From Bordetella genomosp. 4 (lineage in GTDB: Bacteria > Pseudomonadota > Gammaproteobacteria > Burkholderiales > Burkholderiaceae_B): 64,000 nt of DNA. A program made the position numbers and the translations under genes. Positions 1 to 64,000 of this stretch are shown here, one piece after another. The stretch is from NCBI RefSeq assembly GCF_002261185.1, contig NZ_NEVQ01000001.1, positions 62,001-126,000 of the forward strand. Direction: 5' to 3'. The notes below the pieces were generated by a model. It did not search any database, was not told where the DNA came from, and saw only the letters and a list, made by a program, of their open reading frames with translations. Every line of letters starts with the position of its first letter. Within the stretch, counting starts at the first letter, position 1.

Positions 1-10
1 TATCCGACAT
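1..10 (-). CDS. rplO: 50S ribosomal protein L15, first codons only (gene runs off the left edge)
   Basis: Only the leftward-reading start codon and the codons for Ser and Asp lie in the window (protein begins M-S-D). L15 follows L30 in the spc operon of nearly all proteobacteria, and the gap after rpmD is nine bases. The call therefore rests on gene order, not on sequence. A poorly supported but expected partial gene. Confidence 0.55.
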
Positions 11-19
11 CGTGATTCC

Positions 20-205
20 TTAGGCTTCCGAGACGGAGACAAGATAATCCACTTTACGGATCATCCCGCGCACCTCGGGCGTGTCGACCAGAATGCTGCT
101 GCTGTTCAGACGGCGCAGACCCAGGCCACGAACGGTGTCGCGGTGGGATTGCTTGGTGCCGATGACCGAGCGCACGAGGGTAACTTTGATCTGCTTCTGA
201 GACAT
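20..205 (-). CDS. rpmD: 50S ribosomal protein L30
   Basis: A 61-residue basic protein of normal L30 length. It opens with the conserved beta strand [13 protein letters not shown] and continues with the [13 protein letters not shown] segment that packs against 23S rRNA domain II. The start lies 3 bases downstream of the rpsE stop, so the two genes are probably translationally coupled in the spc operon. Nothing unusual. The identification is secure from sequence and gene order. Confidence 0.96.
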
Positions 206-208
206 GAT

Positions 209-730
209 TTACCCCAGGATCTCTTCGACGGTCTTGCCGCGCTTGGCAGCGACTTCCGACGGCGTCAGGGAAGCGCGCAAACCATTCAGCGTGGCACGGA
301 CCATGTTGTAGGGATTGCTCGAGCCGAGGCTCTTGGCAACAACGTTACGCACACCCATCACTTCGAAGATAGCGCGCATCGGGCCGCCGGCGATCACGCC
401 GGTACCTTCGGCTGCCGGGGAAATCAGCACGGTGGAAGCACCATGCTTGCCCACGACGGTGTGATGCAGCGTGCCGTTCTTCAGCGCAACCTTGAACATG
501 CCGCGACGGGCCTGTTCCATGGCTTTCTGGACGGACACCGGCACTTCACGCGCCTTGCCCTTGCCCATGCCGATACGGCCATCGCCGTCACCCACCACGG
601 TCAGCGCGGCGAAGCTCATGGTGCGACCACCCTTGACCACCTTGCTGACGCGGTTGACCGCGATCATCTTTTCGCGCAGGCCGTCGTCGTTCTCTTTTTC
701 CGCGGCGCCTTTGCCTTGTACTTTAGCCAT
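209..730 (-). CDS. rpsE: 30S ribosomal protein S5
   Basis: A 173-residue protein. The N-terminal double-stranded-RNA-binding fold (about residues 18-85) carries the loop [13 protein letters not shown], which in the family contacts the spectinomycin site and appears wild type. The C-terminal S5 domain includes [14 protein letters not shown] and [12 protein letters not shown]5 acts at the decoding site and the mRNA entry channel. It lies between rplR and rpmD in the spc operon. Confidence 0.98.
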
Positions 731-745
731 TTGACAAATCCTCGC

Positions 746-1111
746 TTAGAACTTCAGACCGGCTTCACGCGCGGCATCGGCCAGCGCTTTCACGCGGCCA
801 TGGTAACGAAAGCCCGAGCGATCGAAAGCGACCAGTTCGATACCGGCAGCCTTTGCCTTTTCGGCTACGCGCTTGCCCACCAGCGTGGCAGCGGCGGTGT
901 TGCCGCCCTGACCGGTTTGGCCGGCCAGTTGCGCACGCACTTCGGGTTCCAGCGTCGAAGCGCTGACCAGCACGCGATCGCCTTCCGGCGAAATGATGTT
1001 GGCGTAGATGTGCAGGTTCGAGCGGAAAATCGAGAGGCGGTGAACGCGCAACTCGGTGATCTTCCGGCGGGTCGGAACCGCACGACGCAAACGGGAAACT
1101 TTTTTGTCCAT
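746..1111 (-). CDS. rplR: 50S ribosomal protein L18
   Basis: A 121-residue protein with a very basic N-terminus ([16 protein letters not shown]) followed by the L18 fold, including [19 protein letters not shown] and the C-terminal [24 protein letters not shown]. In the family L18 carries 5S rRNA into the large subunit with L5 and L25. It sits in the standard order between rplF and rpsE, 21 bases downstream of rplF. Confidence 0.98.
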
Positions 1112-1132
1112 GATTCGTCCTTGCGTGCGCCG

Positions 1133-1666
1133 TTATTTCTTCTTGGTTTCTTTAATGACGACGCGTTCGTCCGCATAGCGCACGCCCTTGCCCTTGTAGG
1201 GTTCGGGTTCGCGATAGGCGCGGATTTCAGCGGCCACTTGACCGACGACTTGCTTGTTGGAGCCCTTGATGACGATTTCCGTCTGGGTGGGGCACTCAGC
1301 CTTGATGCCGGCGGGCAGCTTGTGCACGACGTCGTGCGAGAAGCCCAACTGCAGCTTGACAGCGTCGCCTTGGATCTGGGCACGATAACCCACACCCACC
1401 AGCGTCAGCTTGCGCTCGAAGCCCTTGCTCACGCCAGTCACCATGTTGGCGACCAGGGCGCGCACGGTGCCCGACATGGCGCCAGCATGGCGCGAGTCGT
1501 CAGCAGCGGCGAACGTCAGCTTGCCGTTGTCTTGTGCAATCGTGACATGACCGGTCAGCTCTTGGCTCAAAGTACCCAACGGGCCTTTGACGGTGATCTG
1601 ATCCTGCTGGATGCTGGCTTCAACACCCTTGGGCAGCTCTACCGGATATTTAGCGATACGTGACAT
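1133..1666 (-). CDS. rplF: 50S ribosomal protein L6
   Basis: A 177-residue protein, the usual length. It has two tandem L6 folds (roughly residues 10-82 and 90-165) and the conserved signature segment [14 protein letters not shown] near the C-terminus. L6 binds near the sarcin-ricin loop and the factor-binding region. The start codon is 12 bases from the rpsH stop. The gene ends in a Lys-rich tail (KETKKK), as expected. Confidence 0.98.
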
Positions 1667-1678
1667 TAGAATTTCTCC

Positions 1679-2074
1679 TTAGGCCACGTAGCACAGGACT
1701 TCGCCGCCGACGCCGTTTGCACGGGCCTTGCGGTCGGTCATAACGCCGCGCGAGGTCGAAACGATGGCCACGCCCAGGCCGTTCATGACCTGAGGGATAC
1801 TGCTACGGCCCTTGTAGATACGCAGACCAGGGCGCGAGACGCGTTCGATGCGCTCGATAACCGGACGGCCAGCGTAGTACTTCAGGGTGATTTCCAGCTC
1901 AGGCTTAGCCTGCGTACCTTTGACTTCAAAGCCATCGATGTAGCCTTCATCCTGCAGCACAGCGGCAATAGCCGCCTTCAGCTTCGAGGAGGGCATGCTC
2001 ACCGTAACTTTGTCAACTTGCTGCGCATTGCGAATGCGAGTCAGCATATCGGCGATGGGATCGCTCATGCTCAT
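1679..2074 (-). CDS. rpsH: 30S ribosomal protein S8
   Basis: The start is set at [16 protein letters not shown] because AGGAG lies seven bases upstream. This gives 131 residues, the family length; an in-frame extension further upstream is not credible. The C-terminal RNA-binding signature [20 protein letters not shown] is present. S8 organises the 16S central domain. In E. coli it is also the translational repressor of the spc operon, acting at the rplE start; I saw no obvious copy of that target here but cannot exclude one. Confidence 0.97.
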
Positions 2075-2084
2075 GTTTTTTCTC

Positions 2085-2390
2085 CTACCAGCTGGCCTTG
2101 GTGATGCCGGGGATTTCACCCTTCATCGCCATTTCACGCAGTTTGTGGCGGGTCAGCCCAAACTTGCGGAAGACACCACGCGGACGACCCGTGACGACGC
2201 AGCGGTTACGCTGGCGAGTCGGGTTGGCATTGCGCGGCAGTTGTTGCAGCTTCAGCCGAGCTTGGTAACGTTCTTCGTCGGTCTTCGACTGGTCGTCGAT
2301 GATCGCTTTCAATTCGGCGCGGCGAGCGGCGAACTTGTCAGCCAGCTTGGCGCGCTTGATATCGCGATTGATGAGGGAAAGTTTAGCCAC
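2085..2390 (-). CDS. rpsN: 30S ribosomal protein S14, zinc-independent type
   Basis: A 101-residue S14 of the long, cysteine-poor (C-minus) form. The zinc-ribbon motif of short S14 proteins is absent, and the long insertion around [20 protein letters not shown] is present. The conserved core [19 protein letters not shown] is intact. S14 belongs to the head of the 30S subunit. The protein does not require zinc. The gene lies 12 bases downstream of rplE. Confidence 0.97.
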
Positions 2391-2402
2391 GTCATCAGCC
2401 CC

Positions 2403-2942
2403 TTAGTTACGGAACGGGAAGCTGAAGGCGGTCAACAGTGCCTTGGCTTCATCGTCGGTCTTGGCGGTGGTGGTGATGCTGATGTTCAGCCCACGCAGCG
2501 CGTCGATCTTGTCGTACTCGATTTCGGGGAAAATGATCTGCTCTTTCACCCCGATGTTGTAATTGCCGCGACCGTCGAATGCACGACCGGAAATACCGCG
2601 GAAGTCGCGCACGCGAGGCAACGCAACCGCCACCAGGCGATCCAGGAATTCGTACATACGCTGGCCACGCAACGTCACCATGCAACCGATCGGGTAGTTT
2701 TCGCGGATCTTGAAACCAGCGATAGCCTTACGGGTTTTGGTGATGACGGGCTTTTGGCCGGCGATCTTCGTGAGGTCAGCAACAGCGTGCTCGATGACCT
2801 TTTTGTCAGCAACCGCTTCCGAAACACCCATGTTCAGGGTGACCTTGGTGATGCGCGGCACTTCCATTTGGCTCTTGTAGCCAAACTTTTCTTTCAGGTC
2901 AGGAGCAACTTTGCTCTTGTAGAGTTCTTGCAAACGAGACAT
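2403..2942 (-). CDS. rplE: 50S ribosomal protein L5
   Basis: A 179-residue protein of normal length. It begins [20 protein letters not shown] and carries the family segments [20 protein letters not shown] and [21 protein letters not shown]5 binds 5S rRNA and forms an intersubunit bridge with S13. It is 12 bases downstream of rplX and starts from ATG within the compact spc operon. Confidence 0.98.
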
Positions 2943-2954
2943 GTCTGTCGCCCC

Positions 2955-3275
2955 TTACGCCTTGGCGCCGACAACGGCACCATTGGAACGGAACACGCGG
3001 ACCTTGCGGCCGTCGACTTCTTTCACGCCGACGCGATCGCCCTTGCCGGTGGCCGGGTTAAACAGCGCCACGTTGGAAATATGGATCGGCAAGGTCTTTT
3101 CGACGATACCGCCAGGGTTGTTGGCCATAGGATTGGCCTTGACGTGCTTTTTGACGACATTGACGCCTTCGACCAGAACGTGGTCGGCATCAACACGAGC
3201 CAGCACGGTGCCACGACGCTTTCTGTCGCGGCCGGTCAGGACGATGACTTCGTCGCCTTTACGGATGTTGTTCAT
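2955..3275 (-). CDS. rplX: 50S ribosomal protein L24
   Basis: A 106-residue protein with an N-terminal KOW motif (about residues 4-35: [19 protein letters not shown]) and the continuation [17 protein letters not shown]24 is an assembly initiator of the large subunit. The gene follows rplN by 10 bases and precedes rplE by 12. Confidence 0.97.
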
Positions 3276-3285
3276 CGTGGGCTCC

Positions 3286-3654
3286 TTACAGCACTTCGGG
3301 GGCCAACGACACGATCTTCATGAAACGCTCGGTACGCAATTCACGCGTAACGGGTCCGAAGATGCGGGTGCCGATGGGCTCCAGCTTGGCATTGAGCAAC
3401 ACGGCGGCATTGCCACCGAAGCGGATCAGCGAACCGTCTTTGCGGCGCACACCCTTGGCGGTGCGAACCACCACGGCGTTGTAAATTTCGCCTTTTTTGA
3501 CGCGCCCGCGCGGAGCCGCATCTTTGACGCTCACCTTGATGATGTCGCCGATACCGGCATAACGGCGCTTGGAGCCACCGAGCACCTTGATGCACATAAC
3601 AGCGCGCGCACCGGTGTTATCGGCCACGTCCAGCGTGGTCTGCATTTGGATCAT
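3286..3654 (-). CDS. rplN: 50S ribosomal protein L14, first gene of the spc operon
   Basis: A 122-residue protein beginning [20 protein letters not shown], with the family hallmarks [20 protein letters not shown] and [12 protein letters not shown]14 lies at the subunit interface. It is preceded by about 400 bases without a gene. These hold a terminator for the upstream S10 operon and a sigma-70-type promoter, so this is probably the first gene of its own transcript, as in E. coli. Confidence 0.98.
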
Positions 3655-3886
3655 GATTTTTCCTGTTCCAACTTAACTGGAATTACGATTTCCCGACCAG
3701 GGGATAGCGCGATTCCTGCCAGTTTTGGTCCCGTCAGGTCCGCCGAACGCCTCGAAGACATCTTCAAAGCACTGCAACGACCCTGGGTTGAAATCCTGCG
3801 GATACTTTCCCCGGTACCCTTATCGGCCTACCTCAGCCATCAGGCTGTAGCGCATCGCCGGTACAGGCAACTCGGGAAAGTCTGTA

Positions 3887-3915
3887 ATTCTAGCTCGCGC
3901 CCTGGATGGATGCAA
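3887..3915 (-). promoter_or_regulatory. Sigma-70-type promoter of the spc operon
   Basis: Read leftward, TTGCAT is followed after exactly 17 bases by TAGAAT. It lies in the 398-base gene-free interval between rpsQ and rplN. Transcription would start near 3880 and leave a leader of about 225 bases before rplN. The position matches the E. coli spc promoter. Apart from this promoter, the terminator and a second imperfect hairpin just after rpsQ, I see nothing in the interval. Confidence 0.7.
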
Positions 3916-3957
3916 GCCTTGTGTGTAAAAAGTGTGCAATACGGCCACACCACCAGC

Positions 3958-3997
3958 AAAAAAGCGGCAAGGACAAACTGCATCCCCACCGCTTTTT
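3958..3997 (-). terminator. Intrinsic terminator of the S10 operon
   Basis: A perfect 9-bp stem (AAAAAGCGG with CCGCTTTTT) encloses about 21 bases, and the leftward transcript ends in a run of six T. It lies about 56 bases past the rpsQ stop and upstream of the spc promoter. The loop is long, so termination may be partial. Confidence 0.65.
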
Positions 3998-4052
3998 CCC
4001 AAGAAGGCAGACAGTGGAAATTTTCCGACTGCCGCCTGCCTGGCTTGCATCA

Positions 4053-4334
4053 TTAGATGATGCGGACTGCTTCGATCAAGCGCACCACGCTCCAGGACTT
4101 CGAGCGGGAGATCGGACGACCTTCAGCGATTTCGACGGTGTCGCCTTCGTTGTACTGGTTCGACTCGTCGTGTGCTTTGTATTTAGCAGAGCGCATGACG
4201 ATCTTGCCGTAGATGGGGTGCTTGACGCGGCGTTCGACCAGAACGACGACCGTCTTGTCCATCTTGTTGCTGACGACCTTGCCGACCAGCGTACGCTGGC
4301 GCTTGGCGACTTGAGTGGTTTGAGTTTCGCTCAT
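4053..4334 (-). CDS. rpsQ: 30S ribosomal protein S17, last gene of the S10 operon
   Basis: A 93-residue OB-fold protein with the conserved core [19 protein letters not shown]-like strands followed by [13 protein letters not shown] and the [19 protein letters not shown] segment. S17 is a primary 16S-binding protein of the 30S body. It starts 2 bases after the rpmC stop. The next gene in the operon order (rplN) is about 400 bases away behind a terminator. Confidence 0.97.
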
Positions 4335-4336
4335 GA

Positions 4337-4528
4337 TTATTTCCCTGCCTTCTCGGTCAGCAAGGTACGAACACGAGCGATGTCGCGACGTACATTGCGC
4401 AGCTGGGTGGTATTGCCAAGCTGCTGCGTGGCTTTCTGCATACGCAGACCGAATTGTGCCTTCAGCAGGCTCTCGAGCTCGGTAGTGAGCTCGGCGGCGT
4501 CTTTCGAACGGAGTTCGCTAGCTTTCAT
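4337..4528 (-). CDS. rpmC: 50S ribosomal protein L29
   Basis: A 63-residue two-helix protein starting [14 protein letters not shown], which is the family start and length. A longer in-frame reading beginning upstream overlaps rplP and is rejected. L29 sits at the polypeptide exit and contributes to the docking site for trigger factor and SRP. It is closely packed between rplP and rpsQ. Confidence 0.96.
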
Positions 4529-4538
4529 TGTGTACTCC

Positions 4539-4955
4539 TTAAGCACCGATATGACGCGCGACGAACGTGGTCGAGATCGGCAGCTTGGCAGCGGCCAGGC
4601 GGAACGCCTCGCGCGCCAGCTCTTCGCTGACCCCTTCCATTTCGTAGAGCACCTTGCCGGGTTGGATCTCGGCGACCCAGTACTCCGGGTTACCTTTACC
4701 ATTACCCATCCGGACTTCGGCAGGCTTTTGCGAGATCGGCTTATCCGGGAAAATACGAATCCAGATACGGCCGCCACGCTTGATGTGACGGTTGATAGCA
4801 CGACGAGCGGCTTCGATCTGACGGGCGGTCAGACGGCCACGGCCGGTGGCCTTCAGACCGAACTCGCCGAACGACACATGCGTGCCGCGCGTGGCCAGAC
4901 CGGTGTTGCGGCCCTTCTGCTCTTTGCGATACTTTCTGCGAGAGGGTTGCAGCAT
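4539..4955 (-). CDS. rplP: 50S ribosomal protein L16
   Basis: A 138-residue protein beginning [16 protein letters not shown], with the signature segments [18 protein letters not shown] and [17 protein letters not shown]16 contacts the A-site tRNA and the peptidyl-transferase region. It starts only 2 bases after rpsC ends. Length and sequence are ordinary for betaproteobacteria. Confidence 0.98.
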
Positions 4956-4957
4956 GG

Positions 4958-5749
4958 TTATTCTCCTTCAGGAGCCGGAGCCGCATCCGCCTTGCGGGGA
5001 CCACGGCCACGACCACCCGGACGACCCGGACGATCGCCACCAGGACGATCGCCACGCGGCGCGCGACGCGGACGGCGCTCTTCTTCACGCGGGGCTGCGG
5101 TTTCCGGCGGCAATTCGCCGTTGGCCAGCATGTCGCCCTTATAGACCCAGACCTTGATGCCGATCACACCGTAGGTGGTGTGGGCTTCGGAGGTGCCGTA
5201 GTCGATATTGGCTTTCAGCGTGTGCAGCGGCACACGGCCTTCGCGGTACCACTCGGTGCGAGCGATTTCGATACCGTTCAGACGGCCCGAGCTCATGATC
5301 TTGATGCCTTGGGCGCCCAAACGCATGGCGTTTTGCATGGCGCGCTTCATGGCACGGCGGAACATGATGCGCTTTTCGAGCTGTTGCGAGATCGAATCAG
5401 CGATCAGCTGAGCGTCGGTTTCCGGCTTGCGGATTTCCTCGATGTTGACGTGCACAGGCACGCCCATCAGACGCTGCAGATCAGCCTTCAGGCTTTCGAT
5501 GTCCTCGCCGCGCTTGCCGATCACCACACCCGGACGAGCCGAGTAAACGGTGATGCGGGCGTTCTTGGCAGGACGCTCGATGATGACGCGACCAACAGAA
5601 GCGCTTTTCAGCTTTTTCTTCAGGTATTCGCGGACGCGGATGTCTTCAGCCAGCATGCTGCCGAAAGCTTTGTCGTCTGCGAACCAACGCGAAGACCAAT
5701 TACGGGTGACCGCGAGACGGAACCCAGTGGGGTGAATTTTCTGACCCAT
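4958..5749 (-). CDS. rpsC: 30S ribosomal protein S3 with an arginine/glycine-rich tail
   Basis: A 263-residue protein, about 30 longer than E. coli S3. The KH domain (about residues 40-110) contains [11 protein letters not shown], and the C-terminal S3 domain (about 120-205) ends around [12 protein letters not shown]. From about residue 215 on the protein is low-complexity, rich in Arg, Gly, Pro and Asp (repeated GDRPG units). S3 forms the mRNA entry helicase with S4 and S5. Such tails occur in betaproteobacterial S3 proteins; their role is not clear to me. Confidence 0.97.
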
Positions 5750-5758
5750 CGTGACTCC

Positions 5759-6088
5759 TTAGGCTCCGACCTTGACCGTGATATGGCAGGTCTGCTTCTC
5801 GATGCGGTTACCGCGGCCCTTGGCACGAGCCGAGAAACGCTTCATCGATTGCGCCTTGTCGACGAAAATCGTGGTGACTTTCAATTCGTCGATATCAGCG
5901 CCGTCGTTGTGTTCGGCATTGGCGATAGCGGACTCGACAGCCTTTTTCAGGATGCCAGCGGCTTTCTTGGGGGAAAAGGTGAGGATATTCAGCGCCTGAG
6001 CCACCGACTTGCCGCGGATCAAGTCCGCAACCAGACGGGTTTTCTGGGCCGAGATGTGAACCCCACGGATAATGGCAGTAGTTTCCAT
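5759..6088 (-). CDS. rplV: 50S ribosomal protein L22
   Basis: A 109-residue protein whose globular part begins [18 protein letters not shown] and whose C-terminal beta hairpin ([18 protein letters not shown]) lines the exit tunnel. Macrolide-resistance changes in other bacteria map to that hairpin, and here it looks wild type. It follows rpsS by 3 bases and precedes rpsC by 9. Confidence 0.98.
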
Positions 6089-6091
6089 CGC

Positions 6092-6367
6092 TTACCTCTT
6101 CGCCTTCTTGTCCGCTGCGTGGCCCTTGAACGTACGGGTCAGCGCGAACTCGCCGAGCTTGTGACCGACCATGTTCTCGTTGATATAAACGGGAACGTGC
6201 TGGCGACCGTTGTGCACCGCGATCGTGAGACCGATGAACTCGGGCAGGATCGTGGAACGGCGCGACCAGGTCTTGATCGGCTTCTTGTCTTTGCCCGCGA
6301 CAGCCTTGTCCACCTTGTTGATGAGGTGGGCGTCGACAAACGGGCCTTTCTTGATCGAACGTGACAT
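6092..6367 (-). CDS. rpsS: 30S ribosomal protein S19
   Basis: A 91-residue protein beginning [15 protein letters not shown], with the family signature [20 protein letters not shown] and the tail [17 protein letters not shown]19 lies in the 30S head and bridges to the large subunit. The order rplB-rpsS-rplV is standard, and spacing to both neighbours is short. Confidence 0.98.
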
Positions 6368-6379
6368 AGTGTTCGCCTC

Positions 6380-7207
6380 TTACTTGCGCTTGCGCCGTTG
6401 GACGATCATATTGTTCGTCCGCTTGTTGCGACGGGTCTTGAAACCCTTCGAGGGCGTGCCCCACGGGCTGACCGGTTCGCGTGCTTCGCCGGTACGGCCT
6501 TCGCCGCCACCGTGCGGGTGATCGACCGGGTTCATGGCAACACCACGAACCGTCGGACGCACACCGCGCCAACGCATTGCACCGGCCTTGCCGATTTGGC
6601 GCAGGCTGTGTTCTTCGTTACCGACTTCACCGATGGTGGCACGGCACTCAATGTGAACGCGACGGACTTCGCCCGAACGCAGACGCACTTGAGCGTAGGT
6701 GCCTTCACGGGCCAACAACACCGCCGATGCGCCAGCCGAACGCGCCATTTGGGCGCCCTTGCCGGGGATCATTTCGATGCAGTGGATCGTGGTACCCACG
6801 GGGATGTTACGGATGGGCAGCGTGTTACCAGCACGGATCGGGGCTTCGATACCCGAAACCAGCGTGGCACCCACTTCCAGACCGCGCGGCGCAATGATGT
6901 AGCGACGCTCGCCGTCGGCGTAGCACAGCAAAGCAATGTGCGCCGTACGGTTGGGGTCGTACTCGAGGCGTTCGACCTTGGCCGGAATGCCATCTTTGTT
7001 GCGACGGAAGTCGACGATACGGTAGTGCTGCTTGTGACCACCGCCACGATGACGGATCGTGATGTGACCGTTGTTGTTACGGCCGGAACCACGGGTCTTC
7101 TTTTCGAGCAGCGCAGCGTGCGGCGCGCCTTTGTGCAGGTTCGGGCTGACAACCTTCACCATGCCACGGCGGCCTGCCGAGGTCGGTTTTACTTTGACGA
7201 GGGCCAT
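6380..7207 (-). CDS. rplB: 50S ribosomal protein L2
   Basis: A 275-residue protein of normal length. It contains the N-terminal RNA-binding segment [20 protein letters not shown] and the C-terminal hallmark [19 protein letters not shown], which includes the histidine implicated in peptidyl-transferase function. It abuts rplW with no intergenic base. Secure identification. Confidence 0.99.
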
Positions 7208-7504
7208 TTACTTCACCTCCGCAAAGTCGATTTCCTGGCCTTCTTTGAGCGCAACATAAGCCTTGCGCTCGGTGCGACGACGGCCCATGAAACGGCCAAA
7301 GCGCTTGACTTTGCCCTTACGGTTGAGGACCTGCACGGACTCGACCTGCACCTTGAACAGCAGTTCGACGGCAGCCTTGATTTCCGGTTTGGTAGCGTCA
7401 GCCACGACACGGAAAGCGACTTGCTGATTTTTTTCGGCGACGAAGGTGGCCTTTTCGGTCACCACCGGAGCCAAGATGACTTGCATCAAGCGTTCGGCGT
7501 TCAT
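7208..7504 (-). CDS. rplW: 50S ribosomal protein L23
   Basis: A 98-residue protein beginning [19 protein letters not shown], with the conserved [16 protein letters not shown] segment. L23 surrounds the tunnel exit and docks trigger factor, SRP and SecA. Its start overlaps the rplD stop by 4 bases, indicating translational coupling. Confidence 0.97.
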
Positions 7505-8118
7505 CCCAGCATCTCCTCGAGTTGAGCGATGGCCGGCTTGGTGATCAGCACTTTCTTGTAGTGGATCAGCGACAACGGATCGGCATAACGGGGCTCGACC
7601 ACGGCAACATGCGGCAGGTTGCGGGTGGCGAGGTAAACATTTTCATCAACGTTGTCCGTGATGATCAACACCGAATCCAGGCCCAGGGTCTTCAGCTTGG
7701 ACACTGCAACCTTGGTCTTGGGGGATTCGAGGTCGAACGTGTCGACAACAGCGATGCGGTCTTCGCGAGCCAACTGGGACAGGATCGAACGGATACCCGC
7801 GCGATACATCTTCTTGTTGACTTTTTGGCTGAAGTTTTCTTCAGGCGAATTCGGGAAGGTGCGACCACCCCCACGCCACAACGGCGACGAGGTCATACCA
7901 GCGCGAGCGCGGCCGGTACCCTTTTGACGCCAGGGCTTCTTGGTGGTGTGCTTGACTTCGGCACGGTCTTTCTGAGCACGGTTACCGCTGCGAGCGTTGG
8001 CCTGGTAGGCCACGACGACTTGGTGAACCAGCGCTTCGTTGAAATCGCGACCGAAAATGGTGTCAGGCGCGCTAAACGTCGCGGCTTCACCTTGGTCATT
8101 CAGGAGCTTGAGATCCAT
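7501..8118 (-). CDS. rplD: 50S ribosomal protein L4
   Basis: A 205-residue protein. The tunnel-lining loop [20 protein letters not shown] and the following RGGGRTFPN are present. In gammaproteobacteria L4 also represses the S10 operon through the leader upstream of rpsJ. Here rpsJ is separated from rplC by a terminator, so that circuit, if it exists, would have to act differently; this is inference. The gene overlaps rplW by 4 bases. Confidence 0.98.
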
Positions 8119-8123
8119 GTTGC

Positions 8124-8813
8124 TTACGCCCCCTTCTTGGCCGGCGCCTTGATGGCCGGACGCACGACGACATCGCCGCCAGCGTGGCCGGGGACAGCGC
8201 CCTTGACCAACAGCAGACCGCGTTCGGCGTCAACACGCACGACGTCGAGGTTTTGAACGGTACGGGTAACATCACCCAAGTGACCAGACATGCGCTTACC
8301 CGGGAAAATACGGCCCGGATCTTGTGCCTGACCGATCGAGCCCGGAACACGGTGCGAACGGGAGTTACCGTGCGACGCGCGTTGCGAACCGAAGTTGTGG
8401 CGCTTGATCGTACCGGCGAAACCCTTACCGATCGTGGTACCCGTGACATCGACTTGCTGGCCGGCTTCGAAAACCGATTCCACAGCGATGACGGCGCCCG
8501 GCGTGAACTCGGCCAGACGGGCCGGATCCAGACGGAACTCTTTCAGGATGCTGCCGGCCTCGGTGCCAGCTTTGGCGTAGTGACCAGTTTGAGGCTGGGC
8601 AACACGCGAGGCACGACGGGTGCCATAAGCCACTTGGACTGCGGCGTAGCCGTCAGCTTCCAGAGACTTGATCTGGGTCACACGGTTGTTCGACACGTCC
8701 AGCACGGTCACCGGGATGGATTCACCTTCCTCGGTAAAAATGCGGGTCATGCCGACCTTGCGACCCACCAGACCCAACCGATGCGCGGCGGGCGTGGGCG
8801 TCGAATTCGACAT
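8124..8813 (-). CDS. rplC: 50S ribosomal protein L3
   Basis: The start is placed at [20 protein letters not shown] because GGAG stands six bases upstream of that ATG. This gives 229 residues; longer in-frame readings are not needed. The family segments [20 protein letters not shown] and [20 protein letters not shown] are present. L3 initiates large-subunit assembly. It is the first gene after a 381-base gap that separates it from rpsJ, so it probably begins a separate transcript. Confidence 0.97.
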
Positions 8814-8980
8814 TGTTTTCTCCATTCCCGACTGCGATTGGTCGGGGCTAATCAGGCGAAAGGTAAAGGCTTTCACCCTACAGGGCCAAGTAACCAAAAC
8901 CGCTTGCTTTACTACTGCGCTATTGCTACTGCACTAGCATGCGGCCAGGGTTGCTGTTGCCACAAAATGGCAAGCTTGGC

Positions 8981-9010
8981 ATGTTAGCATGATTTTTCCT
9001 GACAGCACAA
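8981..9010 (-). promoter_or_regulatory. Probable promoter for rplC and the rest of the S10 operon
   Basis: Read leftward, TTGTGC is followed after 18 bases by TAACAT, which is preceded by TGC so that it resembles an extended -10. It sits in the 381-base interval between rpsJ and rplC, downstream of the rpsJ terminator, and would leave a leader of roughly 165 bases. The interval contains no credible gene. Confidence 0.5.
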
Positions 9011-9110
9011 GTAGTTAGGCGTAGGCAGCTGTGGAATTAGGCGGACGGATGCCGCGTATATGCAACACAAAATTTGCCGAATACGCCTCAGGCGGCAGGC
9101 GACGCCCAAA

Positions 9111-9141
9111 AGAAAAAAGCCACACTCTCGACGAATGTGGC
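9111..9141 (-). terminator. Intrinsic terminator after rpsJ
   Basis: In the leftward transcript a GCCACA/TGTGGC stem with an 11-base loop is followed directly by TTTTTTCTTTT. Two further small hairpins stand just upstream (arms TGCCAGG/CCTGGCA at 9151-9171, and GCCCTATAGGGC near 9175). It lies about 55 bases beyond rpsJ and separates it from rplC. Confidence 0.75.
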
Positions 9142-9194
9142 CATTTTCAATGCCAGGCAGAAGACCTGGCACAAGCCCTATAGGGCCATACAGC

Positions 9195-9506
9195 TTATTG
9201 CAGTGCGATTTCCACGTCGACGCCAGCCGGCAGATCCAGGCGCATCAAAGCGTCCACGGTCTTGTCGGTGGGATCCACGATGTCCATCAAGCGCTGATGA
9301 GTACGGATTTCGAACTGATCGCGCGACGACTTGTTCACGTGAGGCGAACGCAGCACGTCGTAACGACGGATACGCGTGGGCAGGGGCACCGGACCACGAA
9401 CCACAGCGCCAGTGCGCTTGGCGGTGTCAACGATCTCGGCGGCAGACTGATCGATCAGCTTGTAATCAAAGGCTTTCAAGCGGATGCGGATCTTCTGGTT
9501 TTTCAT
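9195..9506 (-). CDS. rpsJ: 30S ribosomal protein S10 (NusE)
   Basis: A 103-residue protein beginning [20 protein letters not shown], with the family signature [20 protein letters not shown] and [20 protein letters not shown]. It is both a 30S head protein and the NusE antitermination partner of NusB and NusG. It lies downstream of tuf behind a moderate hairpin and is cut off from rplC by a terminator, so it may be expressed mainly as the last gene of the str-tuf transcript. The start has AGGA nearby. Confidence 0.98.
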
Positions 9507-9523
9507 GGTGTTTCCTAAAGAAC

Positions 9524-9560
9524 GAAAAGCGAAGGCAGCTCAGAGGATACTGCCTTCGCT
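9524..9560 (-). terminator. Hairpin between tuf and rpsJ, probable attenuator
   Basis: An 11-bp perfect stem (AGCGAAGGCAG with CTGCCTTCGCT) is followed in the leftward transcript by TTTTCGTT. The U-tract is short and interrupted, so partial termination after tuf is more likely than a full stop. Confidence 0.5.
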
Positions 9561-9574
9561 GGTGGGGGGTCGCC

Positions 9575-10765
9575 TTAGGCGATGATCTTGGCGACGACGC
9601 CTGCGCCGACGGTACGGCCGCCTTCACGGATAGCGAAGCGCAGACCTTCTTCCATGGCGATCGGAGCCAGCAGCTTGACGGTCATCGACACGTTGTCGCC
9701 CGGCAACACCATTTCCTTGTCCTTGGGCAGGTCGATCGAGCCGGTCACGTCCGTCGTACGGAAGTAGAACTGCGGACGATAGCCGTTGAAGAACGGCGTG
9801 TGACGGCCACCTTCTTCCTTGGACAGAATGTACACCTCGGCGGTGAACTCCGTGTGCGGCGTGATCGAACCCGGCTTGGCCAGCACTTGGCCACGCTCGA
9901 CGTCTTCACGCTTGGTGCCGCGCAGCAGAATACCCACGTTGTCGCCCGCTTGACCTTGGTCCAGCAGCTTGCGGAACATTTCCACGCCCGTGCACGTCGT
10001 CTTCACCGTCGGCTTGATGCCCACGATTTCGATTTCTTCGCCAACCTTGATGATGCCGCGCTCAACACGACCGGTCACCACCGTGCCACGACCCGAGATC
10101 GAGAACACGTCTTCCACAGGCATCAGGAACGCACCGTCAACCGCACGCTCAGGCGTCGGGATGTACGTGTCCAGCGCATCGGCCAACGCCAAAATCGCTT
10201 GCTCGCCCAGTTCGCCCTTGTCGCCTTCGAGCGCCAGCTTGGCCGAACCCTTGATGATCGGCGTGTCGTCGCCCGGGAAGTCGTACTTCGACAGCAACTC
10301 GCGTACTTCCATTTCCACCAGCTCGAGCAGCTCGGCGTCATCAACCATGTCGGCCTTGTTCAGGAACACGATGATGTACGGCACGCCTACCTGGCGGCTC
10401 AGCAGAATGTGCTCACGCGTCTGCGGCATCGGGCCGTCAGCGGCCGAGCACACCAGGATCGCGCCGTCCATCTGCGCCGCACCCGTAATCATGTTCTTGA
10501 CGTAGTCGGCGTGACCCGGGCAGTCAACGTGCGCATAGTGACGGTTCTGCGTCTCGTATTCCACGTGTGCCGTGTTGATCGTGATACCACGCGCCTTCTC
10601 TTCCGGCGCCGCATCGATCTGGTCGTAGCCGCGGGCTTCGCCCCCGAACTTCGTCGACAGCACGGTCGTGATCGCCGCCGTCAACGTCGTTTTGCCGTGG
10701 TCAACGTGACCAATCGTACCCACGTTCACGTGCGGCTTGGTACGTTCAAACTTGCCTTTTGCCAT
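9575..10765 (-). CDS. tuf: Elongation factor Tu (str-operon copy)
   Basis: A 396-residue GTPase that delivers aminoacyl-tRNA to the ribosomal A site. Visible motifs are GHVDHGKTT (about residue 19), [20 protein letters not shown] (about 81) and NKADMVDD (about 136), followed by beta-barrel domains 2 and 3. The second copy at 33974-35164 encodes the same protein, and by eye the whole reading frame is base-for-base identical. The flanks diverge within a few bases of both ends, which suggests ongoing gene conversion. It lies between fusA and rpsJ. Confidence 0.99.
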
Positions 10766-10848
10766 GATCTCTATCCTTTGACTTTCAAGGAAACTGGGAT
10801 GATTGCCGCGCCCCGTGAGATGGTCGGGACGCGGCGACGGTATTTACT

Positions 10849-12951
<2,103 letters not shown>

Positions 12952-12969
12952 GGTAGGTTAGTCCTTAAA

Positions 12970-13440
12970 TTACCAGCGGAAATGGCTGAAGGCCTTGTTG
13001 GCCTCTGCCATCTTGTGCGTGTCTTCGCGTTTCTTCATTGCGGCGCCGCGGCCTTCCGCAGCGTCGATCAGTTCGCCAGCCAAGCGCAGATCCATCGACT
13101 TTTCGCCGCGCTTCTTGGCGGCCTCACGCAGCCAACGCATAGCCAAAGCCAGGCGGCGCACGGGGCGCACTTCAACCGGCACTTGGTAGTTGGCACCGCC
13201 CACGCGGCGGCTCTTGACTTCGACGATCGGCTTGATGTTGTTGATCGCCAGGCTGAAAACCTCGATCGGCTCTTTGCCGGTCTTGGCTTGAACTTGCTCG
13301 AGGGCACCATAGACGATGCGCTCGGCGACGGCCTTCTTGCCGTCCAGCATGACGACGTTCATGAACTTGGCGAGTTCGACGCTGCCGAACTTGGGATCGG
13401 GCAGAATCTCGCGCTTGGGTACTTCGCGACGACGGGGCAT
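12970..13440 (-). CDS. rpsG: 30S ribosomal protein S7
   Basis: A 156-residue protein beginning [20 protein letters not shown], with the conserved [20 protein letters not shown] segment and [14 protein letters not shown]7 nucleates the 30S head and, in E. coli, regulates its own operon at the rpsL-rpsG junction. Here that junction is 180 bases long and contains a GGTTGC/GCAACC hairpin, leaving room for such a site, but I cannot identify it with confidence. Confidence 0.98.
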
Positions 13441-13620
13441 GTTGCTTCCTTGTGTCTATTCAGTTGAACCGAGTCTTGTGACACGGCCATGGCCACCCAA
13501 TAAGGCGACCCCTTACGTGCCGCGCACCGTCCTGAAATATAGAGGCTGGCGCGGTTGCACTATTTTGGTGGCGCTTACGCGCAACCGGGGGTACTACTGA
13601 AACTACGGTGTATAAGGCTT

Positions 13621-13998
13621 TTAGGCCTTCTTCGGGCGCTTGGCGCCGTACTTGGAACGAGCCTGCTTACGGTCTTTGACGCCTTGCAGGTCGAGCGAAC
13701 CACGAACGATGTGGTAACGCACACCCGGAAGATCTTTTACACGACCGCCACGCACCAGAACCACCGAGTGTTCCTGCAGGTTGTGGCCTTCACCGCCGAT
13801 GTACGAAATGACTTCGTAGCCGTTGGTCAGGCGAACCTTTGCGACTTTACGCAAAGCGGAGTTCGGCTTCTTGGGGGTGGTGGTGTACACGCGAGTGCAC
13901 ACGCCGCGGCGTTGCGGGCAGTTTTCGAGCGCGGGGCTCTTGCTCTTGATGATGCTGACTTCGCGCGGCTTGCGCACGAGCTGGCTAATGGTAGGCAT
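13621..13998 (-). CDS. rpsL: 30S ribosomal protein S12
   Basis: The start is set at [14 protein letters not shown] (125 residues, the family length) with AAAGG just upstream. An in-frame upstream extension is rejected. S12 monitors codon-anticodon pairing. The two lysines whose replacement gives streptomycin resistance are present (in [13 protein letters not shown] and [13 protein letters not shown]), so the allele looks sensitive. It is the first gene of the str operon. Confidence 0.98.
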
Positions 13999-14220
13999 GA
14001 CCTTTGAAATCCCTTTTACGTACCACTGGTAAGTACTTGAAGTACTCGTGTCTCTGGCGGATCGCCCCAACAGGGCCGGTACACCAGTGAGAGGCAGTTC
14101 ACGCAAAACCGCCTCAAACGTTTCTTACGTAAAAGAGCGGGTCTTGCAGACAAAACGCACAAAGGCCACCAGTCGTGGAATTGGCAAACCTTTATACGCA
14201 AATAAAGCAGTAAGCCCGTC

Positions 14221-14249
14221 AGCATAACCCAGAAGGCGGCCCATGTCAA
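14221..14249 (-). promoter_or_regulatory. rpsL: Strong sigma-70-type promoter of the str operon
   Basis: Read leftward, a perfect TTGACA is followed after 17 bases by TATGCT. Transcription would begin near 14214, leaving a leader of about 215 bases before rpsL. It is in the 419-base gene-free interval between rpsL and the regulator gene. A second weak -10-like TATAAA lies nearer rpsL without a good -35. I see no clear terminator for the upstream regulator in this interval. Confidence 0.8.
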
Positions 14250-14417
14250 AGACTCCTGTATTTCGACACAGAGCCCATGAAAGGCACGCTAATTTACCGG
14301 GTACCGTACGACGGATTGATGACAGCTCGCGCTTGCAACGGCTTTTTATCAGCCGGCCGTCCGAAGCGCGCTAAGAAATAGGCGCAGACACAAGGCAGCC
14401 AGGCGAGACCGGGGCTT

Positions 14418-15164
14418 TTATTGATCGGCGAACAGATAGCCGCTGCCATAGACGGTACGAATCGGCAGGATGACGCCGGCCAGCTCGGCTTTGCGCCGTA
14501 AACGGCTGACAATGACGTCGATACTGCGCGAACCGCCGGCCCTGGGAGTGGTGCCGGCAGCGCCGTCGAGGTGCTTGTTCAGCTCGGCCCGTGCGACTGC
14601 CTGCCCCGGCGCCTCCAGCAAGGTGCGAACGATATGCCGCTCGTTGGCAGACAACGAAATGGAGACGCCCGAGGGTGCCATCAAAGTCCAGTTCTGGTCG
14701 CGCAGTTCCCAGCTTCCGGTGGGGGTATTCGTCGGCACCTGTTCGACGGCGTTGTCCGTCGCTGCTTGGGTGCGGCCAGGCAACCGGCGACCAAGCGCCA
14801 TCAGAACGCCAACGAGCTCACGGACGTCAAACGGAGACACCAAACACGCATCTGCGCCACTTTGCAGGCAACGCAAACGGTTTTCCACCTGGAGATTGGC
14901 GCCCAGCACCACGACCCCCAGCGTTGAGGAAGTGCGTAAGCGCGACACCAGGGCGTAACCGATCTCATCGAGCTCGCCGATGTCCAGGACGGCAGCATCG
15001 TAGCCCCCGGTCCCCAGTTGGCCGAATAACTCGAGAGGCGTGGCGCAGCCGTGCGCCGCAATTCCCGCTTGTTGCATCGCCGCAACTGATTTCCCACAGG
15101 CCATCGAGTCGGGCATCATGATAAGGACTTTCAACTGCTTCATAGTGAACATTTTCAGATCCAC
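14418..15164 (-). CDS. Atypical OmpR-family response regulator with degenerate receiver
   Basis: A 248-residue protein: receiver-like domain (about 10-128), linker, then an OmpR/PhoB winged helix (about 150-245, ending RTVYGSGYLFADQ). The receiver keeps the phospho-acceptor aspartate (D61 in VLDIGELDE). It lacks the usual acidic pair (only D19), has Gly instead of Thr/Ser at position 88, and Ser110 replaces the invariant lysine (CLVSPF for the usual LVKPF). It may therefore work without phosphorylation. GTG is chosen as start because AGGAG lies seven bases upstream. It diverges from a canonical OmpR-type regulator and reads towards the str operon. Its target is unknown. Confidence 0.85.
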   Translation of the reverse strand: MDLKMFTMKQLKVLIMMPDSMACGKSVAAMQQAGIAAHGCATPLELFGQLGTGGYDAAVLDIGELDEIGYALVSRLRTSSTLGVVVLGANLQVENRLRCLQSGADACLVSPFDVRELVGVLMALGRRLPGRTQAATDNAVEQVPTNTPTGSWELRDQNWTLMAPSGVSISLSANERHIVRTLLEAPGQAVARAELNKHLDGAAGTTPRAGGSRSIDVIVSRLRRKAELAGVILPIRTVYGSGYLFADQ

Positions 15165-15244
15165 CCCGGAACTCCTGCTCCCCGCAGCCGATCTGCACGC
15201 ATTGATAAGAACGTCGACAGTGTGACGCCTTATTGCGCAAAACC

Positions 15245-15264
15245 TTAGTCAAGATTCGTCAACT
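15245..15264. promoter_or_regulatory. Direct repeat, possible OmpR-type operator
   Basis: Two adjacent 10-base units, TTAGTCAAGA and TTCGTCAACT, agree at seven of ten positions (shared core GTCAA). A 10-base repeat period is typical of OmpR/PhoB winged-helix dimers. It lies 81 bases upstream of the left regulator and 150 bases upstream of the right one, so it could serve either. No experimental basis. Confidence 0.4.
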
Positions 15265-15332
15265 TTGCGGTACTTAACATTCGCGCTGCTTTGCATTAGA
15301 GCAATAGTGTATCCCGCGGTATCATTCACGCT

Positions 15333-15352
15333 GTACGTGGGTTTACACGTAC
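15333..15352. repeat. Perfect 7-bp inverted repeat in the divergent regulator promoter region
   Basis: Arms GTACGTG and CACGTAC are separated by six bases. It lies 64 bases upstream of the second regulator's start codon. It could be an operator or a small leader hairpin; its symmetry is not that expected of an OmpR-family site. Confidence 0.4.
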
Positions 15353-15416
15353 TCGGAGCGGCATACCCGACCGCAGACTTTAACGCAGCCAAGGGCTCCC
15401 TCACCTCGAATTCGCT

Positions 15417-16133
15417 ATGCAGATTGCCTCGCTGGAAGACGACCTGGACCAGGCCCGGCATATTCAGCAGGTTCTTGCTTCTGCTGGGTATACCTGCCAT
15501 AGCTATCAGAACGGCCGCGACTTGTTGGCCGCCCTGCGTAGCCAGTCCTTCGACCTTATCTTGCTCGATTGGCAAGTCCCGGACATTGCCGGCGACGAGG
15601 TCTTGAGGCATATACGCGCCACACTAGGCATGCAGATCCCGGTGATTTTCGTCACCAGCCGCACCCTGGAACAGGATCTGGTCCAAGGCTTGCAAGCCGG
15701 CGCCGACGACTATGTGGTTAAACCGCTACGTCCTGCTGAGTTGCTGGCGCGCGTTAGCGCCTTGTTACGGCGTTCGCAGGCCGCTTTGCCCGTGCCAGGG
15801 CCTTTTTCCGTCGCCGACTATCGTATTGACCCAGCGACCCGATCGATTTCGCTGCACGATCAAACGGTAACCCTCGCCCCGAAGGAATTCGAATTAGCGC
15901 AGCTGTTCTTCCGCAATGTGGGACGGCTATTGTCACGCGATGTACTGGCCGAAAGCGTGTGGAACCGTGAAATTCCCGCCACATCCCGGACGTTGGACAC
16001 TCATTTGTCGAACATACGCCAAAAATTGCGGCTACACCCGGAAAACGGGGTCCGGTTGGTATCGTCATATGCCTTGGGTTATCGCCTGGAATTGATCGAC
16101 GGCAATACAACGGTGCCCCCGGCCACTAACTAA
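15417..16133 (+). CDS. Canonical OmpR-family response regulator
   Basis: A 238-residue two-domain regulator. Receiver about 1-118 with acidic residues E7/D8/D9, phospho-acceptor D51, T80 and K102 all present. Winged helix about 135-228 with the segments TVTLAPKEFELAQLFFRNVG and RTLDTHLSNIRQKLRL. It is followed in the same direction by a LysM/FecR protein and a CHASE2 histidine kinase, which is its likely partner by context. No clear ribosome-binding site precedes the chosen ATG, so the start is only moderately secure. Regulated genes are unknown. Confidence 0.9.
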   Translation: MQIASLEDDLDQARHIQQVLASAGYTCHSYQNGRDLLAALRSQSFDLILLDWQVPDIAGDEVLRHIRATLGMQIPVIFVTSRTLEQDLVQGLQAGADDYVVKPLRPAELLARVSALLRRSQAALPVPGPFSVADYRIDPATRSISLHDQTVTLAPKEFELAQLFFRNVGRLLSRDVLAESVWNREIPATSRTLDTHLSNIRQKLRLHPENGVRLVSSYALGYRLELIDGNTTVPPATN

Positions 16134-16202
16134 GCACAACGGGCCGGGTATGTTCCCGAAAATTGATAACTATTGCCCGCTTTTCATCGGAGAATTTTCC
16201 AA

Positions 16203-17297
16203 ATGATATGGCGCTTTATCCGCCTGCTTGCCACATGGAGCGCGCTCGCTGTCAGCCCATTGGCCATGGCCCAGCCTGCGGGTGCGCTTGGCGATGATTT
16301 TGTCTACCGCATCCGGTCCGGGGATACGCTGATTGATTTGGCTAATCTCTACACGCGCAATAGTGCAAACTGGACGATACTGCAAAGCCACAACTCGGTC
16401 AGCGACCCCCTGCGCTTGGTGATAGGCTCGGAGTTGCGGATTCCTTTTGCATTGATTCCCGAAATCCCGGCGCCAACGACTGCAATGCACGTTAGCGGCC
16501 AGGCGCAGGTCGACGGTGTTCCTCTGCGCGCAGGGATGTCGATCAACGAAGGCGCCACCGTAACAACCGCATCCGATGGGTTTGTTACCTTGCAGCTATC
16601 GGATGGCACCAAAATCACGCTGCCCAGAGGGAGCGCGACGCAATTGGAACGTCTGCGCCAATTCGAAGGAGCCGCGCTGACTGACTCGATCTTGCACGTA
16701 GAGCAAGGCGAAGTCGATTCACACGTTGCGCCGTCAGGCCAAGGGGTGGGACGGTTCGAGATCCGCACGCCCGTCGCTGTCATGGGTGTGCGAGGCACCC
16801 GTTTTCGAGTGCAAACAGCAGACCAAGGCGCACGCAGCGAGGTCCTGGAAGGCAGCGTCCGCGTAAAGACATCGTCTGCATCGAGTCAGCCCGTCGCGCT
16901 GTCCTCGGGCTATGGTGCGGCCATTGGCGCCAACGGCGCCCTTAATGTCCAGCCGCTCTTGCCCGCTCCCCAGCTTGGTCCCGCCCAACGTACGGGCTCC
17001 GGCCTATGGACGGCTCCGTTTTCTCCCGTGCCGGGAGCCGTCGCCTATTTGGTGCAGGTTTCACGTGACCCGGAAGGTCTGGAGTTAACGTCGTCAGAGC
17101 GATTTGATAGCGCCGATATCCGCTTTGCCGCACGGCGTCCGGGGACTCACTACGTGGCAGTGCGCGCGATCGATGCGACAGGATTGGGCGGGCGCGATGC
17201 CTATCTCGCATTTGAGGGCGCCAACGCGCTCATGTCCGGCTCGGAGCAGCCGATCATGCTGAGCGACGGTGGTGTGGTCACACTGACCGACTATTGA
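16203..17297 (+). CDS. Exported LysM and FecR-domain protein
   Basis: The ATG at this position has GGAG upstream and yields a signal peptide (hydrophobic core about 8-20, cleavage after AMA at about residue 23). A LysM domain follows (about 33-82: YRIRSGDTLIDLANLYTR), predicted to bind peptidoglycan. Next comes a FecR domain (about 105-215, including RFEIRTPVAVMGVRGTRFRV), then a C-terminal part resembling a fibronectin-type beta sandwich. 364 residues. FecR domains usually sense or transduce envelope signals. Here it stands between a response regulator and a CHASE2 kinase, 22 bases before the kinase, so a periplasmic sensory role is inferred. An earlier TTG start is possible. Confidence 0.85.
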   Translation: MIWRFIRLLATWSALAVSPLAMAQPAGALGDDFVYRIRSGDTLIDLANLYTRNSANWTILQSHNSVSDPLRLVIGSELRIPFALIPEIPAPTTAMHVSGQAQVDGVPLRAGMSINEGATVTTASDGFVTLQLSDGTKITLPRGSATQLERLRQFEGAALTDSILHVEQGEVDSHVAPSGQGVGRFEIRTPVAVMGVRGTRFRVQTADQGARSEVLEGSVRVKTSSASSQPVALSSGYGAAIGANGALNVQPLLPAPQLGPAQRTGSGLWTAPFSPVPGAVAYLVQVSRDPEGLELTSSERFDSADIRFAARRPGTHYVAVRAIDATGLGGRDAYLAFEGANALMSGSEQPIMLSDGGVVTLTDY

Positions 17298-17319
17298 ACG
17301 CCTGAGCGACGCTCGAATC

Positions 17320-19764
17320 ATGCCGATCAATACAGTAGCTAGCCGGCTCGAGCGCTCATACTTACGCCTGTTGCTCGGCGTCTCATTGGTGGCGTTTACG
17401 GCGCTGCTGGGCTGGCTCAATGGATTGGGCCGCCTCGATCAGCTGATCTACGACCGCGCTATTTCGCTGATCAATCGCCCCGCTCCAACCGATGTATTGA
17501 TCGTCACGATTGACGACAGCGCGATCAATACCTTGGGGCGCTGGCCTTGGCCGCGCTCCTTACATGCCATGTTGCTGGAGCGCCTGCAGACTGCGCGTGC
17601 GGTGGGTTTGGATATCGTTTTTTCCGAATCCAACGTACAGCGCACCGAAGACGACCGACTGTTGATCGACGCCGTCCAAAGACATGGGCGTGTTGTATTG
17701 CCGATCGTCCTGGATAACCTTGACCGTCCTACACGCGCGGAGCTGCCTCTGGCCTCGCTGGCCCAGGCTGCCGCCGGCTTGGGCTATATCAATGTCGATC
17801 CCGATGATGATGGCGTTCTCAGGCGCACCACGTGGGCACGCAACACCGGAAATCTGCCGTGGCATCAATTTGCGCTGGCCATGTTGGAGGTGGGCGGCGA
17901 CGCACCACAGGTGCACCGCTTCTTGACGCAATTACCGCCTGACGCCACGACGTTGATTCCGTATGCAGGTCCGCCAGGACATTTTCAATCCGTCTCGTAT
18001 CTGGCGCTCTTGCGCGGCCAGGTTCCACCAGACGCGATAAAGGATAAGTACGTCATCGTCGGCGCCTGGGCGACAGGCCTGGGGGATGTCTTTCCGTCGC
18101 CGGTATCGCACAACACCAGCGGCATACAGGGCGTAGAGGTCATCGCCAACCTGCTGTACGCGGCCCGGCAAGGTTCCATATTGGTGCCGGCTCAAACCTG
18201 GCAAACCGCCCTGGCTGGCGCCATTCCCGTGTTACTGCTGTGCCTGGCACTGCCCAGACTGTCGCCTCGTCAGGCGCTCCTGTGCAGTGCCGCCCTGCTC
18301 GGCGCAATCCTGGTCGGAACCATCGCCATCCTGTCTTTCTGGAACATATGGATCCCGCCCACTGCAGCACTGCTCGGCGTCGCGCTCAGCTATCCGATAT
18401 GGAGCTGGCGTAGCCAGGAGGCGGCGCTGCGCTATATGAGCCGAGAAATGAAGCGGCTGCGCGTCGAATATCCTCCTGTACTCGATGAAACGACTCATTC
18501 CTTCGAGCACCGTATCGGACGTTCGCTGGATCATCATGTCCATGAGCTCGACCGGACGCTGACTCACGTACGTAACTTGCGCCGTTTTGTCGAAGACGGT
18601 CTGGACGGCATGCCCGACGCGACGATGGTGATCGACAAAAAAGGCCGGCTGCAATACAAGAACCGCCCCGCCGATATGTATTTTCTGCAGCTCGGGATCC
18701 GGCTGCCCCGTATCGGACAGACTATCGCGCCAGCCCTCGAGCAGGCGTTTACCGCCCCTGCAACGCGCCAAACCGTGCGCCAGGCATTGCAGCCTCCCGC
18801 CGACGGCGATCAAACCCCTGACGCAACAAAAGAAACCGAAACAGCGGCGACTCGCACAAGCGTCGAAGTCCGCGATCGCGCAGAACATGATCTATTGATC
18901 CGCTGCTCTCCCATCCGTACGGCGCAAGGCGCTTACGCCGGTATGGTTGTCACGCTGAGCGACATCAGCGCTGTGCGCCAGGCCGAGCGTCAGCGTGAGG
19001 AAACGCTGCGATTTATCTCACACGATATGCGAGCCCCTCAAAACTCCATTTTGGCGCTCGTAGAGCTCGCGACAAGATCGCAGCAGACTGGATCCGGGAC
19101 CGTCGATTCTCACGTCGAGCATACAAGGCTGCGGCCGACCGCGCTGGTACACGATAGCCAGCTGCATGCGGCAGATCACCCGCCTGCCCAAACGCTAACT
19201 CGCATCGCGCATCTGGCCAACCGTACGCTAAGACTGGTGGATGACTTTATTCAGCTTAATCGCGCTGAATCCATGAGCATTGCTCGCGATCGGCTGGATC
19301 TCGCGGCCATGCTGCACGAGATTTCCGATGATTTCTGGGCCGCAGCGCAAGCCCGCGCCATGACCTTGGACGTTCAGTCATCGGTGCCCGTCGCCCTGGC
19401 GTATGGCGACTCGGCACTTATTCTGCGCGCGCTGAGCAATCTGCTCGACAATGCCATCAAATATAGTGCCGACAACAGCACGATCCATGTGCGTCTATCG
19501 CCCGATGTGGACACGTGGGCCATTGACATTCAAGACACCGGCCCGGGCATTGCGGTCGAAGACCAGGCACATCTGTTTGAACCTTTTTTCCGCACGAAAA
19601 CGGTACAAGACTCCAACACGGAAGGTTCGGGACTCGGCTTGGCTTTTGTGCATGCGGTCGCACAGCGCCATGGCGGCAGTGTTACCTTGCATAGTGAGCT
19701 GGGCGTGGGCTCACGATTTACGTTCCGTGTGCCTGTCGGGACCGTCAGCGAAACAGATGCGTAA
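17320..19764 (+). CDS. CHASE2-domain sensor histidine kinase
   Basis: An 814-residue membrane kinase. One N-terminal transmembrane segment (about 18-38), a periplasmic CHASE2 domain (about 40-285, with DRAISLINRPAPTDVLIVTI), then a cluster of about three transmembrane segments (290-365). A PAS-like domain (about 425-550) precedes a HisKA domain with the phospho-acceptor histidine in FISHDMRAPQNSI (about 566), and a HATPase domain with N (LLDNAIKYS), G1 (DTGPGI), F and G2 (GSGLGLAFVHAV) boxes. All catalytic boxes are intact. It very probably phosphorylates the regulator two genes upstream. The 3' end overlaps the convergent gene by 20 bases. Confidence 0.92.
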   Translation: MPINTVASRLERSYLRLLLGVSLVAFTALLGWLNGLGRLDQLIYDRAISLINRPAPTDVLIVTIDDSAINTLGRWPWPRSLHAMLLERLQTARAVGLDIVFSESNVQRTEDDRLLIDAVQRHGRVVLPIVLDNLDRPTRAELPLASLAQAAAGLGYINVDPDDDGVLRRTTWARNTGNLPWHQFALAMLEVGGDAPQVHRFLTQLPPDATTLIPYAGPPGHFQSVSYLALLRGQVPPDAIKDKYVIVGAWATGLGDVFPSPVSHNTSGIQGVEVIANLLYAARQGSILVPAQTWQTALAGAIPVLLLCLALPRLSPRQALLCSAALLGAILVGTIAILSFWNIWIPPTAALLGVALSYPIWSWRSQEAALRYMSREMKRLRVEYPPVLDETTHSFEHRIGRSLDHHVHELDRTLTHVRNLRRFVEDGLDGMPDATMVIDKKGRLQYKNRPADMYFLQLGIRLPRIGQTIAPALEQAFTAPATRQTVRQALQPPADGDQTPDATKETETAATRTSVEVRDRAEHDLLIRCSPIRTAQGAYAGMVVTLSDISAVRQAERQREETLRFISHDMRAPQNSILALVELATRSQQTGSGTVDSHVEHTRLRPTALVHDSQLHAADHPPAQTLTRIAHLANRTLRLVDDFIQLNRAESMSIARDRLDLAAMLHEISDDFWAAAQARAMTLDVQSSVPVALAYGDSALILRALSNLLDNAIKYSADNSTIHVRLSPDVDTWAIDIQDTGPGIAVEDQAHLFEPFFRTKTVQDSNTEGSGLGLAFVHAVAQRHGGSVTLHSELGVGSRFTFRVPVGTVSETDA

Positions 19765-21067
19765 TCACCGCAGGCTTGCCTGCTGTCACGACGAGCGTCG
19801 TGTTGTAGGGCGGCTGTGCACTGTTGCGTATCGTGACCGCGTATTTGCCCGGACGCAACATGACGGTTTTTAGCGGCGGGGTGACGCCGTGTGATACCCC
19901 ATCGATCAGGATCTCGCCCCAGGGCCGTACATTAATGCTCACCCGCACGGGAGCTGGCGCCTTGCGCTCCGGTTTTACCGTAGTCTCTACTGGCGCCGGC
20001 GGTGTGACGGATGCCGTGGTGGTGGTATTGGATTCATCGCCCTCTTCCTCACTAGACCGTACCAGGAACGTTGGCGCCAAGTCAGGCGGTTGTGCTATCC
20101 GCAGGCGGGATTCAGCGTTGGACGGCTCTGACACAAGCACGCGTTCGCCGCTCTCAACCGACTGTGATTGAGGCCCCGGTGCCGGTTGCGCGGCAGACGA
20201 CGTGGTTTTCGCATCCGAACCACTTACCGCCAGTTCTGAATGCGTGATGACGGGCTCTGGCCCACCGGACAACCGTCCCCACCAATACACGGCCACGCCC
20301 AACGTAGCAATACCCAATAGCACCGCCTGGATGACGGTTCGCAACGAAAGTCCGCGCGCAGGTCCACTCGCGTCAGCCTGGGCAGACGACGGCAGCGGTA
20401 CAACCGTTTCTGCAGCGGGCTCCAGTGGTTGCACCAACCTAGGCAAGGCCAGAAGTTCGGCGTAGGCCTGCATGGTTTGCGGCCGATCCGCCGGATTGAT
20501 CGCCAGCCCTGCATCGATGGCTCGCAGAAAAGTGTCTGAGTATTTGCTGAGCCCCAGTGTCTGCAAAGGCTGATGTGTGTCGGCAACGCGGCGTTCGGCT
20601 GCTGGAGGCGGCTGTTGGCCTGCCACCAGCGAATAAGCGACCGCGCTCAATGCATAGACGTCTGTCCAGGGGCCTCGCGGCCAATCAGGGGATTCGGTAT
20701 ACAGCTCGAACGGGGCATAGCCCGGCGTCAGCGTTCGAGGCCGTGGCGACGGTCCATTCTCTGCCGAGAGTGCCATTAAATGCGCTCGACCCGATTCGTC
20801 CAATCCGACCGAATGCACAGAAATGTCTCCGCAGATCCGACCAGCTCGATGCAATGCCTCGAGTTCAGGAATCAGCTCGGCAATAATGCGTTGAATACGT
20901 CCTTGGGGGACCCCGCCCGCAATCGTGGCTGCGATCGCGCTCAGCGGTCGATGTGCAAGTGGCGCGGCGCCGGCAAAGGGCCCGCGCGGTGTCGAAAAAC
21001 CCGCAGAGGAAAGCATGGATGCACTAAACGAGAAAGACGATCCTGTATAACAACATATCGTTGCCAA
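19745..21067 (-). CDS. Membrane protein with C-lobe-only protein-kinase remnant and PEGA domain
   Basis: Up to 440 residues from a TTG start with AGG upstream; an ATG 17 codons later is an alternative. Residues about 50-215 match only the C-lobe of Ser/Thr kinases: helix E (ELEALHRAGRI), a catalytic-loop relic (CGDISVHSVGLD, without the HRD His/Arg and with the loop Asn replaced), no DFG, and an activation-segment end TPGYAPFELY. There is no N-lobe and so no ATP-binding lysine. A transmembrane helix (about 242-264) is followed by a variable Ser/Thr/Pro-rich stretch and a PEGA domain (about 370-440). Likely a pseudokinase with a periplasmic C-terminus. Convergent with the CHASE2 kinase. Confidence 0.75.
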   Translation of the reverse strand: MATICCYTGSSFSFSASMLSSAGFSTPRGPFAGAAPLAHRPLSAIAATIAGGVPQGRIQRIIAELIPELEALHRAGRICGDISVHSVGLDESGRAHLMALSAENGPSPRPRTLTPGYAPFELYTESPDWPRGPWTDVYALSAVAYSLVAGQQPPPAAERRVADTHQPLQTLGLSKYSDTFLRAIDAGLAINPADRPQTMQAYAELLALPRLVQPLEPAAETVVPLPSSAQADASGPARGLSLRTVIQAVLLGIATLGVAVYWWGRLSGGPEPVITHSELAVSGSDAKTTSSAAQPAPGPQSQSVESGERVLVSEPSNAESRLRIAQPPDLAPTFLVRSSEEEGDESNTTTTASVTPPAPVETTVKPERKAPAPVRVSINVRPWGEILIDGVSHGVTPPLKTVMLRPGKYAVTIRNSAQPPYNTTLVVTAGKPAVITHLFR

Positions 21068-21280
21068 CCTTTACCTGCCCCGCCGGACACATGGGCGGAC
21101 CCAGGGCGTTACGTTTTATAACGCCAATTATCAGTTAAAAGCACTTTTTGTGCATGATGGCGCGCGCTATTAACGCATACAGCGGATATTATCCGAGCAT
21201 CCTGCCGGTAGCATTTCATAATCGATACGCCCGGAACAGGATGTGACGTTCCCTTTACACCGGCATAGGCTTAATCGTTC

Positions 21281-21676
21281 ATGAAGACTCGTGCTTTCTT
21301 GCCCATTTCGCTTTGCATCCTGGCCCTTCTTGGCGGTTGTGCCGGGATGGGAAAACTCAGTGAAGGTCCTCCTTCGCAGGCCGCTCAAGATGCGTTAGCG
21401 CAGGTTCAACAACAGTACTCCGCAGGCCAATACGGCACCGTCATCCGTACCGTAGCGACTTCCGACGATATTGCGACGGCGCCTAAATCATTACGCATTG
21501 AGGCGTATAAATTACAGGCCTTCAGTTATTGTGTACGCAATTATGCCCAGCTTTGCGAAGAAACTTTCGTACGAATTTTGCAAATAGATTCAGATTTCAC
21601 GCTGGCTCCGAATGAAGCCGGTCATCCGCAATGGGGCCCCGTCTTTACGTCAGCCCAAGCTCGGTTCAACAAGTAA
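21281..21676 (+). CDS. TssQ-like lipoprotein
   Basis: A 131-residue lipoprotein: basic N-terminus, hydrophobic stretch and lipobox LGGC with the modified cysteine at residue 20, then a helical, TPR-like domain (AQDALAQVQQQYSAGQYGTV and SYCVRNYAQLCEETFVRILQ). It resembles the TssQ family of lipoproteins associated with type VI secretion, judged from memory. No Tss structural gene is in the window. It diverges from the pseudokinase gene and shares a bidirectional terminator with rpoC. A general envelope lipoprotein is the alternative. Confidence 0.65.
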   Translation: MKTRAFLPISLCILALLGGCAGMGKLSEGPPSQAAQDALAQVQQQYSAGQYGTVIRTVATSDDIATAPKSLRIEAYKLQAFSYCVRNYAQLCEETFVRILQIDSDFTLAPNEAGHPQWGPVFTSAQARFNK

Positions 21677-21689
21677 TTTGACCGCGTAA

Positions 21690-21731
21690 AAGCAAAAACG
21701 GCCGCTGATCATTCAGCGGCCGTTTTTGCTT
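21690..21731. terminator. Bidirectional intrinsic terminator between the TssQ-like gene and rpoC
   Basis: A perfect 19-bp inverted repeat around a TCAT loop. Its GC-rich core (CGGCCGCTGA) is flanked by A5 on one side and T5 on the other, so it works in both directions. It ends the rightward lipoprotein transcript and the leftward rpoC region's convergent neighbour, insulating the two. Confidence 0.9.
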
Positions 21732-21783
21732 GAGCGCCGGCAGGCATTTAACCTGCTGACGCTCGCTGGTACCAAATTCCCCC

Positions 21784-24700
21784 TTAGACGGCGGAGTTCT
21801 CGTCACCAGCACCTGACTGCGGTGCATCGGAAGCATCGCCCGACGCGCCCACCTCAGCGGCAACCGGCGCATCCTCGAAGGGATTCGCCTGCTGCCGTGC
21901 GGCTTCGCGCTCGGCGGCTTCGAGAGCTTCCTTGTCCTTGCGGGCAATGTGGTAAGCCAGACCCGTACCTGCGGGGATCAGACGGCCAACAATGACGTTT
22001 TCCTTCAGACCGCGCAGATCGTCGCGTTTGCCCATGATGGCGGCTTCGGTCAGAACACGCGTGGTTTCCTGGAACGATGCAGCCGAAATGAACGAATCCG
22101 TCGACAGCGAGGCTTTGGTGATACCCAGCAGCACGTTGTCATACGTAGCCGGACGCTTGTCTTCGGCGGTGACGCGGTCATTCTCGTTCAAGAGCTCGGA
22201 ACGCTCGACTTGCTCGCCCGGGATGAACTCGGTGTCGCCCGCATCAACGATGTTCACACGGCGCAGCATCTGACGAACAATCACTTCGATGTGCTTGTCG
22301 TTGATCTTCACGCCCTGCAGACGGTAAACGTCCTGCACTTCGTCGACGATGTAAGTCGCCAGCTTTTCGATACCCTGCAGACGCAGAATGTCGTGCGGAT
22401 CGGCCGGGCCGTCGACGATCATTTCGCCCTTGTTCACCACCTGGCCGTCGTGCACCAGCACCTGTTTTTCCTTCGGAATCAGGAACTCGTGGCTGACGCC
22501 TTCCAGGTCGGTAATGACCAGACGCTGCTTGCCCTTGGTATCTTTACCGAACGACACGGTACCCGTGACATCGGCCAACATACCAGCATCCTTGGGTGAA
22601 CGAGCTTCGAAGAGCTCGGCCACACGCGGCAGACCGCCGGTAATGTCACGAGTCTTTTGCGATTCCTGGGGAATACGCGCCAGCACTTCACCCACGGCAA
22701 CCTGCTGACCGTCACGCACGGTGATCAGCGCGCCCACGGGGAACGAAATGTTCACCGAGTGATCGGTACCCGCGATCTTGACGTCTTCGCCATTGTCGTT
22801 GACCAGCTTGATCTGCGGACGCATGACGACTTTGCCGCCGCGCGTCTTGGGCGTGATCACAACCAGCGTGGACAGACCTGTGATTTCGTCGACCTGCTTG
22901 GCAACGGTAACGCCTTCTTCGATGTTCTCGAAGCGCACGGCACCGCCGTACTCGGACACGATCGGACGCGTCAGAGGATCCCACGTCGCCAGACGGGTAC
23001 CAGCCTTGACAGCTTCGCCATCACCCACCAATACGGTTGCACCGTACGGGATCTTGTGACGTTCGCGCTCGCGACCGTTGTCGTCGTAAATCGCCAATTC
23101 GCCGGAACGCGAGATCGCCACACGCTCGCCCTTGGCGTTGGTGACGTAACGCATGGTGCTGGCGAAACCGACTTTACCGTTAGACTTGGTTTCGACGGCG
23201 CTGGCCAGGGCCGAACGCGATGCCGCACCACCGATGTGGAACGTACGCATCGTGAGCTGCGTGCCCGGTTCACCGATGGACTGAGCAGCGATAACGCCCA
23301 CTGCCTCGCCCACGTTGACGTGCGAACCACGGCCCAGATCGCGGCCGTAGCAGTGCGCGCACAGACCGTGACGCGTTTCGCAGGTCAGCGGCGTGCGGAC
23401 CTTGACTTCGTCCACACCGATACGATCGATCAGATCGACCAGGTCTTCGTCCAGCAGCGTGCCTGCCGTGATCGCGGTTTCCTGCGTGTCGGGGTTGACC
23501 ACGTCAATCGCGGCAACACGCCCCAGGATACGATCGCGCAACGGTTCGATGACTTCACCGCCCTCGACCAACGCTTTCATCGAATAGCCTTGGCTGGTGC
23601 CGCAATCTTCTTCGGTGATCACCAGATCCTGCGTCACGTCGACCAGACGGCGAGTCAGGTAACCCGAGTTTGCCGTCTTCAGTGCGGTATCGGCCAAGCC
23701 TTTACGTGCACCGTGAGTCGAGATGAAGTACTGCAGAACGTTCAGACCTTCGCGGAAGTTCGCAGTAATCGGCGTTTCGATAATCGAACCGTCCGGCTTG
23801 GCCATCAGGCCGCGCATCCCTGCCAACTGGCGAATCTGGGCTGCCGAACCGCGAGCGCCCGAGTCGGCCATCATGTAGATCGAGTTGAAGGATTCCTGGC
23901 GGACTTCTTCGCCGTGACGGTTGATCACGGGTTCGGTAGCCAGTTGCTCCATCATCGCCTTGCCGACCTTGTCGCTGGCCTTGCCCCAGATGTCCACAAC
24001 GTTGTTGTAGCGCTCTTGGGACGTCACCAGACCCGACGAGTACTGCTTGTCGATCTCTTTGACTTCGCGGCTCGCTTCGGCCAGGATGCCTTCCTTGGCC
24101 TTGGGGATCAACATGTCGCCCATGGCGATGGAAATACCGCCGCGCGTAGCCAGGCGGAAACCCGATTGCATCAGCTTGTCGGCAAAGATCACCGTGTCGC
24201 GCAGGCCGCAACGGCGGAACGACTGGTTGATCAGGCGCGAGATTTCTTTCTTCTTCAGTGCCTTGTTCAGCACCGTGAAGGGCAGACCCTTGGGCAGGAT
24301 TTCCGACAACAGTGCGCGGCCGACCGTCGTTTCGTGACGGCGCACGACCGGTTGGAATTGGCCTTGGTCATCACGTTCGTGTTCGACCAGGCGCACCGTG
24401 ATACGCGTCTGCAATTCGACTTCGCCGTTATCGTAGGCACGTTGGACTTCGGCCACGTCGGTAAAGAAGATGCCTTCGCCCTTGCCGTTGATACGCTCGC
24501 GGGTCGTGTAGTACAGACCCAACACGATATCCTGCGACGGCACGATCGACGGTTCGCCGTTAGCCGGGAACAGCACGTTGTTCGAAGCCAGCATGAGCGT
24601 GCGCGCTTCGAGCTGGGCTTCCAGCGACAGCGGCACGTGAACAGCCATCTGGTCACCGTCAAAGTCAGCGTTGAACGCCGCGCAGACCAACGGGTGCAAT

Positions 24701-26042
24701 TGGATAGCCTTGCCTTCGATCAGCACGGGCTCGAACGCCTGAATACCCAAACGGTGCAGCGTCGGCGCACGGTTGAGCATGACCGGGTGTTCGCGAATGA
24801 CTTCTTCGAGGATGTCCCACACCACGGGTTCTTGGCTTTCGACCAATTTCTTGGCAGCCTTGATGGTCGTGGCCAGGCCCATCATCTCCAGACGATTGAA
24901 GATGAAGGGTTTGAACAGCTCCAATGCCATCAGCTTGGGCAGACCGCATTGATGCAGCTTGAGTTGCGGACCCACCACGATGACCGAACGGCCCGAGTAG
25001 TCGACGCGCTTACCCAACAGGTTTTGACGGAAGCGACCGCTCTTACCCTTGATCATGTCGGCCAGCGACTTCAGCTGGCGCTTGTTGGCGCCGGTCATGG
25101 CCTTGCCGCGACGGCCGTTATCGAGCAGCGAGTCGACGGCCTCTTGCAGCATGCGCTTTTCGTTGCGCAGGATGATTTCCGGAGCCTTCAGCTCGAGCAA
25201 ACGCTTCAGACGGTTGTTGCGGTTGATGACGCGGCGGTACAGATCATTCAGATCCGAGGTCGCGAAACGGCCGCCGTCCAGCGGCACCAGCGGACGCAGA
25301 TCCGGCGGCAGCACCGGCAAGACCTCCATGACCATCCATTCGGCTTTGATGCCGGACTTCTGGAAGCCCTCGAGGACCTTCAGACGCTTGGAGATCTTTT
25401 TGATCTTGGCTTCGGAGCTGGTGGCCTTCAGTTCGCCGCGCAACGTTTCGACTTCGCGATCGATATCGATGGTGCGCAGCAGTTCGCGCACAGCTTCCGC
25501 ACCCATCAGGGCGCTGAAGTCATCACCGTATTCTTCGGTCTTGGCCAGGAAGTCATCGTCCGACATGATCTGACCGCGCTTGAGCGGCGTCATGCCAGGT
25601 TCGATCACGCACCAGGCTTCGAAATACAGCACGCGTTCGATGTCGCGCAGCGTCATGTCGAGCACCATACCCAGGCGCGACGGCAGGCTCTTCAGGAACC
25701 AGATGTGCGCAACCGGGCTGGCCAGCTCGATGTGACCCATGCGCTCACGGCGCACTTTGGCCACGGTGACTTCGACGCCGCACTTTTCGCAGATGACGCC
25801 GCGATGCTTCAGACGCTTGTACTTGCCGCACAAGCATTCGTAGTCTTTGATCGGGCCAAAGATCTTCGAGCAGAACAGGCCATCGCGCTCAGGCTTGAAC
25901 GTACGATAGTTGATCGTTTCGGGCTTACGGACTTCGCCGTAAGACCACGAACGGATTTTCTCGGGCGACGCGATGCCGATCTTGATGGCATCAAACTGCT
26001 CGTCTTGCGAGACTTGCTTGAATAGGTCGAGTAGCGCTTTCA

Positions 26043-26043
<1 letters not shown>
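21784..26043 (-). CDS. rpoC: RNA polymerase beta-prime subunit
   Basis: A 1419-residue catalytic subunit. An N-terminal zinc site is visible in [20 protein letters not shown]. The active-site motif [12 protein letters not shown], with the three Mg-binding aspartates, is near residue 463. The second zinc-binding segment is [16 protein letters not shown]. The C-terminal tail is acidic and low-complexity. Its ATG overlaps the rpoB stop by one base (TAATG), so translation is coupled. Intact. Confidence 0.99.
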
Positions 26044-30155
<4,112 letters not shown>

Positions 30156-30272
30156 GAGCACTCCGACTCGAGGGGTTGCATGGGCCGTCAACCACGGCCC
30201 CAGGTGATACGACTCCAGAAAACCCCTCTGTAAAGGGCACCCTGCCAGCAGGGGTTTCCTGGAAACGCAAAA

Positions 30273-30305
30273 GCCCGGGGACGGCAAACTGCGCTGTCCC
30301 CGGGC
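30273..30305 (-). terminator. Attenuator-type hairpin between rplL and rpoB
   Basis: A perfect 10-bp GC-rich stem (GCCCGGGGAC with GTCCCCGGGC) and 13-base loop, followed in the leftward transcript by only four T. Placement about 15 bases after rplL matches the partial terminator known between rplL and rpoB in E. coli, which lowers polymerase relative to L7/L12 output. Confidence 0.7.
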
Positions 30306-30320
30306 AGTTGACGCAAGGTT

Positions 30321-30701
30321 TTACTTGACTTCGACCTTGGCGCCAGCTTCTTCCAGCTTCTTCTTGGCAGCTTCGGCGTCAGCCTTGGCAATGCCTTCCT
30401 TGACGGGCTTCGGAGCGCCGTCGACCAGGTCTTTGGCTTCCTTCAGACCCAGGCCGGTCAATTCACGGACGGCCTTGATGACGCTCACCTTGTTGGCGCC
30501 GGCTTCAGCCAGCACAACGGTGAATTCGGTTTGCTCTTCAGCAGCAGCAGCAGCGCCACCAGCAGCGGGAGCAGCCACAGCCACAGCGGCGGCAGCAGCC
30601 GACACGCCAAACTTCTCTTCCATTTCCTTGATCAGCTCGGACAGTTCGAGCACGGTCATGCCAGCGATGGCGTCAAGGATTTCAGCTTTGTTAAGTGCCA
30701 T
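30321..30701 (-). CDS. rplL: 50S ribosomal protein L7/L12
   Basis: A 126-residue acidic stalk protein: N-terminal dimerisation helix ([20 protein letters not shown]), an Ala-rich flexible hinge (about 38-55) and the C-terminal factor-binding domain ([20 protein letters not shown] and [18 protein letters not shown]). It recruits and stimulates translational GTPases. It lies downstream of rplJ and upstream of the hairpin preceding rpoB. Confidence 0.99.
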
Positions 30702-30777
30702 TTTTCAGAACTCCAAAATTGGATAAATGCCAGGTTGGTTGTCGCTCGGTCGTTCAGCGAATTCCGTAAGGGGAGGC

Positions 30778-31302
30778 TTACGCCGCCGCCTTTTGATCGC
30801 GCACAGCGGCGAGGCCACGGGCGAACTTGGTCGGAACTTCGTTGAGCGTACGCACGAATTGCGCGATCGGGGCTTGCATGGTGCCCAGCAGTTTCGAGAG
30901 CAACTCTTCGCGCGAAGGCATGGTGGCCAAAGCCTTCACGCCGTCTTGGTTCAGCAAGTTGTTGGGCAATGCGCCCGCCTTGATGACCAGCTTGTCGTTG
31001 CTTTTCGCGAAACCAGCGAGGACCTTGGCCGCCGCTACCGGATCTTCGCTGATGCCATAGATCAGCGGACCGGTCAGCTGTTCGGACAACGGCTCGAAAG
31101 CCGTGCCGGTAACAGCACGACGGGCCAGCGTGTTTTTCAGAACACGCAGGTAAACGCCCGATTCACGCGCAGTTTTGCGCAGTACGGTGACAGAGGCGAC
31201 GTCCAGACCACGATACTCGGCGATAACAATCGATTGGGCCTTGGCAACAGCAGCCGAGACTTCCTCGATTACTACCGCTTTCTCTTGACGATTGAGACTC
31301 AC
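30778..31302 (-). CDS. rplJ: 50S ribosomal protein L10
   Basis: A 174-residue stalk base protein beginning [20 protein letters not shown], with the family segment VAEYRG-like [20 protein letters not shown] and a C-terminal helix that binds L7/L12 dimers. In E. coli the L10-L12 complex represses its own mRNA by binding the leader; a 250-base leader lies directly upstream here. Confidence 0.98.
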
Positions 31303-31552
31303 GGTTTGAACACTCCATCAAAAGACGCCTGGGGCCTTATGGCCTTACGCGTCAACCGAATGCGGCGCCTGGTTGAGTTCTTCGGGTAAAGAAATCTTCC
31401 TGGGGACGCCGTCTACGCTGGATCCAGACTCGTAGGTTCTGGGATTAAGCGGGACATCGACGATGCGGCTGTCGGTCCTGCTCCAGCGGTCTTTGACAGC
31501 AGCATCCAGCAAAATGCCGGATGCGGCCCAAAGTACGTTATGCCAGCAGCGA
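31303..31552 (-). promoter_or_regulatory. rplJ leader, probable L10 autoregulatory region
   Basis: A gene-free 250 bases between rplA and rplJ, much longer than the other gaps in this cluster. The transcript can form several hairpins, among them GGCCATAAGGCC close to the rplJ start and GCCG/CGGC just after rplA. Size and position match the L10 leader of other proteobacteria. I did not fold it, and no promoter stands out. Confidence 0.5.
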
Positions 31553-32248
31553 TTAGGCTGCGAGCGAAGCTACTTCCACGCGAGCACCGCCGCCCATGGT
31601 GGACGAAACGGCGAGCTTGCGCAGGTAAATGCCCTTGGCAGCAGCGGGGCGAGCCTTTTGCAGGGCGTCGACCAGAGCGGCCAAGTTGGTTTGCAACTGT
31701 TCCACGCCGAACGAGGCGCGGCCGATGGTGGCGTGAATGATGCCAGCCTTGTCGGTACGGTACTGAACCTGACCAGCCTTGGCGTTCTTCACGGCGGTGG
31801 CGACATCAGGCGTCACGGTGCCGACCTTGGGGTTGGGCATCAAGCCACGGGGACCCAGGACTTGGCCCAGGGCGCCCACGACACGCATCGTGTCGGGCGA
31901 AGCGATGACCACGTCGAAATCGATCTGGCCACCCTTGATGCGCTCGGCCAGGTCGTCCAGGCCAACGATGTCAGCGCCAGCAGCGCGAGCTGCTTCGGCC
32001 TTGTCGCCTTGGGCGAACACGGCGACGCGCACGGACTTGCCGGTGCCTGCGGGCAATACGACCGAACCACGCACCAATTGGTCCGATTTTTTCGGGTCGA
32101 TACCCAATTGAACAGCCACGTCGATGGACTCATCGAACTTGGCAGTAGCGGTTTCCTTGACCAGGGCCAGAGCTTCGCTGACCGGGTACAGCTTGGTGCG
32201 ATCGATCTTTTGAGCGATGGCAGCGGCGCGTTTGGACAGTTTTGCCAT
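31553..32248 (-). CDS. rplA: 50S ribosomal protein L1
   Basis: A 231-residue protein beginning [20 protein letters not shown], with [20 protein letters not shown] and the signature [21 protein letters not shown]1 forms the mobile stalk at the tRNA exit site and represses the rplK-rplA mRNA in E. coli. It starts 2 bases after the rplK stop. Confidence 0.98.
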
Positions 32249-32250
32249 GA

Positions 32251-32682
32251 TTAGACCCCTTCAACCGTGATGCCCATGCTGCGGGCGCTACCAGCGATCG
32301 TGCGAACGGCGGCTTCCAGATCGGCCGCGGTCAGATCGGGTTCTTTGGTCTTGGCGATTTCTTCAGCCTGGGCGCGCGTCAGCGTACCGACCTTGTCGGT
32401 ATGCGGCTTGGACGAACCCTTTTGAATGCCAGCAGCCTTCTTGATGAGGACCGTCGCAGGCGGGGTCTTCATGATGAAGGTGAAGCTCTTGTCCGCAAAA
32501 GCGGTGATCACCACCGGAATCGGCAGACCGGGCTCCATGCCTTGGGTCTTGGCGTTGAACGCCTTGCAGAATTCCATGATGTTCAGGCCACGCTGACCCA
32601 GAGCCGGGCCAATCGGGGGGGAGGGGTTTGCCTTACCAGCTGGGACTTGCAGCTTGATAAAGCCGACGATCTTCTTCGCCAT
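32251..32682 (-). CDS. rplK: 50S ribosomal protein L11
   Basis: A 143-residue protein beginning [20 protein letters not shown], with the proline-rich N-domain ([19 protein letters not shown]) that contacts thiostrepton and stringent-response factors, and the C-terminal RNA-binding domain ending [10 protein letters not shown]. The 63 bases upstream may hold the L1 target site, which I could not confirm. Confidence 0.98.
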
Positions 32683-32745
32683 GCTTTGCTCCTTACGGGT
32701 TCAAACGCCTGCTGCCATTGGCGGCGGGCTCCCCGGGGTTGAAAA

Positions 32746-33279
32746 TCAGGTCTTTTCGACCTGGCTGAAATCGAGTTCGACGGGCGTCGCGCGACCAAAA
32801 ATGGTGACGGACACACGGACTTTGCTCTTTTCGTAGTTGACTTCTTCGACGTTGCCGTTGAAGTCTGCAAACGGACCTTCTTTCACGCGAACCATCTCGC
32901 CAACCTCGAACAGGATCTTGGGGCGGGGTTTCTCGACGCCCTCTTCCATCTGGGAGAGGATCTTTTCGACTTCTTTTTCAGAAATCGGCGTGGGACGATT
33001 GCCCGAGCCACCCAAAAACCCGGTGACGCGGTTGGTGTTCTTCACCAAGTGCCAGGTTTCGTCGGTGAGGTCCATCTCGACCAGGACATAGCCCGGGAAA
33101 ATGCGACGCTCAGTGATCGATTTTTGACCACCTTTGACTTCGACGACTTCTTCCGAAGGCACCAAAATACGACCAAACGACGTCTGCAAGCCTGCGCGCT
33201 CAATGCGCTCGTTCAAGGCTTTGTGGACGCTTTTTTCCATGCCTGAATACACATGGACGACATACCAGCGCTTACTCAT
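32746..33279 (-). CDS. nusG: Transcription termination/antitermination factor NusG
   Basis: A 177-residue protein: NGN domain ([40 protein letters not shown]) and C-terminal KOW domain (about 125-177, [18 protein letters not shown]). NusG binds RNA polymerase and links it to Rho or, via S10, to the ribosome. It starts 9 bases after secE in the usual secE-nusG pair. Confidence 0.98.
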
Positions 33280-33288
33280 TTGGCGTCC

Positions 33289-33669
33289 TTATTTCCAGCC
33301 CAGCAACAGGCCGTAGAGTATCCATTCGATGCCCTTGTCGAGCACCCACATCAACAACCCCATCACCGCGACAAAGGCAAACACGATGCCCGTCATCTGG
33401 GTGGTTTCCTTGCGCGAAGGCCAGGTAACCCGTTTGGCTTCGTTGAAGGACTCGCTGGCGAAACTGAGGGTGCGGCGACCAGGCTCACTGAACCAGGCGA
33501 TCACAGCGGCGATCACCAATCCCCCGACAAATACGCCGATACGGGCGACCATAGGCTGTGCGCTCAGCACCGAGAAGCCCACGATGCCAGCAATGATAAC
33601 GAGAACAGCCAACCCAAGCTTGATGCGGTCGGCGGTACTGGTTACGGTTTCTACGCTGGTATTAGACAT
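33289..33669 (-). CDS. secE: Preprotein translocase subunit SecE
   Basis: The start is set at MSNTSVETVTSTADRIKLGL, giving 126 residues, the size of three-helix proteobacterial SecE. Longer readings extend towards the tRNA gene without a better start. Two N-terminal transmembrane segments (about 16-60) precede the conserved amphipathic helix FNEAKRVTWPSRKETTQMTG and the essential C-terminal transmembrane helix. It clamps SecY in the inner membrane. The Shine-Dalgarno sequence is weak. Confidence 0.95.
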   Translation of the reverse strand: MSNTSVETVTSTADRIKLGLAVLVIIAGIVGFSVLSAQPMVARIGVFVGGLVIAAVIAWFSEPGRRTLSFASESFNEAKRVTWPSRKETTQMTGIVFAFVAVMGLLMWVLDKGIEWILYGLLLGWK

Positions 33670-33781
33670 TTTGCGACGCGAGCCGGCCGTAATGCGCGAC
33701 TGGCGGTGATCTCCCGGCGAATTTAAGAGCGAGCGGGGTTGAAACAAACAGGGCCAAGTTGGTCACGAATGACTGCAAACG

Positions 33782-33857
33782 TGGCAGGGGCAGTAGGAAT
33801 CGAACCTACAACCTTCGGTTTTGGAGACCGACGCTCTGCCAATTGAGCTATACCCCT
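33782..33857 (-). tRNA. tRNA-Trp (anticodon CCA)
   Basis: A 76-base cloverleaf read leftward: acceptor AGGGGTA pairs with TGCCCCT, anticodon loop CTCCAAA (anticodon CCA), T arm GGTTCGATTCC, and an encoded 3' CCA. It lies between tuf and secE, a placement common in betaproteobacteria. Confidence 0.97.
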
Positions 33858-33923
33858 ATACTCTTGCGAGTGATGCATGGCAACTTGCGGAACCATACAT
33901 AGTACTACTTTTTTGACAAACAT

Positions 33924-33953
33924 GGGAAGCGGGCCCAAAAGGGCCAGCTTCCC
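33924..33953 (-). terminator. Hairpin after the second tuf gene
   Basis: An outer 7-bp stem GGGAAGC/GCTTCCC and an inner GGCCC/GGGCC stem with an AAAA loop. The leftward transcript continues ATGTTTGTC, so the U-tract is poor. It could be a partial terminator or an RNA-processing hairpin upstream of tRNA-Trp. Confidence 0.45.
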
Positions 33954-33973
33954 GGTACTGATTACTGCGGACC

Positions 33974-35164
33974 TTAGGCGATGATCTTGGCGACGACGCC
34001 TGCGCCGACGGTACGGCCGCCTTCACGGATAGCGAAGCGCAGACCTTCTTCCATGGCGATCGGAGCCAGCAGCTTGACGGTCATCGACACGTTGTCGCCC
34101 GGCAACACCATTTCCTTGTCCTTGGGCAGGTCGATCGAGCCGGTCACGTCCGTCGTACGGAAGTAGAACTGCGGACGATAGCCGTTGAAGAACGGCGTGT
34201 GACGGCCACCTTCTTCCTTGGACAGAATGTACACCTCGGCGGTGAACTCCGTGTGCGGCGTGATCGAACCCGGCTTGGCCAGCACTTGGCCACGCTCGAC
34301 GTCTTCACGCTTGGTGCCGCGCAGCAGAATACCCACGTTGTCGCCCGCTTGACCTTGGTCCAGCAGCTTGCGGAACATTTCCACGCCCGTGCACGTCGTC
34401 TTCACCGTCGGCTTGATGCCCACGATTTCGATTTCTTCGCCAACCTTGATGATGCCGCGCTCAACACGACCGGTCACCACCGTGCCACGACCCGAGATCG
34501 AGAACACGTCTTCCACAGGCATCAGGAACGCACCGTCAACCGCACGCTCAGGCGTCGGGATGTACGTGTCCAGCGCATCGGCCAACGCCAAAATCGCTTG
34601 CTCGCCCAGTTCGCCCTTGTCGCCTTCGAGCGCCAGCTTGGCCGAACCCTTGATGATCGGCGTGTCGTCGCCCGGGAAGTCGTACTTCGACAGCAACTCG
34701 CGTACTTCCATTTCCACCAGCTCGAGCAGCTCGGCGTCATCAACCATGTCGGCCTTGTTCAGGAACACGATGATGTACGGCACGCCTACCTGGCGGCTCA
34801 GCAGAATGTGCTCACGCGTCTGCGGCATCGGGCCGTCAGCGGCCGAGCACACCAGGATCGCGCCGTCCATCTGCGCCGCACCCGTAATCATGTTCTTGAC
34901 GTAGTCGGCGTGACCCGGGCAGTCAACGTGCGCATAGTGACGGTTCTGCGTCTCGTATTCCACGTGTGCCGTGTTGATCGTGATACCACGCGCCTTCTCT
35001 TCCGGCGCCGCATCGATCTGGTCGTAGCCGCGGGCTTCGCCCCCGAACTTCGTCGACAGCACGGTCGTGATCGCCGCCGTCAACGTCGTTTTGCCGTGGT
35101 CAACGTGACCAATCGTACCCACGTTCACGTGCGGCTTGGTACGTTCAAACTTGCCTTTTGCCAT
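33974..35164 (-). CDS. tuf: Elongation factor Tu (tRNA-linked copy)
   Basis: A 396-residue EF-Tu identical in protein to the copy at 9575-10765. The nucleotide sequences of the two reading frames look identical throughout by eye, while the flanks diverge within a few bases of start and stop. This copy lies in the tRNA-Tyr/Gly/Thr - tuf - tRNA-Trp - secE arrangement equivalent to E. coli tufB and is probably co-transcribed with the upstream tRNAs. Confidence 0.99.
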
Positions 35165-35219
35165 GGCTGACTCCTGACCTGGATTGAAGCTTCTGACTAA
35201 GAAGAGAAGAAAAAATTTG

Positions 35220-35294
<75 letters not shown>

Positions 35295-35298
35295 AGCT

Positions 35299-35372
35299 TG
35301 GAGCGGGTGAAGGGAATCGAACCCTCGTCGTAAGCTTGGAAGGCTTCTGCTCTACCATTGAGCTACACCCGC
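35299..35372 (-). tRNA. tRNA-Gly (anticodon TCC)
   Basis: A 74-base cloverleaf read leftward, acceptor GCGGGTG pairing with CACCCGC, anticodon loop CTTCCAA (anticodon TCC, codons GGA/GGG), CCA encoded. Only four bases separate it from tRNA-Thr, so the two must be processed from one precursor. Confidence 0.97.
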
Positions 35373-35491
35373 GGGCTACCTTTCACCACTCTTCCCACAT
35401 TTGCTACACCCTGCCGCGCGATCAATCGCAAAACAGCGGGGCTTTACATCAAGAATCCAGGCAGCCCGCCTGGATTCAGAATATGGGTCTC

Positions 35492-35578
35492 TGGTGGAGG
35501 AGATTGGATTCGAACCAATGTAGGCGCAAGGCCAACAGATTTACAGTCTGCCCCCTTTAACCACTCGGGCACCCCTCC
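35492..35578 (-). tRNA. tRNA-Tyr (anticodon GTA)
   Basis: An 87-base class II tRNA with a long variable arm, read leftward: acceptor GGAGGGG pairs with CTCCTCC allowing a wobble, anticodon GTA in CTGTAAA, CCA encoded. A spacer of about 120 bases with an AATCCAGG/CCTGGATT hairpin separates it from tRNA-Gly. Confidence 0.97.
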
Positions 35579-35593
35579 AGCGGAGAACTTGAG

Positions 35594-35622
35594 ATTATGG
35601 ACACTTTTAAATTGAAAGTCAA
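35594..35622 (-). promoter_or_regulatory. Promoter of the tRNA-Tyr/Gly/Thr-tuf operon
   Basis: Read leftward, TTGACT is followed after 17 bases by CATAAT, ending 16 bases upstream of the tRNA-Tyr 5' end. An AT-rich upstream stretch could act as an UP element. Strong match and ideal position. Confidence 0.85.
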
Positions 35623-35654
35623 ATGCGACGAGGGTTTTTTCGTATATCCAAGAA

Positions 35655-35711
35655 TTTTTTTGCCGCCGACCGCCTGAAGGCAAAAAAAAAAGCGCCCCTG
35701 CGACGGGGTCC
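35655..35711. terminator. Terminators after the asparaginase gene
   Basis: Two overlapping structures. In the leftward transcript a CCCC/GGGG stem is followed by a run of ten T. Next to it, T7GCC and GGCA7 form an inverted repeat (35655-35664 with 35679-35688) that could terminate in either direction. Together they close the mnmG-parAB-asparaginase transcript before the tRNA operon promoter. Confidence 0.75.
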
Positions 35712-35816
35712 GGACACAGGCCATCCGTTGTGAATTGCCTGGCGCCAGGAGAATCCCAGCGTTGTGCATGCCGCGAGGTGGACGAGCTGGCCCGAGGCGC
35801 TTGTCGCACGTCAGGC

Positions 35817-36821
35817 TCAGTACCGATCGAAAAACGCTTGCAGCTCGGTCGGATTTGCGGAAACCAACAAACCCAGCATCAACAGGATACGAGCTTTCTG
35901 AGGGCTGAGTTCGCCAGCAGCAATAAAACCTGCAGCGTCGTCATCGACCTCGACGTTGCGCCCCACTCGGCCGGTGCCCGTTCGGCTCGCACGGACGACG
36001 GCCACACCTTGAGCTGCAGCGCGCTGTAAGGCTCGCATTGCTATGTCGGTCGCATTGCCATCGCCCACGCCAGCCAACACCAGGCCTTGCGCTTTCGTGG
36101 CGAGGAAGTCGATTAGATCGCTGCCCATATCCACACCCGCATGGACAACGTCGACACGAGGCCAAGTCACGGCATTGAGCATTTCAATCGAAAACTCGCT
36201 CGCCGTGCCGTACACCGTATCGTTGCGGGAAAAAAACTGAGCGTGCGTACCGCGCATCATTCCCGCCCTGCCCCGATTCGGCGAGGCAAAGGCATTCACC
36301 CCTGCACACGCAACCTTTTGGACCTCGCGCGCATAGTGAATGTCTTCGTTCATCACTACCAGCGGCCCGCGCCCGCGCGCCGCTTCACATCCAGCCAGGG
36401 CCACCGCGTGAAACAGGTTCGCAGGTCCATCGGCGCCTGGCGCGGTAGCGGGACGCATTGCGCCGACCAGTACCAAGGGCTTGTCGTGCCGAATCACCAG
36501 ACTGAGAAAGTAGGCGGTTTCCTCTAGCGTATCCGTGCCGTGAGTCACGACGATACCGTCGACAGAAGAGTCCTGGCATAGGGAATCGATGCGCTGCGCC
36601 AGTGTGGCCCAGACGGCATAGGTCATATTCTGGCTGCCCACGCTGGCAACCTGCTCTGCCTGTATCTCCGCCAACTGAGCCAGGCCTGGCACGGCGTCTA
36701 ACAGTCGCTCGACCCCCAAAGCGCCAGCCTGATAGGCATGCGAAGCCGTGTCCGCCTGGGCGCCGGCGATCGTCCCGCCCGTCGCCAATACCGCGATGAC
36801 CGGCAACCGGCGGTCAGGCAT
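35817..36821 (-). CDS. L-asparaginase, probably cytoplasmic
   Basis: A 334-residue asparaginase/glutaminase-family enzyme hydrolysing asparagine to aspartate and ammonia. The first nucleophile threonine is in VLATGGTIAG (about residue 15). The second catalytic Thr-Asp pair is in VVTHGTDTLEETAY (about 92), and the lysine in HYAREVQKVA completes the site. No signal peptide, unlike periplasmic AnsB. Its ATG overlaps the parB stop by 8 bases, so it is translated as the last gene of the par operon. It is followed by strong terminators. A link with chromosome partitioning is not implied. Confidence 0.92.
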   Translation of the reverse strand: MPDRRLPVIAVLATGGTIAGAQADTASHAYQAGALGVERLLDAVPGLAQLAEIQAEQVASVGSQNMTYAVWATLAQRIDSLCQDSSVDGIVVTHGTDTLEETAYFLSLVIRHDKPLVLVGAMRPATAPGADGPANLFHAVALAGCEAARGRGPLVVMNEDIHYAREVQKVACAGVNAFASPNRGRAGMMRGTHAQFFSRNDTVYGTASEFSIEMLNAVTWPRVDVVHAGVDMGSDLIDFLATKAQGLVLAGVGDGNATDIAMRALQRAAAQGVAVVRASRTGTGRVGRNVEVDDDAAGFIAAGELSPQKARILLMLGLLVSANPTELQAFFDRY

Positions 36822-37737
36822 CCAGGACTCCGGATAGCCCTTGACGCTCCAGCAGGGAATTCAGGTGTTCCCAGCCATGAAAATCGATGACGAGTTGACC
36901 TTTTTCACGGGCCCCGACTTTCAGTGCGACGCGCGTACCCAGCTGATCGGAGAGAGCTTCTTCGAGCCGCGTCACATCGCGCGAGGCGCCGTTGCCTTTT
37001 TTTCGAGCGGTGGCATCGACATCTTTGGCGGCTTTCGCGACGAGTTTTTCGGCCTCTCGTACAGATAGGCGCTTGGCAATAATGAGGTTGGCCAGTTGAA
37101 TCTGCATCGCGGCTTCGACCGCCAACAGCGCTCGAGCATGCCCCATATCAATGTCGCCGGCCAACAGCATGGTTTGCACCGGCGCGGCCAGGTTCAGCAA
37201 GCGCAGCAAATTACTGGTCGCGGAACGCGAACGGCCGATAGCCGTTGCAGCCTGCTCATGGGTGAGACCAAACTCATCGAGCAAACGGCGTACGCCGTGG
37301 GCTTCTTCGAGTGGGTTGAGGTCTTCGCGCTGAATGTTTTCGATGAGCGCCATCACGGCGGCGTTTTCATCGGCGACCTCGCGCACCAGGACCGGGACCT
37401 CTTTCAAGCCCGCCAATTGCGCGGCACGAAAACGGCGCTCGCCCGCAATGATTTCGTAATGCCCGGGATCGTCGTTGAGTGCGCGCACCAGAATGGGTTG
37501 CATGATCCCTTGCGTGCGAATGGACTCAGCCAATTCGTTCAACGCGCCTTCGTCCATGCGAGTACGCGGCTGATACTTGCCCGCGCGCATTTTTCCAACG
37601 AGCAATGTCGTCGGAGGTCCCTCTACCTGCTTGACGGCTTCAGCCGTCTTTTTGGCGAAGGTATCGATCGCGGGCCCGTCTGCGCCGAGCAGGGCGTCCA
37701 GCCCGCGACCCAGACCTTTGGGTTTTTTGGTGGCCAT
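36814..37737 (-). CDS. parB: Chromosome-partitioning protein ParB
   Basis: A 307-residue ParB/Spo0J protein. The N-terminal domain has the CTP-binding arginine patch GERRFRAAQLAG (about residues 100-112) and ENIQREDLNPLEEAHG. A helix-turn-helix (GLTHEQAATAIGRSRSATSN) recognises parS, and a C-terminal dimerisation domain follows. Its targets, parS sites, are clustered about 4-7 kb to the right. AAGGA precedes the ATG. It is separated from parA by 173 bases containing DnaA boxes. Confidence 0.98.
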   Translation of the reverse strand: MATKKPKGLGRGLDALLGADGPAIDTFAKKTAEAVKQVEGPPTTLLVGKMRAGKYQPRTRMDEGALNELAESIRTQGIMQPILVRALNDDPGHYEIIAGERRFRAAQLAGLKEVPVLVREVADENAAVMALIENIQREDLNPLEEAHGVRRLLDEFGLTHEQAATAIGRSRSATSNLLRLLNLAAPVQTMLLAGDIDMGHARALLAVEAAMQIQLANLIIAKRLSVREAEKLVAKAAKDVDATARKKGNGASRDVTRLEEALSDQLGTRVALKVGAREKGQLVIDFHGWEHLNSLLERQGLSGVLDA

Positions 37738-37772
37738 GTCGAAAAATCCTTTTTACAACTTGCTATGCCTGC

Positions 37773-37876
37773 TGTGGATATCTTGTACGCTGCATAGATG
37801 GCGCAAGCTCAAGCATGTCTTGACGCGCAAACGGGAACAATACGCCCGATCACCACCATCTTGAACGTGTGGATAA
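37773..37876. promoter_or_regulatory. DnaA boxes between parA and parB
   Basis: A perfect box TGTGGATAA at 37868-37876 and a one-mismatch box TGTGGATAT at 37773-37781. They sit in the 173-base parA-parB spacer. DnaA might modulate parB and asparaginase transcription or act as a titration site; function not shown. Confidence 0.55.
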
Positions 37877-37910
37877 CCCCAGCACGGCATGATGAGTAGC
37901 CATGAAAAGA

Positions 37911-38711
37911 TCAATCCATGGCTTCGACGCGTTTGACCATCTCGGCGCCGAAAGAAATATAAGCTTGAGCGCCACGTGAGGCCTTGTCATACACAACCCC
38001 CGGCAAACCATAGCTGGGAGCTTCGGCAAGACGTACGTTGCGCGGAATCACGGTAGTGAATACTTTATCCCCAAAATGGGATTCCAGCTGTGCGGAAACT
38101 TGTTGTTGTAAAGTCATCCGCGGATCGAACATTACCCGCAACAAACCGATAAAGCTCAAGTCTTCGTTGATGTTGCGATGCACTCGCTTGATGGTGTTGA
38201 CCAGATCGGACAGACCTTCGAGAGCAAAATACTCGCACTGCATCGGAATGATCACGCCATGCGCAGCGGCCAGGCCGTTCAAGGTCAACAACGACAGCGT
38301 AGGCGGACAATCAATCAGCACAAAATCATATTGCGACGCGACGGCGCCAATTGCCGCTTTCAACTGTCGCTCGCGCGCCTCCATGTTGACGAGATCGATC
38401 TCGGCGCCGGATAGTTCGCGGTTAGCAGGCAGCACGTCGTAGCCGCCCGCATCAGAACGCACGCGGGCCTGTTCGATCGATGCGTCGCCGATCAACACAT
38501 CGTATAGCGTGGACTGCAGCGTGCTCTTGTCGATGCCGCTACCCATGGTGGCATTGCCTTGCGGATCCAGATCTATCAACAGCACCCGTTTGCCATGTGT
38601 GGCCAATCCCGCGGCCAGGTTGATGGCTGTCGTGGTTTTGCCAACGCCACCCTTTTGGTTGGCGATACAAAACACGCGTGTAGGACGTGTGCTAGACGTT
38701 TTGGTGTTCAT
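37911..38711 (-). CDS. parA: Chromosome-partitioning ATPase ParA
   Basis: A 266-residue ParA/Soj ATPase. Deviant Walker A motif KGGVGKTTTAINLAAGL (about residues 20-36) with the signature lysine, Walker A-prime/B segments DLDPQGNATMGSGID and FVLIDCPPTLSLLTLN. It forms nucleoid-bound gradients that pull ParB-parS complexes. The start overlaps the rsmG stop by 4 bases. An upstream-encoded N-terminal regulatory domain is absent, as usual for chromosomal ParA. Confidence 0.98.
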   Translation of the reverse strand: MNTKTSSTRPTRVFCIANQKGGVGKTTTAINLAAGLATHGKRVLLIDLDPQGNATMGSGIDKSTLQSTLYDVLIGDASIEQARVRSDAGGYDVLPANRELSGAEIDLVNMEARERQLKAAIGAVASQYDFVLIDCPPTLSLLTLNGLAAAHGVIIPMQCEYFALEGLSDLVNTIKRVHRNINEDLSFIGLLRVMFDPRMTLQQQVSAQLESHFGDKVFTTVIPRNVRLAEAPSYGLPGVVYDKASRGAQAYISFGAEMVKRVEAMD

Positions 38712-39385
38712 AGAGTTCCTTGACTACGACGCATCCAGATCAGGCAGCGTTGTGCATCCAGCTGAGGCACTTGCAGCGCCTGGATATGTTCGACGTGCCA
38801 TTCGCCCTGTTGATGCAAGGCTTGAATTTCATCTTCGGGGACCTTCCCCTTCATGCCAACGAGGGTACCATCGATGCGCACGTGGCGGCCGGCCAGCGAC
38901 GCAAAATCGTTAAGAGAAGCAAACGCGCGCGAAATGACGATATCGCATTGCGCGGGCGCGAGGGCTTCGACGCGTCCATGTACGGCACGTAAATTGGAAA
39001 GAGACAACACACCCGACATCTGACGCACAAATGCCATCTTTTTTTCCACGGCATCCACACAACTGATCTGCCATGCGGGCAACATGATCGCTAATACAAC
39101 ACCAGGCAGCCCGCCGCCCGAGCCGATGTCGTATACCTTGGTGGGACTGGCAGGATCGCACATACGGGCCAAAGGATTAACGACACTTAGGCTATCGAAC
39201 AAATGCTGCACCAGCATTTGTTCAGGGTCGCGAATGGCAGTCAGGTTGTAGGTACGATTCCAACGCTGCATCTGTGCCAGATACGTCAGCAACTGATCCG
39301 TTTGTGCAGCGGTGATCGACAAGCCCAGGCTATCGCCAGCTTGCGTCAGGCGCTGTGCCAGATTGACCTCAGACGCGGGGCTCAT
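38708..39385 (-). CDS. rsmG: 16S rRNA (guanine-N7) methyltransferase RsmG
   Basis: A 225-residue SAM-dependent enzyme that methylates G527 of 16S rRNA. The SAM-binding motif is [20 protein letters not shown] (about residue 75), preceded by [16 protein letters not shown]. Loss of this gene gives low-level streptomycin resistance elsewhere; here it is intact. It overlaps mnmG by 4 bases and parA by 4 bases, so the operon is tightly coupled. Confidence 0.97.
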
Positions 39386-41301
39386 GCGGCTTGCTTGCGC
39401 GTGCCGTAATGCAAACGCTTTAGATGGATGAGCAATAGTGAGATTGCTGCAGGCGTGACACCGGAAATACGCGCGGCTTGCCCAATGGTTTCGGGACGGT
39501 GCGTTTTGAGTTTCTGGCGAACTTCGAACGACAAGCTGCTGACAGCGTCGTAATCCATGTCCGCCGGAATACGTTGCTGTTCGTGCGACAAATGCTTTTG
39601 TACTTCGTCTTGTTGCCTGGCGATATAGCCCGCGTACTTGACCTGGATTTCGACTTGTTCGGCCAGGATGTCGTCGTCGGACACGCCAGGGCCGGCCAAC
39701 AGTGAACCGTCGGTATTACGAGCCGCCATAAGGGTGGCATAAGACACGGTGGGTCGTTTCAACAGATCTGATAGTGAGTACTCACGTTCAATTGCTTTGC
39801 CTAGCAATGGCTCTGCCGCCTCGGCAGGAAAATTGCGAGGAGTGACCCAGGTTGATTTCAGTCGCTCAATTTCCGCGGCTACTGCATCGCGCTTGCGGCT
39901 GAAGGCATCCCAGCGAATATCATCGACCAGACCTAATTTACGGCCGATTTCAGTCAATCGCAGATCTGCGTTGTCTTCTCGCAAGCTCAAACGATATTCA
40001 GCGCGAGAGGTGAACATGCGATAGGGCTCTGTCACGCCTCGCGTCACGAGATCATCAACCAACACGCCCAAGTACGCTTCGTCACGACGAGGCGTCCACT
40101 GCTCTCTTTCTAACGAACGCAACGCCGCATTCGCACCCGCTAATAGGCCTTGCGCAGCGGCCTCTTCGTAACCTGTTGTGCCGTTGATCTGGCCGGCGAA
40201 ATACAGGCCCTCGATGGCCTTGGTTTCCAATGTTGATTTCAATCCACGAGGATCGAAGTAGTCGTACTCGATCGCATAACCGGGACGCAGAATATGTGCA
40301 TTTTCCAAGCCGGGCAAGGAATGGATCAAATCCCATTGAACGTCGAATGGCAGACTGGTGGATACGCCGTTGGGATAGACCTCGTGGGTATCCAGGCCCT
40401 CGGGCTCGAGGAAAACCTGGTGCGATGCCTTGTCGGCAAAACGATGGATTTTGTCCTCGATGGAAGGACAGTACCGTGGTCCTATGCCCTCGATGACGCC
40501 ACTGTACATTGGTGAGCGATCGAGTCCCGCACGGATGATGTCGTGCGTACGGGAGTTGGTATGAGTGATCCAGCACGGCAGCTGACGCGGGTGCATGGAC
40601 GTGTTGCCCAAAAAGGAAAATACTGGGATCGGATCGAGGTCGCCGGGCTGTTCTTCGAGGACGCTGTAATCAATGGTGCGGCCATCGATACGAGGAGGCG
40701 TTCCGGTTTTCAACCGTCCTTGGGGAAGCTTCAATTCTTTTAAGCGCTGGCCCAATGAGATCGCGGGCGGGTCGCCGGCACGGCCACCGGAGTAGTTTTC
40801 CAGGCCTACGTGAATCAAGCCATTGAGGAAGGTGCCGGCAGTCAGGACGACGCTGCGGGCGCGGAACTTCAATCCGATCTGGGTGACGGCGCCTACCACT
40901 CGATCGCCTTCAACCATGAGGTCGTCGACGGCCTGCTGGAAGAGCCACAGGTTCGGTTGGTTTTCTAAACGATGACGAATAGCTTTGCGGTACAACACCC
41001 GATCGGCTTGCGCTCTAGTTGCGCGGACGGCAGGGCCTTTTGAGCCATTCAAAATACGAAACTGAATTCCCGCCTCGTCAGTGGCGATGGCCATCGCTCC
41101 GCCCAGAGCATCGACCTCTTTGACCAAGTGTCCTTTGCCTATTCCGCCGATCGACGGGTTGCAGGACATTTGACCAAGGGTCTCGATGTTGTGGGTCAAC
41201 AATAGCGTCTTGGCGCCAATGCGGGCAGCTGCCAACGCAGCCTCAGTGCCGGCATGGCCGCCACCGACGACAATCACGTCAAATTCGCGCGGGTAATTCA
41301 T
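39382..41301 (-). CDS. mnmG: tRNA uridine-5-carboxymethylaminomethyl synthase subunit MnmG
   Basis: A 639-residue FAD-dependent enzyme that, with MnmE, modifies U34 of certain tRNAs. The FAD-binding Rossmann motif [20 protein letters not shown] is at the N-terminus, and the GidA signatures [12 protein letters not shown] and [20 protein letters not shown] follow, then a C-terminal helical domain. It is the first gene left of the origin region. Its promoter area is next to two parS sites, so ParB spreading may cover it. mnmE lies 18 kb to the right. Confidence 0.98.
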
Positions 41302-41358
41302 GATGGGGGGATGGGAGAAAGAGCTTGTTAGGTTCCATTATAAAGGGGACCTTGGGGA

Positions 41359-41374
41359 TGTTTCACGTGAAACA
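41359..41374. other. parS: parS site 1
   Basis: Perfect 16-bp palindrome TGTTTCACGTGAAACA, the consensus ParB-binding centromere site. It is 58 bases upstream of the mnmG start codon. Confidence 0.95.
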
Positions 41375-41430
41375 TTGGGGAAGTTGCAACGGGTGGCATC
41401 TTTTTGGCTTTTAGGGAGTGTGGGGCGGTG

Positions 41431-41446
41431 TGTTTCACGTGAAACA
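41431..41446. other. parS: parS site 2
   Basis: Perfect TGTTTCACGTGAAACA, 72 bases from site 1. Confidence 0.95.
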
Positions 41447-41494
41447 TATGATGGGGTTGTTGTTCCTGGTATGGGCGAAGTAGGTTCTTTTGGC

Positions 41495-41777
41495 GGTGAG
41501 GTGGGGGAATGGAGAGGGAGGGGCTTCACGTGGTCGGTCGGCCGCCTGCGCGTCCGACACCGCTTCGTCAACCTCGTCGCTACGCTCCTTCGGTTTCCCT
41601 CGCTCGACCACGAGGCGCCCCTCCCTCTCCATTCCCCCACCTCACCTCACAGAATCTTGGATCGCTGCATTGCTGGGACGACTATTTTGCTTAGGCTTCG
41701 TAGGGGAGAACGTGCCAGAGAGAAGGAGTTTGCCGGGCTGTTATCCGCGGGCGCCTACGGGCGCGCCCGCCGATAAC
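41495..41777 (+). repeat. Composite double-hairpin repeat, copy A
   Basis: A large hairpin comes first: 30-bp perfectly complementary arms (41495-41524 and 41617-41646) around a 92-base loop. After a spacer of about 93 bases containing TTGCTTAGGCTTCGTAGG comes a small hairpin: 15-bp arms (14 pairs) at 41740-41754 and 41763-41777 around the loop CTACGGGC. Copy B at 43409-43693 is the same structure in reverse orientation. The large loop is about 90 percent identical and the small loop identical, but the arms differ between copies while staying self-complementary. Short open frames inside it are not credible genes. Confidence 0.85.
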
Positions 41778-41824
41778 GATCGGGAGTCGATCAGTTGAAG
41801 GGAGGTGTGGCGGCACTTCGGGAA

Positions 41825-41840
41825 TGTTTCACGTGGAACA
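41825..41840. other. parS: parS site 3
   Basis: TGTTTCACGTGGAACA, one mismatch from consensus and identical to the form at site 6. Confidence 0.9.
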
Positions 41841-42043
41841 TAGCTAGAATTGCCGCGAAGCTCTGGAGTACCGAGAAAGGACTACCCCTTGCTGTTCATG
41901 AGATTTAGCGATCATGAGACAACGCCTGGCACTATGTTGTGGTGCGGATTTAACCGCGCGTGTGGCCTACTCCGCGGCGAATATGTCCCGTAAAACCAAG
42001 ATAACGGCGGACCAGCGCGCTAGTCGCATCTTCGAATAGCGAA

Positions 42044-42059
42044 TGTTTCACGTGAAACA
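42044..42059. other. parS: parS site 4
   Basis: Perfect TGTTTCACGTGAAACA in a stretch with no credible gene. Confidence 0.95.
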
Positions 42060-42146
42060 CGGGGACGTTATATTCGCGAAGCGATAGATCCCAAGACAGC
42101 ACCTCTCGTTTTCTTAGCTCTATGTCGGCATACAGATGGGTTCTGC

Positions 42147-42162
42147 TGTTTCACGTGGAACG
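42147..42162. other. parS: parS site 5
   Basis: TGTTTCACGTGGAACG, two mismatches from consensus, with the central TTTCACGTG core intact. Confidence 0.8.
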
Positions 42163-42639
42163 TCAATCAATATGGCGAAAAGGGTTTTGCACGGCGGGAG
42201 GGGTGCCATCGGTACGAGTACATTTTGAGTCCTAATGCCCCATCAGCTCGCTATGAGTGGCATCTGCAACGCCGGTATCGGTACTTTTCGCAGAAGGATA
42301 GCTGTCCATCCGGGCAACATCAGACGGCATCTCACCCTATATGGAACCCGTGCGAAGGGTGCCTGCATTTCGACAGAAGCTTAATAAATGCCCTCGGCCT
42401 AGAAGATGCCCCTTTTCCGAAAGAAATCAACGGCAAATACTGGACAGGAAGAGCCTAATCGCGACAATCGCTGCGGCAGAAGAACCCACGTTTATGGCTG
42501 TCCCTTAGTACATACTGGTTTATTACGTCCAGATATCTGGCAAATCATTCCCCATAATCCATACTCAGTGCTGGTATTGGTCAAGAAATTAGGCAGAGCC
42601 GGAGCGCTTCCCAACGGTTGGGCCGGCTCATTGGTGCGC

Positions 42640-42655
42640 TGTTTCACGTGGAACA
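42640..42655. other. parS: parS site 6
   Basis: TGTTTCACGTGGAACA, one mismatch. Between sites 5 and 6 and on to about 43.08 kb I see only short unconvincing open frames. Confidence 0.9.
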
Positions 42656-43100
42656 ATCCACGAGAGCGGAACGAGGGTCGCAGTGCTTAACCTCCGGATG
42701 AATGCGGAGCTCCCCCTGCCCTCTGTCTCTCTATTGACTCCCGGGCCTAAGTAGCCTGTATTAACGACATGACGAGCCACACATAGCACATCGAGCAAAC
42801 GCCCAAGCCACAGACAGTGATAGGCAGCATCACCGCAAACTACCCGGGCCAGCGCCCAGAGCGGAGCAAGATGCCACAGCCGATATCGAGAGCTACGATC
42901 ACAATGCTATACACCACCAGAGAAGCACTCGCGCCACTCTCAACCCCCGTCCTCGATACCGAACCACGCCCAGGATCGCATATCCTTCCGCAAAACACAC
43001 GCATCATCCGCCTCCGAGCCAGCCCTCCCCAGGGGCAACTACAGGCCCCAGAACTCGCCACAGCACCCGCTTAGGCCCCCGCTAAGCAGTCCTAGTCCAT

Positions 43101-43289
43101 TGCATAGTGCCTTGCCTGATCCCCTGCGTGATCCTTTGCCTAATCCCGTGCCTAGTCCTCTGCCAGTCTCCTGTCTGGTCCCCTGCTTGGTTCCTGCCTA
43201 GTCCCTTATCTAGGTTCTTGCCTAGCTCCTTATCTGTGCCTCGCGTAGCCCGTTGCCTAGCGTGTTGCCCAGCTCGTACCTAACCTTCC
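43101..43289 (+). repeat. Degenerate 12-bp tandem array, about 16 units
   Basis: Successive 11-12-base units approximate the consensus TGCCTAGTCCCT. Clear units begin at 43101, 43113, 43125, 43137, 43149, 43195, 43219 and 43254, with weaker ones between. A fainter unit precedes the array. Units are too diverged for a recent expansion. It lies between parS site 6 and repeat copy B, about 420 bases left of the first DnaA box. Iteron-like protein binding or a relic satellite are both possible. Confidence 0.7.
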
Positions 43290-43408
43290 AATCCCTCTTC
43301 ATGCCGCTTTCCCACGCCTCTACCGGCTAAGACCCATCTCAAAGTTAATCCAATTAACTCGTCAAGATCCCGCACCACCTCACAGTTGTCCGCGCCCGAG
43401 TTTTCCAA

Positions 43409-43693
43409 TTGCTAGGGTTGGGCGCGCCCGTAGGCGCCCAACCCTAGCAACCCTGCAAGATATTCCTCCTTGCCTCACCTCCTCCTACGAAGCCTAAGCA
43501 AGACAGTCCCGCCGCCGGTGTGGCAGCACGAGATAACGCGAGTTGGGTGGGGGTGGAAGCCGTGTGGGGGCGCTTCGTGGCCGAGCGAGGGAAACCGAAG
43601 GAGCGCAGCGACGAGGTTGACGAAGCGGTGTCGGACGCGCAGGCGTCTGACCGGCCGCGTGAAGCCCCCACACGGCTTCCACCCCCACTCAAC
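43409..43693 (-). repeat. Composite double-hairpin repeat, copy B
   Basis: Mirror-oriented copy of the element at 41495-41777. The small hairpin comes first on the plus strand: perfect 17-bp arms at 43409-43425 and 43434-43450, loop GCCCGTAG. A 91-base spacer carries the complement of TTGCTTAGGCTTCGTAGG. The large hairpin follows: 30-base arms at 43542-43571 and 43664-43693 with 29 pairs, loop 92 bases. Loop length equals that of copy A, and one stem position at the loop base is T-A in A and C-G in B. It ends 13 bases before the first DnaA box. Confidence 0.85.
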
Positions 43694-43854
43694 GCCAGAA
43701 GAACTCTTATCCACACGCGACAAACACCTCCCACCCGCACACAGCCCACGAACCGCATCCGAACAACTATCCACACCCTCTTCCCCACAACCCCACTCAC
43801 TAAACGTTATCCACAAACCCCCACCGCACACGAAACCCGAAACTACTCACCCCC

Positions 43855-43870
43855 TGTTTCACATGAAACT
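43855..43870. other. parS: Degenerate parS-like site 7
   Basis: TGTTTCACATGAAACT, two mismatches, one of them in the central CG. It lies inside the DnaA-box cluster. It may be a weak or lost ParB site. Confidence 0.5.
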
Positions 43871-43954
43871 CCCCTCCACAACTTTTCCACAAGCCCAATC
43901 TCCACCTCCAGCCTTCCTCGTCAGCCCGGTGGATATCTTTGCGACATCAAAGAA

Positions 43955-43982
43955 ATAAAAAAGCCGAGTTGAATAACTCGGC
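43955..43982 (-). terminator. Orphan intrinsic terminator inside the origin region
   Basis: A perfect 8-bp stem GCCGAGTT/AACTCGGC with a GAAT loop, followed in the leftward transcript by TTTTTTATTTC. No annotated gene ends here: the nearest leftward gene is the cold-shock gene about 600 bases upstream, which has its own hairpins. An unannotated small RNA or origin transcript may end at this point. Confidence 0.7.
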
Positions 43983-44507
43983 CTCTTATTCGAAAACAAA
44001 CTCTCATCAAAACACCGGAACCATCCTTCCGACCCTGATAATCACAACTCTATCCACAAATAATCTCGCCCCTTAGAAAACCCAAAATCCCATAAAAAAC
44101 CCTCACATAACCCCTGGGGATATCTTTGTGAACAACTGAGCTTTCGCCCCCCGAATTCTCATCATGCGACCTACGAAAATATTGGCCTTGATGGAACCTT
44201 TCCCGTGAACTCGTCACAGGCTTGCCGCCTTAACCCTTGAAAAACCACGCAAAAATGCCCCGGCGTGAATAAACCGAATAACAATCAGCCTCGATAGCCA
44301 GATCACTATGGGTCAAGATATCTATATAGTATTTCTGTGCAAAACCCAGATTTCGCGCCAGTGAGGCCCCCTATCGCTCCAAACTCCCCCAATGCCGGAC
44401 GAGGGCCTTATCCACAAACTTATTCCCAATATTATCCACAGACCATAGCCCCACAGTTATCCCGGCCAGTCAGCTTGCTGAGCGCAGTTTCACCCGTACA
44501 AATGCGA

Positions 44508-44584
44508 CAACGCCCCGGAGCCATACAGCCACGGGGCGTTGCAGCCAGGCAAAACCTGGCTCACGGGAAAAGCGGGATTTCCCG
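44508..44584 (-). terminator. Hairpin series after the cold-shock gene
   Basis: Three consecutive perfect hairpins: CGGGAAA/TTTCCCG next to the stop codon, AGCCAGG/CCTGGCT, and a 10-bp CAACGCCCCG/CGGGGCGTTG stem. None is followed by a clear U-run, so they may stabilise the transcript's 3' end as well as end transcription. Confidence 0.5.
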
Positions 44585-44586
44585 AA

Positions 44587-44793
44587 TTAAAGCGGGCGAA
44601 TCTCGGCCGCTTGAGGTCCTTTCGGACCATCCTTGACTTCGAACTCCACTTCCTGGCCTTCGTTCAGGCTGCGATAACCGCGTCCCTGAATAGCCGAGAA
44701 ATGTGCGAATACATCCGTACCGCCAGCGTCCGGCGTAATAAAGCCGAAACCCTTATCGGCGTTGAACCATTTGACTTTGCCCTTCTGAACCAT
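44587..44793 (-). CDS. Cold-shock protein (CspA family)
   Basis: A 68-residue single OB-fold nucleic-acid chaperone with RNP1 (KGFGFI) and RNP2 (VFAHF), the W of VKWFN and no extra domain. It melts RNA secondary structure. Single gene with its own promoter and a leader of about 90 bases, shorter than the long cold-inducible leaders of E. coli cspA. Whether it is cold-induced cannot be told from this. It bounds the origin region on the right. Confidence 0.96.
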
Positions 44794-44888
44794 TTGTATA
44801 GCGTCCCGATAATAAAAATGAATGCTAGTGAATCAAGGACGCCGACTAGAAATAGGCCCGTACAACGCTTGAATCAACTGCGAGACTT

Positions 44889-44917
44889 AGCATACTCACG
44901 CATCTTTGACGAAACAA
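44889..44917 (-). promoter_or_regulatory. Promoter of the cold-shock gene
   Basis: Read leftward, TTGTTT is followed after 17 bases by TATGCT, giving a start near 44882 and a leader of about 90 bases. The rest of the 273-base interval to the aminotransferase gene is AT-rich and probably also holds that gene's promoter, which I could not pick out. Confidence 0.65.
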
Positions 44918-45066
44918 ATAGTTGTTTACCCGTATGTCGCATTTTTTCCATATCGCCGTTGAGGCAATATATCGGTCATAAATCGGGACTAATCAAAACC
45001 GCATTCTCGAGTTAATGGGATACTTGCCCGTTCGCTTTTTATTTCACCCCTAGCTGCATTATTGCC

Positions 45067-46233
45067 ATGATCCGATCCAAATTGCCTGATGTGGGCACCA
45101 CCATTTTCACCGTCATGAGCCGGTTGGCTATCGAGCATCAAGCCATTAATCTCGGACAAGGTTTTCCCGATTTCGACCCGGATGCCCGTTTATGTGATTT
45201 GGTGTCGCGCGCCATGGCCGCAGGGCACAATCAGTATCCCTACATGCCTGGCGTAGCACCATTACGCCAGGCTATTGCAGAAAAGACGCTGGCCCTCTAT
45301 GGCCACCGCTACGATCCCGAAACCGAGATTACCGTCACCAGTGGCGCGACTGAAGCCTTGATGGCTACCGTATTGGCGGCCGTCAACAGCGGTGATGAGG
45401 TCGTTGTCATCGAGCCCTGCTACGACTCGTATTTGCCGGCCATCCGTTTGGCCGGCGGCACGGCGGTACCGGTACCCTTGCGTGCACCGACAGAGGCTGA
45501 CCCGTATTACCGCATCGACTGGCAACGCGTGCGTGATGCCATCACCTCTCGTACTCGTCTGTTGATGTTGAACTTCCCCCACAACCCCACAGGCGCGGTA
45601 CTCGAGGAAAGCGACCTCGATGCCCTGGAGAGCATTGTCCGGGATACCGGTGTCCTGCTGCTATCAGACGAAGTCTACGAACACATTGTGTTTGACGGGA
45701 AACCGCACGCCAGCCTAGCCACTCGGCCGCTGCTGGCCGAGCACGCATTTGTCATTTCTTCGTTCGGCAAGACCTATCACACCACCGGCTGGAAAATCGG
45801 CTATTGCTGCGCGCCGCGCCAGCTCAGTGCCGAGCTGCGCAAAGTCCACCAGTTCATGGTCTTTACCGTATCGTCGCCCATGCAGTTTGCATTGGCGGAA
45901 TTCATGCAGGATCCCAAGCCGTACACCGACCTGCCAGCGTTTTACCAGGCCAAACGGGACCGCTTGACGGCTGGCTTGGCTAATACCCGGTTCAAGCCCT
46001 TGCCGAGCCCGGGGACATTTTTCATGTTGGCGGACTACAGCGAGATTTCGAAACAGTCCGAGGCAGATTTCGCTCGAGATCTGACCATGCAGCACGGCGT
46101 CACCGTGATCCCGGTGTCTGCCTTTTATCAACACCCCGACGCAGAGGCGTCTAATCATCGCCTGGTGCGCTTTTGTTTCGCCAAGAAGGATTCGACCCTG
46201 GATCAGGCGATTGAGCGCCTAGCGGGCGTCTAA
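45067..46233 (+). CDS. Methionine-type PLP-dependent aminotransferase
   Basis: A 388-residue class I/II aminotransferase closest in feel to YbdL-type methionine aminotransferases. Family features: INLGQGFPDFDP near the N-terminus, TVTSGATEALMATVLA for cofactor phosphate binding, the NFPHNPTG motif (about 177), DEVYEHIVFDGKPH, and the PLP lysine in SSFGKTYHTTGWKIGY (about 242). The C-terminal arginine is in HRLVRFCFAKKD. It probably transfers the amino group of methionine or a similar amino acid to a keto acid in the cytoplasm. Monocistronic, closed by a terminator shared with tctA. Substrate is by similarity only. Confidence 0.85.
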   Translation: MIRSKLPDVGTTIFTVMSRLAIEHQAINLGQGFPDFDPDARLCDLVSRAMAAGHNQYPYMPGVAPLRQAIAEKTLALYGHRYDPETEITVTSGATEALMATVLAAVNSGDEVVVIEPCYDSYLPAIRLAGGTAVPVPLRAPTEADPYYRIDWQRVRDAITSRTRLLMLNFPHNPTGAVLEESDLDALESIVRDTGVLLLSDEVYEHIVFDGKPHASLATRPLLAEHAFVISSFGKTYHTTGWKIGYCCAPRQLSAELRKVHQFMVFTVSSPMQFALAEFMQDPKPYTDLPAFYQAKRDRLTAGLANTRFKPLPSPGTFFMLADYSEISKQSEADFARDLTMQHGVTVIPVSAFYQHPDAEASNHRLVRFCFAKKDSTLDQAIERLAGV

Positions 46234-46291
46234 ATCAGTTTACGCACGAGTGGGCGGGTTGAGGACACCGCGTAGTGATACTGCGGTCCAA

Positions 46292-46332
46292 AAAATGGGG
46301 TCAGAAGAGAGACGCTCTTCTGACCCCATTTT
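46292..46332. terminator. Bidirectional terminator between the aminotransferase and tctA
   Basis: A perfect 18-bp inverted repeat with a 5-base loop, A-rich on the left and T-rich on the right (AAAATGGGGTCAG outward from both sides). It serves the convergent genes on either side. Confidence 0.85.
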
Positions 46333-46342
46333 ATTTATCGCC

Positions 46343-47869
46343 TCAGGCGCTTGCTTGTTCCAATTTGCGGCGCTGACGCAATTTGCGCAGCGACTGCGGA
46401 ACCACTACAACTGCAATCGCGGCGATCCAAAGTCCGATCGACACGGGGCTCTGGTAAAGCACGGCGACGTCGCCATTCGTGATCGACAAAGCCCGGCGCA
46501 GATTCTGCTCCATCATGTCGCCAAGTACGACCCCCAGGACCAATGGTGCCATCGGCACGCCGAACTTGCGCAGGAAATAACCAATCGTACCGATGCCGAC
46601 CACCATCAACAGATCAAAAGTGCCGGAGTTGATCGCATAGACACCGATGAAGCTGATACTGAGGATGCCTGGCACCATCAGCCAACCAGGGACGGACAGC
46701 ACCTTGGAGAACACACGGACCATCGGCACGTTCATAACGAACAACAATACGTTGGCGATGAACAGCGAAGCAATCAGGCCCCACACCAGTTCAGGCTTGG
46801 TGTCGAACAGCACCGGACCCGGCGTGATGTTGTAGAGCGTCAGTGCCCCCATCATGACAGCCGTCGTACCCGATCCAGGGACACCCAGCGTCAACATCGG
46901 CACAAAGGAGCCGATCGCCGAAGCCGTCGCAGCGGATTCCGGCGCCACCAGACCGCGCATGTCGCCCTTGCCGAACTTGGCATCGGGATCTTTGTTTTCG
47001 ATGATGCGTTTTTCTTGGGAGTAAGCCACGGCAGCGGCAACGCTCGCGCCAGCACCAGGCAATACTCCCACACCGAAGCCCACCAACGAGCTACGGACGA
47101 TGCTCCACCACGTGAACGCCAACTCTTTCAGATTGAATAGCTTGCGACCGCTGGGTTTGACCTCGACGCTATGCCCGGCCACGACTTTTTCCAGCATCTC
47201 CAGCATCTCGGCCACGGCAAACAGCGCGATCACCACCACTACGAAATCGATGCCATCAGCCAGATGCACCGAGTCGAAGGTGTAGCGATACACACCCGAG
47301 TTTGAATCCACGCCGATCACTGCAATGCCTAAACCTATCATCGCCGCCAACACGCCTTTGATGGGTTGTTTACCCAACAGACTCGTCAAGCAGCAGAATG
47401 CGAAAACCATCAGCACGAAGTATTCGGCAGGACCGAATGCCAATGCCCATTTGGCCAGCATCGGGGCCAGCAAAATGATGCCCGTCACGGAAACGATCGC
47501 CCCGACAAATGCCGAGCAGGCAGACAACGACAATGCGACGTTGGCCAACCCTTGACGCGCCAAGGGATAACCGTCCAGCGTCGTCATGATGGCGCTGGCT
47601 TCGCCAGGCACGTTCAACAGAATCGATGTAATACGTCCACCGTATTCGGCTCCCACATACACCGCAGCCAGCAGAATCAACGCGGTTTCCGGCGGTAGAT
47701 TCATGGCGAACGCAATCGGAATCAGCATCGCGACGCCATTGATGGGTCCCAGACCTGGCAAGACCCCCACCATTGTGCCGATGAAAGAACCGATGGCTGC
47801 GACCAACAAGTTGGTCAACGAAAACGCGACGCCAAAACCAATGGATAAATGATCGACGATGCCGCTCAT
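46343..47869 (-). CDS. tctA: Tripartite tricarboxylate transporter large membrane subunit TctA
   Basis: A 508-residue, roughly 12-helix membrane protein with the TctA signatures GVLPGLGPINGVAMLIPI and the Pro/Gly-rich repeat GVGVLPGAGASVAAAVAYSQ. It is the translocating subunit and uses an ion gradient to import substrate delivered by TctC. The substrate (citrate or another carboxylate) cannot be read from sequence. Its ATG overlaps the tctB stop by 4 bases. Last gene of the operon. Confidence 0.95.
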   Translation of the reverse strand: MSGIVDHLSIGFGVAFSLTNLLVAAIGSFIGTMVGVLPGLGPINGVAMLIPIAFAMNLPPETALILLAAVYVGAEYGGRITSILLNVPGEASAIMTTLDGYPLARQGLANVALSLSACSAFVGAIVSVTGIILLAPMLAKWALAFGPAEYFVLMVFAFCCLTSLLGKQPIKGVLAAMIGLGIAVIGVDSNSGVYRYTFDSVHLADGIDFVVVVIALFAVAEMLEMLEKVVAGHSVEVKPSGRKLFNLKELAFTWWSIVRSSLVGFGVGVLPGAGASVAAAVAYSQEKRIIENKDPDAKFGKGDMRGLVAPESAATASAIGSFVPMLTLGVPGSGTTAVMMGALTLYNITPGPVLFDTKPELVWGLIASLFIANVLLFVMNVPMVRVFSKVLSVPGWLMVPGILSISFIGVYAINSGTFDLLMVVGIGTIGYFLRKFGVPMAPLVLGVVLGDMMEQNLRRALSITNGDVAVLYQSPVSIGLWIAAIAVVVVPQSLRKLRQRRKLEQASA

Positions 47870-48303
47870 AGCAGATCTCCCAGCAGACCGGCCGGCAAGA
47901 CAACGTCCAGCGCTCTGTCAAACAAGAAATAGAAGAAAACGCCCATAATCACGCCGCCGGTCACGCATTTCAGCCACGCGCCGCCAAACAGGCGACCGAC
48001 ATAGACCGTCATCAACGCTGTCGCGATGATGAAACCCAGCCACTGAAACAGGAATGCATAAGCAGCCGCGCCGAGCACCATCAATGCAATGCGTGAGTTG
48101 GCGCCGGGAGGATTAGCTTCGACAGGGTTGCCCCCTTTGATCGCCAGACGCAGCCCGCACAAGCCGATCATCAAGGCAATTAGCATCGGGAAAGCGCGTG
48201 GCCCGACAGGCTCGTAAGCGAAAGGTGCTTCGATATCCCAGCCGGCCCATGTCATGAAGGCAGCCAGGACCAGGGCGCAAATGCCCAGAGTTCGATCAGT
48301 CAT
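47866..48303 (-). CDS. tctB: Tripartite tricarboxylate transporter small membrane subunit TctB
   Basis: The start is taken at MTDRTLGICALVLAAFMTWA, with AGGA about nine bases upstream, giving 145 residues and four predicted transmembrane helices. An in-frame upstream extension is unlikely. It has the FAYEPVGPRAFPMLIALMIG segment typical of the family. TctB is the poorly conserved small partner of TctA. It is separated from tctC by 166 bases with a GC hairpin. Confidence 0.9.
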   Translation of the reverse strand: MTDRTLGICALVLAAFMTWAGWDIEAPFAYEPVGPRAFPMLIALMIGLCGLRLAIKGGNPVEANPPGANSRIALMVLGAAAYAFLFQWLGFIIATALMTVYVGRLFGGAWLKCVTGGVIMGVFFYFLFDRALDVVLPAGLLGDLL

Positions 48304-48375
48304 GATCTCGTTTCCTGAAATCGACGCGCCGGTGTTCATGCGAGGCATGGATGGCGATCACGGCGGCGCAAAACA

Positions 48376-48396
48376 GGGCGCCGAATCTCGACGCCC
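48376..48396 (-). terminator. Hairpin between tctC and tctB, possible attenuator
   Basis: In the leftward transcript GGGCG pairs with CGCCC across an 11-base loop, then TGTTTTGC follows. Short and imperfect as a terminator. It would allow more receptor (TctC) than membrane subunits, a common stoichiometry. Confidence 0.35.
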
Positions 48397-48469
48397 CCAA
48401 TACCTCCAAGCGCGCCCTCGGCTTGCTGCTGCCTTGGGCGGTCCGGCGGCAAAAACTACGGGTTGCGTT

Positions 48470-49468
48470 TTACTTTTTGATCAGGCCGAATCCATCAGCC
48501 AGTTCTTGGTACTTTTGTACTTGTTCTTTGACGTAGGCATCCAACTCGGCACCGGTCTTTTGGAACGGGAACAGGCCTTGTTGATCGCGCAGCTTGGCGT
48601 ATTCGGGCGCGCTCATCATCTTGTTGAACGCGTCAACCCAGAACTGGTAGTCCTTGTCGGAAACTTTAGGACCGACATAGAAGCCACGGATGATGGGCCA
48701 CGTAATGTCGTAGCCCTGCTCTTTTGCCGTGGGAACGGTGTTGAGTTTGCCGGGCAGGCGTTCGTCGTTGAACACTGCCAGCACGCGGATCGGCGCGCCG
48801 CCTTCCAGCATGGTGAAGGCTTCCGCAGCGTCACCCATGTATGCCTGGATATGGCCGCCGCGCAGTGCCGTTACGGCCTCGCCACCGCCTTCGAAGGCAA
48901 CGAAACGCATTTTGCGGAAATCTACGCCCGCGGCTTTGGCCGTCAGTGCAGCTTTCATCCAATCCTGGCTGCCTACGGTACCGCCTGCGCCCAGCACGAT
49001 CTTGGTCGGATCCTGCTTGAAGGCTTCCATCAGGCTCTTCAGATCCTTATAGGGAGAATCATCGCGTACGACGGCTACACCGTAGTCAGTGCCGATCCCC
49101 GCCAGCCAACGCACGTCATTGACGTTGTACTTGCCGAACTTGCCTTGCGCCAGGTTCAGCAGCGAACCGCCCGAGAACGCCACGATGCTGCCGGGCTCAT
49201 CGGGATGTTGTGCGACCACGTTGTTGTAGGCCACCGCGCCGATGCCGCCGGGCATGTAGACGATACGCATGGCGGATTTCAGTGCACCGCTCTGCTTCAG
49301 GCCTTCGGTAGCCAAACGGCAGGTCAGGTCAAAGCCGCCGCCAGGCTGGGCGGGAGCAATACATTCGGGCCGACGAGGTTCGTCGGCAGCGTGGGCAGTT
49401 GCCATACCCAAAGCCAGGGCACATGCCCCAAATGCCGCGGCCACGCGGGCTTTCAAAAAGAGTTGCAT
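48470..49468 (-). CDS. tctC: Periplasmic tricarboxylate-binding receptor TctC (Bug family)
   Basis: A 332-residue Bug-type solute receptor. Signal peptide about 1-27 (MQLFLKARVAAAFGACALAL, cleavage after AHA). Then the family features ECIAPAQPGGGFDLTCR, which includes the carboxylate-binding loop, and GGTVGSQDWMKAALTAKAAG. It captures a carboxylate in the periplasm for TctAB. First transport gene of the operon, 114 bases downstream of the sensor kinase gene. Confidence 0.94.
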   Translation of the reverse strand: MQLFLKARVAAAFGACALALGMATAHAADEPRRPECIAPAQPGGGFDLTCRLATEGLKQSGALKSAMRIVYMPGGIGAVAYNNVVAQHPDEPGSIVAFSGGSLLNLAQGKFGKYNVNDVRWLAGIGTDYGVAVVRDDSPYKDLKSLMEAFKQDPTKIVLGAGGTVGSQDWMKAALTAKAAGVDFRKMRFVAFEGGGEAVTALRGGHIQAYMGDAAEAFTMLEGGAPIRVLAVFNDERLPGKLNTVPTAKEQGYDITWPIIRGFYVGPKVSDKDYQFWVDAFNKMMSAPEYAKLRDQQGLFPFQKTGAELDAYVKEQVQKYQELADGFGLIKK

Positions 49469-49582
49469 CGTGCGGTCTCCGTGAATCGCTTTTTAGATGT
49501 CATCGTGAGCCGACCATGCCCACAAAACGGGACCATGGCCAACGGATCGCAACCGTACCCAATCCGGCCTTTCCGGAACCTT

Positions 49583-51034
49583 TCAATTTCCCGCAATTTC
49601 GTGCCGCAATGCAGCATTTGGGAAAGAACCTAGGGTAAACACTAATGCGGCGCGCAGTCCGGGCTGCGGTTGCCGGTTCTCCAGCACGAATCGGCCGCCA
49701 TGAATTTCCACAATCGTTCCGACGATAGCCAGCCCCAAACCCGCCCCCGGCTTGTTTTTGCCTGCGGCGCCGCGACGGAAACGCACACTGGCCTGGGAAA
49801 TGTCCGCCGATGACATTCCAGGACCGCTGTCTTCCACTGTCACCCGGGCATAGCGCTCATCTGCGTAGACGCGCACGGTGACCTGACTGGCCGGCGCCGT
49901 ATAGCGGATGGCGTTATCGATCAGATTGCTGAGGGCTTCACGCAGCAACCAGTCAATGCCCTGGATACGCACGGGCAGACTCGAGGCTTCAAGCCCCAGA
50001 TCCAGCTGACGGGCCCTAGCGGCAGGTAGCAGCGTGCGGATGACATTCTGGGCGATATCGACCAGGTCGACTTCCTCGGGGACCAGGCCAGCCTCGCTCA
50101 GCGACGCGTTTTTAGCGCGTGCCAGCGCCAGCATCTGGTTTGTGGTGCGCACTGCCCGATCCAGGCCCTCTTGCATGGCAAGCAGCGCGGTACGTATTTC
50201 AGTCGGATCGGTTTCCCGGAGCGCATAAGCCGTCTGGGTCCGCAAAACGGACAGGGGCGTGCGCAATTGGTGTGAAGCGTCGTCCAGGAACTGCCGCTGG
50301 ACCCTCGCCTGAGCCGTAAAACGGCTCATGTGGAGATTTACGGCGTCGACCAAGGGGGCGACCTCACTTGGGATGTCCGGAGCGTCTACGGGGCTTAAAT
50401 CGTCTGCTGAACGTTTATCCACATCCTGGCGTAATCGCTCGAGTGGGCGAACTGCCCGGAAAACACTCCAGACCACGACTAACACCACGATGAGGATCAC
50501 CACGATGTCGCGCTCGAGCGCGCGTAATAGCGACTGATTCAGGAAGTTTTCACGCGTTTCCAGGGATTCGGCGACTTGTACGATCACCCTGCCTCCACGG
50601 TTGTTGTACAGCGGGGGATCCATCGGTCTGGCCAGGGCCGCAACACGCAGCGATAGGCCTTGATATTGCGCGTCAAAAAACTGCGGCTGCCCTGAAATCA
50701 GGGGCTTATCCGGCAAAGGCAGGTCCTGGTTGCCGATCTCTGCCAACCCGTCTTCCGTGGCAATACGGTAATACACATTGCCGTTGGCAGTGAGCTCGAA
50801 AAATTCGAGCATCAAATAAGGCTGTTCGAGACTTAGTCCACCGCTGGCTGTGGATATGTTGTGGTCGATAGAACGCAGCGCTCCTGCAAGAGCACGGTCA
50901 TATGCCTGGTCTACCTGGTTGCGCAGTTGATAGTTTGACAGCCACAAAGCTATCAACATGATGAAAACCAAGGCCGGAATCAACCACCACAACAACAACG
51001 ATTTCAGCGTGCGATGGCGAGGCCTAAGTTTCAA
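49583..51034 (-). CDS. tctE: Sensor histidine kinase TctE
   Basis: A 483-residue kinase: transmembrane helix about 13-32, periplasmic domain to about 180, second helix about 182-200, HAMP-like linker, HisKA with the phospho-acceptor in DDASHQLRTPLSVLRTQ (about 259), HATPase with N (EALSNLIDNAIRYT), G1 (DSGPGM) and G2 (GAGLGLAIVGTI) boxes. It belongs to the TctE/QseC group, which senses carboxylates. It overlaps tctD by 11 bases, and its closeness to tctCBA indicates that it controls that transporter. Confidence 0.92.
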   Translation of the reverse strand: MKLRPRHRTLKSLLLWWLIPALVFIMLIALWLSNYQLRNQVDQAYDRALAGALRSIDHNISTASGGLSLEQPYLMLEFFELTANGNVYYRIATEDGLAEIGNQDLPLPDKPLISGQPQFFDAQYQGLSLRVAALARPMDPPLYNNRGGRVIVQVAESLETRENFLNQSLLRALERDIVVILIVVLVVVWSVFRAVRPLERLRQDVDKRSADDLSPVDAPDIPSEVAPLVDAVNLHMSRFTAQARVQRQFLDDASHQLRTPLSVLRTQTAYALRETDPTEIRTALLAMQEGLDRAVRTTNQMLALARAKNASLSEAGLVPEEVDLVDIAQNVIRTLLPAARARQLDLGLEASSLPVRIQGIDWLLREALSNLIDNAIRYTAPASQVTVRVYADERYARVTVEDSGPGMSSADISQASVRFRRGAAGKNKPGAGLGLAIVGTIVEIHGGRFVLENRQPQPGLRAALVFTLGSFPNAALRHEIAGN

Positions 51035-51701
51035 GAATCGCCTCCAGGCAGTATCCCATTCCCCTCAGGGTCACGATTTGTACGCCGGTATCGGCGAGTT
51101 TTTTACGCAACCTGTGCACAAGTACTTCGATGGCTTCCAGGTTGATATCCGAATCGTCTGTTTGAATGCGATCCAGGATTTGCTGTTTGTTGATAGGTTC
51201 GCCGCTGCGTTGGATAAGTACGCGTAACACAGAATGTTCACGGGGTGATAACTGCAACGGTTGACCGCGCACGGTAAATCGCTGTGCAGAAGTATCCAGC
51301 ACCAGATCACCAAGCGCCAGCCGAGGGTGTTCCCGTCCACGACTGCGGCGGATCAATGCAATCAACCGTGCCTCGAGTTCCTCGAGCACAAACGGTTTGG
51401 GCAAAAAATCATCAGCTCCCTCGTGCAAGGTATCGACGCGCTCGGCCAGCGAGTCGCGTGCCGTCAATACGAGAACAGGAGTCCGGTCGTCGCGAGCTCG
51501 GATTTTGGCCAGCAAGGTATGGCCATCCATACCGGGCAGGCCGAGATCCAAAATCACTGCATCGAATTCTTCCACAGCCAGCCGTCTTTCGGCGACCAGG
51601 CCGTCGTCAGCCCATTCAACAACAAAACCGGCATGCCGGGCCAGGCTGCGGGACAACCACCGAGCCAATTCGGATTCGTCTTCTATGAGGAGGATACGCA
51701 T
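51024..51701 (-). CDS. tctD: Response regulator TctD
   Basis: A 225-residue OmpR-family regulator. Receiver about 1-115 with acidic residues E7/D8/E9-type at the N-terminus (LLIEDESELA), phospho-acceptor in AVILDLGLPGMDGH (about D51) and lysine in FLPKPFVLEEL (about 101). Winged helix about 128-222 with PREHSVLRVLIQRSGEPINK. It should activate tctCBA when the carboxylate is sensed. First gene of a five-gene leftward tctDECBA cluster. A perfect CTTTATATAAAG palindrome lies about 60 bases upstream. Confidence 0.92.
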   Translation of the reverse strand: MRILLIEDESELARWLSRSLARHAGFVVEWADDGLVAERRLAVEEFDAVILDLGLPGMDGHTLLAKIRARDDRTPVLVLTARDSLAERVDTLHEGADDFLPKPFVLEELEARLIALIRRSRGREHPRLALGDLVLDTSAQRFTVRGQPLQLSPREHSVLRVLIQRSGEPINKQQILDRIQTDDSDINLEAIEVLVHRLRKKLADTGVQIVTLRGMGYCLEAILET

Positions 51702-52149
51702 AGCTTATTTTTGCACCGCTGGGCGCTGGTGGGAGTGCATGTTTGTTTTTCTCTTTTCTTTTTCTTTATATAAAGACTAATGATTAATAGAGTCTGTGGA
51801 TAACTGCATCAACTCAAAAAAGCCATTCTATTTCATGAACTTGTAGCGGTTTTTGGCTGTGTAGCAGTTCTGTGTAGCGCTGCGGACCAAGTTGAACAAC
51901 TTTTGGGGCTGCGCCAAAAAAGCCAGCTTGTTCAATTTACGTCCACACGCTGTGCACAGTCCCGCTTTCTAGAGGTTATCCACAGGGTGTTTTGGGGGCA
52001 GACGGGCTTCTGTGGATATGGTGTGAATACTTACTTTTCCGAGATTTCGGTCTTCTGAAAATTTGAGAGCAAGAATGGGATGTCTTGCGCCCAAATTCGG
52101 ATTTACAGTGGGATATCAGCCTTGAATGGCGGTTTTTCTGGGTGACCTA
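51702..52149. other. Intergenic region tctD-ada with DnaA boxes and a nested inverted repeat
   Basis: Gene-free, with outward-facing genes on both sides, so it must hold two promoters, though neither is clear. Contents: palindrome CTTTATATAAAG at 51764-51775; perfect DnaA boxes at 51795-51803 (TGTGGATAA) and 51976-51984 (TTATCCACA); a one-mismatch box at 52011-52019; a nested imperfect inverted repeat at about 51883-51942 with TTGAACAA/TTGTTCAA outside and TTTTGG/CCAAAA inside. Confidence 0.6.
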
Positions 52150-53244
52150 ATGTCGAATTCGTCCAATCCAAGCGATATAGAGTTGTACACGACCGACCAG
52201 GCGCGTTGGGGAGCAGTGCAGAACCGAGATCCCGTGGCGGATGGATATTTCGTCTATGCCGTGCGTACTACTGGGGTGTACTGCCGGCCCAGCAGCTCGG
52301 CACGATTGCCCCGTCGTGAGAACGTGCTGTTTTTTGATACCCCTGAAGCCGCCGAGGCGGCTGGGTTCCGCCCCAGCCGGCGGGCAAGTGCAGATCGCTC
52401 TGCGGCCGCCAGCCGTCGGGCGGCCCTGGTTGCCCAGGCATGTCGCCAGATCGAAACAGCGGAGACACCTCCGAGCCTGGAAGCGCTGGCTACGCAGGCA
52501 GGCGTCAGCATTTTTCACTTTCATCGCCTGTTCAAGGCAGAGACGGGACTTAGCCCAAAGGCATACGCCGATGCACTTCGTGCCAAACGGCTGCGTGACG
52601 AATTAGCGGGGGCGCCGACCATCACCCAAGCGATTTATGAGGCGGGATTCAATTCCAATAGCCGGTTCTACGAAGCATCCGATCGCCTGTTGGGGATGCG
52701 TCCAAAAGACTATAAGTCAGGCGGGGCCAATACCGACATACGTTTTGCCGTAGGTGAATGCTCACTAGGAGCAATTTTGGTAGCTCGCAGCCAGCGAGGA
52801 ATCTGCGCGATCTGGCTGGGCGATGACCCCGATCAGCTGGTGCGGGATCTACAGGACCGTTTTCCATTTGCTCGACTAAGCGGGGATGACCCTGAGTTCG
52901 AACAGTGGGTAGCGCAAGTCGTGGGATTTGTAGAGGCGCCTGGTGTGGGGTTGAATCTGCCGCTCGATGTTCGTGGAACGGCGTTTCAACAACGTGTTTG
53001 GCAAGCGCTGCGAGACCTCGCGCCGGGCGCCATGGTCAGTTATGCGGAAATCGCACATCGCATCGGAGCCCCCAAGGCTGTGCGAGCCGTAGCCCAGGCG
53101 TGCGGCGCCAATCAATTGGCGGTGGCGATTCCCTGTCATCGTGTGGTCAGGCGTGATGGGGACATTTCGGGATATCGCTGGGGCGTGGCACGCAAGCGCG
53201 AGCTGCTGCAGCGCGAGTCTGAGGCGGCTGTGTTGGACGACTGA
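52150..53244 (+). CDS. ada: Ada-type regulator and O6-methylguanine-DNA methyltransferase with degenerate zinc site
   Basis: 364 residues in the Ada order: N-terminal AdaA domain (about 10-85), AraC helix-turn-helix (about 95-190, SLEALATQAGVSIFHFHRLF) and C-terminal methyltransferase (about 200-355) with the active cysteine in AIPCHRV (about 329). The C-terminal repair activity looks intact. In the N-domain only the methyl-acceptor cysteine C45 (GVYCRPS) remains. The other three zinc ligands are replaced: S49, S76 (FRPS) and A79. Methylphosphotriester repair, and thus activation, is probably lost or altered. An ATG 24 bases upstream is an alternative start; both have weak ribosome-binding sites. 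Confidence 0.9.
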   Translation: MSNSSNPSDIELYTTDQARWGAVQNRDPVADGYFVYAVRTTGVYCRPSSSARLPRRENVLFFDTPEAAEAAGFRPSRRASADRSAAASRRAALVAQACRQIETAETPPSLEALATQAGVSIFHFHRLFKAETGLSPKAYADALRAKRLRDELAGAPTITQAIYEAGFNSNSRFYEASDRLLGMRPKDYKSGGANTDIRFAVGECSLGAILVARSQRGICAIWLGDDPDQLVRDLQDRFPFARLSGDDPEFEQWVAQVVGFVEAPGVGLNLPLDVRGTAFQQRVWQALRDLAPGAMVSYAEIAHRIGAPKAVRAVAQACGANQLAVAIPCHRVVRRDGDISGYRWGVARKRELLQRESEAAVLDD

Positions 53245-53317
53245 AATTGCAGATTTCAGTTTTCGTATTCGGCACGAAAGCAGATACACTGCCCGCCTCA
53301 TTCGCTGACAGCACACC

Positions 53318-55183
53318 ATGACGCCTTCAGAATTTTTCGTGGGTCTAGACGGGTTGCCCACATTGCGAGATCGCCTGCCCACGCGGGTGATCGCGAGCCT
53401 GTTGTTTTCTTTGGTCGTTGTGTTGATGCTGCTGGCCTGGATGCTGTCACTATCGCGAGGGCTGGAACGGGCCGACGCCGCGACGAAAGAGATAGGCAAT
53501 CTGCGCATGATGGCAAATCAGATTGCGATCGCGCTTATACGTCCCGATGTGGACCAACACGCCGCATTAGATCAAGCTTTACATGTACAAGATCAGGCGT
53601 TGGCGCTATTGGCGGGGGGCAGTCCGTCCAGGCCCTTGCGATTGCCTAACGTCGCACATATCCGCGAGCAACTGAGCACGATTGCTCAACTGTGGAACCA
53701 GCATCTCAAACCGGCTGTTGCCGAGGCGGAAAAAAACGGCGAGACGAGTGCCTATCTGGACCACCTGCCCGCGTTCATGGCAGAGACAGATCGGCTGGCA
53801 GGCATGATTGAATTGGACAATGACAAGAAAAGAACTCTGCTGCGTTTTTTTCAGGGTGTCATTGCGGTGATTGGCAGTGTCGGTACTGGTCTGGCGATCT
53901 ATCTGTTGTACGTCTGGATTATCCAACCGATGTTGCGTTTGCGAGAAGGACTGCATCGTTTGACGGCGGGGCAATTCAATACCAGACTGCCTGTTAAAAC
54001 ACGCGACGAATTCGGCGTACTGGCGCACGGATTCAACTTGATGGCCGACAAGCTGGAGCGTCTGTACCAGGAACTGGAAAACGGCGTTCGCACCAAAACG
54101 GCGGAGCTGGAAAAACGTAATCGGGAGATTGCGTCTCTGTATCTGGTGACGTCATTTTTAAATCTCCCGAACGATATCGAGGCGATGTGCCGGGGCTTTC
54201 TGCAACGGGTTATCGGCGAGTTTGATGCTGCCGGCGGAACGGTACGACTGATTGAATTACCAAACGAACATGCGCACGTGATCGTGTCCGAGGATGTTGC
54301 GCCGCAGGTCGATGAACAGACGTCCGGCACGATTTGCGCGCACGCCGACTCGGTTGTTTATCGTACCGATGATTGCAGTGTGGCGACGTTTCGCATCATG
54401 GCCCGTGATGAAAACCTGGGAGAATTCGCCCTGCACTTTGACGCCGGACGTGAGTTGCTGCCCAGTGAAACGCAACTGTTGGAGACTCTGGGGCAGCATC
54501 TGGGCGTCGCTCTGGATCACCGACGCCTGGAGGCCAAGGCCAGGCAGTTAGCGGTGATCCGTGAACGCAGTCTGATGGCGCAGGGATTGCACGACAGTAT
54601 TGCGCAGGGCTTGAATTTTCTGAAGATGCAATTGCAATTGCTCGAAGACGCCATGAGGCGCGCAGACTACGAAGACCTGCAACAGATTGTGCCGTTGTTA
54701 CGCACCGGAGTCGACGAAAGTTATCAGGATGTGCGTGAGTTGTTGGTGAACTTCCGTACCAAGCTCGACCAGGTCGAATTGTCGGTTGCCATCGAAGATA
54801 CGATCGAACGATTTAAACGGCAGACTGGCATTGTGATTGACCTGGACACGCAGTACAAAATGGGGCGCCCCTTATCGCCCGAGCAGCAGTTGCAGGTGCT
54901 GTTCATTTTGCAGGAAGCCTTATCGAATGTGCGCAAGCACGCTCAGGCGGATCACGTGCGCGTGACGTTGCGCAACGCCAGCGATTTTGAAATGAATATT
55001 GTCGATAATGGCATCGGCTTTCGCATGGATGACATTCGTCAAGGTGACGAAAATCACATTGGATTGAATATCATGCGCGAGAGAGCTGCGCGATTGCATG
55101 CCGAGTTGGAGATGACATCCCAACCGGGAACAGGAACCACCGTGCGGCTGGTATTGCCGCATTCCGAACGTTCTGTGGTCTGA
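53318..55183 (+). CDS. NarX-like sensor histidine kinase
   Basis: A 621-residue kinase: transmembrane helix about 24-46, periplasmic helical bundle (about 50-165), second helix about 168-198, HAMP (about 200-250), GAF-like domain (about 270-400), HisKA_3 with the phospho-acceptor H425 in AQGLHDSIAQGLNFLKMQ, and a HATPase with EALSNVRKHAQADHV and DNGIGF. The arrangement is that of NarX/NarQ, but the nitrate-binding P-box was not recognised, so the ligand is unknown. It is followed 12 bases later by its presumed partner, a receiver-only protein. Confidence 0.9.
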   Translation: MTPSEFFVGLDGLPTLRDRLPTRVIASLLFSLVVVLMLLAWMLSLSRGLERADAATKEIGNLRMMANQIAIALIRPDVDQHAALDQALHVQDQALALLAGGSPSRPLRLPNVAHIREQLSTIAQLWNQHLKPAVAEAEKNGETSAYLDHLPAFMAETDRLAGMIELDNDKKRTLLRFFQGVIAVIGSVGTGLAIYLLYVWIIQPMLRLREGLHRLTAGQFNTRLPVKTRDEFGVLAHGFNLMADKLERLYQELENGVRTKTAELEKRNREIASLYLVTSFLNLPNDIEAMCRGFLQRVIGEFDAAGGTVRLIELPNEHAHVIVSEDVAPQVDEQTSGTICAHADSVVYRTDDCSVATFRIMARDENLGEFALHFDAGRELLPSETQLLETLGQHLGVALDHRRLEAKARQLAVIRERSLMAQGLHDSIAQGLNFLKMQLQLLEDAMRRADYEDLQQIVPLLRTGVDESYQDVRELLVNFRTKLDQVELSVAIEDTIERFKRQTGIVIDLDTQYKMGRPLSPEQQLQVLFILQEALSNVRKHAQADHVRVTLRNASDFEMNIVDNGIGFRMDDIRQGDENHIGLNIMRERAARLHAELEMTSQPGTGTTVRLVLPHSERSVV

Positions 55184-55195
55184 ATCTGCGACATC

Positions 55196-55621
55196 ATGAC
55201 TATCCGTATTTTGTTGATTGACGATCACGCCCTGTTTCGATCGGGCGTGCGGCTGCTGTTACAGCGGCAACCCGATTTTGATGTCGTCGCAGAAGCGGCC
55301 GATGGCATCGAGGGGGTCAAGCGCGCCAAAGCGTTTCAACCTAATGTGATTCTGCTTGATCTGAATATGCCGGGGCTGTCGGGTCTGGAAACGTTGAAGC
55401 TGCTGGTCCAGGACGTGCCAGATGCTGCTGTGCTGATACTGACCGTATCCGAAGAAGCCGACGAACTCGCGCAGGCGTTACGGGACGGAGCGCGTGGTTT
55501 TTTAGTCAAAAGTATTGATGCCGCAACATTGGTGGCGGCCATTCGGCAGGCAGCCGAGGGTAAATTGGCGCATACAAGCGAAGTGTCCGGTCAACCGGAC
55601 AAGGGGATTTCATGGCAGTAG
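55196..55621 (+). CDS. Receiver-only response regulator of NarL type, DNA-binding domain missing
   Basis: 141 residues. The receiver is canonical: D9/D10, phospho-acceptor D55 in VILLDLNMPG, T83 and K105 in GFLVKS. The last residues reach the linker (ATLVAAIRQAAEGKLA), where NarL proteins continue with about 75 residues of LuxR-type helix-turn-helix. Here 16 unrelated residues and a stop follow, and the stop overlaps the next gene by 10 bases. No helix-turn-helix is readable in other frames, so the domain is absent, not frameshifted. It is either a degenerated regulator or a single-domain relay protein. Confidence 0.85.
   Translation: MTIRILLIDDHALFRSGVRLLLQRQPDFDVVAEAADGIEGVKRAKAFQPNVILLDLNMPGLSGLETLKLLVQDVPDAAVLILTVSEEADELAQALRDGARGFLVKSIDAATLVAAIRQAAEGKLAHTSEVSGQPDKGISWQ
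55584..55601. repeat. Perfect inverted repeat at the response regulator/Kef junction
   Basis: Arms TGTCCGGT and ACCGGACA separated by CA. It sits exactly where the regulator's coding sequence departs from the NarL family, 10 bases before the antiporter start codon and overlapping its ribosome-binding area. Possibly a deletion scar, operator or translational hairpin. Confidence 0.5.
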
Positions 55622-57375
55622 AAGGCGATGCAAGCGAATTGGCCAAGGTGGTCGTACTGCTGGGTGCGGCAGTGGTGGCGGTGCCGATCTTCAGGCGTTT
55701 GGGCTTAGGCTCGGTCTTGGGCTACTTGGCCGCGGGCCTGGTGATCGGTCCGTTTGGCCTGGGTCTGTTTCGAGATCCTCACACGATATTGCACACGGCT
55801 GAATTAGGCGTGGTGATGTTCCTGTTCATCATCGGCCTGGAGATGCGTCCATCGCACTTGTGGGGACTGCGCAAAGAGATATTTGGTCTGGGCAGTCTGC
55901 AGGTATTGATTTGCGGCTTGTTGCTGACAGGCGTGGGGGTAGCCTTCGGGTTTTCGCTCGCCGTGGCGTTCATCAGCGCAATGGGATTTGTGTTGACCTC
56001 TACCGCCATCGTGATGCAGTTGCTCGGCGAGCGCGGTGATATCGCAAAGCCTCGCGGTCAAAAAATCGTCTCTATTCTGCTGTTGGAAGACTTGTTGATC
56101 GTACCGCTGCTGGCATTGGTGGCATTCATTGCGCCGCCGGGAGCGCACCAGGAGGCCGCGACAGCGTCATCTCGCTGGGCCGATATCGGGATAGGCGTCG
56201 GCTCTGTCGCGGCATTGGTCGTCGCGGGGATATGGTTGTTGAATCCGTTGTTTCGCTTACTGGCGCGTGCCAAAGCTCGTGAGGTCATGACTGCGGCAGC
56301 ATTGCTTGTGGTGCTGGGAGCCGCGCTGCTGATGCAATGGGGCGGACTGTCGATGGCGATGGGGGCATTCCTCGCCGGCGTCTTGTTGTCGGAATCGACC
56401 TTCCGTCATCAGCTGGAAGCGGATATCGAACCTTTCCGCGGCTTGCTGTTAGGCCTGTTTTTCCTGGGTGTGGGCATGTCGCTGGACCTCACGGTTGTGG
56501 CGCAGAATGCACCGCTGATCGTGGCCGGGGTGCTGTCGATGATGTTGGTTAAAGCACTATGCATTTACGGGACCGCGCGATTGGCGAAAAGCTCGCGCGC
56601 TGAGGCAGTCGATCGCGCCGTATTGATGGCACAGGGGGGCGAATTTGCTTTTGTCTTGTTTGCCGCCGCATTGGCCAATGGGGTCATCGATCCTATCGTC
56701 AATGCCAACATGACGGCCATCGTGGTGCTGTCGATGGCTTTGACGCCGTTGGTGGTGTTGATCCATAAACGCTGGATGCCGCGTGCGAATCTATCAACTG
56801 ACGATCTGGAGACTCCAGAGGACCAGATCGGCAATGCCCTTGTTATCGGGTTTGGCCGTGTGGGACAAATTGCCAGCCAACATATGCTGGCGATGGGGGC
56901 TGAAATCACCATCATCGACAATGATCCCGAGATGATACGCAGCGCCGCGACGTTCGGATTCAAGGTGTACTACGGTGATGGCACGCGTACCGATGTGTTG
57001 CATGCCGCCGGAGCAAAGAATGCACAGGCGATTCTGATCTGCGCCGACGGCAAAGACACGGTGACGCAAATGGTCGAACGCATCAAGGCCATGTGTCCGC
57101 ATTCCGTGGTGCTGGCGCGTGCTTTTGATCGCGAGCACGCATTGGATCTGCATAAAGTGGATGTGGATTTTCAGGTCCGCGAAACGTTTGAGTCTGCGAT
57201 GGTATTGGGCAGACAGGCGACGCAGGCCTTGGGTGCGACGCCTGAGGCCGCAGAAGAGATTGCGGACGAGATACGTAGACGCGACGCCGAGCGCTTTCAA
57301 ATGGAAGTCAATGGCGGACTATTCGCAGGGCGCGCCTTGCTGCTGAACAATCAATCCAAAGAATCGACACATTGA
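55612..57375 (+). CDS. Kef-type monovalent cation/proton antiporter (CPA2) with TrkA-N domain
   Basis: A 587-residue inner-membrane protein. About 12 transmembrane helices (1-390) with the CPA2 features GYLAAGLVIGPFGLGLF and FLFIIGLEMRPSHLW. Then a cytoplasmic RCK/TrkA-N domain (about 403-525) with the nucleotide-binding glycines VIGFGRVGQIASQHM and an acidic IIDNDPEM. It resembles KefB/KefC/YbaL, which expel K+ in exchange for protons under electrophile or pH control. Specificity is not certain. GGGGA precedes the ATG. Translationally coupled to the receiver-only protein. Confidence 0.9.
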   Translation: MAVEGDASELAKVVVLLGAAVVAVPIFRRLGLGSVLGYLAAGLVIGPFGLGLFRDPHTILHTAELGVVMFLFIIGLEMRPSHLWGLRKEIFGLGSLQVLICGLLLTGVGVAFGFSLAVAFISAMGFVLTSTAIVMQLLGERGDIAKPRGQKIVSILLLEDLLIVPLLALVAFIAPPGAHQEAATASSRWADIGIGVGSVAALVVAGIWLLNPLFRLLARAKAREVMTAAALLVVLGAALLMQWGGLSMAMGAFLAGVLLSESTFRHQLEADIEPFRGLLLGLFFLGVGMSLDLTVVAQNAPLIVAGVLSMMLVKALCIYGTARLAKSSRAEAVDRAVLMAQGGEFAFVLFAAALANGVIDPIVNANMTAIVVLSMALTPLVVLIHKRWMPRANLSTDDLETPEDQIGNALVIGFGRVGQIASQHMLAMGAEITIIDNDPEMIRSAATFGFKVYYGDGTRTDVLHAAGAKNAQAILICADGKDTVTQMVERIKAMCPHSVVLARAFDREHALDLHKVDVDFQVRETFESAMVLGRQATQALGATPEAAEEIADEIRRRDAERFQMEVNGGLFAGRALLLNNQSKESTH

Positions 57376-57388
57376 GCGGACTGGCGCA

Positions 57389-58300
57389 TCAAGATGCATT
57401 GATATGAGGCGTGTTGGGGACTGCACCTAAATGAGCGAGGAGGCTTCGCATCGGCGCCGATAGTTCACGCCAATCCCGAAAGCACGCACACAGCTGCCGG
57501 CGTGCCCAGGGTTCGGCCAACACGACAATGCGATAGTCGTGTTCGCGCCGATAACGGTGCGCGATTGTCTGCGGAACGATGCCCACGCCGACGCCGTGGG
57601 CCACCATTTCGCAGAGCCCTTCAAAAGTCTTCATGCGAATCCGCAGATTCAGCGTTTTGCCTGCCGTCTGGGCGTATTCGTTGATGTGATCCTGTAATGC
57701 GTTGCCGGGCGCGAGGCCGACAAAAGGCTCATTCAGGATGTCTGTGAGCCGCAGGCTGCGATGATGCACCAGGCGATGCCCGGCGGACATGATCAGGACA
57801 AGGTGGTCTTTTGCGATGGGTTGCCGTTGCAGGCCAGGGGCGTCTACGGCGTCAGAGACAATGCCTGCCTCGGCGAGGCCAGCAGTAATCGCGGTGATGA
57901 TTTCGGTGCTGGTGCGTTCTTTCAGGTCGATATGCAGCCGTGGCCGGGCGGCAAGCCAGGGTGCGAGCCGCGGCGGTAAAAATTCGGTCAGGGCCGCGGT
58001 GTTGGCATAGAGATGCAAGGTACCGCGCGCGCCTGTGGAAAAGTCTTTCAGTTCGCTTTTGAGCAAAAATTGTTGGCGCAGAATCAGTCGGGCGTGATGG
58101 GCCAGCGCCTCGCCCGCCTCGGTCGTGATGACACCGCGTGAATGGCGTTGCAAGAGAGGAACGTTCGCGTCAGTTTCGATGTTGCGCAACCGTTCACTGG
58201 CCGAGGCCAAGGCCAGATTCGCGCGAGCCGCCCCCTGGGTGATGCTGCCGGCCTCCACCACGCACAGGAATAAATGAAGATCCGCCAGATCTAGCCGCAT
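57389..58300 (-). CDS. LysR-family transcriptional regulator
   Basis: A 303-residue regulator: winged helix-turn-helix about 1-60 (MRLDLADLHLFLCVVEAGSI; RANLALASASERLRNIE) and a LysR substrate-binding domain about 90-290. It diverges from a TauE/SafE exporter gene across 95 bases that contain a 10-bp-arm palindrome with the T-N11-A LysR signature. The natural prediction is that it controls the exporter and itself. Its co-inducer is unknown. The 3' end is 13 bases from the convergent antiporter gene. Confidence 0.93.
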   Translation of the reverse strand: MRLDLADLHLFLCVVEAGSITQGAARANLALASASERLRNIETDANVPLLQRHSRGVITTEAGEALAHHARLILRQQFLLKSELKDFSTGARGTLHLYANTAALTEFLPPRLAPWLAARPRLHIDLKERTSTEIITAITAGLAEAGIVSDAVDAPGLQRQPIAKDHLVLIMSAGHRLVHHRSLRLTDILNEPFVGLAPGNALQDHINEYAQTAGKTLNLRIRMKTFEGLCEMVAHGVGVGIVPQTIAHRYRREHDYRIVVLAEPWARRQLCACFRDWRELSAPMRSLLAHLGAVPNTPHINAS

Positions 58301-58321
58301 GGTGTCTCCCGGTTTTTCCGT

Positions 58322-58342
58322 GCCTTCGGATTATCCGAAGGC
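58322..58342. promoter_or_regulatory. LysR-type operator between the regulator and the TauE/SafE gene
   Basis: Perfect palindrome with arms GCCTTCGGAT and ATCCGAAGGC around a single T. It contains TCGGATTATCCGA, a T-N11-A site. Centre 32 bases from the LysR start and 64 from the exporter start, a typical position. Confidence 0.8.
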
Positions 58343-58395
58343 CAGCGCCTGAAAACCGCATTGTGCCAAGTCGTGAGTGAGACTCCAATAGAGGC

Positions 58396-59142
58396 ATGAA
58401 TGAATCTGCGAACTTCTATGTATGGTTCACGCTGACGTTTCTGGCCGCAGGCTTGGTCAAGGGCGTCACGGGAATGGGTTTGCCCACGGTGGCGATGGGG
58501 CTGTTGGGTACCGTCATGCCTCCGGCGGCGGCGGCCGCGATACTGGTCATACCGTCATTCGTGACGAATGTCTGGCAGCTACTGTCCGGACCGGCAACGG
58601 CGCGCTTGCTGCGCCGGTTGTGGCCGATGATGCTGGCGATAGTGTTGGGGACGGTGGGTGGTGCGGCGCTATTGGTGCGGGTCGACCCATTGTGGTCCGC
58701 ATTCTCTCTGGGGGTGGCGTTGATCGTCTATGCGTTATATGCCCTGCTCGGCCCTGCCCTGTCTGTGTCTGCGCGTGCAGAACCCTGGTTGTCGCCCGTG
58801 ATCGGCGTAGTTACGGGAGCGATCACAGGCGCTACCGGGGTGTTCGTGATGCCGGCGGTGCCTTATTTACAGGCACTTGGTTTGGATAAAGACGAATTGG
58901 TTCAGGCTCTGGGGCTATCGTTTACCGTGTCGACTATTGCCTTGGCGGCTGGCCTGATGGTGCATGGCGCATTTCAGCTGAACCAGCTTGGTGTTTCTAC
59001 GTTGGCGATCGTTCCGGCTTTGATAGGCATGTGGGCCGGGCAGAAGATCCGGGCACGAATCAGTCCCAAGCGCTTTAAACAATGCTTTTTGGTGTTCTTG
59101 GCGGTGCTGGGGCTTGAGCTGGCATCGCGGCCGTTCTTTTGA
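58396..59142 (+). CDS. TauE/SafE-family (TSUP) membrane exporter
   Basis: A 248-residue protein with about eight hydrophobic segments in two homologous halves, each starting with a small-residue-rich helix (TFLAAGLVKGVTGMGLPTVA and VIGVVTGAITGATGVFVMPA), the TSUP hallmark. The family moves sulfite, sulfoacetate, thiosulfate or other small anions. The substrate here is unknown. Likely under the divergent LysR protein. The gene ends in a GAACGGGTC/GACCCGTTC hairpin. Confidence 0.9.
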   Translation: MNESANFYVWFTLTFLAAGLVKGVTGMGLPTVAMGLLGTVMPPAAAAAILVIPSFVTNVWQLLSGPATARLLRRLWPMMLAIVLGTVGGAALLVRVDPLWSAFSLGVALIVYALYALLGPALSVSARAEPWLSPVIGVVTGAITGATGVFVMPAVPYLQALGLDKDELVQALGLSFTVSTIALAAGLMVHGAFQLNQLGVSTLAIVPALIGMWAGQKIRARISPKRFKQCFLVFLAVLGLELASRPFF

Positions 59143-59162
59143 ACGGGTCACGCGACCCGTTC
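59141..59162 (+). terminator. Terminator-like hairpin between TauE/SafE and mnmE
   Basis: A perfect 9-bp stem GAACGGGTC/GACCCGTTC with an ACGC loop, starting in the exporter's stop codon. The following TTGCAAAA is a poor U-tract. It lies between convergent genes. Confidence 0.4.
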
Positions 59163-59185
59163 TTGCAAAATAGATGAAATCGGGT

Positions 59186-60556
59186 TCACTTCCCAATACA
59201 AAAACTGGAAAAAATCTCGCCCAGCAAATCATCGCTGGTGAACCGCCCCGTAATACTGCTCAAGCTGTCGTGCGCCAGTCGCAGCTCCTCGGCGAATAAA
59301 TCCAATACGCGGTCATCCTGGGCCGCGTGTTCGGTGGCAGAGGTCAAGTGCTCGGCCGCATCCTGTAATGCGCGTACGTGCCGTTCTCGGGCCAACCAGG
59401 GGGATTCTGCGCCGGGGTTCCAGCCGGCCAGGGCCAGCAGCTTGTCGCGCAGCGCGTCCAGGCCGACGCCTTCGCGGGCAGAGATGCCGAGCTGCTGAGG
59501 GCCGGCTACGAAAGGCGTATCGAGCAGGTCTACCTTGTTGAACACCGTCAACAAGGGGGTGCGCTCCGGCAGGCGGGCGACGATTTGCGCGTCGAGTTCG
59601 TCGGCGGGCTGGGTGGCGTCCTGCAAATGCAGGATGACGTCGGCGCGTTCGATTTCTTTCCAGGTGCGAGCGATGCCGATGCTCTCGACGGTGTCTTCGG
59701 TCTCGCGCAGGCCGGCCGTGTCGACGATGTGCAGAGGCACCCCGTCAATGTGGATTTCCTGCACGACCTTGTCGCGGGTGGTGCCGGCGATCGGTGTGAC
59801 GATGGCGATGTCGTCACCGGCCAGGGCGTTTAACAGGCTGGACTTGCCCACATTGGGTTTGCCCGCCAGTACGACGTGCAGGCCTTCACGCAGGATGACG
59901 CCTTGGCGCGCCTGTGCGATCAATGTGGCGAGGTCTGCCGCCAGCGCCTCCAGTGTGGGACGTGCCTGGTATTTCTCTAGAAAATCGATTTCCTCTTCGG
60001 GAAAATCCAGCGTGGCTTCGACCAGCATGCGCAGGTGAATGATCCGATCCGATAGTGCATTGATCTGCGCCGAGAATTCCCCCGACAGCGAGGCCATGGC
60101 GCCGCGCGCCGCGGCTACCGATGAGGCATCGATCAGATCGGCGACGGCTTCGGCCTGGGCCAGGTCCATGCGGTCGTTCAGAAAGGCGCGGCGTGTGAAT
60201 TCGCCAGGCTCGGCCAACCGCACGCCCATGTCCGCGCCCGCCTGCAGGCAGCGGTCGAGAATGCGCCGCAATACGGCTGGCCCGCCGTGGCCTTGCAGCT
60301 CCAGTACGTCCTCGCCCGTATAGGACTGAGGAGCGCGGAAATAGAGCGCAATGCCTTCGTCCAGGTGTTCGCCGTTTTCTGCAGTGAAGGGCAAATAATG
60401 GGCGTGACGCGGCGTGAGTTCGCGGTTGAACAGGCGGCGCGCCAAGGCCGACAAATCGGGGCCGGAAACCCGGACAACGCCAATACCGCCGCGGCCTGGC
60501 GCGGTAGCGATGGCGGCGATGGGGACCTGTGTGGATAAGGACATGGGGGGATTCAT
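59186..60556 (-). CDS. mnmE: tRNA modification GTPase MnmE
   Basis: 456 residues, or 452 if the ATG four codons later is used; neither has a good ribosome-binding site. N-terminal formyl-THF-binding domain ([20 protein letters not shown]), helical domain, inserted G domain with [19 protein letters not shown] (about 222), [10 protein letters not shown] and NKVD, and the invariant C-terminal CIGK whose cysteine is needed for catalysis. It forms the U34-modifying complex with MnmG. It is not next to yidC, rnpA or rpmH here, unlike in many proteobacteria. Confidence 0.98.
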
Positions 60557-60657
60557 TCAAGACGGCAATAAGGGAATATAACTGTTGCGCACGCGCCTGT
60601 TTGCTGGTTAATGTGCCCTAGGCAGTCCAACCTACAGCACAGGCTAGGGAGAGCACG

Positions 60658-62244
60658 ATGGCGTCACATTGGTTACGTTTATTGGCGGGCGGGGCATTGA
60701 CGGCTGCAATGGCATTGGGGGCGATGACCTCCGCCGTTGCGCGCGATCTGGTAGTGGCGCTCAAGACCGAGCCCAGCTCGATGGACCCGCAATACCATGC
60801 GTTGACGCCCAATACGCAGATCTCTCAAACGCTGTTTGATCCGCTGGTGCGCTCGGATTCCAAGCTGCAGCCGATCCCTGCTTTGGCGGAGTCCTGGAAG
60901 GTGGACGGCAATGTCTGGACGTTCAAGCTGCGTCCCAATGTCAAATTCTCGGATGGTTCGCCCTTTACGGCCGAGGATGTCGTGTTTAGCTATGACCGCA
61001 TCCCAAAGGTCCCGAACAGTCCCTCACCGTTTACTTTGTATTTGGGCTCGGTGGCAAAGACCGAAGCAGTGGATCCGCTGACTCTGCGTATCACGACGAA
61101 ATCACCTGCGCCGAATCTGCTGATCAACTTGGCACAGTTGCCAATTCTGTCGAAGACGGCAGCATCCGGTCCTGCACCCGAAGGCAAAACCACAACAGAA
61201 CTCAATAGCGGCAACGGGCTGGCAGGAACGGGGCCGTATAAGTTCGTGTCCTGGAAGCGCGGCGCGGAATTGGTCTTCGCACGCAATGAAAATTACTGGG
61301 GTCCCGCGCCTGCATGGGATCGGGTGATCTATCGCCCCATGTCCAACGCGGCGGGCCGGGTAGCGGCATTGCTGGCCGGGGATGTGGACTTGATCGAAGA
61401 CCCTCCAACGGACGATCTGGCCAATCTGAAAAAGAACAAGAAGCTGTACATCGAAGAAACGCCGTCGGTGCGGGTGATGTATGTGGCGATGGATCAATTC
61501 GCCGAACCTACACCGGGCATTGCGGGCTTGCAGAAAAATCCGCTGAAGGACAAGCGCGTGCGTGAAGCGCTGTCGCTGGCCATCAATCGCGATGCCATCG
61601 TGGATCGTGTGATGGGCGGCGTGGCCAAGGCTGCGGGCAATATGCTGCCCTACCCTATGTTCGGCTCGTCTAAAGAGCATGCTGAGGCGCCGAAGGCAGA
61701 CGTGGAGAAAGCCAAGACCTTGTTGAAAGAGGCCGGTTATCCGGATGGGTTTGCGATCACCTTGGGTGCGCCCTCGGGCCGTTATGTGAACGACTCCAAG
61801 GTGGCGCAGGCGGTGGCGTCCATGTGGTCGCGCATTGGCGTCAAAACCAATGTCGAAGCTTTGGCGCCCTCGGTGTTTTTCAAGAAGCGCGACAGCTATG
61901 AGTTCAGCGCCTATTTGGCAGGCTGGTCGGTGACCAGCGGCGAGATGTTGAACCCCTTGGCCTCATTGCTGATGACGCGTAATCCCGATGCGGGCGAGGG
62001 TACGACCAATCGCGGTCGTTATTCGAATCCGGAGATGGATAAATTGGCACGTGAGGCGGCCGGGACAATGGACGACGCCAAGCGTTCGGCACTGCTGCAA
62101 CAGGCCAGCAATATGGCGATGGATGACTATGCCCTGCTGCCCTTGCACTTTGAGCTGTCTGTATGGGCGATGAAGGATGATATTCGTTACGAAGGCCGGC
62201 CGGACCAGACTACCTTGGTGCAATACGCGACCGTAAAGAAGTAA
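60658..62244 (+). CDS. ABC transporter substrate-binding protein, peptide/nickel type (SBP family 5)
   Basis: 528 residues. Signal peptide about 1-28 (hydrophobic 10-26, cleavage near AVA-RD). Then family-5 features: LKTEPSSMDPQYHALTPNTQ, NVWTFKLRPNVKFSDGSPFT near residue 85, and KRVREALSLAINRDAIVDRV near 300. It delivers an oligopeptide, dipeptide or other ligand to the permeases encoded next. GGGAGAGC precedes the ATG. First gene of a dpp/opp-like operon that runs off the window. Confidence 0.92.
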   Translation: MASHWLRLLAGGALTAAMALGAMTSAVARDLVVALKTEPSSMDPQYHALTPNTQISQTLFDPLVRSDSKLQPIPALAESWKVDGNVWTFKLRPNVKFSDGSPFTAEDVVFSYDRIPKVPNSPSPFTLYLGSVAKTEAVDPLTLRITTKSPAPNLLINLAQLPILSKTAASGPAPEGKTTTELNSGNGLAGTGPYKFVSWKRGAELVFARNENYWGPAPAWDRVIYRPMSNAAGRVAALLAGDVDLIEDPPTDDLANLKKNKKLYIEETPSVRVMYVAMDQFAEPTPGIAGLQKNPLKDKRVREALSLAINRDAIVDRVMGGVAKAAGNMLPYPMFGSSKEHAEAPKADVEKAKTLLKEAGYPDGFAITLGAPSGRYVNDSKVAQAVASMWSRIGVKTNVEALAPSVFFKKRDSYEFSAYLAGWSVTSGEMLNPLASLLMTRNPDAGEGTTNRGRYSNPEMDKLAREAAGTMDDAKRSALLQQASNMAMDDYALLPLHFELSVWAMKDDIRYEGRPDQTTLVQYATVKK

Positions 62245-62262
62245 GCCAGGAGTCGCATCGAC

Positions 62263-63237
62263 GTGCTGGCAACTATCATTCGCAGGCTGTTGCAGACGCT
62301 GATCGTGCTGCTGGTCATGTCGGCGTTGGTGTTCACCGGAATCTATCTGGTGGGCGATCCGATCTCGATGCTGGCCAGCCCCGAGGCGACCGATGTGCAG
62401 CGTGAAGCAATCCGTGTGTCGCTGGGCTTGGACAAGCCCTTGTGGATGCAGTATCTGGTGTTCATCGGCCATGCCGTACAGGGCAATTTCGGCAATAGCT
62501 TTTTGACGGGCGAGCCGGCGATGCGCTTGATCCTGGAGCGCATGCCGGCCACGCTGGAGCTGGCCTGTGTAGCCATGCTGATGTCGGTCCTGATCGGTGT
62601 GCCATTAGGCATCATCGCGGGCCTGCGGCCCAAGGCGGTAGGTTCTCGCGCCATCATGACGGGCTCGGTGTTGGGATTTTCCCTGCCCAATTTCTGGGTC
62701 GGCTTGATGTTGATCATGCTTTTTGCCGTCACGCTCGGGTGGCTGCCGGCGAGCGGACGCGGCGAAACGGTCTCGGTGTTGGGCGTGCCGTTGAGCGTGT
62801 TGACGCTGGATGGATGGGCGAGCCTGATTTTGCCGGCGTCCACGATTGCATTGGCCAAATGCGCCATGATTGTGCGCGTCACACGGGCGGCTACGCGCGA
62901 GGCGCTGCCCATGGACTACATCAAGTTTGCGCGGGCCAAGGGGCTCGCAGAAAAGCGCGTGCTGGGCGTGCATTTGCTCAAGAACATCCTGATCCCCATC
63001 GTCACGGTCGCGGGATTGGAGTTTGGCCAGGTCGTGGCGTTTGCCGTCGTGACAGAAACGGTGTTTTCCTGGCCAGGCATGGGCAAGCTGCTGATTGATT
63101 CCATCATCAATCTGGATCGCCCCGTGGTGGTGGCTTATCTGATGCTGATTGTATTTTTCCTGGTGATCCTGAATCTGGTGGTGGACATTATCTATACCGT
63201 GCTGGATCCGCGCGTACGTCTGGAGCGTCGAGCATGA
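62263..63237 (+). CDS. ABC transporter permease, DppB type
   Basis: A 324-residue protein read from GTG, with AGGAG about ten bases upstream. Six transmembrane helices; the N-terminal segment IIRRLLQTLIVLLVMSALVF and the BPD permease loop containing EALPMDYIKFARAKGLAEKR (EAA motif, about 212-232) that contacts the ATPase. Ends in VLDPRVRLERRA. The stop overlaps the next start (ATGA). Partner of the DppC-type permease. Confidence 0.94.
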   Translation: MLATIIRRLLQTLIVLLVMSALVFTGIYLVGDPISMLASPEATDVQREAIRVSLGLDKPLWMQYLVFIGHAVQGNFGNSFLTGEPAMRLILERMPATLELACVAMLMSVLIGVPLGIIAGLRPKAVGSRAIMTGSVLGFSLPNFWVGLMLIMLFAVTLGWLPASGRGETVSVLGVPLSVLTLDGWASLILPASTIALAKCAMIVRVTRAATREALPMDYIKFARAKGLAEKRVLGVHLLKNILIPIVTVAGLEFGQVVAFAVVTETVFSWPGMGKLLIDSIINLDRPVVVAYLMLIVFFLVILNLVVDIIYTVLDPRVRLERRA

Positions 63238-64000
63238 CGACACCCGCCTCCCCTGTCGACACGACGGCAACATCAACGCACGCGGTAAAGGTGGAAACGC
63301 CGCTGCGCCGTTTTCTAGCGGATTTCTGTGCCAGCAAACTGGCCTTGTTCGGCGTCGTGCTGCTGCTGTTGACGGTAGGCGCAGCGATATTCGCACCATG
63401 GATCGCACCGCAGAATCCATTCGACATTGCCACCTTGGATATTCTCGATTCCAAATTGCCGCCCGGCAGTGTGAGCGGCGATGGCAGTATGACGTACTGG
63501 TTGGGAACGGACGGTCAGGCGCGGGATGTGTTCTCGGCGATCCTGTATGGCATGCGCACGAGTTTGATGGTCGGTTCGATTTCGGTGCTGGCGGCATTTG
63601 CGATCGGCGCTACAGTGGGATTGATCGCTGCGTATTTTGGTGGCCGCATCGATGCGTTTTTGATGCGGGCTGTGGATATCCAGTTATCGTTCCCAGCGAT
63701 CCTGGTGGCGTTGATCTTGCTGGCTATCCTGGGCAAGGGTGTGGATAAAGTCATCATTGCGCTGGTGGTGGTGCAGTGGGCCTACTTCGCGCGTGCAGCG
63801 CGCGGAGCTGCGCTGGTCGAACGCGGCAAGGAATATGTCGAGGCTGCCCGTTGCATGTCATTGGGTTGGGGACGCGTATTGTTTCGCCACGTGTTGCCCA
63901 ACTGTATGCCGCCGCTCATTGTGATTGCGACGATCGATCTGGCGCATGCCATTGCTCTGGAAGCCACGCTGTCGTTTCTGGGGGTAGGCGTGCCGGTGAC
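63234..64000 (+). CDS. ABC transporter permease, DppC type (cut by the right edge)
   Basis: The first 255 residues of a permease normally about 280-300 long. Cytoplasmic N-terminus, first helix about 35-55 (LALFGVVLLLLTVGAAIFAP), the conserved YWLGTDGQARDVFSAILYG segment and the EAA loop (about 190-215, VERGKEYVEAARCMSLGWGR). Starts inside the dppB-type stop codon. The ATPase genes expected to follow are outside the window. Confidence 0.94.
   Translation, partial: MTTPASPVDTTATSTHAVKVETPLRRFLADFCASKLALFGVVLLLLTVGAAIFAPWIAPQNPFDIATLDILDSKLPPGSVSGDGSMTYWLGTDGQARDVFSAILYGMRTSLMVGSISVLAAFAIGATVGLIAAYFGGRIDAFLMRAVDIQLSFPAILVALILLAILGKGVDKVIIALVVVQWAYFARAARGAALVERGKEYVEAARCMSLGWGRVLFRHVLPNCMPPLIVIATIDLAHAIALEATLSFLGVGVPV

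Follow-up and report, generated by a model that had tools for sequence, protein, structure and literature searches.

The locus examined here raises a simple question: are the two large inverted repeats found next to the chromosome origin of Bordetella genomosp. 4 a feature of that region, or are they representatives of something more widespread? The window, i.e. the whole stretch of 64,000 nucleotides that was analysed, contains copy A (41495-41777, plus strand) and copy B (43409-43693, minus strand), each consisting of a large hairpin (LH), a spacer and a small hairpin (SH). Our analysis revealed that A and B belong together as halves of a non-coding element that is dispersed through its own genome (G000, hereafter the source genome), where they form one copy among many.

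Re-reading of the sequence and recounting of the arm pairs confirmed the coordinates and anatomy given in the preliminary description (Table 1). Half of the 28 positions of the 5' arm (14) are different between A and B, and each of these 14 has its counterpart altered in the 3' arm, where the only further change is the mismatch of B. The T-A pair at the base of the loop in A, said to be C-G in B, is indeed so in alignment A1 (columns 41/128), but an unpaired C.A is present in B three pairs away (columns 38/131). The hairpin script found 73 hairpins but not copy B, which was added to A1 by hand. The large loop proved to be conserved as claimed (89 of 96 nucleotides identical between A and B), but it is not a plain loop, being a folded core with further helices. 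The 8-base loop of the SH is identical in both copies. Hairpins with a score of at least 17 never appeared in 20 first-order Markov simulations of the window, against six in the real window; A and B are the top-scoring of these six, and the others include the parS-site pair and two ordinary-looking hairpins. RNA folding of copy A was far more stable than that of shuffled sequences on both strands (z of -7.9 and -8.4).

Table 1. Features of the two halves and their positions in the window
Feature	Positions	Strand	Remarks
Outer motif of half A, GGTTCTTTTGGC type	41482-41494	+	see TTCT(T/A/G) motif counts
LH of half A: variable 28-bp arms, fixed GCTTCAC/GAGGCGC step, folded core	41495-41646	+	arms 41495-41524 / 41617-41646, 30/30 paired
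Spacer of half A	41647-41739	+	contains GCTGGGACG (41672-41680) and the shared 18-mer (41687-41704)
SH of half A	41740-41777	+	14/15 pairs
SH of half B	43409-43450	-	17/17 pairs
Spacer of half B	43451-43541	-	contains the shared 18-mer (43484-43501)
LH of half B	43542-43693	-	arms 43542-43571 / 43664-43693, 29/30 paired
Outer motif of half B, GCCAGAAGAACTC, reverse complement of GTTCTTCTGGC	43694-43707	-	

Searching the source genome with copy A returned 46 matching pieces. With R1, a covariance model built for the LH, 75 LH places reached at least 87 bits (rows counted by hand), three of them partial. Of these 75 LHs, 38 are arranged as 19 inverted pairs with less than 1 kb between the partners, A/B not counted; the 37 LHs for which no pair was detected stand alone, lie at the end of a contig or have a partner of a different type. 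The usual unit has the order LH-spacer-SH, a centre of about 200 bp, and SH-spacer-LH, with a total length of about 0.8-0.9 kb; in many copies the inverted partner within the unit, a few hundred bases off, is more diverged. Near-identical units occur at several sites, as a 3.2-kb query with the L128 unit matched seven other places in the source genome over at least 880 bases with 90-94% identity.

The composite nature of the element was examined by counting its parts in the source genome, in other Bordetella genomes and in genomes of other genera, with LH orientation set from short motifs and hairpins of unclear orientation dropped. The TTCT(T/A/G) motif occurs ahead of the LH in 33 of 67, 22 of 33 and 25 of 40 cases, respectively, compared with 1, 0 and 1 for its reverse complement, used as control. 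An SH lies inward of the LH in 51 of 67, 29 of 33 and 13 of 40 cases (outward control 0, 3 and 0). A GCTGG.ACG-like motif within the 185 bases beyond the LH is found in 60 of 67 cases in the source genome versus 6 of 33 and 5 of 40. On these counts, the evidence for the composite is good in Bordetella and partial elsewhere.

Variant units were also observed. In some of them (L002, L005, L016) the second LH is replaced by a second class of long hairpin, GAGTTCCTGCC..arm..GTTGAG..GCGATAG..arm..GGCAGG.ACGTC. In L034 the second LH is without a core and its arms meet as a perfect 48-base palindrome; the core was apparently lost by deletion between CCGGCCGG repeats, and a similar core loss was noted in L039 and L040. 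In G000, contigs C1, C2, C3, C4, C5, C9, C10, C11, C12, C14, C15, C17, C18 and C21 carry the element no more than about 800 bases from one end or from both. This position at contig ends suggests that the repeat probably broke the assembly, and the element would account for the breaks in assemblies of genomes of this kind.

The arms of the LH, 28 bp long and mostly of the form GTCG...CGAC, are followed in Bordetella by the fixed GCTTCAC/GAGGCGC step. The core of 96-108 nt contains a helix of 7 bp, a hairpin of 9 bp and a third helix, which varies in length. The arms differ between copies and between species while staying paired. Among 46 distinct LHs, standard pairs make up 97.2% of 2391 cells, and 41 of the 53 pairs show changes on both sides at least once. 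Double-changed cells numbered 496, compared with 131 (sd 8.5) in shuffles, and pairing fell to 37-42% when the partner was slid by 1-3 columns; in these figures related copies are counted several times, and the unslid version is favoured by a structure drawn from the same 46 LHs. The helices within the core covary too. Only five cells carry a one-sided standard change, and one arm pair has decayed in L057 (G002). The combination of a conserved core with a covarying stem, proposed from A and B, therefore holds on 46 copies, in which no pattern of uncompensated arm changes was found. Intergenic bacterial DNA here provides a natural example of stems that covary almost perfectly, at 75 places in one genome, and it makes testable whether selection or hairpin-templated repair preserves long palindromes, and which strand is concerned.

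A covariance-model search among relatives, suggested at the outset, gave matches in the source genome, in all Bordetella genomes examined and in further genera of the family. R1 was built from 46 LHs of the source genome and relatives, and matches to these are true by construction. A plain sequence search detected the element in the source genome and in seven of eight other Bordetella genomes, and in none of 52 genomes of other genera. At E <= 0.01, R1 matched all nine Bordetella genomes (up to 150 candidates scored per genome), with nothing but weak or short forms in G004 and G001. With up to 14 candidates scored per genome, at least 35 of 200 genomes and 11 of 43 genera of the family were positive, the nine Bordetella genomes included; in the sample of the order, at least three of 200 genomes reached E <= 1e-8, each of them a member of this family. 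Since R1 rests largely on pairing, with reverse-strand self-matches at about 70 bits, weak matches may be other hairpins. The core is nevertheless recognisably alike in 15 loci of other genera read by eye, which are not merely long hairpins. An insertion in the LH core was found in G013, from another genus. A short LH form of 105-111 nt, without the third helix, was placed by its positions in G001, G002, G003, G004, G005 and G008, and read in sequence for G001, G004 and G005. A 21-base motif of the element gave seven stretches, all in Bordetella (including Bordetella genomosp. 2, genomosp. 7 and B. petrii); a 35-base pattern gave no match in the genome contigs searched.

Comparison of orthologous sites revealed both persistence and gain or loss. 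LHs with differing arms occur at five groups of orthologous flanking genes, each group having LHs in at least two of the Bordetella genomes. Where the neighbour is a K+ transporter gene (Pfam), the arms in G008 depart from those in G003 through matched changes, together with a few that affect one side only. The gap beyond thiC contains LHs in the source genome, G002, G003 and G006 and also in G223, which belongs to another genus; in the source genome (thiC identified by Pfam) the LH is on the other gene's side of the gap, and in G007 the stretch read contains no LH. Some sites, for example the thiC gap, look old, as kept functional sites would. At one convergent gene pair, whose left gene encodes an FAD/Fe-S oxidoreductase (Pfam), the unit is present in the source genome and G007 and absent from G001 and G004, where 92 and 126 bp, respectively, separate the matching pieces. 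At the same pair G003 and G008 have gaps of 202 and 235 bp with other hairpin repeats inside, G002 and G005 have longer gaps, and in G006 the flanks are on different contigs. No target duplication or exact junction was readable at the filled versus empty sites, the flanks being too diverged. The idea of an element that inserts is supported in part, by presence in two species and absence in two at one orthologous pair and by the near-identical units scattered in the source genome; no mobilising enzyme was found.

The hairpin repeats in the oxidoreductase gap of G008 (L184) and G003 (L185) belong to another family, GGTGTCTGAC..GTCAGACACC, which also occurs in L057.

For the analysis of genomic location, a cluster was defined as any long hairpin with a loop of at least 60 and a score of at least 22, overlapping loci being merged and an LH core not being required. 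Genes were called with a codon-usage script, which missed the 68-aa cold-shock gene of the window, and 21 clusters with no called gene on one side, including the two halves in the window, were left out. The 73 clusters with genes on both sides comprise 53 between convergent, 17 between tandem and 3 between divergent genes. The other gaps of at least 60 bp at the same loci (n=79) comprise 11 convergent, 41 tandem and 27 divergent. G223 is an exception, with five convergent and eight tandem clusters. The LHs lie just beyond stop codons: the 3' end of the outer gene faces 110 of 128 LHs, at a median distance of 53.5 bp and within 130 bp in 102 cases. The 5' end of the outer gene faces the remaining 18, and A itself faces the 5' end of mnmG. 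The elements are candidate barriers between convergent genes, which is open to test.

This location is what would be expected if the element were a domesticated bidirectional terminator or mRNA protector, in which each LH-SH half serves the gene transcribed into it and selection on the mRNA keeps the stem. If each half serves one gene, a convergent pair calls for an inverted pair. The proximity to stop codons, the predominance of convergent gaps, the other hairpins carried by G003 and G008 in the same convergent gap and the very stable fold on both strands all favour such a role. However, no T run follows the LH or SH of A or B in the sequence read, as an intrinsic terminator would have, and the LHs that face a 5' end, including that of A at mnmG, do not fit.

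The mismatches in the arms also argue against selection on the mRNA. When the arms alone were read on the strand running from the outer gene inward, 2688 pairs in 91 distinct arm pairs contained 51 A.C, 10 G.T and 19 other mismatches, related copies being treated as independent; with the fixed internal T.G step included, the count becomes 51:51. The ratio of A.C to G.T is 9:1 in the source genome, 15:3 in other Bordetella and 27:6 in other genera, and smaller sets gave 21:7 and 36:7 (the latter without the fixed internal T.G step). Pairing in the mRNA would be expected to leave G.U on the gene strand, the reverse of what was found. Since A.C mismatches are G.T or G.U on the opposite strand, the constraint seems to act on the strand antisense to the adjacent gene, and it is there that pairing seems to be kept; an asymmetry of mutation or repair could also lie behind the bias. 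Taking both sides together, the terminator or protector role is a possible but doubtful explanation.

A second interpretation gives more weight to the constrained strand. The LH may represent a family-wide structured single-strand element with a branched core, a stem of near-fixed length and free sequence, kept pairing, halves that are mostly inverted at gene ends and constraint on the antisense strand, acting as an ssDNA substrate of a nuclease or transposase or as paired outward-running RNAs. We put this forward tentatively, as a minority view. No description of such a class was found in the literature searched, most subscription papers being outside the search.

It is improbable that the elements are neutral palindromes without function, whose arms are kept complementary by template-switch correction during replication alone. 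Correction of quasipalindromes by template switching is described in E. coli and yeast in the parts of the sources available (PMC7202029; PMC3820800), and the five one-sided changes against 496 double-changed cells are what such a process would leave. However, correction alone leaves unexplained why the arms have their length, why the folded core is conserved, why there is a spacer and why the halves are paired in inverted orientation and sit at gene ends; the covariation of the core helices also speaks against it.

An element of the chromosome origin is hardly credible, despite the position of A and B around three of five exact parS sites and the DnaA-box-like sites beyond B, as an LH lies upstream of mnmG in only two of nine Bordetella genomes (the source genome and G001), the other copies read lie elsewhere and the A-B spacing of about 1.6 kb is atypical of the unit. 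In the region upstream of mnmG, G006 and G007 carry other long hairpins and the remaining five genomes have no comparable hairpin. A special meaning of the placement by oriC and parS, as hinted at earlier, is not supported, and the placement looks like a local event. The statement that A and B flank parS is correct for the three sites between them, but the other two lie outside A, on the mnmG side.

The explanation that we favour is that A and B are inverted halves of a dispersed palindromic non-coding element of the REP/BIME/MITE kind, but much larger; taken as a whole, with its modes of spread, single-strand recognition and arm upkeep, this explanation stands just on the probable side. An enzyme would spread the element as a whole unit of about 0.9 kb. 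What is recognised or kept would be a hairpin formed by a single strand, the one antisense to the adjacent gene, whether as ssDNA or as an RNA running outward; the tolerance of G.T and G.U mismatches on that strand would then be explained. Each arm would mutate after dispersal, and its partner would be re-matched by selection for pairing, probably helped by hairpin-templated correction or template switching; the near absence of one-sided changes suggests such correction. The element would be tolerated by the genome, and the flanking genes may benefit from it as a structure at their 3' ends. Counted against this explanation are the lack of a transposase in the PF01797 search of the source genome, G003 and G007, the lack of a readable junction, the old-looking sites, the 37 unpaired LHs of 75, the placement in G223 and the possible asymmetry of mutation or repair.

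Comparison with known families was carried out for RNAs and for repeats. At the gathering score, Rfam identified only tRNAs in the window. A known RNA family was rejected, the permissive Rfam matches being mostly miRNA-precursor families, far below their cut-offs and many on both strands. The earlier statement that the repeat matches no known repeat family is in line with the Rfam result at gathering score, but it needs to be qualified, as Bor-1 and Bor-2 have been catalogued in Bordetella (PMC2267715). According to the available parts of their descriptions, these are intergenic stem-loop repeats; the Bor-1 model has 117 nt with 196 copies (92 complete) in B. bronchiseptica and 93 nt with 128 copies (78 complete) in B. 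pertussis, and the Bor-2 model 167 nt with 17 copies (6 complete) (PMC1590033; PMC2267715). The element resembles them as an intergenic stem-loop repeat whose short LH form measures 105-111 nt, whereas inverted pairs, covarying arms and placement between convergent genes do not figure in the parts of the descriptions available. Compared in this way, by description only, the element perhaps overlaps the published Bor-1, and Bor-1 and Bor-2 may be parts of it.

REP and BIME sequences with GTAG or CGTC tags are described, in the part of the source available, as intergenic palindromes that often form head-to-head dimers and lie near 3' ends, for the most part where the flanking genes are convergent or tandem; a REP measures 20-40 bp, its stem has 5-13 bp and its loop is small (PMC3733652). 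The element is likewise palindromic, dimeric and near convergent 3' ends, but it differs from REPs in its stem of 28 bp, its core of 96-108 nt and its copy-specific stem sequence. Its arms mostly start with GTCG, often after C (CGTCG), but this GTCG is itself paired. The RAYT domain (PF01797), expected in a genome with GTAG REPs, is present in six of nine Bordetella genomes and was not found in the source genome, G003 or G007, all of them rich in the element, while G004 possesses PF01797 and has only weak element matches. A RAYT/REP system was rejected on the basis of the absence of PF01797 from the source genome.

MITEs, i.e. ERIC, NEMIS/Correia and the like in the part of the source available (PMC3733652), are similar in being non-coding, dispersed, able to fold and near genes, with inverted ends; the outer motif and LH are inverted at both ends of the unit, as terminal inverted repeats of a MITE are. 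The element differs in that no target duplication or partner transposase was found (PF01797 being the only one searched) and in its interior of two composite hairpins. A candidate autonomous copy, the far-apart LH pair L150 (G223), was rejected, as the translations read show that it encloses apparently ordinary metabolic genes. The Beta-proteobacterial repeat element (BRE), as far as the source was available, is about 90 bp long, mostly intergenic and present in Bordetella, in tandem and in variable number, with eight copies in B. pertussis Tohama I, and occurs also in Polaromonas and Rhodoferax (PMC3110155). Both are repeated, mostly intergenic and found in Bordetella, but, compared by description only, the neighbouring LHs of the element are inverted and not tandem, as in the 19 pairs of the source genome. 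No description of such hairpins in Bordetella or Achromobacter was recognised in the literature covered, most subscription papers being outside the search.

Several minor features were observed in the window and upstream of mnmG. Just inside B, at 43090-43290, there is a run of diverged short units of the CCTAGTCC..TTGC type, which is not present in the other units read. The first gene to the right of B is the cold-shock gene (44587-44793, minus strand; Pfam), and between the two lie TTATCCACA sites and, at 43960-43990 on the minus strand, a terminator-like hairpin followed by T. The second class of long hairpin also occurs in L178, 1.24 kb upstream of mnmG in G007. In G006 (L179), the region 416-746 bases upstream of mnmG holds a very long inverted repeat with 76-base arms and a 179-base loop; ahead of this repeat stands a GGTTCTTGAG motif that resembles the outer motif of the element.
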